Made by a program: the position numbers and the translations under genes | Shown: positions 1 through 64,000 of the stretch, in pieces | Layout: the number at the start of each line of letters is the position of its first letter | Position numbering within the stretch: the stretch's first letter is position 1 | From: Alphaproteobacteria bacterium GM202ARS2 | GTDB taxonomy: Bacteria > Pseudomonadota > Alphaproteobacteria > GM7ARS4 | DNA length: 64,000 nt | NCBI GenBank assembly: GCA_014323835.1 | Contig: JACONH010000006.1 | Span: 1,756-65,755 of the forward strand | Direction: 5' to 3' | Notes under the pieces: generated by a model | Told to the model about the DNA's origin: nothing | Database searches by the model: none | Seen by the model: the letters and a program-made list of their open reading frames with translations, nothing else

Positions 1-456
1 ACAGTCGTCGTTACCCGACAGCGTTGTTAAGGGAGCAACGCCAGCATCACCGCTATAACGTTCATTATAGAGGTCAATCATATCATCATTTGTCAAACCA
101 TTGGGATTGACGTTGTTACGTTCCAATGTCAGCTCCACCGATGAGTGTATGGCTTCGCCAGATACATACAAGCGTCCTCGCTTGCCAAGCGGTGCTTCAA
201 AGCCCAACTCCGCCCCTGAGAACACACGGGTTGCACCGCCCACCGCATAGTTACCGCCAATCACACCAAACGTATTATCCAAGAAGCCCCGCTCGCGAGT
301 CCGCCTTTCACCCGGTTTTTTAACATCTCTTGCCCTTGGCGCGGGTTCATCTCGGATAATCACATCATAATCGCCTTCATACGTCCTCTCAGCTGCAACC
401 GCATAAGACGCACTCATCCACACAACCCCTAAAACAACCAGCAAAACTCGTATCAT
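1..456 (-). CDS. Outer-membrane beta-barrel protein, 5' part only (third paralog)
   Basis: An open frame runs from an ATG at 456 to the left edge, so only the first 152 residues are present. It begins with a signal peptide (hydrophobic residues 2–13, then an ASYAVAAE-type cleavage region). An acidic DYDVIIRDE stretch follows, matching DYDVVISRDE in the complete barrel just upstream at 542–2116. Further parallels are a G-x-N-YAVGG segment, then AELGFEAPLGKRGRLYVSGEA and SSVELTLER, which align with equivalent pieces of both neighbouring barrels. I read it as the third tandem member of one DUF1302-like porin/barrel family. It is the last gene of a minus-strand cluster with an RND protein and a LolA-like protein. 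Substrate unknown. Confidence 0.75.
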   Translation of the reverse strand, partial: MIRVLLVVLGVVWMSASYAVAAERTYEGDYDVIIRDEPAPRARDVKKPGERRTRERGFLDNTFGVIGGNYAVGGATRVFSGAELGFEAPLGKRGRLYVSGEAIHSSVELTLERNNVNPNGLTNDDMIDLYNERYSGDAGVAPLTTLSGNDDC

Positions 457-541
457 AATCGTTTTAACCTCTAAACAGACCCGCACGATATACATGGCAC
501 TTGTCATTCGCACTATACCCTATATCACCTGTTAAGGTAAC

Positions 542-2116
542 CTAAAATGCGTAGCGCACCCCAAAGCGCGCCCCTACCCCCAAGTCATTGCTGAAGCTAT
601 ACGAAACACCCGCACCTTCGTTTTGATTGGCTTCATCAATAAACGTATCCGCAAGGGTGCTGACGAATTCGCCACTGCCATACAGCGTTAGATTGTCCCC
701 TATACGCATGGTGCCATAGAGGGACACCCCCAGTATGGGCCCTATCAAACCGCCAACCAGCCCCGTGGTGTAGCGTTCATCCCGACCGAATCGGCGCGCC
801 ACATTGACCCCGGGAAAGATGATAAAGTCATCGCTGTTGTCTCTGCCTGCCCCCCGTTCCAACCGCCGCAGCGTATCGCCTTTATCATCATAGAATGCCT
901 TCAGCATATACAGCCCAAGATTAACCACCCAACCCTGCACCCGCGCATCAGCACCCAACCCCACCAGCACGCGATCCACCTCGCTGGTAAAAGACCCGCC
1001 GTTCCTCTCACGCACATAAGCCACATAAGCACGAGTCGCCCTATCCACATCGCTATTCCCCATGGGCGATATCAGCGGCGTTATATCCTCACGGGTTTTT
1101 TGATAGACGACTTCTGCCTTCCACACCCACGAGCCCACCGGCACCGCCAGCTCAAGGGCATAGGCACTGAGCGGTGCAAGATCAATCTGCTCATCATCGA
1201 TACCTCCATCAGCCATAAGACGAGCATTCTCGTAATAAAACGCGCTCAAGCGTCCTTTATACAACGTCAGCCCCACTGTGCCCCAACTAGGGCGATAGAG
1301 CAGACGCATCGCATACTGGCGATGGTCTTCAACGTCACGTTCACCGCCAAATTCTTCGATGACATCGGACAGCAACGAATCAATCTCGGTGTTGATAAAG
1401 AAATGCCCCTGTAGTTCCACGTTCGGCGTGATAAACCACGCCAAAGACGCACTATCCTGTGGCACGAGAAAATTCTTTTTCTTAAAATCCACCGCATTGT
1501 TGCCATAACGCAACGGCAACAAGATACTCACCGGTGAAAACAAATCGAATTGCCCCCACACGTGTTGCCTTCTGCCCACATGCACCAGCACCCCATCCGT
1601 CGGTGCGTAATGCACAAACGCTTCAGCAATGTCGGTGTCGATGCTGATAACCTTCAGCGAGCGTTCGGCAGGAAAGCCCAACCGCTGTAAGACTCTATCT
1701 TGCGCGCCATCGGCACACAGTGCGCGTTCTTCGTCATTGTCAGCGCGCGCCCCACACATCGCCCGTAAGTTTGCTTCGCTGGTAAACAGCTTGCGGCGTT
1801 GCTCCAGCTCGATGGACGAGCGTTTCGCCTCGAAAGCCAACACAAAAAGACCACCATCATCGGCAAAAGGCAGCTCGAAGCCACCCTCAACGCCAACAAA
1901 CGTCCGCTCGACTTCACCGACACTATAATAGCCCCCCACATCACCAAAAAAATAATCGCTGAAAGGACGCGCCCGCTTCACCGACACGCCGCCCTCGTCC
2001 TCGTCCCTGCTGATAACGACATCATAATCTTCAACGCCCCCCGCATAAGACGACCCCGCAAACAACCCTACCACCACAAAAAGACTGCGGCTCAAAAACC
2101 ATCGAAAAATAATCAC
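542..2116 (-). CDS. DUF1302-like outer-membrane beta-barrel protein
   Basis: This 524-residue protein has an N-terminal signal peptide (FVVVGLFAGSSYAGG) and ends in GVRYAF, the C-terminal aromatic signature of barrels inserted by BAM. The middle holds VGRRQHVWGQFDLFSPV (about residues 180–196) and VPQDSASLAWF, the kind of segment seen in DUF1302-type proteins that occur with MMPL-type RND transporters. It is paralogous to the barrels at 4475–6178 and 1–456. Translation begins at a GTG (2116–2114); no in-frame ATG precedes the signal peptide. It lies 104 bases downstream of the RND gene. Its likely role is the outer-membrane part of a trans-envelope export route (inference); the substrate cannot be read from the sequence. 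Confidence 0.7.
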   Translation of the reverse strand: MIIFRWFLSRSLFVVVGLFAGSSYAGGVEDYDVVISRDEDEGGVSVKRARPFSDYFFGDVGGYYSVGEVERTFVGVEGGFELPFADDGGLFVLAFEAKRSSIELEQRRKLFTSEANLRAMCGARADNDEERALCADGAQDRVLQRLGFPAERSLKVISIDTDIAEAFVHYAPTDGVLVHVGRRQHVWGQFDLFSPVSILLPLRYGNNAVDFKKKNFLVPQDSASLAWFITPNVELQGHFFINTEIDSLLSDVIEEFGGERDVEDHRQYAMRLLYRPSWGTVGLTLYKGRLSAFYYENARLMADGGIDDEQIDLAPLSAYALELAVPVGSWVWKAEVVYQKTREDITPLISPMGNSDVDRATRAYVAYVRERNGGSFTSEVDRVLVGLGADARVQGWVVNLGLYMLKAFYDDKGDTLRRLERGAGRDNSDDFIIFPGVNVARRFGRDERYTTGLVGGLIGPILGVSLYGTMRIGDNLTLYGSGEFVSTLADTFIDEANQNEGAGVSYSFSNDLGVGARFGVRYAF

Positions 2117-2220
2117 GAGTGCAAGAAAGCAAAAAGAGTCCTACCGCCCCCCCCTATCGCCCACTTCTGTCGGCTTTTCGCCCTCTCGTCAACGTAACGT
2201 CGAACAAAAACCAAGAAAAG

Positions 2221-4458
2221 TCAAGTTATCTTGTCTTTTTTGTCTCGCAGCCGTCCCAACAGTGCTGGCAAAAACAGCACACTCACAAAGAACGCCATCA
2301 CCAAACCAAAAATGGTAAAAGACGCAAAACGCTGCAAAATAACCAGCTCCGACAAGCTCAGCACCGCCAAGCCACAACAAAACAAGCCGCTCGTCCACGC
2401 AATAGGATAAGCCGTCACAGTCAGGGCATGCTGACGTGCTTCATCGACGCTAGCCCCCTGTTTGCGTTTATGGCGATAATGGTGCAACAAGTGTATCGTA
2501 TCATCCACCGACAGCCCCAGCGTGATACCAGCAATCAGCACTGTCGCAAAATCATAGGGATAGCCAAGCCACGACACAAGACCCAAAGTCGATGCCAAAG
2601 GCAAAAGGTTGGCTATGAATCCCGCACCGCCCAAACGAAAACCAAACTGCAACGAAAACAACACGGCTATCAGAAAAAGAGTCAAAAGCAAACTTTCTAC
2701 CTGTGTTTTCAAAACGTAATCATTCAACGTATGAATATAAACGCCAAAACCCGTAACAATAAAATCATCGGTTTTCCTGCGTGTCTGTTCTTCCACCTGC
2801 GAGATAAGTGTCGCCAGTTCGTTCGATTCGAGGGACGGCGTCTGCAAGCTCACCCGTGCTTTGCGATAGTCGAAGTCCATATAATCTGCCAACACATCGC
2901 GGGTTGATTCGCTACGAGAAAACTCGAGAAACAGCAGCTCCTGCCCGAGTTGCTCGTCATCGCTCGGCAGAGACGCTTTGCCACTAAAGGCACGGTGCAC
3001 CATCTCCACCGGTATCAAGTAGCTCTCTACGTCATGGACGAGAGGGAGGTCTCGATAGGTCTCGTTCAGACGTTCAATGCCTTGTAGAGCCTTAATGGTG
3101 CGGTAGGCTTCGACTTCGTCTCTTGCGAGGACGACATCGACTCGCCCCGAGCCGCCCAGATTTTTGTCCACGAGGTCGAATCCCTGTCGCAAGCGGCTCT
3201 CTTTTTCGAAGAAGACCGACAAGAAGCTGGTTTCCGTATAAATCATGCTCAAGCCTGAGACCATGAAAACGCCCACGAAGGCAAACGCCCGCACCCAACG
3301 GCGTGCTTTTTGTCCGACAGTCTGCTCTTTGAGCCAATCTATCCATCTATGACTTCGGCTTTGCTGTTGCTGATGCGGCACCTGCCCCTCGATGAGCCAC
3401 AACCCGCACCACATAACAATAACAATCGTAGGATAAGCCCACAGAATCGACACAAACGAATCGATACCAAAGGTTTGCAGCGGCACAATCGCGCTCAAAA
3501 CAAAACTGCCCAGACCAATAGCCGACGTTAAACTTGCCGATAGACACGGCAACCACGTCTCTTGCACCATCGTGCGAAAACGCTCCTGTGGCTCGAGGTG
3601 TGCCAGTCCCGACCAACGAGACAAAATATGTAAGCCATCAGCAATAGCGATGACCGCAACCAACACCGGTATCATCAGGCTAACTGCCGTCATGACGTGG
3701 CCAAAGATGACCATCCAGCCCAAAGAAGACAGAACCGCAGCACAGGTGCATGCCGCCATCAATAGTGTCCGTCGCCACGACCCGCCACAAGCCCAGAATA
3801 AGAAGACCAGCAAGACCAGAGCCGCGAAGCTCAACAGCATGACTAAATCCCGTGCCGTCGCCTGATCGAGGGCTCGTTTGAGAGCAGCATCGCCTACGTA
3901 ATAGGCGTTGTCCGTCAAGCCGTGCTCAGCGATAAGGTCGTCTATCTTGCCGGCGATACGTTCACGCAACACACCTTGGCGATGCGAGTCCAAACGTAAA
4001 CTCAACGCCACCATTGTCTCGTCTGCCGATAACAGCTTGTGCGCATACGGCGACTCGCCAAAAACACGGCGATAATCCGCCATATCTTTAATAAAGCCGC
4101 GCTGATAGGCATCCTGAAACGAACGGATTTCCAACGACTCGCCGCTATCGATAATGACAGTCCCATAGATGGGCGACTCGATGCTGGAGACACCTTCAAT
4201 GCCTTTCAACGCGGTTTCGAAACGATACAGCCGCTGCCAACGTTCTTCTTCGAACAGGGGCCCATCCAACTGCAGTAAGACAAGCAAGACCTCGCCGCCC
4301 TGAAACTCTTGCGAGAACATATCGAACTGCACCCGGCGAGGATCGTCCTCTCGCAACCACGTATCGTTGTCAAAGCGGATGCCTGATACCTGGCCCCCGA
4401 CCACCAGAACAGCAGATAGCCATAAACCTAAGAGCCCCAAACTATATGAACGATTCAT
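2221..4458 (-). CDS. MMPL/HAE3-type RND superfamily transporter
   Basis: A 745-residue membrane protein with the RND two-repeat plan. One TM helix near residues 5–25 is followed by a periplasmic domain (about 26–200) and a block of five helices (about 208–350). A second single helix near 390 then leads to a second periplasmic domain and a C-terminal helix block. SLMIPVLVAVIAIADGLHIL and LIAGITLGLSVDDTIHLLHHY are the paired TM4-like segments with acidic residues typical of MMPL-family proteins. At 745 residues it is far shorter than drug-pump RNDs (about 1050). A strong GGAGG ribosome site lies upstream of the ATG. It sits between two beta-barrel genes and downstream of a LolA-like gene, so transport of lipid or lipoprotein across the envelope is plausible. 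Confidence 0.85.
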   Translation of the reverse strand: MNRSYSLGLLGLWLSAVLVVGGQVSGIRFDNDTWLREDDPRRVQFDMFSQEFQGGEVLLVLLQLDGPLFEEERWQRLYRFETALKGIEGVSSIESPIYGTVIIDSGESLEIRSFQDAYQRGFIKDMADYRRVFGESPYAHKLLSADETMVALSLRLDSHRQGVLRERIAGKIDDLIAEHGLTDNAYYVGDAALKRALDQATARDLVMLLSFAALVLLVFLFWACGGSWRRTLLMAACTCAAVLSSLGWMVIFGHVMTAVSLMIPVLVAVIAIADGLHILSRWSGLAHLEPQERFRTMVQETWLPCLSASLTSAIGLGSFVLSAIVPLQTFGIDSFVSILWAYPTIVIVMWCGLWLIEGQVPHQQQQSRSHRWIDWLKEQTVGQKARRWVRAFAFVGVFMVSGLSMIYTETSFLSVFFEKESRLRQGFDLVDKNLGGSGRVDVVLARDEVEAYRTIKALQGIERLNETYRDLPLVHDVESYLIPVEMVHRAFSGKASLPSDDEQLGQELLFLEFSRSESTRDVLADYMDFDYRKARVSLQTPSLESNELATLISQVEEQTRRKTDDFIVTGFGVYIHTLNDYVLKTQVESLLLTLFLIAVLFSLQFGFRLGGAGFIANLLPLASTLGLVSWLGYPYDFATVLIAGITLGLSVDDTIHLLHHYRHKRKQGASVDEARQHALTVTAYPIAWTSGLFCCGLAVLSLSELVILQRFASFTIFGLVMAFFVSVLFLPALLGRLRDKKDKIT

Positions 4459-4474
4459 TTTTACTCATCCCTCC

Positions 4475-6178
4475 TTAAAAACGATAAACGAGACTGGTTC
4501 TCGCCCCATACTCTCTATCAGTTGACCGACGGAAAATACCATAGTGAAACGTATCCACCCCTTGGCTCTCATTCAAAAAACCATCGGAAAGATACTTGAG
4601 CGAATCGATGCCCACAGTCACCGTCCAGTTGTCGCCGATGGTGGCAGAAAAATACGCGGCGACACCCTCAGCCAGCCCCACCAAGCCGCCGGTAACACCG
4701 ACTTGATAACGGTCTTCATCGCCGAAACGATAACCCAAATGGATAATAGGCACAACATCGAAGCGGTCTTGCTCCAACCCCAAGGCGCGGTTCGATAGAC
4801 GCAAAAGACGCGTCCCCGACGAGCCCAAATCCGTCAACGAAAACGATATGACACAATTGACATCAAAGCTGCTCAGACGAGCATCGACGCCGATTCCAAG
4901 ATACATCTGTCGTGCCTCAACATAAAGGCGCCCACCATTATGCTGCAACGCTTCTTCCAGATACTCGATATAGAGAGGCAGCTGCTCCCCCCAAAACACA
5001 TTGAGAATAGTGTCTCGGCTCGAATAGCTGAAAGCAGGAAAGTGCACCGACGTCTTTTGATAGACCGCCTCCATCTTCCATATCCAGACTCCCATGGGCA
5101 CAGCTGCTTCGAAAGCCACTTGTTGCACCCGCGGCAAATCGATAGAACGCTCGACATTATAGATGACGTCATCGCCAATCGTATCGACCTGAATCTGTCC
5201 ACCACCACCATACTCGAAGCCAATGCGTCCATCATAATACGTAAGCCCGAATGTGCCCCGCTCCCCATAATAGAGCACGCGCACAGCATACTGGTGGTGC
5301 GACTCGATATCGTCCTCCTTCGCCGGGCGGAGCGACAACACAGTAATCTCCTCGTTGCCCTCTAAAGGGGCATAGACGACATCTGAAGATGAACCCGCCG
5401 CCAACGACAACAACGGATCAACACGGATGCGATGAAAATAATGCGCCTCAATGTTCCAACGCTCGCCAAGAAAAAAACCCACAGACACACCATCCTGCGG
5501 CACAACAAAATTAATCTTATCCGACACCGGCAACGGCTGCTGAGTCGTCAACGGCAAAACCAAATTCAACGGCGAAATCAAATCAAACTGCCCCCAAATC
5601 ACACGGCGACGACCCACAACAAACACAACCCCAGAAATGTCATACTGCACAAACGCATCGGCAAAATCCGTGTCCACATCGCTGAAACGAGCACGTTGCG
5701 GCGGAATATGGACGTTCTCTTCCGCCAAATTCAGCGTTATGGGCCCCAACAACGTCCGCTCAAATTCAACACCACTATAAGAATGATAACCCGACATATA
5801 AACACGCCCATCGCTAAATGGCACCTCAAAACCTAATAAAACCGATGCACTCTCCCGACGATAGCCTGAACCTTGCTGATACGAACTCCCAGACGTACCA
5901 AAAACATACTGAGACCAATCATCATACCATGCCTTCTGATTACGACCCTCCCGCGCCATCCCCCGCATCGACGACAACGGGTCAGACGACGACTCGCCAT
6001 CAATCACAATATCATAGCCATAATCGTCAACGGCACTCGCCGCGTCGTCTTCGATAACAACGCCATAGCTGTCATACGCATCGACAGATTCAGCCCAAGC
6101 CGAATTGCCCGATACCAATACCAAAATTGCCCCTACCCAGAAACGTTGCTCCCGCATCCGCGTTCTTTTTTCAGCCAT
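4475..6178 (-). CDS. DUF1302-like outer-membrane beta-barrel protein
   Basis: 567 residues, with a signal peptide (FWVGAILVLVSGNSAWAES) and a C-terminal VYRF barrel signature. It shares with the barrel at 542–2116 the motif VGRRRVIWGQFDLISPL, followed by a VPQDGVSVGFF segment, and many repeated strands ending in aromatic residues. An acidic, low-complexity linker (about residues 30–65) follows the signal peptide. The stop is 16 bases before the RND start, which indicates one transcript with it. I place the start at 6178 (ATG); an internal ATG 21 bases later is also possible. Function inferred only as an outer-membrane partner of the adjacent RND and LolA-like proteins. Confidence 0.7.
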   Translation of the reverse strand: MAEKRTRMREQRFWVGAILVLVSGNSAWAESVDAYDSYGVVIEDDAASAVDDYGYDIVIDGESSSDPLSSMRGMAREGRNQKAWYDDWSQYVFGTSGSSYQQGSGYRRESASVLLGFEVPFSDGRVYMSGYHSYSGVEFERTLLGPITLNLAEENVHIPPQRARFSDVDTDFADAFVQYDISGVVFVVGRRRVIWGQFDLISPLNLVLPLTTQQPLPVSDKINFVVPQDGVSVGFFLGERWNIEAHYFHRIRVDPLLSLAAGSSSDVVYAPLEGNEEITVLSLRPAKEDDIESHHQYAVRVLYYGERGTFGLTYYDGRIGFEYGGGGQIQVDTIGDDVIYNVERSIDLPRVQQVAFEAAVPMGVWIWKMEAVYQKTSVHFPAFSYSSRDTILNVFWGEQLPLYIEYLEEALQHNGGRLYVEARQMYLGIGVDARLSSFDVNCVISFSLTDLGSSGTRLLRLSNRALGLEQDRFDVVPIIHLGYRFGDEDRYQVGVTGGLVGLAEGVAAYFSATIGDNWTVTVGIDSLKYLSDGFLNESQGVDTFHYGIFRRSTDREYGARTSLVYRF

Positions 6179-6213
6179 CCATCTGTGCCCTCGATAGCAG
6201 TGTCGTCTTTGAG

Positions 6214-7008
6214 TTACATTTGCAAGCCCTTGAATCCCACTAGTTTCTCGTCTATTTCACTGGTAAAGTCGATATCCGTCTTGGTGATAATGCTCGTTCC
6301 ACCACTCTGGTGATTCTCCATGACAGCTTCCACCACGGTATACATCCCATCGATTTTGCGAATGTTCCTATTATGGAGCGTTTTTAACTTTTCGCCGCCC
6401 TTGCCATAAAAGACGATTCGGGCAGGCACCATGACAGACAACAACACATGCACCTCTAGTTTGGTATAATCATCATCACTTTTTGTCGGTGTGCTTTCGA
6501 TGATAGCGACTTTGTCATTTTTTTCTTTAATGACATGTTTGTCTCGTTCGACTTTACGCCCGGCGACATCGCCATTGGTGAAGTCGGAGCCAACAAAGCT
6601 CTTGTTTTGCTCTTCGCTACTGAGACGCTTAATCGAACGAAAGGCTGGCAGATAAATCCACTGGGAGGGGTGCGTTTCCTTGTCGAGAGTCTCGCTCAAC
6701 AAGGCGGTGCCGCGCACGCTGGCAGGCTCGTAAAATTTAACCAGAGTCTTCGAGCGCTCAGGAAAAATTTTATGCCGCAACGTAAAGAAGCGAGTCCGCT
6801 CGCGCCCTTCGGCATCCTTAATGACGAGTTCAACGTCAGCTTGCTGATTTTTATGTAAGCGTCCCTGATCATAGACGGCTTGCATGATGGGTTCGCCATC
6901 TCCCTGTGCCAGCCCTTGCGTTGGCACCATGGCACCAACAAGCACAACACACCACAAAAATACAAGACCCATGCCCCTCGATTCCGTTGTCCAATTTTGC
7001 TTGCTCAT
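6214..7008 (-). CDS. LolA-like outer-membrane lipoprotein-sorting family protein
   Basis: 264 residues with a signal peptide (VFLWCVVLVGAMVPTQGLAQG), so periplasmic. The region from about residue 60 to 260 fits the LolA-like family often annotated as outer membrane lipoprotein-sorting protein (PF17131 type). It shows a beta-strand pattern with RTRFFTLRHK, KTLVKFYEPASVRGTALL, a W-x-YLPAFRSIKRL segment and SFVGSDFTNGD. These are the family's best conserved features. Members are commonly encoded beside MMPL-type RND proteins and DUF1302 barrels, as here. The predicted job is to carry a lipid or lipoprotein across the periplasm between the RND protein and the barrels. It lies 35 bases upstream of a barrel gene and 13 bases downstream of the chaperone-like gene. 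Confidence 0.8.
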   Translation of the reverse strand: MSKQNWTTESRGMGLVFLWCVVLVGAMVPTQGLAQGDGEPIMQAVYDQGRLHKNQQADVELVIKDAEGRERTRFFTLRHKIFPERSKTLVKFYEPASVRGTALLSETLDKETHPSQWIYLPAFRSIKRLSSEEQNKSFVGSDFTNGDVAGRKVERDKHVIKEKNDKVAIIESTPTKSDDDYTKLEVHVLLSVMVPARIVFYGKGGEKLKTLHNRNIRKIDGMYTVVEAVMENHQSGGTSIITKTDIDFTSEIDEKLVGFKGLQM

Positions 7009-7021
7009 ATTCTTACAGTCC

Positions 7022-7534
7022 TTACGCCCGAATCAGCGGCACGTTACCGCCACCAGCGACACCCTTGTCGTTACCGTTGTCTTTACTTCCGTTGCCCGCC
7101 GCTTTCGGTAGTTTAACATCTGCAACCGGATTAACAAGATATTTTGACCACCGCTCGACGCTATCGACAAAACGCCCAATGGTGTCTTCCAGCACCGACA
7201 AGTCGAGGCCGACCGCCGACAACTGTAACGTCATGACCACGTTGTCCTCGCCGGGATTGAGACTGAGGGTTGCCCCTTCCGTCTCCGTCCAACGATAGTT
7301 GGCTTCCATCAGACGCCGTAAGACTTTTTCTTTGTTCTCAGCGGGCAACTCTTGCACAAAACTGAAAAGATAAAGAAAATCTTGACGAGATTCATAGAGC
7401 AACAACAACGTAATCGTATCATCGAATTGCAATAAACAGCCGTCATTATCGTCAAAGTACAGCTCATCAAGCCCAATGGACTTGCCAAGTTCTGCCAACA
7501 AGACATCTATCGGACGATTCTTACGTTCAGCCAT
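7022..7534 (-). CDS. CesT/Tir-type secretion chaperone-like protein
   Basis: 170 residues from the ATG at 7534, preceded by GGGAGATAAAAAAC, a good ribosome site. The longer frame to 7615 begins with residues unlike the family, so I reject that start. The order LLAELGKSIGLDEL, then GCLLQFDDTITLLL, LYLFSFVQELP, LRRLMEANYRW, GATLSLNP and a C-terminal FVDSVERWSKYL follows the type III secretion chaperone family CesT (PF05932) closely. Such proteins are small acidic dimers that bind an effector's N-terminus. The Lys/Gly/Asn-rich tail after residue 130 is extra. No type III secretion gene is visible in this window. It could instead be a YbjN-like relative of the same fold serving the neighbouring envelope cassette. 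Confidence 0.65.
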   Translation of the reverse strand: MAERKNRPIDVLLAELGKSIGLDELYFDDNDGCLLQFDDTITLLLLYESRQDFLYLFSFVQELPAENKEKVLRRLMEANYRWTETEGATLSLNPGEDNVVMTLQLSAVGLDLSVLEDTIGRFVDSVERWSKYLVNPVADVKLPKAAGNGSKDNGNDKGVAGGGNVPLIRA

Positions 7535-7706
7535 GTTTTTTATCTCCCAATACCACGCAGGCTCGCGTAGCTTCTTGAACGTATACGTGTCCACTCCGCC
7601 ACGTTCGTGCCACATTTCATAAGGTAAAACACCTTACATAGAAATAATACAAAATGTTTTATATCATAACTCCTTACAAACGTACAATCTGCAACAGATT
7701 AATTTC

Positions 7707-8459
7707 TTAAATCTCTAATACTCGGGATAGGATACTGATGATGTCTGCTTGATGAGATTCGCTCAACATACCAAAAACACGAATAATATCCAGCACCATA
7801 CAAGAATCCTTTTGACAAAGAAAAAATGACCCCTCCTCTTTCGTAGAAGCAGTTCTCCCCAGCAGAGGTGAAAGAGCCATGATACTTTTCACAGGTATAC
7901 ACAGATAAAGCATTGGTTGTACACCAACCGCACGTTGCTTTTCTCTGATTGTAATCTCTACTGTAAGGTCACCCTTCCTACGTTGGTACACAAGTTGCGG
8001 ATAAGAAAGAGTAAGCCTGTAAAAAGCTAAACCATTCAAACGTTCTTTTATGGGCTCACTGCGCTCGATTTGGTAATCTCGATGATGAGACAACAAGTCT
8101 GTCTGCTTCAAATTCATAAGTTGTTGCAATAACAGCTCTAAATCATTTTTCTCAACAAACCCCCACCGATAAAAATAATAAAGATACTCCGACAGCTCAT
8201 AAAATGATTTTTTTATGCCCCTGTAACCCACAAAAGTAACATCAGGAATAGTACTAAAAGACTGCCGTCCTTCCTCTTCATCATAGCTTATTTGCCATTC
8301 GATGTATGTGTTCGATGTAAAGCAATCTCGTTTTGTTGCCACTGGTCGTCCATACTGGTACGGTTCGTCTCTTTTTTTAACCCGTACTTTCCCTGTGGGT
8401 GTGGTCAAAGGCAGGCGTATCTCTATTTTGCGTTCGACTTCATGTATATGTGCTCGCAT
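7707..8459 (-). CDS. R.PabI-like restriction enzyme (DNA glycosylase type), probable
   Basis: 250 residues, in an AT-rich island, with its start overlapping the 3' end of a DNA adenine methyltransferase gene by 20 bases. That is typical of a restriction-modification pair. R.PabI of Pyrococcus abyssi (GTAC) acts as an adenine glycosylase. From memory its key residues include Arg26/Arg32, Glu63–Tyr68, Lys154–Gln155 and His211–Asp214 near the C-terminus. Here R26/R30, E54–Y59 (same spacing of five), K174–Q175 and H236–D239 (same spacing of three, 11 residues from the end) fall in matching order. No PD-(D/E)xK or HNH motif is evident. The match rests on recalled residues rather than an alignment. 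If it is wrong, this is still the probable nuclease partner of the methyltransferase. Confidence 0.6.
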   Translation of the reverse strand: MRAHIHEVERKIEIRLPLTTPTGKVRVKKRDEPYQYGRPVATKRDCFTSNTYIEWQISYDEEEGRQSFSTIPDVTFVGYRGIKKSFYELSEYLYYFYRWGFVEKNDLELLLQQLMNLKQTDLLSHHRDYQIERSEPIKERLNGLAFYRLTLSYPQLVYQRRKGDLTVEITIREKQRAVGVQPMLYLCIPVKSIMALSPLLGRTASTKEEGSFFLCQKDSCMVLDIIRVFGMLSESHQADIISILSRVLEI

Positions 8460-9648
8460 GGCATTCCCCTAGCAGTGCAAAGAAGTATTCGTTTATTTTT
8501 TGTTTATTCGCGTCTGGGAGACGATACTGAGAAAGGTGAGACTTTAAGTACGGATGGTGTTGCAGAGCATCTGATAGAAAGTATCCTCTATATCGAGAAT
8601 ACAAGTTATTCTGTATCATAACATCGCAGTTGCCAAAATAGTACGGGATACGACTGAGATTTCTTTTGAATACATCGACATAAATATAATAATTGAGTTT
8701 ATTTTTATCGATAACGACTGCGTTGTGGCTATATTTTTTCACAAAAGTCTTATTTCTCTTGAGCGCGTTGATATCTCGCATTGTCCAAAAGAAAAGAGGA
8801 TTTTTGCCAAGACATTTTTTTTTCTTTGGATATTTATCTATATACTGGTCAATGAATTCATAGCGATTCAGGCACAAAGTTCCACCACCCTGAATTTTGA
8901 ATACAAAGTTTTTGATATCCTCATAAGTCATCCCTTCAGCATGGCGCTTATAAAGGGCGATGATGATAGGAAAATGCGTTGTTTTCGATGCTTCCGCAAA
9001 GCACGCGCTACTTACGATTCGCCCATCCATCAATCGATAGTTACGCATGAATTCTTTTATTGATTGAAAATTGGCTTTTTTAATGATATACGACAAAGGA
9101 TGCAAAACACAGACAATGTCTGCTCTGAGCTTATTATAGGCTAGAAGAAAAGACATCCCCAAATCTCTGCACCTCAAATCGTCATCTATCTCGAAGGCAG
9201 CCTGTTTGATACGACGGCGAATAAGCGAGGTTCTGTCATTGTACGGTGGATTGCCAACAATGACCAAATTGGCATCCTCTGGAATATGAAATGTCTTCCT
9301 GTCAACGCGTTGCAAGGCATTTCGATGAAAAAATGATACGTGCCTGTGATATTTCTGTGCCATCTGTACAGCGACAGCGTCACTATCACACCCTATAACT
9401 GTGCATGTACCCCACTGACTTAAAAACGAACCATAACCACAAGCATTGTCAAGAATGAACGAGTCTTTTTTGATGTGGTTCTTAACCAAAGCTCGTCCAA
9501 TCTCAACGATTTCGTCAGGCGTGTAATAACCTCCCCGATTGACCCGTTCTTTGTAATCAAGATGTTTCTGGTGACCAGCATGAAACCCGAATAAGTCAGT
9601 CGCATTTGCCATTGTTCTATCATTGAATACAAACCTCTGGATGTACAT
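8440..9648 (-). CDS. DNA N6-adenine methyltransferase of a restriction-modification pair
   Basis: 402 residues with the class I methyltransferase layout. YYTP lies at residues 41–44 (motif X, SAM/target-strand contact), DNACGYGSFL at about 67–76 (motif I, SAM binding) and NPPY at 133–136 (motif IV, the catalytic loop of N6-adenine and N4-cytosine enzymes). The C-terminal half (about 200–402) is unlike common families and probably recognises the target. If the partner is R.PabI-like, the expected target is GTAC (inference). Two starts are possible: ATG 9648, or ATG 9612, giving a protein that begins MANATD. Lower GC than the flanking genes suggests acquisition by transfer. The gene lies 91 bases downstream of bioB. 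Confidence 0.85.
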   Translation of the reverse strand: MYIQRFVFNDRTMANATDLFGFHAGHQKHLDYKERVNRGGYYTPDEIVEIGRALVKNHIKKDSFILDNACGYGSFLSQWGTCTVIGCDSDAVAVQMAQKYHRHVSFFHRNALQRVDRKTFHIPEDANLVIVGNPPYNDRTSLIRRRIKQAAFEIDDDLRCRDLGMSFLLAYNKLRADIVCVLHPLSYIIKKANFQSIKEFMRNYRLMDGRIVSSACFAEASKTTHFPIIIALYKRHAEGMTYEDIKNFVFKIQGGGTLCLNRYEFIDQYIDKYPKKKKCLGKNPLFFWTMRDINALKRNKTFVKKYSHNAVVIDKNKLNYYIYVDVFKRNLSRIPYYFGNCDVMIQNNLYSRYRGYFLSDALQHHPYLKSHLSQYRLPDANKQKINEYFFALLGECHASTYT

Positions 9649-9739
9649 TTAAGGTAATGTGTCAAGCCATGTCAACAAATTGTTGTATATCTATAGCACG
9701 ACCTTAACTACATCTAGTTGTCAAGGCTATCCTTCAATT

Positions 9740-10771
9740 CTAGTTCGTGGCTCTCTGTAGAGTCCGCTCCGTAGGCTCAGGTGCTTGCAGTCCTAAGTTA
9801 TCCATTAAGGCTTTATCGTCATCGCAGTCGTTATTATCGGTGGTGAGAAGTTTATCGCCGAAGAAAATCGAGTTTGCTCCTGCGTAAAAGCATAGTGCCT
9901 GTGCTTCTGAGCTGAGTGCAGCCCGTCCTGCCGACAGGCGCACCCGTGTCTGCGGCATGACGATGCGTGTTGCCGCGCACATCCGCACCATATCGAACGG
10001 ATCAATAGGCGGTTGGTCTTCTAGGGGCGTGCCTTCTACCGCAACAAGAGCATTAATCGGCACACTTTCTGGGTGGGGCTGTAAGCTGCTCAACACAACG
10101 AGCAGTTCGGCTCGGTCTTGGAGACTTTCGCCCATGCCGATGATACCGCCGCAACACAGCTGGACTCCGCTGGCTCGCACATGGGCAAGGGTGCGCAGAC
10201 GGTCTTCATAGCGCCGCGTCGTAATAATCCGCTCATAAAAAGAGGGTCCCGAATCCAAATTATGATTATAGGCGGTCAGACCCGCCTGTGCTAACCGCTG
10301 TGCTTGTTTTTGCGTCAGCATGCCGAGAGTCACGCATGCTTCCATGCCAAGTGCGCGCACCGCCCGCACCATCGCCAGCACCGCGTCGAAGTCTTTGCCA
10401 TCTTTAACGCTCCGCCAAGCACTACCCATACAAAATCGCGTTGCCCCCCGTTGGCGTGCCTTTTTTGCTGCTGCTTTGACCGCCTGCACGTCCATCAGTT
10501 TGTCGGCTTTCACATGCGTGCGGTAGCGTGCCGACTGCGGACAATAGGCACAATCTTCGGGGCAACCGCCACTCTTAATACTCAGCAGGTTCGCCAGCTG
10601 GACATCATCACGCACATGGTGAGCACGATGCACCGACCGAGCCTTGTCCAACAACGCCAATAAAGGTGACGATAACAACGCAACCACTTCCTCTTGCTGC
10701 CAGTCATGGCGTATAAAAGAAGAAGGGGAGACGGACGAACCAGAGGAGGAAAGAGAACGGGGTGTTACCAT
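9740..10771 (-). CDS. bioB: Biotin synthase
   Basis: 343 residues from the ATG at 10771; upstream codons in the same frame read through low-quality sequence. BioB is a radical-SAM enzyme that inserts sulfur into dethiobiotin. The SAM-cluster motif C-x3-C-x2-C is at residues 70, 74 and 77 ([13 protein letters not shown]). The ligands of the sacrificial [2Fe-2S] cluster are visible as [19 protein letters not shown] and [11 protein letters not shown], with RLSAGRAAL supplying the arginine. All expected catalytic residues are present. The N-terminal 20 residues are Ser-rich and probably dispensable. No other biotin gene is in the window. It is divergent from nnrDE with only 24 bases between the starts, so both promoters must lie partly within coding sequence. 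Confidence 0.95.
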
Positions 10772-10795
10772 AGCCCCGCCACTATACCTGAAATT

Positions 10796-12388
10796 ATGTC
10801 GTCGATGCAAGCCACCTCCTACCCTCTTTCCCTTTTGCTTCTGAATCAAAGGCAAGCCCGCGTGGCTGATGCCCACGCGACCGACAAAGCCATGACCTCC
10901 CTCCAGCTCATGGAGAACGCCGCCCAGCACGTAGCCCGCCATGCCGAACGCATGCTCATGACCACAACAAAAAAGAAAGTCCTCGTCCTCACAGGCCCCG
11001 GCAACAACGGCGGCGACGGCTTCGCTACCGCACGACTCCTACAGAAAAATCACGATGTCACGTGCATCGCCGCAACGACGTCCTTACGTGGCGATGCTGC
11101 CACGATGGCAAAAAAATGGCAGGGCACCACGTTACCCCTATCCGCTATGGAATCGTACCGCCCGTTGCTTGCCGACAGCCTTATCATCGATGGGTTGTTT
11201 GGCACCGGCTTGACTCGTGACCTTACAGGCGACTATCAGCGTCTTATCGCGCTACTTGCGGACACACAAAGCACCATTCTTGCTATCGATATACCCAGCG
11301 GTATCGACAGCGATAGCGGGTGCGTGCTCGGCTCTGCCATTCATGCCCAAAGCACTATAACGTTTTTTGCCCGCAAGCCTTGCCACCTTCTCCAGCCCGG
11401 CAAAGCACACAGCGGTTCTGTCCATGTTGTCGATATAACCGCCAAGCCCGCCTTACATTCTGCCTGTCTGCGTCATGCTTGCACACAAGCCCCCACTATC
11501 CTTCGTAACCATCCGTTGCTGTGGCGCGACTCTTTCCCACGTCCGCAACCACAAGACCATAAATACAGCCGCGGCGTGTGTGCCTTCTATGGCGCATCGT
11601 TACTCGGTGCCCATGCCCTGGCAACAAACAGTGCCCTACACAGCGGATGCGGTATGGTTATCGCCACGACTCCCTCTGGTACGCCCTCTGGCATGCCCCC
11701 CCACATGGTATCGCCTTGCGTTGTCGTCCGAGAAAATGCCGACTGGCTTGAGCTCTTGCGAGATACCCGCATCAAAGCTTACGCTATGGGGCATGGCATG
11801 ATGATTAGTGCTTCCTATCAAAAACTGCTCGTCGAGAGTTTGGCTATTCTGCGGGAACGCAACGATAAGCCTGTGCTGATTCTCGATGGCGGCGCACTGC
11901 AAGCCTTCATCGTTAACAAGCTGGCGCACACCTATCCCTCGCTACAGGTGATTTTGACCCCACACCACGGCGAAGCACAACGGTGCTTCCCCGACATTGC
12001 CCTCGACAATAAGTGCCTCGCAGCACAAACAATGGCACGCCAAACCCAAGCCATTGTCGTGCTGAAAGGTAACGACACCGTTATCGCTCATGCCACTCAG
12101 GACACCGCCGCCGACTCCCTTTTTCCTGTCGTCATCAATGATCATGCGCCTTCTTCTCTTGCGGCGGCGGGGAGCGGCGATGTGCTTGTCGGCATCCTTG
12201 CGAGCTTCTGCGCGGCAATGCCTGCCCCCCTTACGTGGCAAGCCTGCTTAGCGGGCGTCTATCTCCATGGGGAAGCCGCCTATCTCGCCCAGCGTCGTAA
12301 CCCGCACGTTCCGCTTGTCGCCAGCATGCTCCCACGTTTTCTCCGTCAAGCCCTTGCTCGATGCGCGCCAACACATTACAACGTGTAA
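10796..12388 (+). CDS. nnr: Bifunctional NAD(P)H-hydrate epimerase/dehydratase
   Basis: 530 residues combining two repair enzymes for hydrated NAD(P)H. The N-terminal YjeF/NnrE epimerase domain (about 10–220) shows GPGNNGGDG at 67–75 and [11 protein letters not shown]. The C-terminal NnrD dehydratase domain (about 240–525) has the ribokinase-like fold, with [10 protein letters not shown] and the GSGDVLVG anion-hole motif near residue 458. The fusion is the usual bacterial form. I chose the ATG at 10796 because the frame further upstream overlaps the bioB start and gives an Arg/Gly-rich sequence foreign to the family. A second ATG at 10805 is equally possible. It ends 25 bases before the tRNA-Leu gene. 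Confidence 0.92.
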
Positions 12389-12413
12389 GAGCCTCACCGA
12401 AACTCCCCAACAC

Positions 12414-12498
12414 GCGGGTGTGGCGGAATTGGTAGACGCGCTGGCTTTAGGTGCCAGTGACTTCGGTCGTAGGGGTTCAAATCCCTTCACCCGCACCA
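12414..12498 (+). tRNA. tRNA-Leu(UAG)
   Basis: An 85-base cloverleaf with a class II variable arm. The acceptor stem GCGGGTG pairs with CACCCGC, and a CCA end is encoded (12496–12498). The D-arm contains TGGCGGAATTGGTAGACGC, typical of tRNA-Leu. The anticodon stem CTGGC/GCCAG encloses the loop TTTAGGT, giving anticodon TAG (reads CUN leucine codons). The variable arm lies around TGACTTCGGTCG, and the T-arm GGGGTTCAAATCCCT is intact. It sits between nnr and tig, with the tig start 16 bases downstream. Confidence 0.97.
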
Positions 12499-12513
12499 CC
12501 ACCGACCATCATC

Positions 12514-13860
12514 ATGACCATAGACGCCCTCAGCAAACAAGACCTCAATATCACAAAAGACGAGACAAGTAGCAAGACTCATCACCACTTCACGATACGT
12601 CTGCCCTCAGCCCGCTTTTATTCTGCCGTAGACGAGCAACTGCAACGTCACCAGAAAACCGCGACCATTAAAGGTTTTCGACGCGGCAAAGTGCCTCTAG
12701 ACGTCATCAAACAACGCTACCAAAACAGCAGCGAACAAGACGTTCTACGTGCCATCCTCAGTCGCGCCGTCGATGTCATCCTGCAAGACAACAAACTGCA
12801 CCCTTTGACGACTCCGCAAATCAAAGCGGTGCCGCCGCAACGCCAGAGTGACGACCTCACCGCGACGATAACGATTCTGACTGCCCACGTCCCCGCCATT
12901 GATTACGGCTCTGTTGCTATCAAACGCTATCGCGCTGAGCCCAGCGAACAAGACATCGATAAAGCCCTTGCTCAACTGAAGCACGTCTACAGGCGTTTTG
13001 AGCCTATCACTGAAACCCGCCCCCCCAAACTTAACGAACGTGTCACCCTCAGCTACACGGCTACTTCGAAGGCCTCTCCCCAAGATTCCTCGCAAGATAA
13101 CGGCAAAACCCAGAAAGGCACCTGGAACGTGGACATGGTTCCGCCACAACAGGCGGCATCCCCCCTCCACCGCGCCCTGATTGAGGCTCTGCCTCGTCAC
13201 AAAAAAGGCGACACCTTCACCGTAGAGACGCGTCTCGACCCGCAACAACCCGACACCGTGCACATCACCGCGACCATCGATGATATCAGTCAAGGAAGCC
13301 CCCTCAGTGAACAAGACATGTTGACGACTTTCAAAGCCAAAGACCAGAAAGACCTTCGTAACACCTTGCGTCTCGAGCTGCAAAAACAAGCCGATGAGCT
13401 CAGTGCCCAAAACGTACGGCGAGACCTGTGGCAAGCCCTTAACCGCACTGTGTCCATTGATTTGCCCGATGAGTATCTGCAACAAGCGCGCTCGTCAAAC
13501 AGCGAGTCAGACGAAAAAGCCGCCATAGATACCGATAGTTTGCGTCTCTATGCCTTATCTCGTCACATTGCCACGCAAAATCAGCTGTTTCCCACCGCGG
13601 ATGCTATCGAGCCCCAGATGCAAGCCTTGCTCAAAGCCATCGAGAGCGACAAAAACCAAGATAAAAAAAGCCTTACGCCCGATGAGCGCGAACGCCTCTA
13701 TCATCGTCTGCATGCCTCCATGACGCAAAATAATATAGACGCCTTCTTGTTGACAAAAGTCCACGTTCAAGACCACACTGTGCCTTTCAATCAACTGTTC
13801 GAGAAGGATGCCTCCGCTGAGACGTCCGCCCCAGACAAAAAGTCATCTCTTATCACGTAA
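12514..13860 (+). CDS. tig: Trigger factor, ribosome-associated chaperone/peptidyl-prolyl isomerase
   Basis: 448 residues. The N-terminal ribosome-docking domain carries the signature GFRRGKVPLDVIKQRY at about residues 54–69; the GFRxGKxP core binds ribosomal protein L23. An FKBP-like isomerase domain follows (about 150–260), more divergent than usual with Ser/Gln-rich inserts. The C-terminal helical cradle (about 265–430) is recognisable from DMLTTFKAKDQKDLRNTLRL onward. The ATG at 12514 is the only start downstream of the tRNA; the longer frame runs through the tRNA and is not coding. The gene precedes clpP, the usual alphaproteobacterial order, but clpX does not follow. Confidence 0.93.
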   Translation: MTIDALSKQDLNITKDETSSKTHHHFTIRLPSARFYSAVDEQLQRHQKTATIKGFRRGKVPLDVIKQRYQNSSEQDVLRAILSRAVDVILQDNKLHPLTTPQIKAVPPQRQSDDLTATITILTAHVPAIDYGSVAIKRYRAEPSEQDIDKALAQLKHVYRRFEPITETRPPKLNERVTLSYTATSKASPQDSSQDNGKTQKGTWNVDMVPPQQAASPLHRALIEALPRHKKGDTFTVETRLDPQQPDTVHITATIDDISQGSPLSEQDMLTTFKAKDQKDLRNTLRLELQKQADELSAQNVRRDLWQALNRTVSIDLPDEYLQQARSSNSESDEKAAIDTDSLRLYALSRHIATQNQLFPTADAIEPQMQALLKAIESDKNQDKKSLTPDERERLYHRLHASMTQNNIDAFLLTKVHVQDHTVPFNQLFEKDASAETSAPDKKSSLIT

Positions 13861-13898
13861 ACTAACCTCTGCCCTATCTTTAATCAGGAGACTCCTCG

Positions 13899-14543
13899 AT
13901 GCCTTCCATGAACACCCTTGTTCCTATGGTCGTTGAACAAACCCCTCGTGGGGAACGCGCCTACGACATCTTTTCTCGTCTACTCAAAGACCGTATTATT
14001 TTTGTAACGGGCCCCATTCACAGCGAGATGGCAAGCCTTATCTGTGCCCAGCTGCTCTTTCTTGAGTCAGAGAATCCTCGTAAAGACATTTCCTTTTATA
14101 TCAATTCGCCCGGCGGCGAGATTAACGCGGGGCTTGCCATTTACGATACGATGAATTACATCCACCCCGATGTCAGCACCGTGTGTATTGGTCTGGCTGC
14201 GAGCATGGCATCCTTGCTGTTGGCGGCAGGCACACCCAACAAGCGTTATTGTCTACCGCATGCGCGCTTGATGGTGCACCAGCCCTCCGGCGGTTTCAGA
14301 GGGCAAGCTGCCGATATCGAAATCCACGCTCGAGAAATTATTTCGCTACGCGCCAAGCTGAACCAGCTGTATGTCAAACACACCAAAACACCGATTGCGG
14401 ACATCGAAAAAGCCCTCGACCGCGATACGTTTCTGTCACCAGAAGAAGCCATCGATTTTGGCTTAATCGATAAAGTCATGGAGAAACGCCCGCCCCTTGC
14501 GCCCCTCGTCCACGAAGACGACACCAACAAACAAGAAAAATAG
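13899..14543 (+). CDS. clpP: ATP-dependent Clp protease proteolytic subunit
   Basis: 214 residues. ClpP forms the two-ring serine-protease core that degrades proteins delivered by ClpX or ClpA. The catalytic triad is complete: Ser102 (GLAASMAS), His127 (LMVHQPSGG) and Asp176 (LDRDTF). The usual SMG after the nucleophile reads SMA here, a mild change. INSPGGEI at about 69–76 supplies the substrate-binding strand. A strong AGGAG ribosome site lies eight bases before the ATG. It follows tig by 38 bases. The next gene is phnW rather than the clpX–lon genes usual in this class. Confidence 0.96.
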
Positions 14544-14553
14544 CGCGGCGCAC

Positions 14554-15678
14554 ATGTGGCAGTGCTTACGTCATTTTCTGCGTCCTCGCACGCCCCTTTT
14601 ATTGACACCGGGCCCCCTCAGCACGTCCCCTTACGTGCGCGCAAAAATGCGAGTCGATTATCCCTCGAGAGACGCAACCTTCAGCGCGCTTACCACTCGC
14701 ATCATAACAGACGTGCGTGCTCTGGTAAACGGCAACGACAAAACCGTTGTCGCCCTTCTACCCGGTAGCGGCACATACGCCATCGAAGCGATGCTCCGCA
14801 GCTCGGTCGCCACCAACGACCACGTTCTTATCATCGATAACGGTGCCTACGGCGCACGCATAGCGGACATCGCCGCTCAAGCTCAGCTAGCACACACCCG
14901 ACAAAAGCATGACCCCTACGTTTCCCTCGACCTCAGTGCCATCGAAGAGGCTCTCAAAAGCAACAAAGCCATAACCCATATAGCGATGACCTATTGCGAG
15001 ACCTCGAGCGGTATGCTCAATCCTTATGAGTCTGTTTTGCAGCTTGGCTGTCGTTACGGCAAGACGTTGCTTGTCGATGCGATGAGTGCTTTCGGGGCTT
15101 TGCCTCTTTCTCTGCCCCGAGGCACGCACGCTGGTCGTCTTGTCATTGCTGCGTCTGCCAATAAATGCCTAGAAGGTGCACCAGGCCTTGCCTTTGTTAT
15201 TGCCAACCCGCAAGCCCTACAAGCAACCAGCACCTCTTTGTCTCTTGACGTGCAGGCACAATACGCCTTCATGCAAAAAACCCAGCAGTTTCGTTTCACG
15301 CCCCCCGTGCAAGTGGTCGCTGCCTGTGCCGAAGCCCTCCGCCGCCACAAAGCCGAAGGCGGCGTGGACGCCCGCCATAAACGCTATCAAAAAAATGCCC
15401 ACATTCTTATCGACGGCATGCAAAACCTCGGCTTTGCCACCGTGCTTCAGGATAAGGATCTCTCGCCAATTATCGTCAGCTTTCATCGCCCGCCAGCCCT
15501 CGATTTCCAAGCCTTCTACCATGCTCTCTGGAAAAGAGGCTTCGCCATTTATCCCGGCAAACTGCTCGACATCGATAGCTTTCGGGTCGGCTGTATCGGC
15601 CACGTCTTTCCTCGCGACATGCACCGCTTTCTGCGTGCCGTCAAGGCAAGTCGCAAGGCTCTTGCAAAAAAGCCTTAA
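14554..15678 (+). CDS. phnW: 2-aminoethylphosphonate–pyruvate transaminase
   Basis: 374 residues from the ATG at 14554; the upstream TTG at 14497 would overlap clpP and add unrelated residues. This PLP enzyme interconverts phosphonoacetaldehyde plus alanine with 2-aminoethylphosphonate plus pyruvate. LLLTPGPLSTSP near the N-terminus, PGSGTYAIEAML (about 70–81) and CETSSGMLNP are family features. Lys204 in SANKCLEGAPG is the PLP-binding lysine. PhnW is often catabolic. Here it lies tail-to-tail with ppd and pepM, so the biosynthetic direction is likelier. Its 3' end overlaps the ppd 3' end by 38 bases. Confidence 0.93.
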   Translation: MWQCLRHFLRPRTPLLLTPGPLSTSPYVRAKMRVDYPSRDATFSALTTRIITDVRALVNGNDKTVVALLPGSGTYAIEAMLRSSVATNDHVLIIDNGAYGARIADIAAQAQLAHTRQKHDPYVSLDLSAIEEALKSNKAITHIAMTYCETSSGMLNPYESVLQLGCRYGKTLLVDAMSAFGALPLSLPRGTHAGRLVIAASANKCLEGAPGLAFVIANPQALQATSTSLSLDVQAQYAFMQKTQQFRFTPPVQVVAACAEALRRHKAEGGVDARHKRYQKNAHILIDGMQNLGFATVLQDKDLSPIIVSFHRPPALDFQAFYHALWKRGFAIYPGKLLDIDSFRVGCIGHVFPRDMHRFLRAVKASRKALAKKP

Positions 15679-16798
15679 AACGCTGCGCAAGACGCGGCGC
15701 TGGCACACTCGGTCGTCCCAACGGACTCATCGAGCCCGCCGCAATAGACATGTAAATCATAACCGGCCCCTTGATGCTCTGCCTCGCCTGCCACGCCTCC
15801 CGCAAGCCAACCAAGCTATCGCAACAATACGCAGCACGGTAGCCACAGGCTAAAGCAATGTCACAAAAATCAACGTGCGCCGACACCGTGCGCTGACCCC
15901 CCGTAGAGTCGTGACAGCCATTATCCAACAGAACATGCGTATAACGTTGCGGCTGATAAGCACCAATGGTTGCAAAGCTGCCCAGCTTCATCAAGGCTGC
16001 TCCATCGCCGTCCAACACAACAACGTGGCGCGGGCAACATAGAGCGACTCCTAAAGCAAAGCCACTAGCACAACCCATCGCACCGATTTGGTAAAAATGC
16101 CCCGAATGATCCCCCAGTTCAAAGAGCTCGCGGCAACACTTGCCCGTTGTTGCAATCAAAGGTATCGATTCCGCAACAATGCTACGTATGCACCTCAAGC
16201 TATCGGCGCGACTGACCGGCGTTTTCGGGTGCTGTCTTTTGTCTACATAGATGCCGCGCCCGTCTGGCTTGGGCAACGGACGTTCGTTCAAGCCATCGTC
16301 TCGCACCGCACCCTTCTGCATAATCAAAGCCCACGGCGTGCTGTGCCGACGGTAGTGCGCATCCGCTTGCTCCAACACCTCAGCTATCGCCGATTCGCTC
16401 TGCGGAAACAGCGCATGCGGTATCGCCATTAAGCGCAACAAGTCCCCCGTCATACGCCCCATCAAACGATGCTGCGGCTCGACATTCTGCTGATTTTCAC
16501 CACGCCACGTCGTAACCAAAAGAAACGGAATACGAAAAGGGGCTGCCAACGACGTCAACGGATTGACCGCATTACCCAGACCCGAATTTTGGCACATCAC
16601 AACACTGGGTGCCCCCGCCAGAGTCGCCCCACTCGCAAGAGCAACAGCCTCGCCCTCGCTACTGGCACCCACATACTGCAGCCGCTCGTCCGATATCGCA
16701 CCATTAATCAAAGGCGTCAAATACGAACACGGCACACCACAAAAAAAACGGTAACCATGCGCCATCGAACAAGAAAAAAAGGCTTCAGAACTAATCAT
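15641..16798 (-). CDS. ppd: Phosphonopyruvate decarboxylase
   Basis: 385 residues. This thiamine-diphosphate enzyme converts phosphonopyruvate to phosphonoacetaldehyde, pulling the unfavourable PepM reaction forward. The N-terminal Pyr domain has FFCGVPCSYLTPLINGAI and SEGEAVALASG; the glutamate of the latter activates TPP. NSGLGNAVNPLTSL is a strong Ppd signature. The C-terminal PP domain holds VVLDGDGAALMKLGSF with the DNGCHDSTGGQ loop, which is the GDG-x(n)-N metal/TPP site. The start (ATG 16798) has GGGAAGA upstream and is eight bases past the pepM stop, so they are co-transcribed. Confidence 0.94.
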   Translation of the reverse strand: MISSEAFFSCSMAHGYRFFCGVPCSYLTPLINGAISDERLQYVGASSEGEAVALASGATLAGAPSVVMCQNSGLGNAVNPLTSLAAPFRIPFLLVTTWRGENQQNVEPQHRLMGRMTGDLLRLMAIPHALFPQSESAIAEVLEQADAHYRRHSTPWALIMQKGAVRDDGLNERPLPKPDGRGIYVDKRQHPKTPVSRADSLRCIRSIVAESIPLIATTGKCCRELFELGDHSGHFYQIGAMGCASGFALGVALCCPRHVVVLDGDGAALMKLGSFATIGAYQPQRYTHVLLDNGCHDSTGGQRTVSAHVDFCDIALACGYRAAYCCDSLVGLREAWQARQSIKGPVMIYMSIAAGSMSPLGRPSVPAPRLAQRFKAFLQEPCDLP

Positions 16799-16806
16799 TC
16801 TTCCCG

Positions 16807-18567
16807 CTATGTATCTCGGTGTGCTTCCCCTAAGTCATGGACATCATCGATATCCAACCACGGTAGCGGCGTATAAAAAACACGCACCGCCTTGCCCTTT
16901 TGCATAAGACGGCGGAACAATAACGGCAAGTCAGCGCGCTCATCTTGGAGCACATGGCTCTGGTGCATAGCCTCAAGCTCCTCGACAATCCACTGTTTAC
17001 CTTTTTCGCTACAACAAGCAACGCCTATCCACTCGCCATCGCCCTGCGTGATACTTGTTTTCTCCTCGATACCCGTCAATTCGATCGTCTCCCACTGGTG
17101 AAAATAATTGCGCCGATAGCTCTGCGTTGCCTTAACGATATCGCGCTTGTTATCCTGTCGCCTATACGTCTGCGTGTTTTCTGTTGCTCCTTTCGGGCTG
17201 ACGGCTAAAACGATATCGCCTTGGCAATCCAACAAGTCATCCAACAAGGCGCGGCGAAAGAGAATATCGCCATAACATATAACACACGAGCCTTTTTTGT
17301 GGCGCAGCATGCTCCTTGCACAATACAGCGACCATGCCTCGCCGTAGCGGTCATAGGCATCGTTATCGAAGAATTGTGCGCCTTCGAACAGCACGTGCTC
17401 TTTGCCGTAGCCGCGCACGACTCCCACCTGTTTGGCACCACACTGGGTTAGGACGGACACCAGTCTTTTCAAGAGAGGACGCCCCTTAACATCGAGCATC
17501 GCTTTCGGTAGGGTGCCCGTCAGGGACTCTAGCCCCCGTCCTCGTGCCGCAGCTAAAATGACAGCACGCAAGTGCGCGCTATGGCGATTCCTGAGATAGC
17601 GTTTTTCCGCCTGTTGCAGCTCGTGATTGCCCGTCAAACGAAACAGCTCATCCACCGGCGCAATGGCTCTTTCCAGTCGTGCCGGCGTGCCATGCTCCTG
17701 AACATGCGCGCACGTCTTCTGCATGGCACGAACACTCGCTCGAAGTAAGTGATTCGCCCAAATCGCCACAGAAATACCCGCGCGGCGATACGAATCCAAC
17801 GGCGTCTTGATATACTTTGTCGGCACAATGACCAGCGGACAGCGGTTCTGCCATCGCTCGGCAAACTCGAGAACCTCACCAGCATCATGGCGACGAGAAT
17901 GAATCAAAATAGCATCCGCGCCCGCATCGACGTAACGTTCGGCTCGCTTTAAGGCTTCGCCCATGCCCCAACCCGCAATCAAGGCTTCCACTCGAGCAAC
18001 AACAACAAAAGCATCATCGCTCTTCGAGTCCTGTGCCGCCTTAATCTTACCACAAAACTCCTCCACATCCGCCAAAGGATGATGGTCACCAATAAATGAG
18101 TTCGTCTTCGGAAACAACTTGTCCTCCAGACACACCCCCGCAACATCGCGTTGACAGAGCTTACGCACCAGCCTGCGGACGTTATTGAAGTTACCATAAC
18201 CCGTATCGCCATCCAGCAAAATGGGCAGACGACTAGCATCCGCCATGAATTCGAGACATTCGAGCACCTGCGTCCATGAAGCTTCATTGCTGTCCCGCAC
18301 GCCCATGGCTGCCGACAACGTCAAGCCTGAAGCCCAAATGCCTTGAAATCCGCCCTCCTCGACAATTTTTGCCGACATACCATCATGAGCCTCCATAAGA
18401 AAAGCCAGCTCAGCCGACTCAAGCATCTGCCGTAGCCGTCGAGCACGGGATAACCGCTCGCCTTTCCTCGACACGCTATCCAATGGCGCAACTTTACCGT
18501 CTTTACGTGCATCTTTGAGGGCATCTTTGCGTGTTTGGACGTTGCTCTGTTGTGTTTTGTTTTCCAT
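16807..18567 (-). CDS. pepM: Phosphoenolpyruvate phosphomutase fused to a phosphonate nucleotidyltransferase
   Basis: 586 residues from ATG 18567. Its ribosome site GAGGG overlaps the hpnM stop. Residues 35–310 are PepM, which makes the C–P bond by isomerising phosphoenolpyruvate to phosphonopyruvate. Key residues are present: D92 (GVRDSNE), D119/D121 ([11 protein letters not shown]), the signature [11 protein letters not shown] at 148–158, R192 and ILIHSRR. Residues 334–586 are a nucleotidyltransferase of the PntC kind, which in Treponema activates 2-aminoethylphosphonate as the CMP derivative. It shows LPKAML and CYGDILF. Its glycine loop reads LAAARGRGL instead of LAAGxGxRL, so a Gly and the phosphate-binding Arg are altered. 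Next in the operon is ppd. Confidence 0.93.
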
Positions 18568-18575
18568 AGTAGCCC

Positions 18576-19277
18576 TCACGGGACGATAGCAGGGAGTAGC
18601 GGCTCATCTTGGTCGGCTTTAATTTTATCGACGGCGGCGCGCACGTAGGCGGTCAAATCTGCCAGCCCCCCCGTTGTGGTATCCACCGCCCGATATTGGC
18701 TCCGCCGAAGAGCCAATTCGCTAGCCTTACCATCGAGAAAAACATCGATGATACGCCACTGCTCGCCAAAACGCCGCATAGCATAATCGAGACGAACAGG
18801 GTCGCCGTCCTTACGATCAAGACGAGAGTTAACACGAGCACGGTCAACACTATCGCCAAGAAAAAACGAATCGACGATGCTAAAGCGAACGCCGCCCTTT
18901 TCCGAAGCAAAGTTGGACGCATAGGTTGCCGCCGAAAAATCGGTAAAAACCTTCACAAACGTCTCCTGTTGCTCGACGGTGCCCTGTTGCCAAATGCGCC
19001 CCGCCGCAACGGATGCCATCAAAGGAAAATGAAAAGCACGCTGTAACACACTTTCTATATGGGTCAAACGTCCCTTAAAACCTAAGCTCTGCCCTTTCTT
19101 CATAATCAAGCGCAGACCATCGTAAAGCCCGCCTACGACCGCTCGTGCTGGACGCAACGATTGCTTCTCCTCATCGATCGTCAATCCCCCCGCATAAACA
19201 GGCATGGGCAAAGCGACCAAGCAAAAAAGCACAAAAAATCTTAAAAAGCCAAAAATAATAAAACGATTGTTCATCAT
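18576..19277 (-). CDS. hpnM: Hopanoid-associated MlaC-like periplasmic protein HpnM
   Basis: 233 residues with a signal peptide ([18 protein letters not shown]). The rest is an MlaC/Ttg2D-type lipid-binding domain (PF05494). GLTHIES-like helices are followed by [43 protein letters not shown], and [20 protein letters not shown], the last being the family's most conserved block. In hopanoid loci this protein is called HpnM and is thought to shuttle hopanoids with the RND protein HpnN, which lies divergently next door. It is the first gene of the minus-strand operon hpnM–pepM–ppd, an unusual union of hopanoid transport and phosphonate synthesis. Confidence 0.85.
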
Positions 19278-19432
19278 ACTCTGTATAATCCTAATGCGGA
19301 CATCCTATCACATCACAATGATAGTGACGTCTTGCCTCGACACGAGTGTTAATGGGTAGACCTCATCGGCGTTCTCACTCTATCATACGTGTTCTATCTT
19401 ATCCATATTTTGCTCTTACTTTCTTATATCCA

Positions 19433-22069
19433 ATGCTTCGTTATCTCCGTGTTGTTGTCTGGCTTGCTCTTTTTTGTCGCCGTTACGCGCTGATTATCTT
19501 TCTCAGCACAGCACTCGGCACAGTGTTTGCTGTGGACTATATCGCCAACAACCTCAAGCTCAATACATCGACGACGGACATGTTGGCACCGCACCTAGAT
19601 TTTCGTGTCAACAGTGAGCGTCTCAAAAATGTTTTTCCTGCCACTCGCGATACGCTGGTTGTCATTGTCGAAGCCGACAGCGAAGCCATCGCCTATGAAG
19701 GCTCCACGTACCTTCATCGGGCGTTATCCACCCGTAGTGACTTGTTCCGCAATGTCTTTAGTGCTGCCCATGAAGACTATTTTATCGAGAATGGCTTGCT
19801 GTTCCAAGACCTCGATCGTCTACAGCTCTACAATGAAAATCTTGTAGACGCTCAGCCCTTCATTGCCACCTTTGCTGGCGATAAGACCTTGCGTGGTTTG
19901 TTTGCTGCTCTCGAGCTGTTCAGCCGCGAGCGCGAGCGTCTACCAGAAGACAAAAAAGAGTTGCTCTATGACATTCAAGAGTTCATTGCGCGCACCATCG
20001 AAGCCATCAAAGACAACAAAAAGCCGCCTGCCGTGCCCTGGAGCGATATTTTCGGTCGCTCGCCCGACTCGGGGGCAAAACGTTTTCTTCTAGTCACCGA
20101 CCCGGTGCTTGATTTTGCCTCCCTAGCACCCGCAGCCAAAGTTATCGACTTTGTGCGCCAACAAGTTGACTTGATTAACAAGCGTTACGCCTTAAGCCTA
20201 ACGGTTAATTTCAGTGGCAATGTTGCCCTCGAGGAAGAAGAAAAGGCAAGCGTCATCAGCGGCGCCACCTACGCCGGCCTTCTGGCTATGGTGCTGGTGG
20301 GCTTCCTCGTCATACGGGGCTTACACTCGTGGCGACTGGCGTTGTCGGTTTTGCTCGCCTTGCTGTTCGGCTTGATTATGACAACAGCCTTCGCCACCGC
20401 CGCCATTGGCCATCTCAATTTAATCTCAACAGCCTTTGCCGTCTTGTTCATCGGCATCGGCGTCGATTTCGGTATTCAAATATGTTCCCGCTACCTCGAA
20501 ATCACGTTGCGTAAAAAGGATCCCGATATTTACATCGATGAGCGTCTCGGAGAAGCCATCCGCTCTCTCGGTGTGCCTCTCGGCCTTGCTGCTCTTGCTG
20601 GTTCAGGCGGCTTTTTTGCCTTTGCCCCTACCGACTACGCCGGCATGTCCGAGTTGGGTATCATCGCCGGCGGCGGACTCATCATTGCTTTCTTGACAAA
20701 CTTTACGCTCCTACCCGCCCTGTTGTCCACGTTCTGTCGCCGAGTCCACATCCAGCAAACCCCTTTCTATGGCGATGAAGAAAGTCACTTTACCCCTATT
20801 GCCTGGCTTAAGCGTTTTCCCATTGCCATTACGGCTTTGGGCGTTACCTTTTTGGCGTGGTCGTCTTTCCATGCACCCACGTATCAGACCAACTTTGACC
20901 CGTTTGCTCTTTATGATCCCGACTCGCCGTCGGTGCGTGCCACAACCCGGCTCCTACAAGAGCGCGAATCGCAGCTGTATGCCATACGTATTCTTGCCAA
21001 CGGACTGGCACAAGCAAAACGAATCAAAAAACAACTACAAGACGACCCTCAAGTCGGCACCGTCTTTGCCATCGATGAATTCCTCCCCACCAATATTGCC
21101 GAAAAAGCAAAGGTCATCGACGATATGGCTTTCTTTTTGTTACCTTCGTTGCAAGGCGGTGACAGGGCGCACACCATCAACCCCGAAAGACGGCGCGCTG
21201 CCGCGCAATCGTGGCGCAGTCACCTCACCGAAGAGGACAACCCTCGTTTGAAAGAAGCCCTCGACTGGCTCATCGAAGACGACAGCAACGCCACCGAAAG
21301 AATCGAGTATGCTTTGTTGCGGGGCTTGCCTCTGCAAATGAAAATTCTCGAAAGAGCCTTACAGCCGACCCTCGTCGGCAAACGAACCATCTCTATCGAG
21401 GACTTACCCATCTCGTTGCGCAAACTGACCCTCAACATTAACAGGCAAAACATCGTAACGGTTCTGCCCGCCCGTGATGTCCGTAATGACCCGCAAGCTC
21501 TCGAGGATTTTGTCGATTCGGTGCGCAGCAAAATCCCCCAAGCAACGGGCGCCCCCGTCATCGTCATCGAAGGCAAACGAGAAGTGCTCCGTGCCTTTTT
21601 CGAAGCCGGCGTTCTTGCCCTCGTTTTTGTTTTTATTCTGCTCCTCATCTCGCTACGTAACATCGAAGACAGCATCCTCGCTTTTGTGCCTCTGCTTGCT
21701 GCTGCGGTCATGACTCTTGCGGTTGCGGTCTGGCTCGATTTGCCCCTCAATTTTGCCAATATTATTGCCCTGCCCTTGCTGTTTAGCCTCGGGGTCTCCT
21801 ACGGCATATACTTGCTCTGGCAGGAACGCCAAAGCGACACCCTCTATGCCCTGATGGTCAGTTCGACGCCTCGTGCTATTCTCTACAGTGCTTTAACGAC
21901 CATGGCTGGTTTTGGCTCTCTTGCGATTTCGTCCCATCGCGGCACCGCCAGCATGGGGCTGATGCTCCTGATTTCGCTTCTTGCGGTTCTCATCAATAGC
22001 CTGATTTTCTTACCTGCCGTGCTCCAGATTCGGCAAAATGTACGCCAATGGCTCGACAACAAAGCGTAA
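19433..22069 (+). CDS. hpnN: Hopanoid transporter HpnN, RND superfamily
   Basis: 878 residues from the ATG at 19433; the frame opens earlier at a GTG (19346), but those 29 residues have no family character. It has two RND repeats. TM1 is near residue 20, and a large periplasmic domain (about 45–280) is followed by a helix cluster with FAVLFIGIGVDFGIQICSRY. A second TM leads to a second periplasmic domain, and the last helix cluster contains LFSLGVSYGIYLLW. In Rhodopseudomonas and Burkholderia HpnN moves hopanoids to the outer membrane. It is divergent from hpnM (155 bases apart) and overlaps the next gene by 22 bases. Confidence 0.9.
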   Translation: MLRYLRVVVWLALFCRRYALIIFLSTALGTVFAVDYIANNLKLNTSTTDMLAPHLDFRVNSERLKNVFPATRDTLVVIVEADSEAIAYEGSTYLHRALSTRSDLFRNVFSAAHEDYFIENGLLFQDLDRLQLYNENLVDAQPFIATFAGDKTLRGLFAALELFSRERERLPEDKKELLYDIQEFIARTIEAIKDNKKPPAVPWSDIFGRSPDSGAKRFLLVTDPVLDFASLAPAAKVIDFVRQQVDLINKRYALSLTVNFSGNVALEEEEKASVISGATYAGLLAMVLVGFLVIRGLHSWRLALSVLLALLFGLIMTTAFATAAIGHLNLISTAFAVLFIGIGVDFGIQICSRYLEITLRKKDPDIYIDERLGEAIRSLGVPLGLAALAGSGGFFAFAPTDYAGMSELGIIAGGGLIIAFLTNFTLLPALLSTFCRRVHIQQTPFYGDEESHFTPIAWLKRFPIAITALGVTFLAWSSFHAPTYQTNFDPFALYDPDSPSVRATTRLLQERESQLYAIRILANGLAQAKRIKKQLQDDPQVGTVFAIDEFLPTNIAEKAKVIDDMAFFLLPSLQGGDRAHTINPERRRAAAQSWRSHLTEEDNPRLKEALDWLIEDDSNATERIEYALLRGLPLQMKILERALQPTLVGKRTISIEDLPISLRKLTLNINRQNIVTVLPARDVRNDPQALEDFVDSVRSKIPQATGAPVIVIEGKREVLRAFFEAGVLALVFVFILLLISLRNIEDSILAFVPLLAAAVMTLAVAVWLDLPLNFANIIALPLLFSLGVSYGIYLLWQERQSDTLYALMVSSTPRAILYSALTTMAGFGSLAISSHRGTASMGLMLLISLLAVLINSLIFLPAVLQIRQNVRQWLDNKA

Positions 22070-22821
22070 AAGCCCTTATTCTCGCCGCTGGCATGGGGCA
22101 GCGTCTCAAACGTGACCACCCCAAAATTCTGCTGACCCTCGGACAGCACACCTTGTTGCACCGCCACGCTGTTTTGCTCGAGCACCACGGCATCGGCTCG
22201 CTCACCATCGTTGGCGGCTATCACTACGAACAGTTATGCCAAGCCTGTCGCCATCTGCCCACCAGCCTTGCTATCCATACGCTCGACAACAAAAGCTATG
22301 AACAAGGCAGTCTTGTGTCGTTGCATTGTGCTGTGCCGCTCCTTAAGAGCCTACAAAGCCACGAGCACGTGCTTTTGATGGACGGGGATGTCCTCTATGA
22401 CGAGCGTCTGCTCGGGGCGTTGCTGGCTTGTCCGCACCCCTGTTGCTTTTTGCGTGACCTCGATGGCGGAGACGATGAGGAAGCCGTCAAAATAACCACC
22501 CACAAACAGCGTATCACCGATGTAAGCAAAACCATCGCGGCAACGACTGTTTATGATACCATGGGCGAATCGGTCGGTTTCTTTCTTCTCGATGGCAAGC
22601 GGGCGCGCAAACTGGTTGCCCTCACCGAGCAATTCATGCACCGCCAACAGCTGGATGCGCCGCACGAAGAGGCTATGCGTGCCTTGGCTCTAGAAGAAGA
22701 CGCATCAGCTCTGACCACATGTGATATAACCGGGCTTCCTTGGCTCGAGATTGACTTTCCCGATGACCTTCGCCGCGCCCGCACCGCCATTCTTCCGCAC
22801 CTGTTACCCCTGCCCTCATGA
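22048..22821 (+). CDS. Sugar-phosphate/phosphocholine-type nucleotidyltransferase
   Basis: 257 residues of the NTP-transferase fold. The nucleotide loop LAAGMGQRLKRDHPKILL is canonical, unlike the loop of the PepM fusion. The body resembles LicC/PntC cytidylyltransferases: DNKSYEQGSLVSLHCAV recalls their N-x-Y-x3-NS-x-SL segment, and LLMDGDVLYDERLL is the metal-binding GDV motif. Likely substrates are a phosphonate such as aminoethylphosphonate, phosphocholine-like headgroups or a sugar phosphate; sequence alone does not decide. It overlaps hpnN by 22 bases and hpnA by four (ATGA), so it is translationally coupled to hopanoid genes on both sides. Confidence 0.8.
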   Translation: MARQQSVKALILAAGMGQRLKRDHPKILLTLGQHTLLHRHAVLLEHHGIGSLTIVGGYHYEQLCQACRHLPTSLAIHTLDNKSYEQGSLVSLHCAVPLLKSLQSHEHVLLMDGDVLYDERLLGALLACPHPCCFLRDLDGGDDEEAVKITTHKQRITDVSKTIAATTVYDTMGESVGFFLLDGKRARKLVALTEQFMHRQQLDAPHEEAMRALALEEDASALTTCDITGLPWLEIDFPDDLRRARTAILPHLLPLPS

Positions 22822-23825
22822 CTCTTACGCTAGCCAATAAAACAGCCTTTGTGACTGGCGGTGCCGGCTTTGTGGGCTCGGCGGTGGTGCGCGCCCTTCT
22901 ACAGCAAGGCTGTGCGGTGCGGGCTTTGCTGCGTCAACCAACGCTCCCGCCCAATCTGCACGGACTCGACATCGAACCCATCCATGCGGATTTGCTGTCC
23001 TGCGATTACCAGAAAGCCCTACGAGGCTGTCATGCCGTCTTCCACGTTGCTGCCGACTACCGCCTGTGGGCAAAAGACCCACACCAGCTCTACCGCACCA
23101 ACGTAGACGGCACACGACGGCTGATGCTCGCCTGCCTGCAAGCCAACATCGAACGCATCGTCTATACCAGCTCGGTGGCAACACTGGGTAACGTCCCCGG
23201 CGGTGCCGCCGATGAAGAAACACCCGTCACCTACGACGCCATGATTGGCGATTACAAAAAATCGAAATTTCTGGCGGAAAGTGTGGTTGCCCAACTTGCC
23301 CTGAGCGAGTCGTTGCCTGTGGTTATCACCAACCCCTCAGCCCCCATAGGGCCGCGGGATATCCGCCCGACACCCACCGGCAGAATGATTGTCGAGGCGG
23401 CGGCGGGGCGCGTGCCTGTCTACGTCGATAGCGGTTTGAATGTCGTCCATGTGGATGATGTCGCTGAAGGGCACCTGCTTGCCTATAAGAAAGGGACGCT
23501 GGGTAGACGTTATATTCTCGGGGGCGATAATCTGCGGCTGAAAGCTATTTTTCACACGGCAGCCAAGCTGAACGGCAAACGCCCGCCTTTGATGCCGATT
23601 CCTCGTGCGCCGCTGGTGCCCTTCGCCTACCTCAGCGAATTCATCGCCCAGTGGCGCAAAGACGGCTATGAGCCGTTGCTGACTGTCAGCGGGATTAAAC
23701 TCGCCAAAAAACGCATGTTCTTCTCGAGCAAACGAGCACAAAAAGAACTCGATTATCAACCCAAACCTGCCCACACCGCCATCCAAGATGCCGTTACGTG
23801 GTTCAAAGAGAACGGGTATCTGTGA
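22818..23825 (+). CDS. hpnA: Hopanoid-associated sugar epimerase HpnA
   Basis: 335 residues, an extended short-chain dehydrogenase. The NAD-binding motif GGAGFVGSAVVRAL is at about 15–28, and the D of HADLLS and FHVAADYRLW follow. The catalytic Y-x3-K appears as YKKSKFLAE near residue 137. PSAPIGPRDIRPTPTGRMI and NVVHVDDVAEGHLLA are characteristic of the HpnA group, found in most hopanoid operons. Its substrate is not firmly known; a role in sugar-modified hopanoids is assumed. The start overlaps the upstream nucleotidyltransferase stop. Its TGA overlaps the ATG of the AT-rich gene that follows. Confidence 0.9.
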   Translation: MTLTLANKTAFVTGGAGFVGSAVVRALLQQGCAVRALLRQPTLPPNLHGLDIEPIHADLLSCDYQKALRGCHAVFHVAADYRLWAKDPHQLYRTNVDGTRRLMLACLQANIERIVYTSSVATLGNVPGGAADEETPVTYDAMIGDYKKSKFLAESVVAQLALSESLPVVITNPSAPIGPRDIRPTPTGRMIVEAAAGRVPVYVDSGLNVVHVDDVAEGHLLAYKKGTLGRRYILGGDNLRLKAIFHTAAKLNGKRPPLMPIPRAPLVPFAYLSEFIAQWRKDGYEPLLTVSGIKLAKKRMFFSSKRAQKELDYQPKPAHTAIQDAVTWFKENGYL

Positions 23826-24439
23826 TGATGAAAAGGTTTTTCTATCATAATCATAGAGTCTTAGTGGTGCCCACAGCGGCAGTATCTCCTTTACTTGTCG
23901 ATTATATTAGCACATTAACAACTATTATAGTAATTCTAGTGATTCTCGGATTGTTGGAATGGAATAAAAAGAAGTTTGAAGAAAAAGAACTGAAAAAACA
24001 AAAGACGCTAGCAGATAGAAATCGATATTTTTGTCGAGAGATGGTGGAAAGCCTCCTAGAAAAAGCAAGCAAACGGCTGAGATGGGAAGAACAAGAACGT
24101 ATATCCGTCTATTTACTCCTCCGTGACGATGATAATCACTTCGAACTGGTAGCAAGATACTCAGAACACCCCATACATAGCCTTCCTTCGAGTAGGGAAA
24201 AGTATGATTTTCGCCACGCTAAAAAGGGGACTCTCATCGGTGTTTTAGGAAAAGTTTGGGGTGAAACAGGCTACTACGCGGACAACCAGTTCCCTGACTT
24301 TAGCAAAAATGGCGGTAAAGATTGGAAGAATTACGTCCGTAGCACATACAAACTGACACAAAAAACAATCGATAGCTTCCGCATGCACCCCAGAGAAATA
24401 TTCGCACACATCATACGAAGTAAACAAAAAAACCCATAG
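23825..24439 (+). CDS. Membrane-anchored GAF-like protein, accessory module
   Basis: 204 residues from the ATG at 23825, which overlaps the hpnA stop (TGATG). A single TM helix (about residues 24–46, ISTLTTIIVILVILGLL) is followed by a charged, Lys/Glu-rich juxtamembrane helix (about 48–90). A cytoplasmic domain then contains RISVYLLLRDDDNHFELVARYSEHP and GVLGKVWGETGYY, a pattern I associate with GAF-type sensor domains. The C-terminus has no recognised motif. It is markedly AT-richer than hpnA, which suggests acquisition. It is followed by a 44-codon ORF and a Panacea-domain gene, so it may be the toxin, sensor or effector of that unit. Function unproven. Confidence 0.6.
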   Translation: MMKRFFYHNHRVLVVPTAAVSPLLVDYISTLTTIIVILVILGLLEWNKKKFEEKELKKQKTLADRNRYFCREMVESLLEKASKRLRWEEQERISVYLLLRDDDNHFELVARYSEHPIHSLPSSREKYDFRHAKKGTLIGVLGKVWGETGYYADNQFPDFSKNGGKDWKNYVRSTYKLTQKTIDSFRMHPREIFAHIIRSKQKNP

Positions 24440-24444
24440 GGGTT

Positions 24445-24579
24445 ATGGTCTTCGAGAGCGAAAGAGAAAAATTTTTGGATGAAAAAAAGATAAAAAACGA
24501 TTATAAAAGGAAGAAGTGGGATACTGGTATAAGTGACCTTCTCGAACTCTACAGGAGAAACACGTTATGGCATCAATAA
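24445..24579 (+). CDS. Small charged ORF (44 residues) overlapping the Panacea gene
   Basis: An ATG at 24445 opens a 44-codon frame ending in TAA at 24577–24579, 13 bases inside the next gene. The peptide is very polar (begins MVFESEREKFLDEKK; ends LLELYRRNTLWHQ), mixed-charge and probably helical, with no signal or membrane segment. It starts five bases after the GAF-like gene's stop, with AGGGG just upstream, so it could be read by re-initiation. The overlap at both ends suggests a real coupled gene, but a frame this short could be chance. If real, it is a candidate small toxin or accessory peptide. I recognise no family. Confidence 0.4.
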   Translation: MVFESEREKFLDEKKIKNDYKRKKWDTGISDLLELYRRNTLWHQ

Positions 24580-25079
24580 AAGACATTGCGGTGTATCTTT
24601 GTCAGCGTAGCCAATATCCGGACGACCTGTCCTACGCCCGCATAACCAAAATGATTTATCTCGCTGATTGGGAATCGGCACAACAAAAGGGAAAACAAAT
24701 GACTAATATCAAATGGTTATACAATCATTATGGTCCCTATGTACCCGACGTTATTGAGACCATCTATAATGACAAGGAGTGCTTTAAGGTAACGGAGACA
24801 CAAAACGCCTTTGGCGCGCCTAAGCGTATCGTTAGCTTGAAAAATACGAAATACCAGCCCAAACTTACCGAAGATAAGGGAGATGAAAAAGGTGAGAGAA
24901 CAATCCTCGATGACATCATCGAAGAGTGCGATAAATTATCCTGGTATCAATTCATCGATAAAGTCTATTCCACATACCCCATTCGTGAAAAAAAACGCTA
25001 TGAGTATTTGAACTTGAAAGAGCTGGCACAACAGAAAGATAAAAAGTGGCTTGGATTATTCCGTCTCAATACCCATTAA
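24567..25079 (+). CDS. Panacea (DUF4065, SocA-like) domain protein, putative antitoxin
   Basis: 170 residues. The segment LSYARITKMIYLADWESAQQ (about 19–38), followed by IKWLYNHYGPYVPDVIETI, is the hallmark of the DUF4065/Panacea domain. That domain includes Caulobacter SocA and the PanA antitoxins that neutralise many unrelated toxins. A conserved K-(M/L)-IYLAD-x-E core and H-x-GP are visible. The C-terminal half is helical and charged. AGGAG lies seven bases before the ATG (CAGGAGAAACACGTTATG). The region is AT-rich like the two genes before it. Panacea genes normally sit directly after a toxin gene, making the GAF-like protein or the 44-residue ORF the candidate partner. Confidence 0.75.
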   Translation: MASIKDIAVYLCQRSQYPDDLSYARITKMIYLADWESAQQKGKQMTNIKWLYNHYGPYVPDVIETIYNDKECFKVTETQNAFGAPKRIVSLKNTKYQPKLTEDKGDEKGERTILDDIIEECDKLSWYQFIDKVYSTYPIREKKRYEYLNLKELAQQKDKKWLGLFRLNTH

Positions 25080-25148
25080 ACAGCTGGGCTTGTTTGTTTG
25101 CGTATGGGATGAAAAAAGCGTCGTCTGCGGCTTGCAAAAAATAGGAAT

Positions 25149-25164
25149 TGTTTCACGTGAAACA
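25149..25164. promoter_or_regulatory. parS: parS site 1 (ParB-binding palindrome)
   Basis: The 16 bases read TGTTTCACGTGAAACA, a perfect palindrome identical to the bacterial chromosomal parS consensus. ParB loads here and spreads, directing ParA-driven origin segregation and SMC loading. It is the first of three sites spaced 35 and 30 bases apart. Confidence 0.95.
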
Positions 25165-25183
25165 TTGTGACAAAAAAAGCAAT

Positions 25184-25199
25184 TGTTTCACGTGAAACA
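25184..25199. promoter_or_regulatory. parS: parS site 2 (ParB-binding palindrome)
   Basis: A second exact copy of TGTTTCACGTGAAACA, 35 bases after the first. The flanking AAT and TTGTGA are also shared with site 1, suggesting local duplication. Confidence 0.95.
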
Positions 25200-25213
25200 T
25201 TGTGAAAAGAAAT

Positions 25214-25229
25214 TGTTTCACGGGAAACA
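25214..25229. promoter_or_regulatory. parS: parS site 3 (one mismatch)
   Basis: TGTTTCACGGGAAACA, one base off the consensus at the right centre (T to G), 30 bases after site 2. Flanks AAT and TTTTGA resemble those of the other copies. The central change should weaken ParB binding but the site is probably still usable within the cluster. Confidence 0.85.
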
Positions 25230-25413
25230 TTTTGAAAAAAAGCGGGTGTGATGACACTCATTGATAGGGGTTGCACGAGCGATGAAAAACGCCTATATCA
25301 TCTGTGTGGTGTTGCCTTTTTATCCATTTGACGCGAAGCGTATTCTATGGTTTACAAAGGAAAGCGATTCTGGTAACCCTGTGGTGTTATTTGCCTCTGA
25401 TTGATGTGCGTTT

Positions 25414-26418
25414 ATGTCTTCTCCCCAGCATATGTCTTCGTCCGCTCCTCTTCCTGTGCAGAAGGGGCGTAAAATTAACGTCATTCTTGCTCAGCCCCGT
25501 GGCTTTTGTGCCGGTGTTGAGCGTGCCATCGAGATTGTCGAGCGTGCCATTGCTCTTTATGGGCCGCCGGTTTATGTCCGTCACGAGATTGTGCACAACA
25601 AGCGTGTCGTCGAGAGTCTGCGGGCAAAAGGTGCTGTTTTCGTTGAAGAATTAGATGAAATCCCCGAGGGGGGTGTCACCATCTTCAGCGCGCATGGTGT
25701 TGCGGAAAAAGTCGAAAATGCTGCTCATCTCAGAGAGCTGCCTGTTCTCGATGCCACCTGTCCTTTGGTGGCAAAAGTCCACAAAGAGGGGCAACGTTAT
25801 GCCCGAGATGGCTATGATGTCGTGCTGATTGGCCACGAGGGGCACCCCGAAGTCGAAGGCACCATGGGCAGAATTCATGGCACTGTTTATCTGGTGTCGA
25901 CCCCTGAGGATGCGATGAACCTGAAGGTCAAGGATCCGAAGAAGCTGGCTTACATTAGTCAAACCACCTTGTCTGTGGATGATACCCGCGAGGTCATTCA
26001 AGCCCTGAAAAAGCGTTTTCCTCATATCATTGGTCCTGATGTCAAAGATATTTGCTATGCGACTCAGAATCGTCAATCGGCGGTGCGGGCGATTGTCCAG
26101 CAGATTGATTTGCTTTTGGTGGTGGGGGCACACAACAGCTCGAATTCCAATCGACTGAAAGAAATTGGCTCTGAAAGTGGCGTGCAGACCCATCTTATCG
26201 AGGACATCAACAGCTTTGACCCGACGTGGCTCGATGGTGTTCAGACCATTGGCATTACTTCTGGTGCGTCTACGCCTGACGAGTTGGTGCAAGAGCTGAT
26301 TGATTTGTTGCGTCATCACCACGACATCGACATCCGCACCCTCGAAGGTGAAGAAGAAAACGTCGTTTTCAAGCTGCCCAGCGAGTTACGGGCGGTCAAT
26401 ACGCCTGTGCCTCAATAA
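25414..26418 (+). CDS. ispH: 4-hydroxy-3-methylbut-2-enyl diphosphate reductase
   Basis: 334 residues. IspH (LytB) is the last enzyme of the MEP pathway and makes IPP and DMAPP. The three cysteines that hold its iron-sulfur cluster appear in RGFCAGVERAIEIV, LDATCPLVAKVH and ICYATQNRQ. FSAHGVAEKV, GHEGHPEVEGTMG and SSNSNRL are substrate-binding signatures, and the TSGASTPD motif closes the active site. Start ATG 25414, or ATG 25432 within a variable N-terminus. It is followed after six bases by hpnH on the same strand, giving an isoprenoid/hopanoid operon. The parS cluster lies upstream. Confidence 0.96.
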   Translation: MSSPQHMSSSAPLPVQKGRKINVILAQPRGFCAGVERAIEIVERAIALYGPPVYVRHEIVHNKRVVESLRAKGAVFVEELDEIPEGGVTIFSAHGVAEKVENAAHLRELPVLDATCPLVAKVHKEGQRYARDGYDVVLIGHEGHPEVEGTMGRIHGTVYLVSTPEDAMNLKVKDPKKLAYISQTTLSVDDTREVIQALKKRFPHIIGPDVKDICYATQNRQSAVRAIVQQIDLLLVVGAHNSSNSNRLKEIGSESGVQTHLIEDINSFDPTWLDGVQTIGITSGASTPDELVQELIDLLRHHHDIDIRTLEGEEENVVFKLPSELRAVNTPVPQ

Positions 26419-26424
26419 CGGCTT

Positions 26425-27621
26425 ATGGCTATCCCTTTTCTGCAACAGGCAAAGATTGGCACGTACATTCTCAAGCAGAAGTTACGTGGCGTTGAGCGCT
26501 ATCCTCTTGTTTTGATGCTCGAGCCGTTGTTCCGTTGCAACCTTGCCTGTGCTGGCTGTGGCAAAATTGATTATCCCAAAGAGATTCTGCAGCAACGCAT
26601 GTCGGTGCAACAATGCCTCGATTCCGTCGATGAGTGCGGTGCGCCGGTCGTCTCCATTCCCGGCGGCGAGCCCCTCCTCCATAAAGAAATCGGCGACATC
26701 GTCCGCGGCATCGTCAAAAGACGCAAGTTCGTCTATCTGTGCACCAACGCCTTGCTCCTAGAAAAGAAGCTGCATCTGTTCGAGCCTAGTCCGTATCTGG
26801 CTTTTTCTATTCACCTTGACGGCGACAGGGAAATTCACGACCATGCTGTCTGTCAGGACGGCGTCTTCGATAGAGTCCTGCAAGCCATAGACACCGCCAA
26901 AAAACAAGGTTTTAGGGTTAACGTCAATTGCACCCTCTTCGATGGCACCGACCCCAAAAGAACCGCAACATTCTTCGACCACGTAACTCGGCTTGGGGTT
27001 GACGGCATCACCGTGTCGCCTGGCTATGCCTACGAGCGTGCGCCCGACCAAGAGCACTTCTTACAAAGAGACAAAACCCGCCGTCTTTTCCGTTCGATTT
27101 TCCAACACGGAAAGACCAGCCCCCAGCGGTGGCCCCTCAGTCATTCTAGTTTGTATCTTGATTTTCTTGCTGGCAATCAAACATACCACTGCACGCCGTG
27201 GGGCAATCCGACCCGCAACATTTTTGGCTGGCAGAGACCGTGCTATCTGCTCGGCGAGGGCTACGTCCAGACCTTCAAGGAGCTGATGGAGGAGACCGAT
27301 TGGGAGCTTTACGGCACAGGCAAATACGAGAAATGTGCTAACTGTATGGCGCATTGTGGCTACGAAGCCTCTGCGGTCGAGGATGCTTTTGCCAGTCCTA
27401 TCAAGGCTTTGCGTGTTGCTTTACGCAAAACACCCAAGCACACGGGGGCTATGGCAGCAGACATCGATTTAGCGAGCCAGCGTCCTGCCGAGTTCGTTTT
27501 TGAAAGTCACGTCCAGAAGATGCTACAGGAGATTGAGCAAGAGACTCGTCACTCATCGCCGCCGATACCGCCGCCGAAGGCATCGTCTTCAAAAGAGAGC
27601 GCCTTGCGCGACACGGCGTAA
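26425..27621 (+). CDS. hpnH: Adenosyl-hopene transferase HpnH (radical SAM)
   Basis: 398 residues. HpnH adds an adenosyl group to diploptene, the first step of C35 hopanoid side-chain formation. The radical-SAM cluster motif is FRCNLACAGCGKIDYP near residue 40, and SIPGGEPLLH is the SAM-binding GGEP motif. The C-terminal half has a Cys-containing SPASM-like end (YEKCANCMAHCGYEASA) typical of HpnH. Residues 375–398 are low-complexity Pro/Ser. It is preceded by ispH and converges with hpnG, the enzyme of the next step, overlapping its 3' end by 33 bases. Confidence 0.95.
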   Translation: MAIPFLQQAKIGTYILKQKLRGVERYPLVLMLEPLFRCNLACAGCGKIDYPKEILQQRMSVQQCLDSVDECGAPVVSIPGGEPLLHKEIGDIVRGIVKRRKFVYLCTNALLLEKKLHLFEPSPYLAFSIHLDGDREIHDHAVCQDGVFDRVLQAIDTAKKQGFRVNVNCTLFDGTDPKRTATFFDHVTRLGVDGITVSPGYAYERAPDQEHFLQRDKTRRLFRSIFQHGKTSPQRWPLSHSSLYLDFLAGNQTYHCTPWGNPTRNIFGWQRPCYLLGEGYVQTFKELMEETDWELYGTGKYEKCANCMAHCGYEASAVEDAFASPIKALRVALRKTPKHTGAMAADIDLASQRPAEFVFESHVQKMLQEIEQETRHSSPPIPPPKASSSKESALRDTA

Positions 27622-28263
27622 AGACGCAGAAGCCCGCGCCATGTGTCGCCACAGGCTGAACACAGCCCCCCAATGGGAAGGGCGCATCACAACGGACATC
27701 AGAGCCCCCCAACGATAAGAGCCATCCGCATCGATAATCGTGTAGAGCGTCGACGGGATTTCCGTTGCGACTTCATCGACGACGGCTCGAATAGCCATGA
27801 AGGGCACACCTTGTTTGTGTGCGCCGCGGGCGGCGATGTGGCTCTCCATGTCGACACACAGGGCGTTGTGCCTCAGACCGAGTTCTTGCTTGGCTTTGAT
27901 TCCTGGCACCAGCACGTCGCTGCCCAGCAAGCGTCCCGTCTGCACAAAGGGCAACCCGCGGGTGCGGTCTTGGAGCCTCGCGAGCCAACGGGCATCACTC
28001 GCGTATGACGTGCCATCTTGTTGGACGACGCAGCTGGCGAGCACCACGTCGCCGACCTTGAGATTCTCTTGCAATCCGCCGCACACCCCAAAGCTGAGCA
28101 GAGCATCACATTTTTGTGCCAGCAAAGAGCGCACCCCTGCTTGTGCGCCTTCCAGCACTGCCCCGCTAACAGCCAGACACACGTTGTCGGCGTGGCGTCC
28201 CAGACAGGGACGTTCTCGAGTGAAACCAATGATGACGCCCGGGTTCTTAAAGGCTTGTGTCAT
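27589..28263 (-). CDS. hpnG: Hopanoid-associated nucleoside phosphorylase HpnG
   Basis: 224 residues from the ATG at 28263, which overlaps the shc stop by one base; codons upstream lie inside shc and are not family-like. HpnG removes adenine from adenosylhopane to give ribosylhopane. It has the purine-phosphorylase fold: LSFGVCGGLQENLKVGDVVLA carries the G-x-CGG phosphate loop, CVDMESHIAARGA is the nucleoside-binding ME motif, and FMAIRAVVDEVA follows. The C-terminal 50 residues correspond to the HpnG-type helical end. It is last in the minus-strand operon xseB–ispA–hpnD–hpnE–shc–hpnG. Confidence 0.9.
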   Translation of the reverse strand: MTQAFKNPGVIIGFTRERPCLGRHADNVCLAVSGAVLEGAQAGVRSLLAQKCDALLSFGVCGGLQENLKVGDVVLASCVVQQDGTSYASDARWLARLQDRTRGLPFVQTGRLLGSDVLVPGIKAKQELGLRHNALCVDMESHIAARGAHKQGVPFMAIRAVVDEVATEIPSTLYTIIDADGSYRWGALMSVVMRPSHWGAVFSLWRHMARASASLRRVAQGALF

Positions 28264-30203
28264 TAGATGCCATAACCCACAAGGCCACGATTGCTTTTGG
28301 TTAATCTTTGATAGCGAGCAAGAGCCCAAATCGGAAAATACGCACAATAGCCGTGGTAGCGTAAATAAAAGACTCGAGGAAAGCCTACGGCGGTGTAATG
28401 ATTCTCCTGCCAGAAGCCATTTTTTTCTCTTGGCGCATCGATGAGCCACTGTATGCCTTTTTTGACGTTGTGGCTTTTGGTCTCGCCGGCAGCCATCAGT
28501 GCCATGACAGCCCATGCGGTTTGTGACGGGGTGCTGGCTTTGGCTTCATCGCTGCGGTGTTCGTGCCAATAGCTTGCGCCATCTTCGCCCCATCCGCCAT
28601 CGCTCCGCTGACGCGCCTTGAGCCACTGGACGGCTTTACGCACGTAAGGGCTCGTCATGTCCTCGCCCACAGCCTGCAGAGCCGCCAACGTCGACCACGT
28701 GCCATAAATATAGTTGGTGCCCCACCGCCCAAACCACGAGCCATCCTTTTCCTGCTCGCCCTTAATATAAGCCAGCCCACGTTTGATGACCTCATCATCC
28801 TTCGTATACCCACGCTGGGCAAGAAAACCAAGACAGCGCGCCGAGACATCCACAGTAGGCGGATCACGCAACGCACCATGGTCAGCAAAAGGTATGTGAT
28901 CCAGATACCTGTGCATATTATCCGCATCAAAAGCACCCCAGCCACCATTGCGACTTTGCATGCCAATAATCCAGCGTTCCGCTCGCTTGATACAGGGCTC
29001 GAATTCCTCACGGGCACTTCGGTCTAAAGCCATGCCAACCACTGCCGTATCATCGACATCGGGATAATAGTCATTTTCATACTGAAATGCCCACCCACCA
29101 ACGCCAAGATCTTTGCGGCGGTGCGTCCAATCGCCCCTTTGTTCGAGCACTTCACGTTGACGCAGCCACGTCATCGCCTCGTGCATACGCTTGTCCGTTG
29201 CCGGTGTCGACTCGAGAAGACTCAGCAAAGAAAGACCACTATCCCAAATCGGCGATACACAGGGCTGACAGTAAGACTCCTTGCCTCTATCAATCACCAA
29301 ATCATCTATGGCAGTAAGAGCCTCTCGAAACACCTTCGACGGCTTGTCTTCATACGCCTTAAGAGCCATAACATAATACACCATGGCTGGGAAAATAGCA
29401 CCCAGCCCATGACGTCCGTTGCGCCTTTGCTCACACCACGTCATGGCACGTTTGATAGCGTATCGCCGCAACATCTTTGGAATAAGGGGCTCCAAGACTC
29501 GCAACGTTTTATCCGCCGCAAGAAAAAATGCCCCCTGCCAGCTGCCCCGATGATTGCTGACAGAACAGGCTGAATCATGGTCAGGACTCCTCAGCTCATC
29601 GAGATGCACCTTGCGAGGATTCTTGCCACACGGCTTAAAAGCCATAACCACCAGCAAAGGCATAATGACAGTGCGCGACCAATAGGAAACCTTGCTGAGA
29701 TGAAACGGCATCCATGACGGCAACAACGTCAGCTCGACCGGCATCACCGGCACCGCCCGCCACGGCAACAAGCCGAACAACGCCAAAAATATACGGGTAA
29801 AGACATTACAGCGAGCCAACCCGCCGCGGGCAAGAATAGCTTTGCGGGCTTTTTGCATGTGCGGTGCTTCAATATCATCCCCCAACAGCTTGAGAGCAAA
29901 ATACGCCTTGACGCTCGAACTGATATCCATCTTGCCATCATGAAACAGGGGCCAGCCGCCATCATCGCGCGACTGCAAGCGGCGGATACACACACCGATA
30001 CGCGCCTCCAATTCAGGCTGCACACGCCCAAGATAGTGGTCGAGAATAATATACTCGGCAGATATGCTAACATCGGCTTCCAACGGAAACACCCAATGCC
30101 CATCATCCTTTTGATTATGCCACAAACGTTGAGTCGTTTCCTGTAAGACAGATTCTAATGTTTCACGCATGACGTTCCTCTGATGACCGCGTTGTCTCTC
30201 CAT
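28263..30203 (-). CDS. shc: Squalene-hopene cyclase
   Basis: 646 residues. This membrane-associated cyclase turns squalene into hopene and diplopterol. The protonating acid motif is DVDDTAVV (about residue 380), and repeated QW motifs occur along the chain: QKDDGHW, QSRDDGGW, QSRNGGWGAFD, QEKDGSWFGRWG and QRSDGGWGE. The C-terminus (GFPRVFYLRYHGYCAYFPIWALARY) is also diagnostic. The frame opens at a TTG (30206) directly followed by the ATG at 30203. An ATG at 30170 is another candidate, since family similarity begins about there. Neighbours are hpnE upstream and hpnG downstream, nearly without gaps. Confidence 0.97.
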   Translation of the reverse strand: MERQRGHQRNVMRETLESVLQETTQRLWHNQKDDGHWVFPLEADVSISAEYIILDHYLGRVQPELEARIGVCIRRLQSRDDGGWPLFHDGKMDISSSVKAYFALKLLGDDIEAPHMQKARKAILARGGLARCNVFTRIFLALFGLLPWRAVPVMPVELTLLPSWMPFHLSKVSYWSRTVIMPLLVVMAFKPCGKNPRKVHLDELRSPDHDSACSVSNHRGSWQGAFFLAADKTLRVLEPLIPKMLRRYAIKRAMTWCEQRRNGRHGLGAIFPAMVYYVMALKAYEDKPSKVFREALTAIDDLVIDRGKESYCQPCVSPIWDSGLSLLSLLESTPATDKRMHEAMTWLRQREVLEQRGDWTHRRKDLGVGGWAFQYENDYYPDVDDTAVVGMALDRSAREEFEPCIKRAERWIIGMQSRNGGWGAFDADNMHRYLDHIPFADHGALRDPPTVDVSARCLGFLAQRGYTKDDEVIKRGLAYIKGEQEKDGSWFGRWGTNYIYGTWSTLAALQAVGEDMTSPYVRKAVQWLKARQRSDGGWGEDGASYWHEHRSDEAKASTPSQTAWAVMALMAAGETKSHNVKKGIQWLIDAPREKNGFWQENHYTAVGFPRVFYLRYHGYCAYFPIWALARYQRLTKSNRGLVGYGI

Positions 30204-30206
30204 CAA

Positions 30207-31475
30207 TCAGCCTTTAAGCACGTTGTGTGCCGCGTTCTGTCCTGAAGCAAGCGCACCCTCGATAGTCGCTGGCAAACCCGTATCCGTCCAATCGCCAGCC
30301 AAAAAAAGATTGCCCAACGCCGTAGACGCACCATGACGTCTCCTCTGATTGGACGGACTTTGCAGAAAAGTCGCCTTCTTCTCACAAATAAACGCATAGG
30401 CAGGCACTCTAGCACCATCGAGAGAAAAAGTCAAAGCCACCTCTCGCCACAACCGCTTTGCCGTCTCTGCCTTATCAGCATACAAGGCGGGCGGTGCCGC
30501 ACTCACCGTCACCGAGATATGGTCTCGATGAACAAAAATCCAATGCCCCACACCCCCCCATAAGCCAATCATCTTATGACGCCCTCTTACATTCGGCGGT
30601 GGCGGCGGCAACCCCACACCAAAATGGACGTTAACAATCGCACAAGCACCTTCAGGTACACGTCCCGCCAATCCCTCAACCAAGCCCACTGCCGTATCGG
30701 GCGGCACCGCAACAATCACCGCGTCCTCCTCATCCACGGGCTCAGTCTTGTCTGCTAGACACACGCCCTTTATGCGTCCATCCTGTGCCGCCAAAGCCCG
30801 CACCCGCTTCGACAGCAAAAGCCTTACCCCCTTCTGTTGCAACCATCGAACCGCCGGCGCAACGAACGTTGACGACAAGTTCGTTCTCGGATGACAAGCA
30901 CGACAGAATCGCCCGCCACGCAAAAGCGTGCGACGCACCATCGCCCACAACAAACGCGCACTGGCAACATCCGCCGACGCATTCAAAACACTCACCGCCA
31001 AAGGCTCAATCAACTTACGAAACAACGGCGTATCAACATCAAAGCAATCAGCAACCCTATCCTTATCCCGACTAGCAAACAAACGCCATAAAGCAAGGTA
31101 ATCCCTCGGGCGTATATCAGAAAAACCTCGCCCCATCCACCACGGCACCCGACCATCATTGAGACGTAAACTGTGAAAACGTTGCTGTGCCACGTCAAAA
31201 AACGTAAAAACGCTTGTCCCATCAATGACGAGTTCCTGTGTCGCATCTATCGACTCAAGATAGTCGCGCGTATGGTGATTGCCGCTAAGGAGCAGATGAC
31301 TACCATTATCGATAGTCATACCGAGATTCTTATCGTAGAAAGAGCGACAACGTCCGCCAAAATGCGGCGCGCCTTCGTAAAGGGTGACGTCTCTGCCCCT
31401 TTGTGTCAGATACACCGCCGCCCCTAAGCCCGCCAAGCCACCACCGATAATGTGGACACGCCCAGATGATGACAT
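30207..31475 (-). CDS. hpnE: Hydroxysqualene dehydroxylase HpnE
   Basis: 422 residues. HpnE is an FAD-dependent enzyme that reduces hydroxysqualene to squalene in the three-step HpnCDE route. The Rossmann motif IGGGLAGLGAAVYL sits at about 10–23, followed by the acidic end of the second strand (LYEGAPHFGGRCRSF). The C-terminal NLFLAGDWTDTGLPATIEGALASGQNAA is the FAD-binding ATG-like motif of this amine-oxidase superfamily. The ATG at 31475 overlaps the stop of hpnD (TGATG), showing tight coupling. Confidence 0.93.
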   Translation of the reverse strand: MSSSGRVHIIGGGLAGLGAAVYLTQRGRDVTLYEGAPHFGGRCRSFYDKNLGMTIDNGSHLLLSGNHHTRDYLESIDATQELVIDGTSVFTFFDVAQQRFHSLRLNDGRVPWWMGRGFSDIRPRDYLALWRLFASRDKDRVADCFDVDTPLFRKLIEPLAVSVLNASADVASARLLWAMVRRTLLRGGRFCRACHPRTNLSSTFVAPAVRWLQQKGVRLLLSKRVRALAAQDGRIKGVCLADKTEPVDEEDAVIVAVPPDTAVGLVEGLAGRVPEGACAIVNVHFGVGLPPPPPNVRGRHKMIGLWGGVGHWIFVHRDHISVTVSAAPPALYADKAETAKRLWREVALTFSLDGARVPAYAFICEKKATFLQSPSNQRRRHGASTALGNLFLAGDWTDTGLPATIEGALASGQNAAHNVLKG

Positions 31476-32356
31476 CAGCGTAACAGAAAATAGGAGCGCA
31501 AAGCAAAAATGAACAACTTCAGCGTGCCCGCTTTCGGCAACGGAGTCATATCCTGCCAGCCGCGCACCACCAGACGTATCAACAAATCATGATAAACATG
31601 GCGCATCATCCGCGCCGGACGCAACGCACGCAGACGACAACGCTGATAAAACATATCGCTACGAGCAAAAGCCTTCAAAGCAACCGATGCCACATCGTCA
31701 CAAATAAGCGAGATACGCACACCGCCAGCGAGCACATCTTTTGGCTTCAACATTTTACCGCCATGTTCCATCATCAGTTCCTTAGGCAGATAGACTCGCC
31801 CGCGGGTAGCGTCCTCCGCCAAGTCCCGCAAAATGTTCGTCAACTGAAATGCCTCCCCCAAAGCAAGTGCATGGTTCTGTGCCTGCTTCGACGAATCGCC
31901 AAAAATAAGAGTCGATAACAAGCCCACCGCACCTGCCACTCGCCGACAATACAAATGAAGAGTCTTCCAATCAGGCCCACACAAAGGCCCCGATACGTCC
32001 ATCTCCATACCCTCGATGATGGCAATGAACTCCTCCTTCGGCAACCCATACGCCCGAATCGGCTTACTCAACATCGTCGTAATGGGGTGCGTGCTTTTGC
32101 CCCGATACATGTCTTCGATGCGTTTGCGCCACTCCTGCAACCCCTTGAGACGCTTAGCCTTCGTTGTATCACTGCTATCGGCAATATCATCCACGTCTCG
32201 GCAGAAAGCATACAGAGCATACATGGCATGCCGCCGCTCCAGCGGTAACATCCGCATGCCCCAATAAAACGAACTGCCCGCGCGGCGCACGCCCTCAATA
32301 ATATGCTCGTGCGTCTGCTCTGCGCTTTTTTTAATCTTCGATGGTTTCTTTTGCAT
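31475..32356 (-). CDS. hpnD: Presqualene diphosphate synthase HpnD
   Basis: 293 residues from the ATG at 32356; a GTG at 32389 is in frame but lacks a ribosome site, whereas GAGG lies ten bases before the ATG. HpnD condenses two farnesyl diphosphates to presqualene diphosphate. The first acid motif is YAFCRDVDDIAD, the second NILRDLAEDATRGRVYLP. GSSFYWGMRMLP and VAGAVGLLSTLIF distinguish HpnD from HpnC. No HpnC gene is in the window, so hydroxysqualene synthase must be encoded elsewhere or replaced. The gene lies between ispA (34 bases upstream) and hpnE. Confidence 0.88.
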   Translation of the reverse strand: MQKKPSKIKKSAEQTHEHIIEGVRRAGSSFYWGMRMLPLERRHAMYALYAFCRDVDDIADSSDTTKAKRLKGLQEWRKRIEDMYRGKSTHPITTMLSKPIRAYGLPKEEFIAIIEGMEMDVSGPLCGPDWKTLHLYCRRVAGAVGLLSTLIFGDSSKQAQNHALALGEAFQLTNILRDLAEDATRGRVYLPKELMMEHGGKMLKPKDVLAGGVRISLICDDVASVALKAFARSDMFYQRCRLRALRPARMMRHVYHDLLIRLVVRGWQDMTPLPKAGTLKLFIFALRSYFLLR

Positions 32357-32390
32357 GTTACTTAAACCTCGCTGATACTTTGCGGGCACC

Positions 32391-33287
32391 TTACTTACGC
32401 CTATCTATAATGAATTGGGCGATGTGGCACATGGTCTGTCCCTTTTTACCAAAACGCGCCATCTGTGCAATAGCCTCATCGATAAGCTCTTGGGCTTTTG
32501 CTTTTGCCCCATCCAGTCCAAGCAAAGCCACGAAGGTCGCTTTAGCGGCATCTTTATCTTTTCCAGCCCTTTTTCCCAGCGTTTTTTCATCGCCCGTCTC
32601 ATCGAGAATATCATCGGCAATCTGAAAAGCCAAGCCAATGGCACGAGCATACGCCTCTAGAGCGCGCCTATCCGCCTGCTTAGCATCCGCAAGGATGCCG
32701 CCGCTGACGCAAGAAAAAAAGAGTAACGCACCGGTTTTCATCTCCTGCATCGAGGTTATCTCGGCAGAAGCAAGCGTGCCATTCTGTGCAACAATATCTG
32801 CCATTTGTCCTCCGACCATGCCTTGCGCGCCGCTCTTCCGAGCAAGGGACTCTATCAGGCGACAACGCACCAGCGCATCAGGATGAGTCTTGTCTTGTGC
32901 CAAAATCTCGAAGGCAAGAGTCAACAACGCATCACCAACAAGAATAGCTGTCGCCTCGTCATAGCGTTTATGACACGTGACCCGCCCCCGCCGCAAATCA
33001 TCGTCATCCATCGACGGCAAGTCGTCATGCACCAAAGAATAACTATGCACCAATTCCACCGCCGCTGCAACCCGCAAAGCATACGCACGAGGCACATCAA
33101 ACAAAGCCGATGACGACAAAACAAGAAAACCCCGCAAGCCCTTACCCCCGCCCTCAAGAACATACGCCATCGCCTCATAAAGACGCCTCTCGCCGCCCCC
33201 ACCCTTCAGCATAGGTGCCACATGCTCACGCATACACTGAAACACCGCCGCCGATGAAGACGATAACCCACGCTGCAAGTCAGTCAC
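32391..33287 (-). CDS. ispA: Farnesyl diphosphate synthase
   Basis: 298 residues from a GTG at 33287 preceded by GGAGAG; the longer frame overlaps xseB and is unlike the family. IspA builds farnesyl diphosphate, the substrate of HpnD. GGGKGLRGFL, the first Asp-rich motif HDDLPSMDDDDLRRG and the second DDILDETGD are all present. The two-residue insertion in the first motif (DDLPSMDD) is the bacterial short-chain type that gives a C15 product. The start overlaps the xseB stop by eight bases, and the gene leads straight into hpnD. Confidence 0.95.
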   Translation of the reverse strand: MTDLQRGLSSSSAAVFQCMREHVAPMLKGGGGERRLYEAMAYVLEGGGKGLRGFLVLSSSALFDVPRAYALRVAAAVELVHSYSLVHDDLPSMDDDDLRRGRVTCHKRYDEATAILVGDALLTLAFEILAQDKTHPDALVRCRLIESLARKSGAQGMVGGQMADIVAQNGTLASAEITSMQEMKTGALLFFSCVSGGILADAKQADRRALEAYARAIGLAFQIADDILDETGDEKTLGKRAGKDKDAAKATFVALLGLDGAKAKAQELIDEAIAQMARFGKKGQTMCHIAQFIIDRRK

Positions 33288-33570
33288 GTGAACTCTCCTT
33301 AGGACGTTCCTCTTCGAAAGGTTCGATAGCCACCACTTTATCGCCCTGCAAGCGCACCTTATCGATTCGCTCTTTTGCCTGTGCCAGATGCCCACGACAA
33401 CGATTGACCAACGCAACGCCGCGCTCGTAGGCACCCACCGCATCATCGAGCATCACCGTGCCACTCTCTAGTTGTGCCACCACCTCCTCCAAAGCCACCA
33501 TCGCCTCCTCGAAGGTCATCTCTTGCACCGACTTGCCCGACCCCCCCGACTCCCTATAATTATCCACCAT
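33280..33570 (-). CDS. xseB: Exodeoxyribonuclease VII small subunit
   Basis: 96 residues from the ATG at 33570. XseB binds XseA to form exonuclease VII, which trims single-stranded DNA. The whole protein is the helical hairpin of the family: MTFEEAMVALEEVVAQLESGTVMLDDAVGAYERGVALVNRC is nearly canonical. The C-terminal 25 residues (DKVVAIEPFEEERPKE) are a charged tail. The xseB–ispA order is very common in proteobacteria. It starts five bases after the HDAC-like gene stops, so that gene is probably in the same transcript. xseA is not in the window. Confidence 0.95.
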   Translation of the reverse strand: MVDNYRESGGSGKSVQEMTFEEAMVALEEVVAQLESGTVMLDDAVGAYERGVALVNRCRGHLAQAKERIDKVRLQGDKVVAIEPFEEERPKESSRD

Positions 33571-33575
33571 GACGA

Positions 33576-34499
33576 CTACGCCTCCATCAACGCTCTTACA
33601 TGCGCACCGACACTTTCTGCCAAAGCCTCGACATTGTAACCGCCTTCCAAAGACGACACAAGCCGACCATGACAGCACGTTCGTGCCAATGCCACCAGCA
33701 TAGCACTCAAGCGGGCAAAATCATCGGTTTCCACCTGCGTATTCGCCAAAGGATCCTGTCGGTGCGCATCGAAGCCTGCCGACACCACAATCAGCTGCGG
33801 CATGAAGTCACGCACCTGCACCAACAGACGTTCCCATACCGCAAGAAACATCGCCCCATCGGTGCCCGCCTTCAGCGGATGATTGATAATGTTGCCCACA
33901 CCCTTTTCTGACTCGGCACCCGAAAAAGGATACAGCGGCGATTCATGAGTCGATACAAATAAAATCCGTGGGTCATGCTCAACAGCCCGCTGCGTGCCGT
34001 TGCCATGGTGCACATCAAAATCGAGGATAGCCATACGCGCTAAGCCATACGCCTCAAGAGCATGATAGGCTGCAACCGCCACATTATTGAACAAGCAAAA
34101 GCCCATGGCTTTGTCGGGCTCGGCATGGTGCCCGGGCGGACGCACAGCACAAAAAGCATTCTCACAGGTGCCGTCCATAACCGCATCCACCGCCAAACAC
34201 ACCGCACCAACGGCATGGCGCGCCGCCAAAACGCTCGATGGCGCTATCACCGTATCCGAATCAAGAAAATAATGCCCCCTAGTCGGCACAGACGACTCAA
34301 CATAATCAATATAAGCCCTATCGTGCACAAGACGTAACGTGCTATCATCCACAGCGGGCGGCTCACGGCGAAGCAACCCAGAAAATGCACGACCCTCTAA
34401 AACAGCATGAATTGCCTCAACGCGAGCCTTACATTCTGGATGATGCTGACCCGTATCGTGCAATAAAAAGATGGGATGAAAACAATACAGAGTCGTCAC
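33576..34499 (-). CDS. HDAC/acetoin-utilisation family deacetylase
   Basis: 307 residues from a GTG at 34499, where homologues begin (VTTLYCFHPIFLLHDTGQHHPE). It is a zinc deacetylase of the class II histone deacetylase family, whose bacterial members act on small acetylated amines or proteins. Active-site elements are complete: RPPGHHAEPDKAMGFCLFNN with the His pair, LDFDVHHGNGTQ (zinc Asp and His), SAGFDAHRQDPLA (zinc Asp) and SLEGGYN (catalytic Tyr). In alphaproteobacteria it commonly sits immediately before xseB and ispA, as here. The GTG is one base away from the divergent ATG of the adaptor gene. Confidence 0.92.
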   Translation of the reverse strand: MTTLYCFHPIFLLHDTGQHHPECKARVEAIHAVLEGRAFSGLLRREPPAVDDSTLRLVHDRAYIDYVESSVPTRGHYFLDSDTVIAPSSVLAARHAVGAVCLAVDAVMDGTCENAFCAVRPPGHHAEPDKAMGFCLFNNVAVAAYHALEAYGLARMAILDFDVHHGNGTQRAVEHDPRILFVSTHESPLYPFSGAESEKGVGNIINHPLKAGTDGAMFLAVWERLLVQVRDFMPQLIVVSAGFDAHRQDPLANTQVETDDFARLSAMLVALARTCCHGRLVSSLEGGYNVEALAESVGAHVRALMEA

Positions 34500-34500
34500 A

Positions 34501-35775
34501 ATGCTCCAGAACCTCGAACGTAGCTTACAACACATAGCGAAGCAGATACCTTTTGTCCGCACATACGGGCGCGCATATCAGGCGCGGGCTTATGGCTTCC
34601 TGCAAGACCTTGTGCCTTTGATCCGCAAGCACGACCGCCTCGTCTTCTTGGGCACACTCGCAACATTTGTAGCATGGATTACTCTCTTTTCTCAAGAAGA
34701 GCGTCCATCGGCGCCCCCTTCCAGTCTCGTCCATGTTGCCGAAGTGCAACGGCGAAGCGCACAAGAAACCATTTCCTTCCTCGGAACATTCGTCAGTCGC
34801 TATAGCGGCGTCATTGCCTCACGCATCGCCGGACCTGTCGAAAGCATGCCTATCGATGTCGGCGACCGAGTCGCAAAAGGAGACGTCCTTATCCATATTA
34901 CGCCTCGCCAAATGAAAGCAATGGAACGTCTTGCCGCCGCCCAAGTCGCCGAAGCCCAAGCAGCCCTGAAAAGCTCAATCTCGAGCCTCGCCCTCAGCCA
35001 ACGGAAGCTGGGGCGACTCAACGAACTGAAAGGCTCCGCCGCCTTTTCTTCCGCACGACAAGAAGACGCCCAACTGGAACAGGAACGCATGCAAAGCACT
35101 CTCGATGAAGCCGAAGCCCGACTCCTGCGGGCAGAAGCCCAACACGAATCCGCAAAACTCGACCTCGAATGGAGCCAACTACAAGCACCCTACAGCGGAG
35201 TCATTACCGAAAGACACACCCAAGCCGGCGCTTGGCTCAAAGTCGGCGACCCCATCGTCTCAATGACCAACGACAGCCACATCGAAATCGAAGTCCACAT
35301 ACCAACACAATACGCCACCAACATCACCGAAGACATGACCCTCTCTTATGGCAGGGGACAGGCAGGTAACCCCGACTATGCCCGTAACCCAGCGTCTTTG
35401 CGTGCTTTGCTCCCGCAAGAAAACAGCCTGACCCGCACCCGCACCGCTCGTCTTGTGCCGCAACCCATGCCCGCCCATATCACCGTCGGCGAAACCGTCA
35501 ACGTCTACGTACCCACAAGCCCAAAAAACGATGCCCTCCTTATTCCCAAAGATGCTCTTTTGTTTAACAACAACACCTACATGGTGTTTGTCGTCAATGA
35601 TAAACAGCAAGCCACCCCCCGCACCATCACCATCGGCGACGCGCAAGACCAATACTACGAGGTCACCAGTGGCTTACAAGAACATGAGCTGGTTGTTGTG
35701 CGCGGCAACGAGCGTCTGCGTCCCGGCCAACCCGTCCACATCCAAAACACCACCGCCCGCAAAGAGCAACCATGA
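34501..35775 (+). CDS. RND efflux periplasmic adaptor (membrane fusion protein) 1
   Basis: 424 residues. About 45 residues of cytoplasmic, basic sequence precede a TM helix (about 48–63), a longer leader than in most adaptors. The rest is the HlyD/AcrA plan. A first half-lipoyl piece (IAGPVESMPIDVGDRVAKGDVLIHI) leads into an alpha-helical hairpin (about 140–220, Ala/Glu/Gln-rich) and a second lipoyl half (LQAPYSGVITERHTQAGAWLKVGDPI). A beta-barrel and a membrane-proximal domain close the protein. The stop overlaps the RND pump start (ATGA). It links that pump to an outer-membrane channel not encoded nearby. Confidence 0.88.
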   Translation: MLQNLERSLQHIAKQIPFVRTYGRAYQARAYGFLQDLVPLIRKHDRLVFLGTLATFVAWITLFSQEERPSAPPSSLVHVAEVQRRSAQETISFLGTFVSRYSGVIASRIAGPVESMPIDVGDRVAKGDVLIHITPRQMKAMERLAAAQVAEAQAALKSSISSLALSQRKLGRLNELKGSAAFSSARQEDAQLEQERMQSTLDEAEARLLRAEAQHESAKLDLEWSQLQAPYSGVITERHTQAGAWLKVGDPIVSMTNDSHIEIEVHIPTQYATNITEDMTLSYGRGQAGNPDYARNPASLRALLPQENSLTRTRTARLVPQPMPAHITVGETVNVYVPTSPKNDALLIPKDALLFNNNTYMVFVVNDKQQATPRTITIGDAQDQYYEVTSGLQEHELVVVRGNERLRPGQPVHIQNTTARKEQP

Positions 35776-38700
35776 ACCTTATCAAGCTTGCTGTTACCAA
35801 GCCCACCGCTATTCTTGCTGTCGTCATTGTTATCATGATAAGCGGCATGCTGGCGTTACAGCGTATTCCTATTCAGCTTATCCCTGACGTTACCAAGCCT
35901 ATCATCATTATCAGCACCATCTGGCCCGGGGCGTCCCCTGCCGAAATTGAGCGGGAAATCACCATTCCGCAAGAAGAAAAGCTCAAAGGATTAAGTGGCT
36001 TAACACGTATCATTAGCCGCTCGCAATATGGCGAAAGCGAAATCGAACTGGAATTCGCCATCGGACAAGACCCACAAGAAATGCTCTTGCTTGTCTCCAA
36101 TCGCCTCGACCAAGTCGAAAGCTATCCCCTAGAAGCCGACAAGCCCCAGCTGAAACGCTCACGGAGCGAAGATTCAGCCATTGCCTGGTTCATCTTGACT
36201 CGCACCGAAGGCAACCGCACACCCATCGACCATTATGGTGATCTCGCCAAAGACCTCATCCAAGACCGCTTCGAGCGCGTCCCCGGCGTTGCACGCTCCA
36301 ATGTCTACGGCGGAAGCGAAAAAGAACTGCGAATCACCATCAATCCAAACATCATGGCACAACATCAAATCACTATTCCCCAGCTGTTAGCGACTCTCCG
36401 CAACAATAACATTGCGGTAACCAGCGGCGACGTCGATGAAGCCAAACGGCGCTATCTCGTGCGTATCGAAGGTGAGCTGAATTCGCCCCAAGCCCTCGAA
36501 GCCGTCATTGTCAGGAGCGTCCAGACCCGAGCCGACGTAACACCCCAACGTATCCGTCTGGGCGATATTGCCACCATCGACTACGCTTGGAAGACCACGT
36601 ATACCCGTATCCGCGCCCTCGGCAAGTCCGCCATCGCCATTAACGCCACTCGAGAAAGCGGTAGCAATGTTATCACCATCATGGAACAGCTCAAAACCCA
36701 GCTGGCAGACATCAACGACAATTACCTTGCCGAGCAACAGCTGCACCTGCAACAAGTCTATGACGAGACCATCTACATCGAGTCTGCCATCGATCTCGTC
36801 ATTCAAAACATTTACGTGGGTGGCACTCTTGCCATTTTGATTCTTTTTCTATTTTTACGTTCCATTCCCACAACGCTGATTGCTGCCATTGCTATTCCCG
36901 TCTCGGTGGTCGGGTCTTTTGTCGCTATGGCTGCCTTAGGACGTAGTTTGAACGTCATTTCTCTTGCTGGTATCGCCTTTGCCGTCGGCATGGTTGTCGA
37001 TGCCACCATTGTTGTTCTCGATAACATTTTCCGTCTACGACAAGAAAAAATGAACGCGCACGATGCCGCCTATCATGGGGCTAAAAACGTCTGGGCTGCC
37101 GTCTTTGTGTCTGCCCTCACCACTGTCATTGTCTTTCTTCCTATTCTGCTTATCGACCTTGAGGTGGGGCAACTCTTCCGTGATATTGCCGTTGCTATAT
37201 CTGTGTCAGTCATTCTTTCTCTCTTTGTATCGATTACGCTTGTGCCTTTGGTTGCCCAACGTCTGCTCAGGGGACAGACTATCACGACTCCTTTGCGTCT
37301 TCCTCGTTTGGAGCAGCTCGCCCAGCGTTTTGTCCATGCTATCCTGAGTTTCACCCGCTCTGTTGCTCGTAATCGCAACAAAGCCCTGCGTGTCGCAACC
37401 TCCATCACCGTGGCATCGCTGATATTTTCGTGGGTCATGCTCCCGAAACTCGACTATCTGCCTGAAGGCAACCGCAACCTTATTTTTGGTATTCTTCTGC
37501 CACCGCCCGGCTACAACCTTGAGACAGTCACCACCATTGCCCGCGGCATCGAGGACTCTATTCGGCATCTTTTTGTCACCGAAACGGGCCCTGAGCCAAC
37601 CGCGGAAGGTCTACCGAAAATGAGTAACTTTTTCTTTGTTGCTCTGCCATCCTTAACGTTCATGGGGGCGCGCAGCCAAGAGCCTGCCCGTGTCAAAGAG
37701 CTTATCCCTGTGCTAAGCGGTCTTGCCTTTGCTGAACCCGGCATGTTTGGCTTGATTAACCAGCCCTCCCTCTTCGGCAGAGGCATCGGCCAGGGACGTG
37801 CCGTCGATATCAATATTAGTGGCCCCGATATACAAGACATTCTTGCCACCGCCCAGAAGGCAGCCTTTCTGACAAGTCAAGCCCTACCCTTTAAGGACGG
37901 CACACAGATGCGCCCCCAACCCGGCTTAGAACTGGGCGCACCAGAAATACGCATGACACCCAGAAGCGTCAATCTAACCGATATCGGCATGACCCACAGA
38001 GATTTTGCCGACACCATACGTAGCTTCCACGATGGCGTGCGCGTCGATGAAATCACCGTCGACGGCAAACAAATGGACTTAACCCTCAGAGCCGCCGAAC
38101 AGGCGTTACAGCACACACAAAACATAAAAGCCCTCCCCATTGTAACCACAGATGGCATTATCCCTGCGGGCAGTCTTGCCGATGTTGTTGCCACCGCAGG
38201 TCCCACCGAGATTCGCCGTCTCGAGCAACGACGGTCTATCACGTTACAGATTCGTCCGCCACCGACAATGCCCCTCGAGCAAGCCATCGATACCCTCAAG
38301 GCCGGCGTCATTACCCCCATAAAAGAACAAGGATTGCCCGCACAAACCTCCCTCAGCATCGCTGGCACCGCTGACGAACTGACAAAAACGTGGCAAACAA
38401 TCGTCTTCGACCTGATTCTTGCCTTGGTTATCGTTTATCTGGCAATGGCGGTTCTCTTCGAGAACTTCTTCTACCCCCTTATCATTATGCTATCCGTGCC
38501 TGTTGCTATGGCAGGCGGCGTCGCTGGTTTGGCTCTGTTGAATATTTTCACCTTCCAACCCCTCGATATGCTGACGTTACTCGGCTTCGTTATTCTCACC
38601 GGCATTGTCGTCAATAATGCCATTCTGCTCGTTCATCAGACCCTGCACCATATCCATGACGATGCCATGTCTATCGCACAAGCGGTCGAAACCTCGGTGC

Positions 38701-38939
38701 GTAATCGCATACGCCCCATATTCATGTCGACTCTGACCAGTTTGTTCGGTATGCTTCCTCTTGTGGTTTTTCCGGGGGCTGGCTCTGAACTGTATCGTGG
38801 CCTCGGCTCGGTCGTTCTCGGTGGGCTGGCTCTGTCTTCTCTGTTGACGCTACTGATTGTGCCACCCGTGCTGTCTGTTTTCGTCAATGCCATCGAGTCG
38901 CAAAAACGTATGCCCAACCTCAAACCAAAATCACCATGA
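35772..38939 (+). CDS. RND efflux pump, AcrB/HAE1-type inner-membrane subunit 1
   Basis: 1055 residues, full RND length. TM1 (about 10–30) is followed by a porter domain beginning TKPIIIISTIWPGASPAEIEREIT. A helix block follows with TLAILILFLFLRSIPTTLIAAIAIPVSVVG and GIAFAVGMVVDATIVVLDNI, the TM4 proton-relay region. The second porter half leads to a final block with VAMAGGVAGLALLNIF and GIVVNNAILLVHQ. Extended ACR_tran (PF00873) similarity runs end to end. Drugs or lipids are possible substrates; the sequence does not say which. It overlaps its adaptor upstream and cbiX downstream by four bases each, placing the cobalamin genes in the same transcript. Confidence 0.93.
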   Translation: MNLIKLAVTKPTAILAVVIVIMISGMLALQRIPIQLIPDVTKPIIIISTIWPGASPAEIEREITIPQEEKLKGLSGLTRIISRSQYGESEIELEFAIGQDPQEMLLLVSNRLDQVESYPLEADKPQLKRSRSEDSAIAWFILTRTEGNRTPIDHYGDLAKDLIQDRFERVPGVARSNVYGGSEKELRITINPNIMAQHQITIPQLLATLRNNNIAVTSGDVDEAKRRYLVRIEGELNSPQALEAVIVRSVQTRADVTPQRIRLGDIATIDYAWKTTYTRIRALGKSAIAINATRESGSNVITIMEQLKTQLADINDNYLAEQQLHLQQVYDETIYIESAIDLVIQNIYVGGTLAILILFLFLRSIPTTLIAAIAIPVSVVGSFVAMAALGRSLNVISLAGIAFAVGMVVDATIVVLDNIFRLRQEKMNAHDAAYHGAKNVWAAVFVSALTTVIVFLPILLIDLEVGQLFRDIAVAISVSVILSLFVSITLVPLVAQRLLRGQTITTPLRLPRLEQLAQRFVHAILSFTRSVARNRNKALRVATSITVASLIFSWVMLPKLDYLPEGNRNLIFGILLPPPGYNLETVTTIARGIEDSIRHLFVTETGPEPTAEGLPKMSNFFFVALPSLTFMGARSQEPARVKELIPVLSGLAFAEPGMFGLINQPSLFGRGIGQGRAVDINISGPDIQDILATAQKAAFLTSQALPFKDGTQMRPQPGLELGAPEIRMTPRSVNLTDIGMTHRDFADTIRSFHDGVRVDEITVDGKQMDLTLRAAEQALQHTQNIKALPIVTTDGIIPAGSLADVVATAGPTEIRRLEQRRSITLQIRPPPTMPLEQAIDTLKAGVITPIKEQGLPAQTSLSIAGTADELTKTWQTIVFDLILALVIVYLAMAVLFENFFYPLIIMLSVPVAMAGGVAGLALLNIFTFQPLDMLTLLGFVILTGIVVNNAILLVHQTLHHIHDDAMSIAQAVETSVRNRIRPIFMSTLTSLFGMLPLVVFPGAGSELYRGLGSVVLGGLALSSLLTLLIVPPVLSVFVNAIESQKRMPNLKPKSP

Positions 38940-39907
38940 CGACAGGCGTTCTTCTCTGCGGACACGGCACACGCCATCGCAAAGGCCTCGATGAATTCGA
39001 GCGACTGTGCCAGCTGCTCGACCAGCGGTTAACCGAACTGCCAACAACATACGGCTACCTCGAGTTCGCACGTCCCATTATCCGCGATGGCCTAGACCAG
39101 TTACGCAAGCAAGGATGCACAACAGTCCATGCCTTGCCCGCTATGCTCTTTGCCGCCGGCCACGTCAAAAATGATATTCCCAGTATCCTGAATGCCTACC
39201 AGAAAGACCACCCCGAGATGCGTATCACGCTGGCGCGTGAGTTAGCCTTAACCCCCAAAATGTTGGCAGCCGCCGCCGCCCGCGCCCAAGAAGCCCTTGC
39301 CACCTCCTCGATACCCGCAGAAGAAACCCTGCTCCTGGTTGTCGGACGCGGCGCCTCCGACCCCGACGCCAACGGCAACATCGCTAAAATCGCACGTATG
39401 CTCTGTGAAGGACTCGGATGCGGATGGGCTGAAGTCGCCTACTCAGGTCTTACGTTTCCTCTCGTCCAGCCCGCCCTCGAAAGACTCGTGCTGTTGCCCT
39501 TCCAACAAATTGTCGTTGTGCCGTATTTTCTCTTCGATGGCGTGCTCGTCCAGCGTATCTACGAGCAAACCGATAGCGTAGCAGCACAACACCCTAAGAT
39601 CACCTTCCTCAAAGCCCCCTACCTCAGTTTTCATCCTGCCGTCATCGATACGTTTCTCGAGCGTCTTGCCGAAATTCACACACCAGAAAACTCGATGAAT
39701 TGCCAGCTGTGTAAGTATCGTAGCCAAATTGTCGGCTTCGAAGACGATGTCGGACGCGCGCAAGAAAGCCACCATCACCACGTCGAAGGCGGTGGCGGAA
39801 ATGGCCACACGCATGACCACACGCACGAGCATACGCATCCCCCTTATCCGCAAGCCAATCACCCCCTAGGGCCCCGTTCCCTCAAAGCAGAGACACGGCA
39901 ACGATGA
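38936..39907 (+). CDS. cbiX: Sirohydrochlorin cobaltochelatase CbiX
   Basis: 323 residues. CbiX inserts cobalt into sirohydrochlorin at the start of the early-cobalt route. The long form has two chelatase domains. The first begins GVLLCGHGTRHRKG and has HALPAMLFAAGHVKNDIP with the metal-binding His. The second (about 130–240) begins LLLVVGRGASDPDANG. The tail has MNCQLCKYRSQIVGFEDDVG (Cys-x2-Cys, possibly an iron-sulfur or metal site), then HHHH and HTHDHTHEHTH, a His-rich stretch likely used for cobalt storage. It overlaps the RND gene before it and cbiC after it by four bases. Confidence 0.93.
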   Translation: MTTGVLLCGHGTRHRKGLDEFERLCQLLDQRLTELPTTYGYLEFARPIIRDGLDQLRKQGCTTVHALPAMLFAAGHVKNDIPSILNAYQKDHPEMRITLARELALTPKMLAAAAARAQEALATSSIPAEETLLLVVGRGASDPDANGNIAKIARMLCEGLGCGWAEVAYSGLTFPLVQPALERLVLLPFQQIVVVPYFLFDGVLVQRIYEQTDSVAAQHPKITFLKAPYLSFHPAVIDTFLERLAEIHTPENSMNCQLCKYRSQIVGFEDDVGRAQESHHHHVEGGGGNGHTHDHTHEHTHPPYPQANHPLGPRSLKAETRQR

Positions 39908-40545
39908 CGGCTTACGTTAAGAGTCCCGTTGCCATTGACTCTCTTTCTCATCGGCGTCTGCACCGTCATGTTCCTTCTGATTTATCACCTGAGTGGCAGC
40001 ACGTAACTATCCGTCTCATGCAAGCCTGCGGGATGACCGACATCATCGATGATTTGCGTTGGCACGAGTCGTTTGTGTCCGCCGCCCGCACCGCCCTTAA
40101 TAAGCAATGCTTGCTCCTAACCGATAGCCAGATGGTTGCCTGCGGTATCAACCGCGACCGCCTTCATCCTAAGCGGGTTATCAGTCTTATTGGCTCGCCT
40201 GAGGCCTATCGCTTAGCCGAGACTCATAAGACGACCCGCGCCGCGGCTCTGGTCGATGTGTGGCAACAGCAGTATCCTTGGCACAATCAACTGATAGCCA
40301 TTGGCAACGCACCCACGTGCTTGTTTCGTCTTCTGGACGTGCTTGCCGAGTCGCCCCCACAGCATGACCCTGCTGCGATTATAGCTTTTCCTGTCGGCTT
40401 TGTCGGGGCAGCACGTGCCAAACAGCAGCTGCATGATACGCTCGGCACAAGGATACCCTACCTTACGTTGCTAGGCACCCGCGGCGGCAGTGCGTTGACT
40501 GTGGCAACCATTCATGCGTTGCTCTCTTTGTCTGCCTCGTCATGA
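39904..40545 (+). CDS. cbiC: Precorrin-8X methylmutase, catalytic His replaced
   Basis: 213 residues. CbiC/CobH moves a methyl group from C11 to C12 to give cobyrinate (hydrogenobyrinate in the aerobic path). Family motifs are clear: CLLLTDSQMVACGINRDRL, AIGNAPTCLFRLLDVL and FPVGFVGAARAKQQL. In homologues the active-site histidine (His43 of Pseudomonas denitrificans CobH) lies in a segment like RMxHACGM. Here it reads RLMQACGM, with Gln40 at that place (codon CAA). The rest is intact, so the gene is either impaired, working by another mechanism, or carrying a tolerated change. It overlaps cbiX and cbiET by four bases each. Confidence 0.88.
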   Translation: MTAYVKSPVAIDSLSHRRLHRHVPSDLSPEWQHVTIRLMQACGMTDIIDDLRWHESFVSAARTALNKQCLLLTDSQMVACGINRDRLHPKRVISLIGSPEAYRLAETHKTTRAAALVDVWQQQYPWHNQLIAIGNAPTCLFRLLDVLAESPPQHDPAAIIAFPVGFVGAARAKQQLHDTLGTRIPYLTLLGTRGGSALTVATIHALLSLSASS

Positions 40546-41768
40546 CGAGCACCCCTCAGCCTTGGCTGACAGTTGTTGGCATTACCCTCGAGGGTTTTGC
40601 CGCGTTGCATCCTCGCGCCCGCAAAGCCCTAGAGACGGCAACAAGCATACGGGCAAGCGCGCGCCAGATTGAACTGCTCCCTGCCAGTCTGCATGCCCGC
40701 TGCCAGACATGGAATGTCCCCCTCACGGACGATATCCGCGCCCTTGCCAAAAAGCGTCCACCCCAAACATGTGTGCTGGCGACAGGGGATCCGTTGGCTT
40801 ATGGCATTGCCACCACGTTGCTCCGTCATATTCCCCTCGAGGATATGATGATTCTACCGCAGCTGTCGTCTTTTGCCAGTGCCCGCGCCCGCCTAGGCTG
40901 GAGCGTGCAAGAAACCACCCATGTATCGTTACATGGACGCAACCCGCAACATCTCTATGCCCAACTTGCCCCAAAGAACAAGCTACTGACCCTGTGCGAC
41001 AAACATAGTCTCGCCCTTGTCCTGACTGCCCTTAAGCAGTGTTGCCTCGCTCATAGTCGTCTAACTTGTCTTGCCAACCTCGACAGCCCAGAGGAATCGG
41101 TGCGCACTTTCACGGCACAGAAAGCACCCAGCGGTATTCCCCCCTTGAGTCTGCTTGCTATTGATTGTGCCGAGTCGTTTTCGCCGTCGCCACCTGTCGC
41201 GTTACTATCGAGCCCCGCGGCTTTGCCCGACGATGCCTTTCACCACGATGGCACCATCACAAAGCAAAGTATCCGTAGCCTGACGCTCATGGCTCTTATG
41301 CCTTTGGCGCGTCAGACCCTGTGGGATATCGGCAGTGGGTGCGGCACTGTTGCTCTCGAGTGGGCACGTCTTGTGCCTCTCGGCAGCAGCTTTGCCATCG
41401 AGCGCGACAAAAAACGCTGCCAATACATCAAAAAAAATAAGGACTCCCTACACATCGACAACGTCCATCTCATCGAGGGGCAAGCCCCTGAGGCTTTTGC
41501 TTCGTTGCCCCGCCCTGATGCCATCTTTTTTGGCGGTGGTATCGCACAGGCAACTCTGACGCGGGCGTGGCAACACCTTGCCCCACAAGGACGCATGGTC
41601 GCCAACGCCGTCACCCTCGAAAGTCAACACACGTTGCTACAAGCCCATCAACGTTACGGCGGCACCCTCGAGCAATGGCATCACGCTCCTTGCCATAAGA
41701 TCAGCCCCAGCTATCATGCCTTTCACCCGCAACGGAGCCTCGTTCAATGGCGCGCCCACAAACCATAA
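40542..41768 (+). CDS. cobL: Precorrin-6Y C5,15-methyltransferase/decarboxylase (CbiE–CbiT fusion)
   Basis: 408 residues in two parts. The N-terminal CbiE domain (about 5–195) is a tetrapyrrole methylase of the SAM-dependent superfamily, with WLTVVGITLEGFAALHP and VLATGDPLAYGIATTL. The C-terminal CbiT domain (about 225–405) is a Rossmann methyltransferase, with LWDIGSGCGTVALEWARL as SAM motif I and AIFFGGGIAQATLTRAW as the active-site strand. The fusion (CobL type) methylates C5 and C15 and removes the acetate carboxyl at C12. The fused form is usual in alphaproteobacteria. It overlaps cbiC by four and cbiL by 22 bases. Confidence 0.93.
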   Translation: MTSTPQPWLTVVGITLEGFAALHPRARKALETATSIRASARQIELLPASLHARCQTWNVPLTDDIRALAKKRPPQTCVLATGDPLAYGIATTLLRHIPLEDMMILPQLSSFASARARLGWSVQETTHVSLHGRNPQHLYAQLAPKNKLLTLCDKHSLALVLTALKQCCLAHSRLTCLANLDSPEESVRTFTAQKAPSGIPPLSLLAIDCAESFSPSPPVALLSSPAALPDDAFHHDGTITKQSIRSLTLMALMPLARQTLWDIGSGCGTVALEWARLVPLGSSFAIERDKKRCQYIKKNKDSLHIDNVHLIEGQAPEAFASLPRPDAIFFGGGIAQATLTRAWQHLAPQGRMVANAVTLESQHTLLQAHQRYGGTLEQWHHAPCHKISPSYHAFHPQRSLVQWRAHKP

Positions 41769-42463
41769 AGCCGACACTCTACGCTATCAGCGTCGGGCCC
41801 GGCGAGCCCAAGCTGATGACCATGCAAGCCATCGAGCGTCTACAACAAACGCCCGTCGTCGCTTGGCTACAAAACCCACAGGGACATAGCCGCGCTTATG
41901 CCGCCGCACAGCCCTACATTCAAAGCCACCAACAACAACGTCCCTACACCCTATCGATGCAGGCATCACCACAAAGCAAAAGCACAACCTACGATGCCAT
42001 CGCAACAAGCCTCAAACAAGAACTCGACAACGGCAAAGACGTTGCCTTCCTTGTGCTCGGCGATGTTACCCTCTATGCCAGCTTCCATGCCCTTGCTTTG
42101 AGACTACAAGGGGCGTATCCCATCGTCATGCTACCCGGCATCAGTGCCATCTCAGCGGGGGCTACATATCTTGGTCTGTCTCTTGCCCAACAAACCGATA
42201 ATCTCCACATTCTCACGCCCCCCATCGAGCAAGAGCAGCTAACCACCCTCACCTCGCAAGGCAACACCGTCGTTGTTATGAAGCCCTGTGGTCATTTATC
42301 CGCGATTAGAGCTTGTATAGAGCATGACCCTGCCCTCGATGCGGTGCTGATAGACAACATAACGCTACCGACTCAGCGGGTTGTGCCTCTCGATTCCTAT
42401 AAGGAGGATACTGCTCCCTATTTTTCTATGCTCCTCCTCCATCGCAAAAAAGGTGTGTCATGA
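41747..42463 (+). CDS. cbiL: Precorrin-2 C20-methyltransferase
   Basis: 238 residues, one tetrapyrrole-methylase domain. YAISVGPGEPKLMTMQAIERL gives the GxGPGDxxLxT loop, and VAFLVLGDVTLYASFHALAL the SAM-binding GD motif. IVMLPGISAISAGATYLGLSLAQQTDNLHIL marks the C20 subgroup by its length and the NLHIL strand. VVVMKPCGHL closes the fold. It acts first among the ring methylases of this cluster. It overlaps cobL by 22 bases and the cbiG–cbiH fusion by four. Confidence 0.9.
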   Translation: MARPQTIKPTLYAISVGPGEPKLMTMQAIERLQQTPVVAWLQNPQGHSRAYAAAQPYIQSHQQQRPYTLSMQASPQSKSTTYDAIATSLKQELDNGKDVAFLVLGDVTLYASFHALALRLQGAYPIVMLPGISAISAGATYLGLSLAQQTDNLHILTPPIEQEQLTTLTSQGNTVVVMKPCGHLSAIRACIEHDPALDAVLIDNITLPTQRVVPLDSYKEDTAPYFSMLLLHRKKGVS

Positions 42464-44268
42464 CTGATACGACCGCCATTATTGCTACGCACCGTCATAG
42501 CCTGAAGCACGCCCGCGCTATCCAGCGCGCCCTGCCCTTAAGCGTTCTTTTTGCCCCACGCGCCTTGTGTGCTGAACCTGCAAGCCCGCCTATGACTCCT
42601 TATGACAACCTCACCGAGCTGTTGACCTCGTTATTCCGCCAGTCCTCTGCGGTTGTGGGCTTATGTGCAACATCCCTGCTTGTGCGTGTTCTTGCTCCCC
42701 TGATAGCCAAAACCAAAGAGCCACCCCCTCTGATAGCGGTCAGCGGCGATGGTCGTCACGTCATTCCTCTGCTTGCCGTCCACAGTGGCGGCAATCGACT
42801 GGCACGCACCATTGCCTCTGCCCTCAACACCGAAGCTGCGGTTACAACAGCCAGCGACAACGTATTCCAGCTGGCTCTCGATGACCCCCCCGACGGCTGG
42901 CAGCTGGCAAGTAAAAAACACTATAAATCCATTGTCAGTCGTCTGCTCAATGGCGAAGCCGCGCGCCTGTGCAACCCACCCTCGTGGCTCCACAGCGATA
43001 CGCTCACCGTCGAGTCGCAAGCCCCCCTTACGCTGAAGAGTTCGCTGCGTCCACCAACCGAAGATGCCAACACCCTGCACTACATTCCGCAACGTCTGGC
43101 TCTCGGTATCGGTTGTGTCCGCAATGTATCCAGCTCTGCCATGCTCGAGTCTGTCCGTAAGCACTTGCATACCCATAATCTTGCCATAGAAGCGGTTGCG
43201 GTTCTTGCCTCAATCACGGTGAAACATGACGAAAAAGCCCTCCATGACCTCAGCACACACTTAGGCGTGCCGTTACGTCTGTTCTCTGCCGAGCAACTGC
43301 TCACCACCACACCCCAGCTACGCAATCCCTCGCAACAGGTTTTTGCCACTGTCGGCTGTTACGGTGTTGCCGAAGGTTCTGCTCTACTTGCTGCGGGTGC
43401 GCGCAGTCGCCTCATTGTCCCCAAACACGTGGATGGCTCGATAACCTTAGCTCTTGCTCTTGCCCGTAAGCCTCTGATACCTAGAAAAGGGGGCAACCAC
43501 ATCGCTATTATCGGCACGGGGCCTGGTCGCCCCGCCATGATGACGCAAGAAGCCCAACAGCAGCTTCTTGCTGCCGAGCATGTTGTCGGCTATCGCCTCT
43601 ATCTTGAGCTCGCCGCACCGTTGCTGACAGGCAAGACCCTCCATCCCTTCGATATTGGTCAAGAACAAGAGCGCGCGCGCCACGCCCTTGATTTGGCGAC
43701 TCACCACCATGCTCGTGTCGCGTTACTATCCTCTGGCGACCCTGCCCTCTATGCTATGGCTGGCCTTGTTTTCCAGTGTCTCGATGAATGTGCCTATAAG
43801 ACACCCACCCGTCCGCCGCCTTCTATCAGCGTCCACCCCGGCGTGTCCGCCATGCACGCCGCAAGTGCCAGAGCTGGTGCCATGCTCGCCCACGACTGCT
43901 GTGCCATATCCCTCTCAGACCTGTTAACGCCAGCAGACATCATCGAAAAAAGATTAGAACACGCTGCTCGTGGTGACTTTGTCATTGCCCTGTATAACCC
44001 CCGCGCCCGCAATCGCCGCACAATGCTAACAAAAGCACACAAACTGCTCCTACGCCACCGAGCCGAGACAACCCCCATCATCATTGCCCGACATTTGTAT
44101 CGTGATAAAGAAGACATCACCATCTCGACTCTGAAGGACATGATGCGCTATGCCATCGATATGTATACGATTATTCTCATCGGTTCATCGCAGTCTCGCG
44201 TCCGCCACATCGGCACCCAACCCTACGTGTATACGCCCCGCGGCTACGTCTTAGAGGATACGTCATGA
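42460..44268 (+). CDS. CbiG–CbiH fusion: cobalt-precorrin-5A hydrolase and precorrin-3B C17-methyltransferase
   Basis: 602 residues joining two consecutive activities of ring contraction. Residues 1–345 are CbiG: the N-terminal part has PPLIAVSGDGRHVIPLLAVHSGGNRLARTIA, and the C-terminal part LALGIGCVRNVSSSAMLESV. Residues 348–602 are CbiH/CobJ: HIAIIGTGPGRPAMMTQEAQQ, VALLSSGDPALYAMAGLVF, HPGVSAMHAASARAGAMLAHDCCAIS and DFVIALYNPRARNRR. CbiG belongs to the early-cobalt pathway (or acts as CobE in others). Fusion ensures that the C17-methylated intermediate is handed over. It overlaps cbiL and cbiF by four bases each. Confidence 0.9.
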   Translation: MTDTTAIIATHRHSLKHARAIQRALPLSVLFAPRALCAEPASPPMTPYDNLTELLTSLFRQSSAVVGLCATSLLVRVLAPLIAKTKEPPPLIAVSGDGRHVIPLLAVHSGGNRLARTIASALNTEAAVTTASDNVFQLALDDPPDGWQLASKKHYKSIVSRLLNGEAARLCNPPSWLHSDTLTVESQAPLTLKSSLRPPTEDANTLHYIPQRLALGIGCVRNVSSSAMLESVRKHLHTHNLAIEAVAVLASITVKHDEKALHDLSTHLGVPLRLFSAEQLLTTTPQLRNPSQQVFATVGCYGVAEGSALLAAGARSRLIVPKHVDGSITLALALARKPLIPRKGGNHIAIIGTGPGRPAMMTQEAQQQLLAAEHVVGYRLYLELAAPLLTGKTLHPFDIGQEQERARHALDLATHHHARVALLSSGDPALYAMAGLVFQCLDECAYKTPTRPPPSISVHPGVSAMHAASARAGAMLAHDCCAISLSDLLTPADIIEKRLEHAARGDFVIALYNPRARNRRTMLTKAHKLLLRHRAETTPIIIARHLYRDKEDITISTLKDMMRYAIDMYTIILIGSSQSRVRHIGTQPYVYTPRGYVLEDTS

Positions 44269-45032
44269 CTGTCCATTTTATCGGTGCAGGGCCCGGCGCG
44301 GGCGACTTAATCACCGTCCGTGCCCAGCGGTTACTGCAACGCTGTCAAACATGCTTGTATGCTGGCTCGCTCGTGGAGGATGCCCTCAGCCATTCGGGCG
44401 CGCCAGCCAGCCAACAGATTGATACCTCCAGCCTAACCCTCGATGCTATCATCGGTCATATGGTTACCGCACACAACAAAGGACATGACATCGCCCGCCT
44501 GCACTCAGGTGACACCAGCCTTTATGGCGCTATCCACGAACAAATCCAAGAGCTTGCTACACGCAACATTCCTTACGATATCACCCCCGGCGTTACCAGT
44601 TTTGCCGCGACCGCAGCCTGTCTGGCAACCAGTCTGACTCTGCCGCACCACAGCCAAAGCGTTGTTCTCACGCGTTATCCCGGCAAAGCCTCACCGATAC
44701 CCGAGACGGAATCCCTCATTCACTTTGCTCGAAGCCAATGCACCCTTATCATTCACCTATCTATCCGCCAACTCAAAGCCATCTGCCGCGAGCTGGCACC
44801 CCTTTACGGCGATGATTGTCCCACTGTTGTCGCTTATCGAGTCAGCTGGCCGCAACAAAAGATTATTCGTGCCACTCTCAAGACGATTGTCGATGCCGTC
44901 AAACCCTACAAATTGACGCGCCATGCCCTGATTATCGTCAGCCCCGTCTTAGACACAACACCCACCCATAGAAGTGGACTCTATGACCCGCACCACCAAC
45001 ACATCAAACGCCCCAGAAAGCTCCCCTTATGA
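44265..45032 (+). CDS. cbiF: Precorrin-4 C11-methyltransferase
   Basis: 255 residues. This tetrapyrrole methylase is recognised by VHFIGAGPGAGDLITVRAQRLL, CLYAGSLV (a strong CbiF/CobM mark), ARLHSGDTSLYGAIHEQI and YDITPGVTSFAATAACLATSLTLP. QSVVLTRYPGKASPIPE and the HLSIRQLKAI strand fit CbiF rather than CbiL or CbiH. It methylates C11 before deacylation by CbiG. It is last of the plus-strand corrin genes and overlaps the glycosyltransferase gene that follows by four bases. Confidence 0.94.
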   Translation: MTVHFIGAGPGAGDLITVRAQRLLQRCQTCLYAGSLVEDALSHSGAPASQQIDTSSLTLDAIIGHMVTAHNKGHDIARLHSGDTSLYGAIHEQIQELATRNIPYDITPGVTSFAATAACLATSLTLPHHSQSVVLTRYPGKASPIPETESLIHFARSQCTLIIHLSIRQLKAICRELAPLYGDDCPTVVAYRVSWPQQKIIRATLKTIVDAVKPYKLTRHALIIVSPVLDTTPTHRSGLYDPHHQHIKRPRKLPL

Positions 45033-46003
45033 CGACAGCAACCATCTCGGTTATCGTGCCTTTCTATAACGAAGCCGACAACCTACCCACCTTCCACGAC
45101 AGATTGAGCCGCGTCATCGAGTCGCTGACAAAACGCTATCCCTACACATGGGAAATCGTCTACGTCGATGATGGCAGTAACGACAATGCCCTTGATTGGC
45201 TCCAGCGTCAGCAAAAGAAGGATAGACGTATCACACTCGTCCAGTTGTCCCGTAATTTTGGCAAAGAAGCTGCCCTCAGTGCCGGGGCAGACCTCTGCCA
45301 AGGCGATGCCGCCATTTTCATCGATGCCGACCTACAAGACCCCCCTGAACTTATTCCACAGCTCATCGAGCCTTGGCACAACAAACAAGCCGACATCGTC
45401 TACGCCAGACGTCTCTCACGCAAAGGCGAGTCGTGGCTGAAAAAAGTATCCGCCGCTCTCTTCTATAAAGTGCTCGGCAGGCTCACCCACATCACGATTC
45501 CGCCCAATACCGGCGACTTTCGACTCATGAGCCGCGAGACCCTCGACCAACTCAACAAACTACGAGAACACCACCGATTCATGAAAGGACTCTTCGCTTG
45601 GGTCGGCTACCGACAAAAAGAAGTCCTCTACCACAGAGAAGCACGACACCTCGGACGCTCCAAGTGGAACTATCGCGCCTTATGGCGCCTCTCCCTAGAA
45701 GGCATCACCAGCTTCTCGACAATGCCTCTAACACTGGCAACCTACTTAGGGCTGATTGCCGTCATCGGCGCACTCATCTATGCCGCACTGATTATCTACC
45801 AAACCCTCATGTATGGCACCGATGTACCCGGCTATCCCTCCCTCATGGTCACCATCTTATTCATGGGCGGCGCACAAATGCTCACCATCGGAATCCTCGG
45901 CGCCTACATCGGCAGAATATTCAACGAAGTCAAACAACGCCCCCTTTACCTCGTCAAAACCCACCAGCGTGCCACACAAAAAATGACAAAAAAGAAACCA
46001 TGA
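45029..46003 (+). CDS. GtrB-type polyprenyl-phosphate glycosyltransferase (GT2)
   Basis: 324 residues. The N-terminal GT2 domain has SVIVPFYNEADNLPTFHDRL, VYVDDGSNDNALDWL and FIDADLQDPPELIPQLI (metal-binding D-x-D region and catalytic loop). Two TM helices (about 232–258 and 268–292) lead to the short end GRIFNEVKQRPLYLV, typical of the GtrB/dolichol-phosphate-mannose synthase-like group. These enzymes load a sugar onto undecaprenyl phosphate. The gene is translationally coupled to cbiF and to the GT39 gene after it (ATGA). It likely serves as donor-maker for the two GT39 proteins. Confidence 0.9.
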   Translation: MTTATISVIVPFYNEADNLPTFHDRLSRVIESLTKRYPYTWEIVYVDDGSNDNALDWLQRQQKKDRRITLVQLSRNFGKEAALSAGADLCQGDAAIFIDADLQDPPELIPQLIEPWHNKQADIVYARRLSRKGESWLKKVSAALFYKVLGRLTHITIPPNTGDFRLMSRETLDQLNKLREHHRFMKGLFAWVGYRQKEVLYHREARHLGRSKWNYRALWRLSLEGITSFSTMPLTLATYLGLIAVIGALIYAALIIYQTLMYGTDVPGYPSLMVTILFMGGAQMLTIGILGAYIGRIFNEVKQRPLYLVKTHQRATQKMTKKKP

Positions 46004-47466
46004 TACCACACAACCTCACAGCTCTTACGGCTTATGCCCTCGTCCTGCACATAACTGTCTGGACTCTTGTGCCTTTTTTCACCAACGCCAACGTTCCCCT
46101 CGATATTATTCTCAACAACCCGCCCAGCGATACCCTCGCGTGGGGCTATGCCCATCACCCGCCCCTTCTTGCTTGGCTGTTTACATTGTGGCGCGCCCTC
46201 ACACCGCACAGCGACCTGTTCGTCTATCTGCTCAGCCAACTGTGTGTTGTCACCTCAATGGTCGCTATCTGGCAACTGGCAAAACAGATAACCACACCCC
46301 TGAATGCTTGTCTTGCCGTTCTATTTGTGCAAGGAAGCCTCTATCACACCTACCTCAGCCCCGAATTCAACCACAACGTTATTCTCTTACCCCTATGGTC
46401 GTTGGCTATTCTTGCCTTCTACCATGCCCTCCACAGTAACAGTTGGCGCGCATGGGCTGCTTGGTCTGTCGCTATCCTCGCGACCATGCTCGCCAAATAC
46501 ACGTCCGCTTTGCTGATACTAGCTATGCTCGCGGTGCTCAGCTTTCCCCCCTACCGCCATCATCTCCGCAACCCACGTTTGTACGCCGCCGCCAGCATCG
46601 CCTTCCTGCTTTTTCTACCCCATATCTTCTGGCTCGTAGACAATCACTTCTCGACAGTTCACTACGCCCTTGCCCGCGGGAGCACCCCCACCCTTGTATG
46701 GTACGAAGCAGTGTTATCACCCCTACGCTTTGTGCTCGCTCAGTTCCTCCACGTTACCCCCATGCTCCTTTTCTGGCTTGCCTTAGGATGTCCCCGCCCG
46801 CAAGCCCTCACACATGCTCTAACAAAAGAGCAACGCTATTTCCTTTTACCTTTGATAATTATGCCTTTTGTGCTTGCCACATTTGCTTCATGGCTGTTGT
46901 CTCTCCAGCTACGCACCCAGTGGGGCACGCCCTTCTTGTTGCTCCTACCTGTGCTTATTGTCTTAGCCATCCGTCTGCCCGATAGGATACCCTCCCGCTC
47001 TTTTCTTGCGGTCTGGCTTGCCCTTCTTGTTACCACCGCCGCCGCCTACCCCTTGGCTGCCTACGCCAAGCCTTACCTCACCCACACCATTAAACGTAGC
47101 CAATTTCCCGGTAAGCAACTCAGCGACCACATTCATCAGCTTTGGCACGAGCAATCAGCGACCCCCTTACCCATTATCATTGGTGATCGGTGGGTCGCCG
47201 GATTGGTGCGTTATTACACGCGAAAAAATCCGCCTCATCTCTTTGTTCCTCCTCTATCACCCCACCAACGTAGTCTTGCTACCGAAGGTGCTATCATCCT
47301 CACCTTAGCCCCACAAGATCCCTCACAACCGCGTGACGATTGCCCGCGACCGCACACGTTTGCGTTGACACCTGATACGGTCGTTCCCGTATCCCCCCTT
47401 ATCTTTCATGGGATTATCGTCCCTCCCCATACGTCATGTTTGCCTTCTCTCGTATCAACCCGTTAA
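46000..47466 (+). CDS. GT39/ArnT-type membrane glycosyltransferase, copy 1
   Basis: 488 residues from the ATG at 46000, which overlaps the GT2 stop; the same frame opens at 45598 but that part is antisense-like noise inside the GT2 gene. About ten TM helices are spread through the protein. Typical PMT_2/ArnT features are the first periplasmic loop with Asp (NVPLDIILNN), WGYAHHPPLLAWLFTLW and LAKYTSALLILAMLAVL. Such enzymes move a sugar from a polyprenyl carrier to lipid A, a glycan or a protein outside the membrane. A second copy follows with 31 bases of overlap. The central third is almost identical between the copies. Confidence 0.87.
   Translation: MIPHNLTALTAYALVLHITVWTLVPFFTNANVPLDIILNNPPSDTLAWGYAHHPPLLAWLFTLWRALTPHSDLFVYLLSQLCVVTSMVAIWQLAKQITTPLNACLAVLFVQGSLYHTYLSPEFNHNVILLPLWSLAILAFYHALHSNSWRAWAAWSVAILATMLAKYTSALLILAMLAVLSFPPYRHHLRNPRLYAAASIAFLLFLPHIFWLVDNHFSTVHYALARGSTPTLVWYEAVLSPLRFVLAQFLHVTPMLLFWLALGCPRPQALTHALTKEQRYFLLPLIIMPFVLATFASWLLSLQLRTQWGTPFLLLLPVLIVLAIRLPDRIPSRSFLAVWLALLVTTAAAYPLAAYAKPYLTHTIKRSQFPGKQLSDHIHQLWHEQSATPLPIIIGDRWVAGLVRYYTRKNPPHLFVPPLSPHQRSLATEGAIILTLAPQDPSQPRDDCPRPHTFALTPDTVVPVSPLIFHGIIVPPHTSCLPSLVSTR
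46363..46545 (+). repeat. Copy A of a conserved segment in the GT39 tandem duplication
   Basis: This stretch of GT39 copy 1 matches 47836–48018 in copy 2 closely at base level. Both contain CCCCTATGGTCGTTGGCTAT, CTTGCCTTCTAC, AACAGTTGGCG, GCTTGGTCTGTCGCTATCCT and CATGCTCGCCAAATACACGTC. Outside it, similarity drops sharply even though the proteins remain related. Confidence 0.75.
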
Positions 47467-48947
47467 ACCTCACACCTCAGTCTTTTGTTGTCTTCGCACT
47501 GATAACGCATGTTGTCGTGTGGACGAGCGTGCGTCTTTTGTCCGAGCACCATTTACACGATGATGCCATCCAGTTGTATTTTGACTCGGCATACCTGCAA
47601 TGGGGTTACGCCTATTCTTCCAGTCATCCGCCGTTGCTTGCTTGGCTCTTTCATATCTGGCATAGCCTCATACCCCCCAGCCATGCCGGGACGTATCTAT
47701 TAAGCCAGATCTGCGTTATCGGCGCGTGCCTCGCTATCTGGCAATTGAGTCGACACATTCTGCGCACCCCCGACTTAGCCTGTCTATCCGTCTTACTTAT
47801 GGCAGCTATCCTCCCGCACAGTTATCTGACTCCGAAATTCAACCACAACGTCATTTTGCTACCCCTATGGTCGTTGGCTATCCTTGCCTTCTACTATGCT
47901 CTTCACCGCAACAGTTGGCGAGCGTGGACCGCTTGGTCTGTCGCTATCCTTGCTACCATGCTCGCCAAATACACGTCTCTGTTTCTGGTGCTTGCTATGC
48001 TTGCGGTGCTTGTATGTGTGCCTGCTTATCGCCATCATTTACGCAACCCGCGTCTCTACGTTGCGACAACGAGCGCGCTGGTGCTTTTTCTACCGCACGT
48101 TTTTTGGGTCATCGACAACGAGTTCACATCCGTCCACTATGCTCTTGACCGCGCGTCATCGACAGCGTCCGCCTATTTTTCTACTATCGGCACACAGGTG
48201 CGTCTTCTTCTTTCACCCTTTGCTAACATGGCGCCGCTGGTTATTTTTTGGTGGGCAGCGGGACGTCCAACGTTTATCAGCCATAGGCGTGCCTTCTTTC
48301 GCAATAATCCCCAGCACCTCTTTTTGCTGATTATCACTGTCGTCCCTTTTATCGCTCTTTTTGTCCTCTCGGTTCTTTTACAGTGGCGGGTACGCACTCA
48401 ATGGACGATGCCCTTCTTTTTGTGTGTGCCAATCGTGCTTATCAGCCTTACGAGTCTTACCCATAAAGCCTTGCCTATACATCTGTGGCGACGGTTGGCA
48501 ACCGTCTGGCTGGTGGTTACATGTGTTCTGGCATCGATTCATGCCGGCGAATTTTTCCTCAAGCCTTATGTCCGTTCCGTCCCCCATACGCAACAGCTGC
48601 CGACAGAGCACCTGGCAACCATCCTGCATGAACGTTGGCATCGAGCCTTTGCACGCCCTGTTGCTTATGTCGCCAGCGACGTCCGCACCAGTGGTGCCGT
48701 TGCTTTTTATGGTGTCGACCATCCGACTCCGTTACGCCTGCCGTTGAGCCCGCCCAATAAGCAGTTGCTCCGTGACAACGGCGGCATCGTCATAAAACGA
48801 GGCACATCTCGAGCGCGCACCAACAATCTGTGTGTCTCCATGCGCGGAGTCATAACCCTTAAGGCTCTTTGGGCACACGACACAACGTATACGTATGCTT
48901 ATGCCTTCATCCCCCCGCCTGAGTTGGGTCTTTGTCCCAAGCCCTGA
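47436..48947 (+). CDS. GT39/ArnT-type membrane glycosyltransferase, copy 2
   Basis: 503 residues, paralog of the preceding gene, with the same plan of about ten TM helices. The early loop is HLHDDAIQLYF (Asp pair as in the ArnT active site), followed by WGYAYSSSHPPLLAWLFHIW. It shares the segment from FNHNVILLPLWSLAILAFY to LAKYTS with copy 1 at about 90% identity, while the N- and C-terminal parts have drifted much further. That suggests duplication followed by local gene conversion. Its 3' end overlaps the convergent cobK by 49 bases. Confidence 0.87.
   Translation: MFAFSRINPLNLTPQSFVVFALITHVVVWTSVRLLSEHHLHDDAIQLYFDSAYLQWGYAYSSSHPPLLAWLFHIWHSLIPPSHAGTYLLSQICVIGACLAIWQLSRHILRTPDLACLSVLLMAAILPHSYLTPKFNHNVILLPLWSLAILAFYYALHRNSWRAWTAWSVAILATMLAKYTSLFLVLAMLAVLVCVPAYRHHLRNPRLYVATTSALVLFLPHVFWVIDNEFTSVHYALDRASSTASAYFSTIGTQVRLLLSPFANMAPLVIFWWAAGRPTFISHRRAFFRNNPQHLFLLIITVVPFIALFVLSVLLQWRVRTQWTMPFFLCVPIVLISLTSLTHKALPIHLWRRLATVWLVVTCVLASIHAGEFFLKPYVRSVPHTQQLPTEHLATILHERWHRAFARPVAYVASDVRTSGAVAFYGVDHPTPLRLPLSPPNKQLLRDNGGIVIKRGTSRARTNNLCVSMRGVITLKALWAHDTTYTYAYAFIPPPELGLCPKP
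47836..48018 (+). repeat. Copy B of the conserved segment in the GT39 tandem duplication
   Basis: Partner of 46363–46545, in direct orientation about 1.47 kb away. Synonymous differences are few here compared with the flanks, as expected from gene conversion or from strong constraint on the DNA. Confidence 0.75.
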
Positions 48948-49684
48948 GAGTCGAGCCAAGCCATCGCCTCAGCCGTTGACACCACCGTGGGCGGTTGCGG
49001 TTTGGGCGGGGCGTCAATCATCACCACCGACAAACCTAAGTCCCGTGCCGCATCGATTTTTGCCCGCGTCATGTCCCCCCCACTATTACGACTAACAACA
49101 GCAGAAACCAGGTGAGTCTGCAACAAGGCGCGTTCATCTTCGTAGCTAAAGGGGCCACGGGCGCGCACAAGGGTGCATGTCGGACCCGGCAGCACCGTTG
49201 GCTCGTCAATGACTCGTATGAGCCAACGACACGTGATACCTTGAAAGTAAGCCATATCTCGCCGTCCGATACTCAAGAAGACGCAATGCCATTGAGCTGT
49301 ATTTTCGGCTACGTGGCGCGCTGCCGTCGCGCTGTCCTTCGCCCTCAGCCAGTTATCGCGAGGCGTTGCTGTCCATGCTGGCCGCCAACATGCCACTCGT
49401 GCGATGTTCAATGACGCACAAGCCTCAGCGGCGTGTCGTTTCATCTGTTGGGCATAGGGATGAGTCGCATCAATGACCGCAGCGATGGTGTGTTTCTTAA
49501 GGTAAGCTCGTAGTCCCTCGATGCCACCAAAGCCCCCGCGGCGATAGGCTATGCCGTGCGTCTCAGGCTCTTGCGTTGCACCAGCAAGAGACAAAATCAC
49601 GTCTTCTTCACCTCGTTGCCTTAAGGCACAACATAGGTCGCGTGCTTGCGTACTCCCGCCCAAAACGAGCACTTTTGCTTTCAT
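48899..49684 (-). CDS. cobK: Precorrin-6A reductase
   Basis: 261 residues. CbiJ/CobK reduces the macrocycle of (cobalt-)precorrin-6A with NADPH. KVLVLGGSTQARDLCCAL is the N-terminal dinucleotide-binding strand and loop of the family. VIDATHPYAQQMKRHAAEA is its most diagnostic segment, and VFLSIGRRDMAYFQGI and VVSRNSGGDMTRAKIDAARDLGL are also family features. The ATG at 49684 overlaps the cbiD stop by four bases. It is downstream of cbiD and tusA on the minus strand. The 3' end overlaps the convergent glycosyltransferase gene. Confidence 0.93.
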   Translation of the reverse strand: MKAKVLVLGGSTQARDLCCALRQRGEEDVILSLAGATQEPETHGIAYRRGGFGGIEGLRAYLKKHTIAAVIDATHPYAQQMKRHAAEACASLNIARVACWRPAWTATPRDNWLRAKDSATAARHVAENTAQWHCVFLSIGRRDMAYFQGITCRWLIRVIDEPTVLPGPTCTLVRARGPFSYEDERALLQTHLVSAVVSRNSGGDMTRAKIDAARDLGLSVVMIDAPPKPQPPTVVSTAEAMAWLDSQGLGQRPNSGGGMKA

Positions 49685-50739
49685 GGCTTCATGCGGGTAT
49701 CGGCGACCACAGTGCCGACTCTATCGATGATGATGACTCGCACGTCCCGCCGCAAACGGCGCACCAAACGGCGAGCCGCCTGAGTGGCAATAACCGGGGC
49801 AACCGCTATAGAGGCACGCTGAGCACGTTCCAACAGGTCGCCTGCCGATTGTGCGCCGCGAAGTATCTGTGTGTGCCGCCGCGGTAGGCATGCCAGCAGA
49901 GAAGCCATATCGAGAGGAAAACGCTTCACGTGCAAATCTTGCGCGCCCAGTGCCACCTTCGACACTTTGGCAAAGCCACCGCACAGCGTAAAACTGCTAA
50001 ATGAACGAGGAGCAAGCCCTTTCAGAACGCCCCCCAGCAAATCGCCCATATCCAGCACCGATTCTGGCACAAAACCGTACTGCGCACAAAGAACGTGCTC
50101 GGACGTCTTGCCCGTTGCTGCCGCCAAATGGCGATGGCCTGCTGCCAGTGCAACATCGATGCCCTGCCGAATGGCGTGCAACCATGCCGAACACGAATAC
50201 GGCACGACGATGCCTCGTGTGCCGAGCACCGACAAGCCACCGACAATACCCAGTCGCCCATTCCACGTATCCTGAGCCAATTTTTTGCCGTTGTCGATGG
50301 CGACCTCGATGCGCCATGCACCCTGCCATGTTTCTGTTTCTGCCCCTAAAGCACGCACCATCATCAAGCGAGGCACAGGATTAATCGCTGCCTCACCCAC
50401 CATAAGCGGCAAACCCTGCCTCGAAACAACGCCCACACCTTCGCCAGCAGCGAAGGTAACGCCACGTCCATGTGGTCTATGCCGTAGCCGCACCCGAACA
50501 ATCGCACCATCGGTAACGTCAGGGTCATCGCCGGCATCTTTTTTGACGCATGCCCATACGCCGTCTCGCTTGGTGCCCCCATCCAAGACAGCAAAGGCGG
50601 CGCGCCCGCCCCCCGGTAAAGTCACAGTAACCTGCTGCGGCACAGAGCCTTCCCTATACGTGGCAGCCGCCGCCATGACGCACGCCGTCGCACAACTGCC
50701 CGTAGACCAGCCCCGCCGTAATGTTTGCTCCGTAGACAT
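49681..50739 (-). CDS. cbiD: Cobalt-precorrin-5B C1-methyltransferase CbiD
   Basis: 352 residues from the ATG at 50739, with GAGG nine bases upstream; an in-frame ATG at 50748 and a TTG at 50757 also exist. CbiD methylates C1 in the early-cobalt route. LRRGWSTGSCATACVMAAAATY is the N-terminal signature. VKKDAGDDPDVTDGAIVRV, GEGVGVVSRQGLPLMVGEAAINPVPR and GTRGIVVPYSC are the other conserved blocks. LAAATGKTSEHV leads to the SAM site. Its presence together with CbiG and CbiX, and the absence of CobG and CobF, argue for the anaerobic-type pathway. It lies between tusA and cobK. Confidence 0.94.
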   Translation of the reverse strand: MSTEQTLRRGWSTGSCATACVMAAAATYREGSVPQQVTVTLPGGGRAAFAVLDGGTKRDGVWACVKKDAGDDPDVTDGAIVRVRLRHRPHGRGVTFAAGEGVGVVSRQGLPLMVGEAAINPVPRLMMVRALGAETETWQGAWRIEVAIDNGKKLAQDTWNGRLGIVGGLSVLGTRGIVVPYSCSAWLHAIRQGIDVALAAGHRHLAAATGKTSEHVLCAQYGFVPESVLDMGDLLGGVLKGLAPRSFSSFTLCGGFAKVSKVALGAQDLHVKRFPLDMASLLACLPRRHTQILRGAQSAGDLLERAQRASIAVAPVIATQAARRLVRRLRRDVRVIIIDRVGTVVADTRMKP

Positions 50740-50750
50740 CCTATACATCC

Positions 50751-51017
50751 TCAACAACGACGCAATACCACCGAAAAAAAACGCAAACCCTCTTCATTGC
50801 GTTCTTGACATTCTACCAACTGGTTGCCACTGTTCGCACAGTAGATACGCAAATCCTTCGGGGCAGATTCATCGGTCGTCAACACCTCAAGGGTATCGCC
50901 AACCGCCAATGACGACAGGGCTTTATGAGCCTTTAACACTGGCAAAGGACAACGCAAACCCTTAACATCCAAAATGGTCGTACAAGCCCTAGACATAACC
51001 TTATACAAACGTCCCAT
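50751..51017 (-). CDS. TusA/SirA-family sulfur carrier-like protein
   Basis: 88 residues. The motif LRCPLPVLKAHKAL (about 20–33) contains the Cys-Pro-x-Pro of TusA-family proteins, which carry sulfur as a persulfide on that cysteine. GDTLEVLTTDESAPKDLRIYC and the C-terminal strand complete the two-layer fold. True TusA works in tRNA thiolation, while paralogs serve sulfur oxidation, selenium or cofactor sulfuration. Here it precedes cbiD by 11 bases and is divergent from an ABC-transporter operon. An alternative ATG lies at 50996. Role in this setting unknown. Confidence 0.85.
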   Translation of the reverse strand: MGRLYKVMSRACTTILDVKGLRCPLPVLKAHKALSSLAVGDTLEVLTTDESAPKDLRIYCANSGNQLVECQERNEEGLRFFSVVLRRC

Positions 51018-51083
51018 TGATAGTTACCATCGAAATCCTATATCACTATAACATTCATAACAATCCCTGAATAGGACACCGCT

Positions 51084-52058
51084 ATGCTTCGAAAAACGTT
51101 CGCTTGTGCTTTTTTTCTTGCCCTTATCTTTTCCACCGCCGCTAAGGCAGAAAGCGACACGACTGTCACTGTTGCCAGTCTGCAGTTTGGCACTGTGAAT
51201 TGGCTTCTCGATGTTATTCAACACCATCGTTTAGACAAGAAATACGGCATTACCCTAGAGATTCTGCCTGTCGCCAGCAAAAACGCCGCGGCGGTCGCCC
51301 TACAAGGCGAGGCCGCTCATATTATTGTCGGCGATTGGTTCTGGGTCTCGCGGCAACGCAGTGCCGGCCAATCTTTTCAGTTTTATCCCTACTCTACCGC
51401 CTCTGGTGGATTGATTCTCCAACCTGACAGCTCGTTTCGCTCGCTGGAGGACTTGCGCGGGAAAAAAATCGGCATCGCCGGCGGAAAAATCGATAAAAGC
51501 TGGCTCATCATGCAAGCCTACAGCATCCAAAAAACCAACAGCAACATCGAAGACTCGATAGAAACCGTCTATGGCGCACCGCCGCTACTGAATGCCCTGC
51601 TCGAGCAAAAGAAAATAGACGGCGTGCTGACCTTCTGGCACTATCAAGCCAAACTCCGTGCCAAAAACTATCCGACAGTGCTCGGCATCCGACACATCCT
51701 CACAGAACTGAATGTCCGACCCAACGTGCCCATCAACGGATGGATCTTCAACCAAAAATGGGCAGAAGACAACCCTCGTCTCATCAACGGATTCCTCAAC
51801 GCCGCAAAAGACGCAGCCCACATCATGAAGACCTCCGACAAAGAATGGACAAGATTAAAACGAAAAGACATCATCAAAGAAGACGATGATGCCATCCTCG
51901 ACCAACTGAAAAAAGGCTATCAAGATGGCATACCCGAACAATTCACAACAGAAGACGCACGGTCGGCAGAAAAACTGTTTCAACTTGTCGGCAAACTGGG
52001 CGGGAGCACTCTAATCGGCAAAAGCCATACCATGGCACCCAACACCTTCCGAGAGTGA
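51084..52058 (+). CDS. ABC transporter substrate-binding protein, NitT/TauT type
   Basis: 324 residues with a signal peptide (TFACAFFLALIFSTAAKAES). The rest is an NMT1/SsuA-like binding protein (PF09084): TVTVASLQFGTVNWLLDVIQ, GEAAHIIVGDWFWVSRQR and LEDLRGKKIGIAGG are the usual strands of lobe one. Family ligands include sulfonates, nitrate, pyrimidines and thiamine precursors; none can be chosen. AGGACACCGCT gives a ribosome site before the ATG. It heads an operon with a permease and an ATPase. The tusA–cbiD–cobK operon is divergent, 66 bases away. Confidence 0.88.
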   Translation: MLRKTFACAFFLALIFSTAAKAESDTTVTVASLQFGTVNWLLDVIQHHRLDKKYGITLEILPVASKNAAAVALQGEAAHIIVGDWFWVSRQRSAGQSFQFYPYSTASGGLILQPDSSFRSLEDLRGKKIGIAGGKIDKSWLIMQAYSIQKTNSNIEDSIETVYGAPPLLNALLEQKKIDGVLTFWHYQAKLRAKNYPTVLGIRHILTELNVRPNVPINGWIFNQKWAEDNPRLINGFLNAAKDAAHIMKTSDKEWTRLKRKDIIKEDDDAILDQLKKGYQDGIPEQFTTEDARSAEKLFQLVGKLGGSTLIGKSHTMAPNTFRE

Positions 52059-52062
52059 CGAG

Positions 52063-52839
52063 ATGCCTCCCCAACATGCCTCCGCGCCCCTGACCCACAA
52101 CGTTTTTTTTCTGCGCACCATGACCCTCAGTGCCATGCTGGCAACGTGGCTTATATGCGCCCACTGGGCACAGGTAGAACACCTGCCCACACCAGCAGAA
52201 GTCTTCGCCGCCATCATCGACCAGACACAAAGCGGCGAACTCTTTTACCACGTCACCATCACGCTCCTTCGGGTTCTCGTTTCATTTTTCCTTGCCCTCT
52301 TTATCGGGGCTGCTATCGGCATCGCCATGGGACGCAACCAACGCATCAACGCCGCCCTCGATGATATGCTTATCATCTTTCTAAATATTCCAGCCCTCGT
52401 CGTTATTATCCTCTGCTACATCTGGTTCGGCTTGAATGAAGTCGCCGCCATCACAGCCGTTGCCATCAACAAAATACCTCTTGTGGTCACCATCATGCGA
52501 GAAGCGGCTCGAACTATCGACCAAAAACTGATTGATGTCGCACAAGTCTATCGCTTGTCTACCGCCAAAAAACTGACAAAAGTCTATCTACCGCAACTTT
52601 ATCCGTCCTTCATGGCTGCTTCTCGCTCTGGGCTGTCGCTGATTTGGAAAATCGTCCTCGTTGTCGAGCTGCTCGGACGCTCCAACGGGGTCGGTTTCAA
52701 ACTGCACAGCTACTTTCAGCTCTTCGATATTGCCAGCATCCTCGCTTACACAAGCGTCTTCGTTGCTATCGTCCTGATCATCGATGTCGCCATCATCCGC
52801 CCCACCGAAAAATACGCCAACCGATGGCGCCTCACCTGA
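52063..52839 (+). CDS. ABC transporter permease, NitT/TauT type
   Basis: 258 residues, about six TM helices. The BPD_transp_1 fold shows HVTITLLRVLVSFFLALFIGAAIGIAMG early. The cytoplasmic coupling (EAA) loop is the region IDVAQVYRLSTAKKLTKVYLPQLYPSFMAASRSGL. ALVVIILCYIWFGLNEVAA is typical of the SsuC/TauC group. The gene starts four bases after the binding protein stops and ends seven bases before the ATPase start, so all three form one transporter. Confidence 0.9.
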   Translation: MPPQHASAPLTHNVFFLRTMTLSAMLATWLICAHWAQVEHLPTPAEVFAAIIDQTQSGELFYHVTITLLRVLVSFFLALFIGAAIGIAMGRNQRINAALDDMLIIFLNIPALVVIILCYIWFGLNEVAAITAVAINKIPLVVTIMREAARTIDQKLIDVAQVYRLSTAKKLTKVYLPQLYPSFMAASRSGLSLIWKIVLVVELLGRSNGVGFKLHSYFQLFDIASILAYTSVFVAIVLIIDVAIIRPTEKYANRWRLT

Positions 52840-52846
52840 GTGTCAC

Positions 52847-53608
52847 ATGAGTCTGTACGTCCACATCAAAGACAAAAGATACCGCGGCTCCAATGGCTAT
52901 GACCACACTGTCATCGGTGATGTCACGTTTCGTGCGCCTGACCGCCAATTCACGTGCATTGCGGGGCCCTCAGGCTGTGGCAAAACGACAATTCTCAATA
53001 TTATTGCCGGCTTAGAGCCTTGCCCACAAGCCACCATCCAATTCAATGACGAGAGCATTGACAAAACCAATGTCGCCTACGTTTTCCAAGAACCACGTCT
53101 GATGCCGTGGCTGTCTGTTCTCGATAACATTACGCTGGTGACCGATAACACGCCGCAACGGCGCGAGCAAGCCATGACTATTCTGCGAACCATTGGTCTT
53201 GATGATGTCTCGCATGAGTTTCCTAATCGTCTTTCTGGTGGCATGCAACGGCGGGTCGCCCTCGCACGAGCCTTCATCACGCAGCCGCAAATGATGCTGA
53301 TGGATGAGCCTTTTGTCTCTCTCGACCCCAAGCTCGCCCAAAACATTAGAAAAAATTTACTCGACATTTGGAACAAAACGCCTTCTAATATTGTCTTTAT
53401 TACCCACGACCTTAACGAAGCCCTTTTTCTTGCCGACCGTATTCTCTTTATCGGACAAAAGCCTGCCAAGATTCTTCTCGACTACAGCGTAACCCTACCA
53501 AGACCGCGTAAAAATATTCCCTATGCTGAGATTGAGGCACTCAAAGATACCCTTCTTTCCCAGCACCCGCATCTTTTTAAGCCCATCCGTAGACACGTTG
53601 AGCCATGA
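52847..53608 (+). CDS. ABC transporter ATP-binding protein, NitT/TauT type
   Basis: 253 residues from the ATG at 52847 (the frame runs upstream into the permease). Walker A is AGPSGCGKTTIL (about 40–51), the Q-loop is YVFQEPRLMPW, the ABC signature reads NRLSGGMQRRVALARA, and Walker B is QMMLMDEPFVSLDP with the switch His in FITHDLNEAL. LMPWLSVLDNI is characteristic of the nitrate/sulfonate/taurine subfamily. The stop overlaps the start of the adaptor gene (ATGA), so the transporter may be co-expressed with the RND pump that follows. Confidence 0.93.
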   Translation: MSLYVHIKDKRYRGSNGYDHTVIGDVTFRAPDRQFTCIAGPSGCGKTTILNIIAGLEPCPQATIQFNDESIDKTNVAYVFQEPRLMPWLSVLDNITLVTDNTPQRREQAMTILRTIGLDDVSHEFPNRLSGGMQRRVALARAFITQPQMMLMDEPFVSLDPKLAQNIRKNLLDIWNKTPSNIVFITHDLNEALFLADRILFIGQKPAKILLDYSVTLPRPRKNIPYAEIEALKDTLLSQHPHLFKPIRRHVEP

Positions 53609-54843
53609 CAGCCCCGTTGACTCCCCCGACTATCCCGAAGACGCGCCAAGAGGCGCGCCTTGCCGCGCAAACCATCAAAAAGCGGGCCGAAAAACAATGG
53701 GCAGAGCACAGCCCCTCAATCAAAAAGAACATCAAACAAGGACGCCAATTCATCATCAAAAACCAGCAAACATGGCAGTCGCCGCCCTTCATCGTCGGCG
53801 CCATCGCCACTCTTTCTGTTCTCTGGATCCTTTCTGGAAGCAAAGAACCGCTAACAAAGCTGTCAACAGAAGTCATTATTCCCTCGGTCACCACCGAATT
53901 ATCGCGCGCCCTGCCCCATAGACCCAAAATCATCCTACGAGGACAAACCGAAGCCTCACGGCGAGTCAACATACGCGCCCGCACCAACGGCAACGTCTCG
54001 CAAGTGCTCCACGAGAAAGGACAACCCATCTTCGAAGACGACACCATCCTCACCATCGATATCGAAGACCTAGAAGAAAAAAAACAAGAAGCCGAAGCAC
54101 GCCTGCAAGAAGCCGACATACAATACCAAGCGTCAGAAAGACTAATATCGAGAGGGCACCGCTCACAAGTCAATGACGCCCAAATCAAAACACGCTATCG
54201 AGCCGCTCTGGCAGCCCTTTCTACCATTGATAACGAAATACGACACAAAACCCTCAGCGCGCCCTTCGATGGAGTCTTGGCGACACGCACCGCAGAAATC
54301 GGCAGCTACCTCAAACAAGGCGACGACGTCGCCATGATCGTGGACCTCCATCCCTTGCTCATCACGGCAGAGGTCAGCGAAAACGACCGACAAAATCTAC
54401 ACCTAGACACCCCGGTTACCGCCATCCTCAGCGATGATACCCAACTCGAAGGCGCCATCACGTATATTGCCCCTTCCGCAAACCCCAACACCCGCACATT
54501 CCGCATCGAAGCCGACGCCGATAACCCCGAACAGACTCTGCCCGAAGGGCTCTCGGCAGAAATACACATCCTCAAAGACGAGACCCTCGCTCACCTCATT
54601 AAGCCCTCGACCCTGAACATCGACGATAAAGGAATCATCGGCATCAAAGCCGTCAACGACAAAAACCAAATCGTCTTCTACCCCATCACCATTATCGACG
54701 AAAGCCCAGAAGGCTTATGGGTGACAGGCCCACCAAGCACAATCACGGTCGTCACAGTAGGACAGGATTTTGTTATTCCTGGTCAAACAGTGCGTGCTTT
54801 TCCTGCTGAGCGCGCCTCGCCGCTTGCCGAGAACAGCCCATGA
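53605..54843 (+). CDS. RND efflux periplasmic adaptor (membrane fusion protein) 2
   Basis: 412 residues. About 60 Lys/Gln-rich cytoplasmic residues precede the TM helix (about 61–79, FIVGAIATLSVLWIL); this long leader is also seen in adaptor 1. The following domains are a lipoyl half (RTNGNVSQVLHEKGQPIFEDDTILTI), a short helical hairpin (EEKKQEAEARLQEADIQYQ), a second lipoyl half (LSAPFDGVLATRTAEIGSYLKQGDDV), and beta-barrel strands with ITYIAPSANPNTRTFRIEAD. The C-terminal domain is membrane-proximal. It overlaps the ATPase upstream and its pump downstream. Confidence 0.88.
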   Translation: MTAPLTPPTIPKTRQEARLAAQTIKKRAEKQWAEHSPSIKKNIKQGRQFIIKNQQTWQSPPFIVGAIATLSVLWILSGSKEPLTKLSTEVIIPSVTTELSRALPHRPKIILRGQTEASRRVNIRARTNGNVSQVLHEKGQPIFEDDTILTIDIEDLEEKKQEAEARLQEADIQYQASERLISRGHRSQVNDAQIKTRYRAALAALSTIDNEIRHKTLSAPFDGVLATRTAEIGSYLKQGDDVAMIVDLHPLLITAEVSENDRQNLHLDTPVTAILSDDTQLEGAITYIAPSANPNTRTFRIEADADNPEQTLPEGLSAEIHILKDETLAHLIKPSTLNIDDKGIIGIKAVNDKNQIVFYPITIIDESPEGLWVTGPPSTITVVTVGQDFVIPGQTVRAFPAERASPLAENSP

Positions 54844-57800
54844 CGTCTTCTTTGGTCGAGCGTTGTATTACTTCTGCCCGTGCGGTCATAACCACGCTGA
54901 TTTTTCTTATCATCTCAGGTATCGTCGCCTTTAACACGATTCCCAGAGAAGCCGAACCCGACGTCACGGTGCCGACTGTGTATGTCTCCCTCTTTCACTT
55001 CGGTATCTCGCCAGAAGACGCAGAAAGACTGCTGGTGCGACCGATGGAGCAAGAACTCAACAGCGTCGATGGTTTGAAAGAAATGCGCGCCACCGCCTTC
55101 GAAAATGGCGGCAACGTCATCCTCGAATTCAATCCCGAAGTTGATATCGAAGATGCCCTCGCCGACGTAAGAGCAAAAGTCGATATCGCAAAAAGTGAGC
55201 TGCCAGAAGACGCCGAAGAACCCACCGTCAAAGAAGTTAACCTCAGCTTGTTCCCTATCCTCGTCATTACCCTCTCAGGGGCCCTCACCGAGCGGAGCCT
55301 GCTGGCGATAGCCACCGACCTGCAACAAAAGCTGCGTGCCTTGCCACGAGTCCTCAAAGCCGAAATCACCGGCAAAAGAAAACGACAAGTCGATATCATC
55401 GTCGACCCCCTCAAAATACAAAGCTATGGGCTGACCTCACGAGATGTCATCGCAACCCTTAGCCGCTCCAACGCCCTTGTCGCCAGCGGCACCCTCGAAG
55501 CCGATAAAGGGTCCTTCGCCGTCAAAGTCCCAGGGCTCATCGAAACAGCAACAGAATTTCTCAACATACCCGTCAAAACCGATACCAACGCAACCATCAC
55601 CATAGGCGATATCGCCGAAGTCCGACAAGGATTCGAAGATGCACAATCCTACGCCAGAATCAACGGAAAAAGAGCCCTCGCCATCGAAATATCAAAGAGA
55701 ACAGGCGAAAATATTATCCAAACCATCGACGACGTCAAAAAACTCGTCGAAAAAGAACAAAAAGCATGGCCAGAAAACATCCATGTCATTTACACACAAA
55801 ACAAAGCAACACGCATCCAAGACATGCTCAGCGAGCTCATCAACAGCGTCATCCTCGCGGTTTTGCTCGTCATCATGATCATCATGCTCACCCTCGGCAC
55901 AAGAGCATCCATGCTCGTCTGTGTCTCCATACCAGGCGCGTTCTTCACCGGGCTCTTCGTCCTATCCCTCCTCGATGTCACCTTAAACATAATCGTTCTG
56001 TTTTCCCTCATCCTGACCGTGGGGATGCTCGTCGATGGAGTCATCGTCGTAACAGAACATGCCGACAGAATGATGAACCTGGGCCACTCGAAGAAAGAAG
56101 CCTACGCCGAAGCCTCCAAACGCATGGCAACACCGGTTATTGTGTCCACGCTCACGACCCTGACGGCTTTTGCCCCTCTTCTTTTCTGGCCCGGCACCGT
56201 CGGTGAATTTATGGTTTTTCTCCCCCTGACTCTCATTATCGTTTTAACGGCTTCTCTCGTTATGGCGTTACTGTTTGTGCCGACCATCGGCGCTTATATC
56301 GGCAAGCCCGGTGCCCTGAGTCCACAAGCCCTCCAGACCCTAGAAGCCGGCGAAAAAGGAAACTTCAATAATCTGTCACCAACGGCAAATGCCTATCTCA
56401 AAATCATGCGCTTCTGTCTCAAGCAACCGCACCATATTGTTTTTGCCACAATCGGCGCCTTGTTCGTCACATTTTTCATTTATGCTACTTTCGGTCGGGG
56501 AGTCGAATTTTTCCCCGATGTCGAGCCTGACTCTGCCGTCATTCAAGTCCACGCCCGAGGAAATCTGTCCATCACCGAAAAAGACCAAATCATGCGTAGC
56601 GTCGAAAACAGAATACGGGACGTAGAAGGAATTAAAACGTTCTATACACGCACAGGTAAAGGCGGCGACGGCGGTAGCGACAAAGCTGAAGATATTATCG
56701 GCTCTATCTTCGTTGACTTCGAAAACTGGCAGTATCGACCAAAAGCATACGTCATTCTCAATGAAGCCAAAGAACGCCTAAAAGACATGCACGGAATCGT
56801 TGTCGAAATCACCTCACCAAAAGCAGGCCCCCCTGTCGGCAAAGACATCCAAATTCGACTCAACTCTATCAATCCGCAAGCTCTTGCCGTGGTCGCCCAT
56901 CAGGTCATCCAAATTTTCAAAAGCACACCTGATCTTATCAATATAGATGAAGGGCTTGCCATCCCAGGAATCGAATGGACCATCAACGTCAATAGGAGCG
57001 AAGCAGAACGATTCGGCGCCGATGTCGCATCCATCGGACAAGTCGTGCAACTGGTCACCAGAGGGCTTGAAATTACCGATTACCGCCCTGACGACAGCTT
57101 CGATGAAATTGAGATGCGCATCCGCTATCCCGAAGCCTACCGTAACACCAGAGAGCTTGATCGCTTATTTATAACGACGCCGCGGGGTGCCATCCCACTG
57201 AGCCATTTAGCAGAACGCACCGCAGAAAAAAAAGTCGGCACACTACGGCGCGCCAACACTATCCGCTCTATCACGATTAAAGCCGACGTGCGAGAAGGGC
57301 TCCTCGCCGACGACAAAGTCAAAAACATTAAACAAAAAGTGCAATCGCTCACCATTCCCGATAACGTCAACATCCAATTCAAGGGCGAAGACGAAGAACA
57401 AGCCAAAGCCGCCGCCTTCCTCAGCAAAGCCTTTTCCGCAGCACTGTTTTCTATCATGATTATTCTGATCGCACAGTTCAACTCGTTCTTCAGCACCTTC
57501 CTGATTTTGACCACCATCATTATGTCAACCATTGGCGTGCTACTCGGCTTACTTGCCCTCGACTTAGCCTTCAGTATCGTTATGAGCGGAATCGGAGTCA
57601 TTGCTCTCGCAGGCATTGTCGTCAATAACAACATTATTCTCATCGATACATGGCGACGAATCCGAGAAACATGTAAAGACCCACAAGAAGCCATCCTCCG
57701 CACAGGTATTCAAAGGTTACGCCCGGTTATCCTAACAACAGTTACAACCATTTTTGGCTTGCTCCCCGTCATGTTCGGCATCAATATCGACTTCATTAAT

Positions 57801-58052
57801 CGTGATGTCTCGCAAGGCGCGCCTTCATCACAGTTCTGGCAACAGCTGTCCACAGGAATCGTGTTTGGTCTGGCTTTTTCAACCATCCTGACTCTTGTTG
57901 TCACGCCTAGTGCCTTGATGCTGTTCTCTCGCTGGCAGGACATGACCAAAAAACAGCGTTACCGGCTCGTGGTACACGGGCCCTATAACTTCCTCACCGC
58001 AAGTATCCGCCGCCTGAACGCCAGCAGACTAAAAGGAAGCCAAAAAATATAA
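54840..58052 (+). CDS. RND efflux pump, AcrB/HAE1-type inner-membrane subunit 2
   Basis: 1070 residues of the ACR_tran family. It starts with TM1 (LIFLIISGIVAFNTIPREAEPDVTVP), then VSLFHFGISPEDAERLLVRPMEQEL, the first porter. The TM4-like relay is LNIIVLFSLILTVGMLVDGVIVVTEHADRM. The second half has PDVEPDSAVIQVHARGNLS, and the final helix block contains FSIVMSGIGVIALAGIVVNNNIILIDTW. It differs markedly from pump 1 and the two pairs are not recent duplicates. The adaptor is coupled upstream. The 3' end overlaps the convergent pssA by 70 bases. Confidence 0.93.
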   Translation: MTSSLVERCITSARAVITTLIFLIISGIVAFNTIPREAEPDVTVPTVYVSLFHFGISPEDAERLLVRPMEQELNSVDGLKEMRATAFENGGNVILEFNPEVDIEDALADVRAKVDIAKSELPEDAEEPTVKEVNLSLFPILVITLSGALTERSLLAIATDLQQKLRALPRVLKAEITGKRKRQVDIIVDPLKIQSYGLTSRDVIATLSRSNALVASGTLEADKGSFAVKVPGLIETATEFLNIPVKTDTNATITIGDIAEVRQGFEDAQSYARINGKRALAIEISKRTGENIIQTIDDVKKLVEKEQKAWPENIHVIYTQNKATRIQDMLSELINSVILAVLLVIMIIMLTLGTRASMLVCVSIPGAFFTGLFVLSLLDVTLNIIVLFSLILTVGMLVDGVIVVTEHADRMMNLGHSKKEAYAEASKRMATPVIVSTLTTLTAFAPLLFWPGTVGEFMVFLPLTLIIVLTASLVMALLFVPTIGAYIGKPGALSPQALQTLEAGEKGNFNNLSPTANAYLKIMRFCLKQPHHIVFATIGALFVTFFIYATFGRGVEFFPDVEPDSAVIQVHARGNLSITEKDQIMRSVENRIRDVEGIKTFYTRTGKGGDGGSDKAEDIIGSIFVDFENWQYRPKAYVILNEAKERLKDMHGIVVEITSPKAGPPVGKDIQIRLNSINPQALAVVAHQVIQIFKSTPDLINIDEGLAIPGIEWTINVNRSEAERFGADVASIGQVVQLVTRGLEITDYRPDDSFDEIEMRIRYPEAYRNTRELDRLFITTPRGAIPLSHLAERTAEKKVGTLRRANTIRSITIKADVREGLLADDKVKNIKQKVQSLTIPDNVNIQFKGEDEEQAKAAAFLSKAFSAALFSIMIILIAQFNSFFSTFLILTTIIMSTIGVLLGLLALDLAFSIVMSGIGVIALAGIVVNNNIILIDTWRRIRETCKDPQEAILRTGIQRLRPVILTTVTTIFGLLPVMFGINIDFINRDVSQGAPSSQFWQQLSTGIVFGLAFSTILTLVVTPSALMLFSRWQDMTKKQRYRLVVHGPYNFLTASIRRLNASRLKGSQKI

Positions 58053-58702
58053 GAGCCCAGCACAATCATCACAGCCAGCCAAAACCACGGCGTTGCCAAA
58101 AGCACAATCATGCCCACCAATAAAAACAAAACAATAAATAACGGCATACCCTTAATCGACGGAAAAGGTAACGGCGTTACCATAAACAACGTACACGCCA
58201 GCAAAACACTTATGCAAATGTAGGGTGAAATCACGGTGTCATAATGAAAAGAGACCATCATCGGCAACAAACAAAAGAGGGCTGCCAGCGGCGCAGGCAG
58301 ACCCTTAAAATAATGCCCTTTCGGTAACAAAGAAAAAACCTGATCACTCGTATCGGATGTCACGTTAAAATTGACCAGTCGTAATGTCACACCTGAGACG
58401 TAGATCATGACCCACAACCAACCTAAGTTGACATCAGCCAGAGCCCACAGGAAGATAATCAGTGCGGGTGCCACACCGAAGCTGATGACATCGGCAAAAG
58501 AGTCCAACTCCAGCCCGAACGCGTTATCGAGTCCCAACAACCGCGCAATTTTGCCGTCGAAAAAATCGAGCAGAGCCGCAATCAACAGCAAAATAACGGC
58601 GGTCTGCCAATGGCTTTCGACGGCGTATAAAATCGCCGCCATACCGCACCATAATCCGGTCATTGTTACCATGTTTGGTATCATCCGCACGACAAAGCGC
58701 AT
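57983..58702 (-). CDS. pssA: CDP-diacylglycerol–serine O-phosphatidyltransferase
   Basis: 239 residues from the ATG at 58702 with GAGGG five bases before it; a GTG at 58714 also lies in frame. PssA makes phosphatidylserine. The CDP-alcohol phosphatidyltransferase signature D-G-x2-A-R-x8-G-x3-D-x3-D is complete (DGKIARLLG, then GLELDSFAD) near residue 46. About seven TM helices follow. RLVNFN and LPAPLAALFCLLP support the type II PssA subfamily rather than phosphatidylinositol or phosphocholine enzymes. It follows psd, the usual alphaproteobacterial pair for phosphatidylethanolamine. Confidence 0.9.
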   Translation of the reverse strand: MRFVVRMIPNMVTMTGLWCGMAAILYAVESHWQTAVILLLIAALLDFFDGKIARLLGLDNAFGLELDSFADVISFGVAPALIIFLWALADVNLGWLWVMIYVSGVTLRLVNFNVTSDTSDQVFSLLPKGHYFKGLPAPLAALFCLLPMMVSFHYDTVISPYICISVLLACTLFMVTPLPFPSIKGMPLFIVLFLLVGMIVLLATPWFWLAVMIVLGSYIFWLPFSLLAFRRRILAVRKL

Positions 58703-58710
58703 CGTTACCC

Positions 58711-59505
58711 TCACGTTTTAGGTTGAGCCGAAGGGGCGGCACTTTTTGCTTTCAGGGGCAAAGACGCAAGAATAGTTTCGCCTGCCACCGCACGCTGTCC
58801 TTCTCTGACGTGCACTTTTGCCTGCACAGGCATATAGATATCGACGCGAGAGCCAAAACGAATCAAGCCAAAACGTTGGCCACAATCAACATCATCATCA
58901 ACATCGACATCGCAACGAATACGCCGCGCAAGGAGACCCGCGACCTGCACGACAACACAAAACACCCCATCGCTACGGCAAATATCAAGAACAACACGCT
59001 CATTCTGAACAGAAGCACGCTCCAACATCGCATTCAAAAATGTACCAGGAACATGAGTCTTGCTCTTAACAATACCACGAAAGGGCATTCGATTGACGTG
59101 AACGTCAAAAACATTCATAAAAACGCTGATACGATTCATCTCTTGTTCGCCACAGGACGACTCGGACGGCGGCGGGCAACGCAACACCGATACAATCAAG
59201 CCATCCGCACTGCTGACAATCGCATCCTCCTCGTCCTGCTGCGAAGGGGCAACACGCTCAGGATCACGAAAAAAATAAAAACACCAAGCCGTCAATAAAA
59301 TGCCTAAAAAGCCTAAAGATTCCGAAAAAAGTGAAAGAAAAAAAGAAACGCCCGCAAAAGACAAAACAAAAACCCAGCCATCAGGATGAACCGGCACCAT
59401 AATGCTACGGAAAAGCGCACTGATAGACTCAAAAAGGCCCTTGCGCTGTAACTCGTCTATCAACGATGTCTTTTCTTTGTTTTGGTTATTCTGTTCACTC
59501 GCCAT
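58711..59505 (-). CDS. psd: Phosphatidylserine decarboxylase proenzyme
   Basis: 264 residues from the ATG at 59505 (GGAGG 12 bases upstream); the longer frame to 59553 is less likely. Psd converts phosphatidylserine to phosphatidylethanolamine and is a pyruvoyl enzyme. The self-cleavage site is the Gly-Ser in LIRFGSRVDIYMP near the C-terminus, typical of the short (Psd-A) subfamily. A TM pair at about 32–72 anchors it. RISVFMNVFDVHVNRMPF is the conserved active-site block. It is directly upstream of pssA, nine bases apart. Confidence 0.95.
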   Translation of the reverse strand: MASEQNNQNKEKTSLIDELQRKGLFESISALFRSIMVPVHPDGWVFVLSFAGVSFFLSLFSESLGFLGILLTAWCFYFFRDPERVAPSQQDEEDAIVSSADGLIVSVLRCPPPSESSCGEQEMNRISVFMNVFDVHVNRMPFRGIVKSKTHVPGTFLNAMLERASVQNERVVLDICRSDGVFCVVVQVAGLLARRIRCDVDVDDDVDCGQRFGLIRFGSRVDIYMPVQAKVHVREGQRAVAGETILASLPLKAKSAAPSAQPKT

Positions 59506-59656
59506 GCCGATGTAACGCCTCCGCTGCGAAAAAATAAAACTGCCGTATTCCAAAAGAACGCATGATAATCTATACTCTCCTACCTATAGAATCAAGTGTC
59601 CGCTTGGTGAAACCCCCGCCTAAAATGCACCCCATAATTCACCCCCCTAATTGACT

Positions 59657-60862
59657 ATGACACCAAAAATTTCTGTCACCAAGCCGATTGTCGTTCTTAA
59701 TGGCGATGAGATGGCTCGAGTCGTCTGGTCTCTCATCGAAGAGCAGCTCATCCTTCCTTTTCTTGATGTGCCGATTGTGTCCTATGACCTCAGTATTCAG
59801 CAACGTGACTCCAGCAATGACAGCGTAACGCACGAAGCAGCCCGTGCTATTGCTCAACATAACGTGGGCATCAAGTGTGCGACAATTACCGCCAATATGG
59901 ACAGAAAGCAGGAGTTCGGTTTGAAGAGCCTTCATCCTTCTCCCAACGGCACAATCCGTAATGCTTTGAATGGCACTGTCTTTCGAGAGCCCATTGTCTG
60001 TCCGGGCATTACCGGGCCCATACCTGCCTGGAAAAAGCCTATCGTCATTGCCAGGCATGCCTACGCCGACCAATACAGGGCGCAAGAAATACGCGTAGAA
60101 AAAGCCGCTCGCTCACAGCTCACGATAACCGAGCAAGCCAACACGCACACACAAACGTTGCATGACCACCCAGGGCCAGGGGTCGCGATGGCGATGTATA
60201 ACGACGACGCCAGCATCATGAATTTTGCCCGTACGTGTTTTTGTTACGCCTTAGAGCGCAAGCTCGATGTCTATTTTGCGACAAAAGACACCATTATGAA
60301 GACCTACGATGGACAGTTCCGCACTCTTTTTCAGCACGTCTACGACAACGAGTTCGTTCTTCCTTTTAGCGATGCGGGTCTCAACTATCACTATCGTTTG
60401 ATTGACGACATGGTCGCCATGGCTGTGCGCAGTAGCGGCGGCTTTCTCTGGGCATGTAAAAACTATGATGGTGACGTTATGTCCGACCTTGTCGCACAAG
60501 GGTTTGGCTCCCTCGGCATGATGACGTCGGTGTTGCTCACGGCAGACGGCAAAACCATGGAAAGTGAAGCCGCCCACGGCACGGTTACTCGCCATTTTCG
60601 CATGCACCAGAAAGGCATGGAGACATCGACCAATCCCATTGCGTCAATTTTTGCTTGGAGCAGGGGCCTTGCCTTTCGAGCAAAACTCGATGAAAACACG
60701 CCCCTTCAACAGTTCTGCCAACGTCTCGAAACCACATGCCTCGAGCTCCTCGAGGAAGGCATCATGACAAAAGACTTAGCTCTCCTCAAAGGGCCCTCAC
60801 AACGGTGGCTGACAACACGAGAATTCATCGACGCCATTGCGACTCGCCTCGCACATGCCTAA
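59657..60862 (+). CDS. icd: NADP-dependent isocitrate dehydrogenase (eukaryote-like type)
   Basis: 401 residues from the ATG at 59657; a TTG six bases earlier is in frame. It oxidises isocitrate to 2-oxoglutarate in the citric acid cycle. KPIVVLNGDEMARVVW, CATITANMDRKQEFGLK, SPNGTIRNALNGTVFREPI (isocitrate-binding Ser and Asn), RHAYADQYRA and LIDDMVAMAVRSSGGFLWACKNYDGDV (metal Asp) are all in place. AAHGTVTRHFRMHQKGMETSTNPIASIFAW provides the NADP site. This homodimeric class is the one found in alphaproteobacteria and mitochondria. Its stop overlaps the convergent barrel gene's stop. Confidence 0.97.
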   Translation: MTPKISVTKPIVVLNGDEMARVVWSLIEEQLILPFLDVPIVSYDLSIQQRDSSNDSVTHEAARAIAQHNVGIKCATITANMDRKQEFGLKSLHPSPNGTIRNALNGTVFREPIVCPGITGPIPAWKKPIVIARHAYADQYRAQEIRVEKAARSQLTITEQANTHTQTLHDHPGPGVAMAMYNDDASIMNFARTCFCYALERKLDVYFATKDTIMKTYDGQFRTLFQHVYDNEFVLPFSDAGLNYHYRLIDDMVAMAVRSSGGFLWACKNYDGDVMSDLVAQGFGSLGMMTSVLLTADGKTMESEAAHGTVTRHFRMHQKGMETSTNPIASIFAWSRGLAFRAKLDENTPLQQFCQRLETTCLELLEEGIMTKDLALLKGPSQRWLTTREFIDAIATRLAHA

Positions 60863-61530
60863 AAGCGATAGCCGATACCAAAGTGCGTGCGATTATCCGA
60901 CCATTTGAAGCGGTAGCCGCTCATAGCTGCTATCGCACCTGTGCTCTGCCTATAGAGAACACGGCGGTAATCAAGACGAATGAACCACCGACCCATGCCA
61001 TAGTCGACACCACCGCCAAAGCGGATGCCGTTCTCCCAAGAGGATAATGTCACGCTATCAGCGTCATCGGTAAACGTGCTGTCAAAGCGGGTGCGTTGCC
61101 ATCCGCCCCGCAAAAAGACGAGCCACGCTTCGTCTTTATAACCAAAAAGCACGTCACTGCCATACTGCAGATGAACATCCATGTCGACTGTTACGTCTCC
61201 TTCTTGGGCTTGCACTTCGGCGTCATAGACGCCGATATCGCTCTCTAAGGCAAAATAGAGATAATAAAATCCTCTTGGCAGTAGGACTCGATAGCCGAGA
61301 AATCCGCCGCCAGACACACCTGTTGGCGTCTCGTCAAAGTCCTGTCCGCCGGCATAGCTATCCACTTGAGGAAAAGCAAATCCGCCATAACCGCCCACAT
61401 AAAAACCCTGCGGATACGTTTTGTCTGCCTCTGAGAGCCTGAAGCGTTCTGTTGCCGATACATCGGAAGCCATAAGCCCTACAATGACGAGCCCCACCCC
61501 GCTCAGATACACACTCAGTTTCTTTATCAT
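60859..61530 (-). CDS. Small outer-membrane beta-barrel protein
   Basis: 223 residues with a signal peptide (LSVYLSGVGLVIVGLMASDVSATE). Alternating strands begin GFYVGGYGGFAF and end in THFGIGYRF, the C-terminal Phe barrel signature. The pattern resembles the Omp25/Opa-like family of alphaproteobacteria, with about eight strands. No ligand-binding feature is evident. It is 22 bases downstream of mce on the same strand, though probably unrelated to it. The stop overlaps the icd stop on the other strand by four bases. Confidence 0.8.
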   Translation of the reverse strand: MIKKLSVYLSGVGLVIVGLMASDVSATERFRLSEADKTYPQGFYVGGYGGFAFPQVDSYAGGQDFDETPTGVSGGGFLGYRVLLPRGFYYLYFALESDIGVYDAEVQAQEGDVTVDMDVHLQYGSDVLFGYKDEAWLVFLRGGWQRTRFDSTFTDDADSVTLSSWENGIRFGGGVDYGMGRWFIRLDYRRVLYRQSTGAIAAMSGYRFKWSDNRTHFGIGYRF

Positions 61531-61552
61531 CGCAACCCTCCAGTCGGTTTTG

Positions 61553-61966
61553 TTAATAGGTTCCCTGTTCCAGTTCCAAGAGCACGCCGCAGAAGTCTTG
61601 CGGATGCAAGAAAGCCACGTTATGCCCGTGTGCGCCTTTTTTGACGGCTTTGTCGCCGCCTAACACCCGTAAGCCTTCTTCTGTGATTGGCTGCAAGGCT
61701 TGTGTAACATCGCCGACGCTGAGGCACAGATGGTGGAGTCCGCCCTTAGGATTCTTGTCGAGAAACTTTTGAATAGGCGAGTCCTTGCCTAAGGGCGACA
61801 TCAGTTCTATCTTTGTATTTGCCAGTTCAATGAAGACGACTCGCACCCCATGTTCGGGGTAATCTTGTGCTTCTGAGACTTTTGCCCCCAAAGCATCCCG
61901 GTATCGTTCTCGTGCTACCTGCAAATCGGGCACAACGATGGCTACGTGGTTTAAGCGTTCAATCAT
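61553..61966 (-). CDS. mce: Methylmalonyl-CoA epimerase
   Basis: 137 residues from the ATG at 61966, preceded by AAGGAT; the longer frame runs into the RNase J end. The glyoxalase-fold enzyme interconverts the (R) and (S) forms of methylmalonyl-CoA for propionate metabolism, a pathway that uses cobalamin at its next step. The metal ligands appear in LNHVAIVVPDL (His), GLHHLCLSV (His) and LLELEQ (Glu). LANTKIELMSPLGKDSPIQKFL is a typical internal block. It follows the RNase J gene by 22 bases, an order common in alphaproteobacteria. Confidence 0.93.
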   Translation of the reverse strand: MIERLNHVAIVVPDLQVARERYRDALGAKVSEAQDYPEHGVRVVFIELANTKIELMSPLGKDSPIQKFLDKNPKGGLHHLCLSVGDVTQALQPITEEGLRVLGGDKAVKKGAHGHNVAFLHPQDFCGVLLELEQGTY

Positions 61967-61988
61967 GGGGCTATCCTTATTCCGTTGG

Positions 61989-63695
61989 TTACCTATTCGT
62001 CCGCACAACAGTAACATCGATGAGCGGTTTCATGTCCATCATCTTTTTAATATACCTACGTATACAGGACGTGGCAATGCGTTCGATTTCGGCATCATCC
62101 TCCCTTTGTTGGTCAGAGGCTCTATCGAGCTGTACCGCCAGAAGACTCCGCAGGCTTTTGTGGTGCTCGGCACAGTCATCTTCATGAAAGAGGGTTTGTG
62201 TTTTCAGGATAATATCGCCACACAGAAATCCCTGTGCATCGAGAACACACGTGAGCATAACCATGCCTTGCTGGGCAATATGGCGGCGCGCGGCAACGAC
62301 GCCGCCACGTAGCGCAATGGTTTTCTGCCCATATATGCCGAGTCTGCCACTGTGGACGTTGCCGACAATCTGTGCGCCCTGCTCTTGCAAGCGCAACACC
62401 GCACCATTAGCCATAAAAGGGGCGGTTTGATATTGGCACGACCGTGCCAACTCTCGCTGTGCCTGCAAGTGTTGATACTCGCCATGAACAGGCACAACCA
62501 CTTGCGGGGCAACCCAGCCATACATCCGTTGAACGTCCTCTTTTGACGGATGCCCTGAAACATGGACAAATTCCTGTTCTGCCGTTATGACATCGATGCC
62601 TTGTGCCAGAAGCCCGTTGTATACGCGCCCAATGGCTTTTTCGTTGCCGGGAATGACTCGGGACGAAAAAATCACGACATCGCCCCTGTCGAGACTCACG
62701 GTAGGGTGGCTTGCCTGCGCAATACGACTCAAAGCCGCGCGGGGTTCACCTTGTGAGCCCGTGCACAAATAGACGACATCTTCGCGATCCATACGTGCAC
62801 CATCGTCGGCAGAAACAAACGGAATCTCATCGATACAGCCGTTGCGCAAAGCAGCAAAATAATAGCGTTCCATCGACCGCCCCACCAAAACAGGCATGCG
62901 CCCATGAGCAAGAGCTGCCTGAGCGATACTCTCCATACGCAAGGCATTGGAAGCAAAAAACGTCAAAGCCAGGCGATGCTTCTTGCCCTTATAGCGAGCA
63001 AAAAGGGCCATCAAAGCCTCGCGTAATTGACCTTCGCTACTTTGTCCTTGTTTTTTTTCCTCCATGACATTGGTGGAATCGCACATCAAAGCCAACACTT
63101 TTTTCTCTTGTGCAAAATCTCGTAGTGACGTTTCCATCTCTTGCCCGCACCGCAACGGGTCTGGATCATCATACCAATCACCGCTATGGACGATACGTCC
63201 ACAGGGCGTATCAATACCAAGGGCACAGCTGTGCGGAATAGAATGGACGACTCCTATCATCCGCACTTTGAAGCAACCAACAGTCCATTCTTCCCCAATG
63301 TCAACGACATTGAGGGGCACCTCTTTGTGTAAGCCCTTGTCTTTGAGCTTGGCATGAATCAAAGTTGCCGTCAGAGGTGTTGCCCACAGCGGACACTTCA
63401 GTCGTTGCCATAAATACGGCAGGGCCCCGATATGATCTTCATGCCCATGGGTTAAGACAATTCCCTGCAAATGTTCAGCCTGCTCTTCCAGAGCAGCGAT
63501 ATCGGGCACAACAATATCGATTCCCGGGGTTGTGTCGTCACCGAAGGAGACTCCCATATCGACAGCGAGCCATTGTCCCTGACAGCCATAGAGAGCGCAG
63601 TTCATGCCAATTTCGCCGACACCACCGAGAGGCACAAACAGCACCTCGTCATCTTTTGGTCGGGGAAGGGGTTGCGTTGGTTGTTTTTTGATCAT
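61989..63695 (-). CDS. rnj: Ribonuclease J
   Basis: 568 residues. RNase J is a metallo-beta-lactamase/beta-CASP enzyme with endo- and 5'-exonuclease activity on RNA. VPLGGVGEIGMNCALYG is the N-terminal mark. LTHGHEDHIGALPYL holds H83, H85, D87 and H88 of the zinc site, and GVVHSIPHSCALGIDTPCGRIVHSGDW follows. The beta-CASP section has VYLCTGSQGEPRAALSRIA, and VHVSGHPSKEDVQRMYGWVAPQVVVPVHGEYQHL supplies the late His motif. The start overlaps the coaX stop by four bases. Confidence 0.96.
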   Translation of the reverse strand: MIKKQPTQPLPRPKDDEVLFVPLGGVGEIGMNCALYGCQGQWLAVDMGVSFGDDTTPGIDIVVPDIAALEEQAEHLQGIVLTHGHEDHIGALPYLWQRLKCPLWATPLTATLIHAKLKDKGLHKEVPLNVVDIGEEWTVGCFKVRMIGVVHSIPHSCALGIDTPCGRIVHSGDWYDDPDPLRCGQEMETSLRDFAQEKKVLALMCDSTNVMEEKKQGQSSEGQLREALMALFARYKGKKHRLALTFFASNALRMESIAQAALAHGRMPVLVGRSMERYYFAALRNGCIDEIPFVSADDGARMDREDVVYLCTGSQGEPRAALSRIAQASHPTVSLDRGDVVIFSSRVIPGNEKAIGRVYNGLLAQGIDVITAEQEFVHVSGHPSKEDVQRMYGWVAPQVVVPVHGEYQHLQAQRELARSCQYQTAPFMANGAVLRLQEQGAQIVGNVHSGRLGIYGQKTIALRGGVVAARRHIAQQGMVMLTCVLDAQGFLCGDIILKTQTLFHEDDCAEHHKSLRSLLAVQLDRASDQQREDDAEIERIATSCIRRYIKKMMDMKPLIDVTVVRTNR

Positions 63696-64000
63696 GGTGC
63701 ATTATCCTGATATAAATAAGCCAGCCCCTTTAAGGTCAAAGTGGGCAGATACTCGTCGAACAAGCCTTTTTGTTGAGCGAACATGACGGCGGCGCCGCCA
63801 CAAGCAACGACCTTAAGGCTTTTTTGTTGTTGTCTGAAGCGTGCGATCATGCCCTCGAGCATGCTGACATAGCCCCAGTATAGCCCCGAGCGCAAGGCAT
63901 CTTCTGTCGTATCCCCAATCAGCGCAATGGTCTCTCGCTGAAAGGAGACCTCATTTAAGCGTGCCGCCTTCTGAGCCAGACTCGCCATCGACACCGCAAA
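63692..64000 (-). CDS. coaX: Type III pantothenate kinase, 3' part only
   Basis: 103 codons up to the right edge; the frame is open at the edge, so the 5' part lies outside the window. The segment IGDTTEDALRSGLYWGYVSMLEGMIARF is the C-terminal signature of CoaX, which phosphorylates pantothenate at the start of coenzyme A synthesis. VVACGGAAVMFAQQ and LTLKGLAYLY complete the last strands and helix. The ATP-binding and catalytic residues of the first domain are not visible here. It is the upstream partner of the rnj–mce genes. Confidence 0.9.
   Translation of the reverse strand, partial: FAVSMASLAQKAARLNEVSFQRETIALIGDTTEDALRSGLYWGYVSMLEGMIARFRQQQKSLKVVACGGAAVMFAQQKGLFDEYLPTLTLKGLAYLYQDNAP

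Follow-up and report, generated by a model that had tools for sequence, protein, structure and literature searches.

The restriction DNA glycosylases of the R.PabI family are known from a small number of groups, and their catalytic and base-reading residues have been described. The activity that defines the family is excision of adenine at GTAC, which needs no divalent metal and does not hydrolyze phosphodiesters. A 2023 review places the family in the Helicobacteraceae and Campylobacteraceae and in a few hyperthermophilic archaea, and a 2015 survey extends the list to Brachyspira, Mycoplasma, Mucispirillum, and Caloramator (PMC4615327). In bacteria the published arrangement is a methyltransferase gene directly upstream of the restriction gene (PMC4615327), and the target of the Helicobacter homolog is GTAC according to published papers, not TCGA. 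The catalytic residues are Y52, H222, and D225 in R.CcoLI and Y68, H211, and D214 in R.PabI (PMC7806768). R.CcoLI reads its site with K17, R19, E47, Q49, and Y168 (G), Q164 and M166 (T), I50 and F215 (A), and Q158 (C) (PMC7806768). Its AP-lyase lysine, K71, lies on an inserted beta-sheet, and D53, N67, and K71 are brought near the active site by this sheet (PMC7806768).

A restriction gene (R) and a methyltransferase gene (M) of this kind are found in the window analyzed here, a stretch of 64,000 nucleotides from Alphaproteobacteria bacterium GM202ARS2 (genome G000). Both genes are present on the minus strand where the initial annotation had placed them (Table 1). M lies directly upstream of R, with 20 nt of overlap between the frames; the R frame is full length and has no internal stop. 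Scans of the locus for promoters and terminators gave little above shuffled expectation. The host had been described as alphaproteobacterial, and its 16S sequence does match alphaproteobacteria first, at about 86% over the 3' half only, which makes it a deep-branching member of the class.

Table 1. Coordinates of the predicted restriction-modification genes, the insert that holds them, and its flanks, in window positions.
Feature	Position	Strand	Description and evidence
R gene, predicted R.PabI-family (HALFPIPE) restriction DNA glycosylase	7707..8459	-	250 aa; Pfam, PDB, residue map, AlphaFold2/Foldseek
M gene, predicted gamma-class N6-adenine DNA methyltransferase	8440..9648	-	up to 402 aa; PADLOC, N6_Mtase, homologs
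Low-GC insert holding the pair	7620..9740		GC ~36-42% against 50-57% in the flanks; absent from sister genome G001
CesT/YbjN-like flanking gene, outside the system, at one insert edge	7022..7615	-	197 aa; Pfam PF05932 1.3e-25
bioB flanking gene, outside the system, at the other insert edge	9740..10942	-	PF06968/PF04055

Sequence searches and the modeled structure place R in the R.PabI/HALFPIPE restriction-glycosylase family. The resemblance to R.PabI, first proposed from the sequence alone, is far beyond chance. The Pfam profile PF09522 (R.Pab1 restriction endonuclease) matches R with E=8e-32 and 110 bits (cut-off 25 bits) over profile positions 1-118 of 119. Sequence searches of the PDB find R.CcoLI of Campylobacter coli (7cfa) with E=1.4e-37 and R.PabI with E=1.5e-19; NCBIfam has no model for R. 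Identity to other family members is 33-47%. The AlphaFold2 model, made with an alignment of 18 window and locus sequences, has a mean pLDDT of 92.2 and a pTM of 0.87, and its best Foldseek match in the PDB is 7cfa_A (E 1.5e-23, TM 0.82/0.88). All 16 significant matches are R.CcoLI or R.PabI chains, and the following match has an E value of 0.18.

The residues for catalysis and base reading are conserved in R. E54, Y59, K174, Q175, H236, and D239, which had been singled out as essential, occur at those numbers and align to R.PabI family positions. The catalytic triad Y59, H236, and D239 is identical to Y52, H222, and D225 of R.CcoLI, and K84 corresponds to the AP-lyase lysine K71 and is invariant in the 18 sequences. 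The putative GTAC readers are K24, R26, E54, Q56, and Y185 (G), Q181 and M183 (T), I57 and F229 (A), and Q175 (C). All ten are identical to those of R.CcoLI, and also to those of R.PabI, and they are invariant or nearly so throughout the family. This identity points to GTAC as the probable target, with methylation and base excision as the probable activities of the pair. The N67-K71 segment of R.CcoLI aligns to R without gaps. D53 is retained as D60, while N67 is replaced by R80 (the nearest relative, L003, has K), suggesting that the strength of the AP-lyase activity may differ.

R is linked to a methyltransferase gene of the cognate type. The M protein, METHYLTRANSFERASE, carries motifs I (DNACGYGSF) and IV (NPPY), which are marks of gamma-class adenine methyltransferases, and it matches N6_Mtase in Pfam and MTase_II PDLC03275 in PADLOC (2.3e-86). 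It is 41-51% identical to the products of M genes adjoining intact R.PabI homologs. The homology extends through the C-terminal recognition part, which the methyltransferases that accompany GTAC enzymes have in homologous form. Homology starts near residue 26, so translation may begin at a codon after the first ATG. Intact relatives (L001-L010 and the unbroken copies in Campylobacterota) show the same order, with a homologous M gene directly upstream of R and in most cases overlapping it.

The distribution of R homologs shows that the family is broader than reviews state. PF09522 is found in two of the 289 sampled genomes of the window's class, G000 and G107, and in the latter both R and M are in broken pieces (G107:C5 ~21100-22465; L014, L015, L136). 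Among Campylobacterota, 23 of 101 genomes have the profile, and many of the copies are broken. A scan of GTDB contigs with R found 12 relatives in MAGs labeled Poribacteria, Spirochaetes, Gammaproteobacteria, Nautiliaceae, Rickettsiales, Flavobacteriales, Aminicenantes, Desulfurobacteriaceae, and Deltaproteobacteria, where binning errors could affect single labels; no relative was found by the scan in viral contigs. The initial annotation held that known examples are few. This is true of the literature, and in the literature searched no alphaproteobacterial member was found, but it does not hold for genome data, which include at least eight further bacterial groups, a Rickettsiales MAG among them. 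A Flavobacteriales MAG has a second, weak PF09522 remnant with stops (G047:C312:2750-2980). The closest neighbor of the window in both the R and the M tree is the gammaproteobacterial L003 (weak support, 0.57 for R and 0.66 for M), and this like placement fits co-inheritance of the pair.

Comparison with the sister genome suggests that the pair was most likely acquired horizontally by insertion in the G000 line. Among the other genomes compared, G001 alone shares the family and order of G000. Its CesT/YbjN-like and bioB orthologs lie next to each other, their frames about 170 bp apart, and neither M nor R is present there; an M homolog was not found anywhere in G001. Loss of the pair from G001 is less likely because of the GC drop across the insert in G000. 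No clear target-site duplication was recognized at the insert edges. GTAC occurs 12 times in the 2.1-kb insert and 24 times in the remaining 62 kb of the window. The flanking CesT-family protein (type III secretion chaperone-like)/YbjN-like gene has LolA-like and MMPL/RND-type transporter genes downstream.

GTAC is avoided in the host genome, and the avoidance is older than the insert or independent of it. The motif counts cover 863 kb of G000, 320 kb of G001, and 300 kb of G107, with some stretches masked (N). In G000 the GTAC count is 0.30 of the maximal-order Markov expectation, the third lowest of the 256 tetramers behind GGCC and GATC, and in nine other genomes of the class the ratio is 0.64 to 1.22. 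However, G001 is also poor in GTAC (0.39-0.43) although it has neither gene, and the site is frequent within the insert. The depletion therefore cannot be credited to this insert, whose arrival looks recent from its GTAC content, and it is no sign of a long period of activity of this copy; GTAC avoidance was also rejected as proof of GTAC specificity. Both genomes avoid GATC (0.20-0.22) and GGCC (0.21-0.32) strongly, more so than GTAC, which suggests other long-lived restriction pressure. PabI and Ku are reported to be mutually exclusive across genomes (PMC10273834); Ku was not found in G000, in agreement with this. In the R.CcoLI/HpyAXII branch, GTAC avoidance and a lack of Ku are common traits but do not define membership. 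Unlike the rest of G000, two blocks of contig C9 are undepleted in GTAC (38/38 and 43/37 at L058 and L089), which may point to a mobile element or to misbinning of the contig.

Low GTAC counts also accompany most of the relatives. The ratio is 0 to 0.42 around nine of 11 relatives and 0.68-0.79 around the two from Poribacteria, based on small counts and with kinship ignored. In G107, with both genes broken, it is 0.03 (11 sites in 300 kb where 361 are expected), and ACGT and GGCC are equally low, so that palindrome avoidance either outlasts the broken genes or stems from other systems. The restriction-modification genes of L003 (L003:4637-6708) have eight GTAC sites in 2.1 kb, and their flanks have one where 11 are expected. 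Recent arrival is the simplest reading of GTAC-rich restriction-modification genes in GTAC-poor surroundings in two unrelated hosts; self-methylation may also play a part in control.

Overall it is very probable that the locus encodes a restriction-glycosylase system for GTAC, with M protecting and R excising adenine. M would methylate the adenine of GTAC in host DNA. A HALFPIPE dimer of R would unwind unmethylated GTAC, flip the adenine out, and hydrolyze its N-glycosidic bond by means of Y59, H236, and D239, giving abasic sites. K84 might then attack C1' and open the strand by beta-elimination, acting as an AP lyase; alternatively, this step could fall to a cellular AP endonuclease. If expressed, the pair could act against phages.

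Other explanations account for the locus less well. An ordinary restriction enzyme that hydrolyzes phosphodiester bonds could also stand beside a methyltransferase, and the M-R arrangement by itself would fit. The initial annotation had remarked that R lacks the usual nuclease motifs, and in fact no PD-(D/E)xK, HNH, GIY-YIG, or PLD profile in Pfam, NCBIfam, or PADLOC matches it. The annotation had also named a missing profile match to R.PabI and a PD-(D/E)xK fold as findings that would count against its proposal, and neither was encountered. The model has the HALFPIPE fold, and a PD-(D/E)xK fold is excluded since the PDB returns only R.PabI and R.CcoLI as structural matches, so an ordinary nuclease is vanishingly improbable. 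It is also very unlikely that R is decayed or inactive and that the methyltransferase leads what is left of the locus, a frequent state in H. pylori. Family R genes break often, as in many Campylobacterota copies and in G107, but here the frame is uninterrupted, no active-site residue has been lost, and the model has high confidence.

Specificity that has moved off GTAC, together with that of the methyltransferase, would leave R in the R.PabI family but change its target. Several observations could be read in this way: R has just 33-47% identity to other members, the insert keeps its 12 sites in a GTAC-poor genome, and GATC and GGCC are avoided more than GTAC. However, the base readers are the same as in R.CcoLI and R.PabI and near-invariant in the family, the avoidance of GATC and GGCC extends to the sister genome, which lacks the pair, and a methylated insert would have no reason to lose sites soon after arrival. 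A shifted target thus has little probability, and recognition of GTAC is the preferred reading.

The locus would extend base-excising restriction to the Alphaproteobacteria and, with its relatives, to about eight further bacterial groups. The enzyme family is already known, and the pair adds to it a member with intact machinery in an unusual host. As a mesophilic member with an altered AP-lyase loop, R would be useful for comparative study of the coupling between glycosylase and lyase. In addition, the timing of restriction avoidance can be tested here, as the insert is rich in GTAC and the genome around it poor. A wider proposal, for and against which we see the case as evenly balanced, is that restriction glycosylases are a widespread bacterial defence, not mainly one of Campylobacterales, and that their visits leave a scar of GTAC depletion in several phyla that outlives the genes, as in G107.

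The window pair can be compared to four systems. L003, from a Gammaproteobacteria MAG, is nearest in both trees, though weakly supported, with identities of 43% (R) and 49% (M). R.PabI/M.PabI of Pyrococcus abyssi (2dvy, 3waz) has the family, the fold, and the catalytic and base-reading residues in common with the window R. However, R.PabI is without the AP-lyase insertion (PMC7806768), while R has the lysine, and the Pyrococcus genes are tail to tail (PMC4615327) where M and R are in tandem. HpyAXII of Helicobacter pylori (PMC10273834, PMC12366791) resembles the window pair in its bacterial branch, tandem M-R order, genes prone to decay, and GTAC-poor host genome. Its host is a different one, and in the window's host the poverty in GTAC is shared with a sister genome that lacks the pair. 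R.CcoLI/M.CcoLI of Campylobacter coli (7cfa, PMC7806768) has M and R in the same orientation with M first, as in the window, and the R proteins are ~32-37% identical over their full length, sharing the fold, the triad, the AP-lyase lysine, and the ten base readers. The hosts belong to different phyla, R has R80 for N67 and a few extra residues separating the AP-lyase lysine from the catalytic Tyr/Asp, and the C-terminal part of M is longer than in Campylobacterota homologs. With M upstream and the predicted AP-lyase lysine present, the window pair is by its sequence of the bacterial R.CcoLI/HpyAXII type and not of the archaeal R.PabI type.
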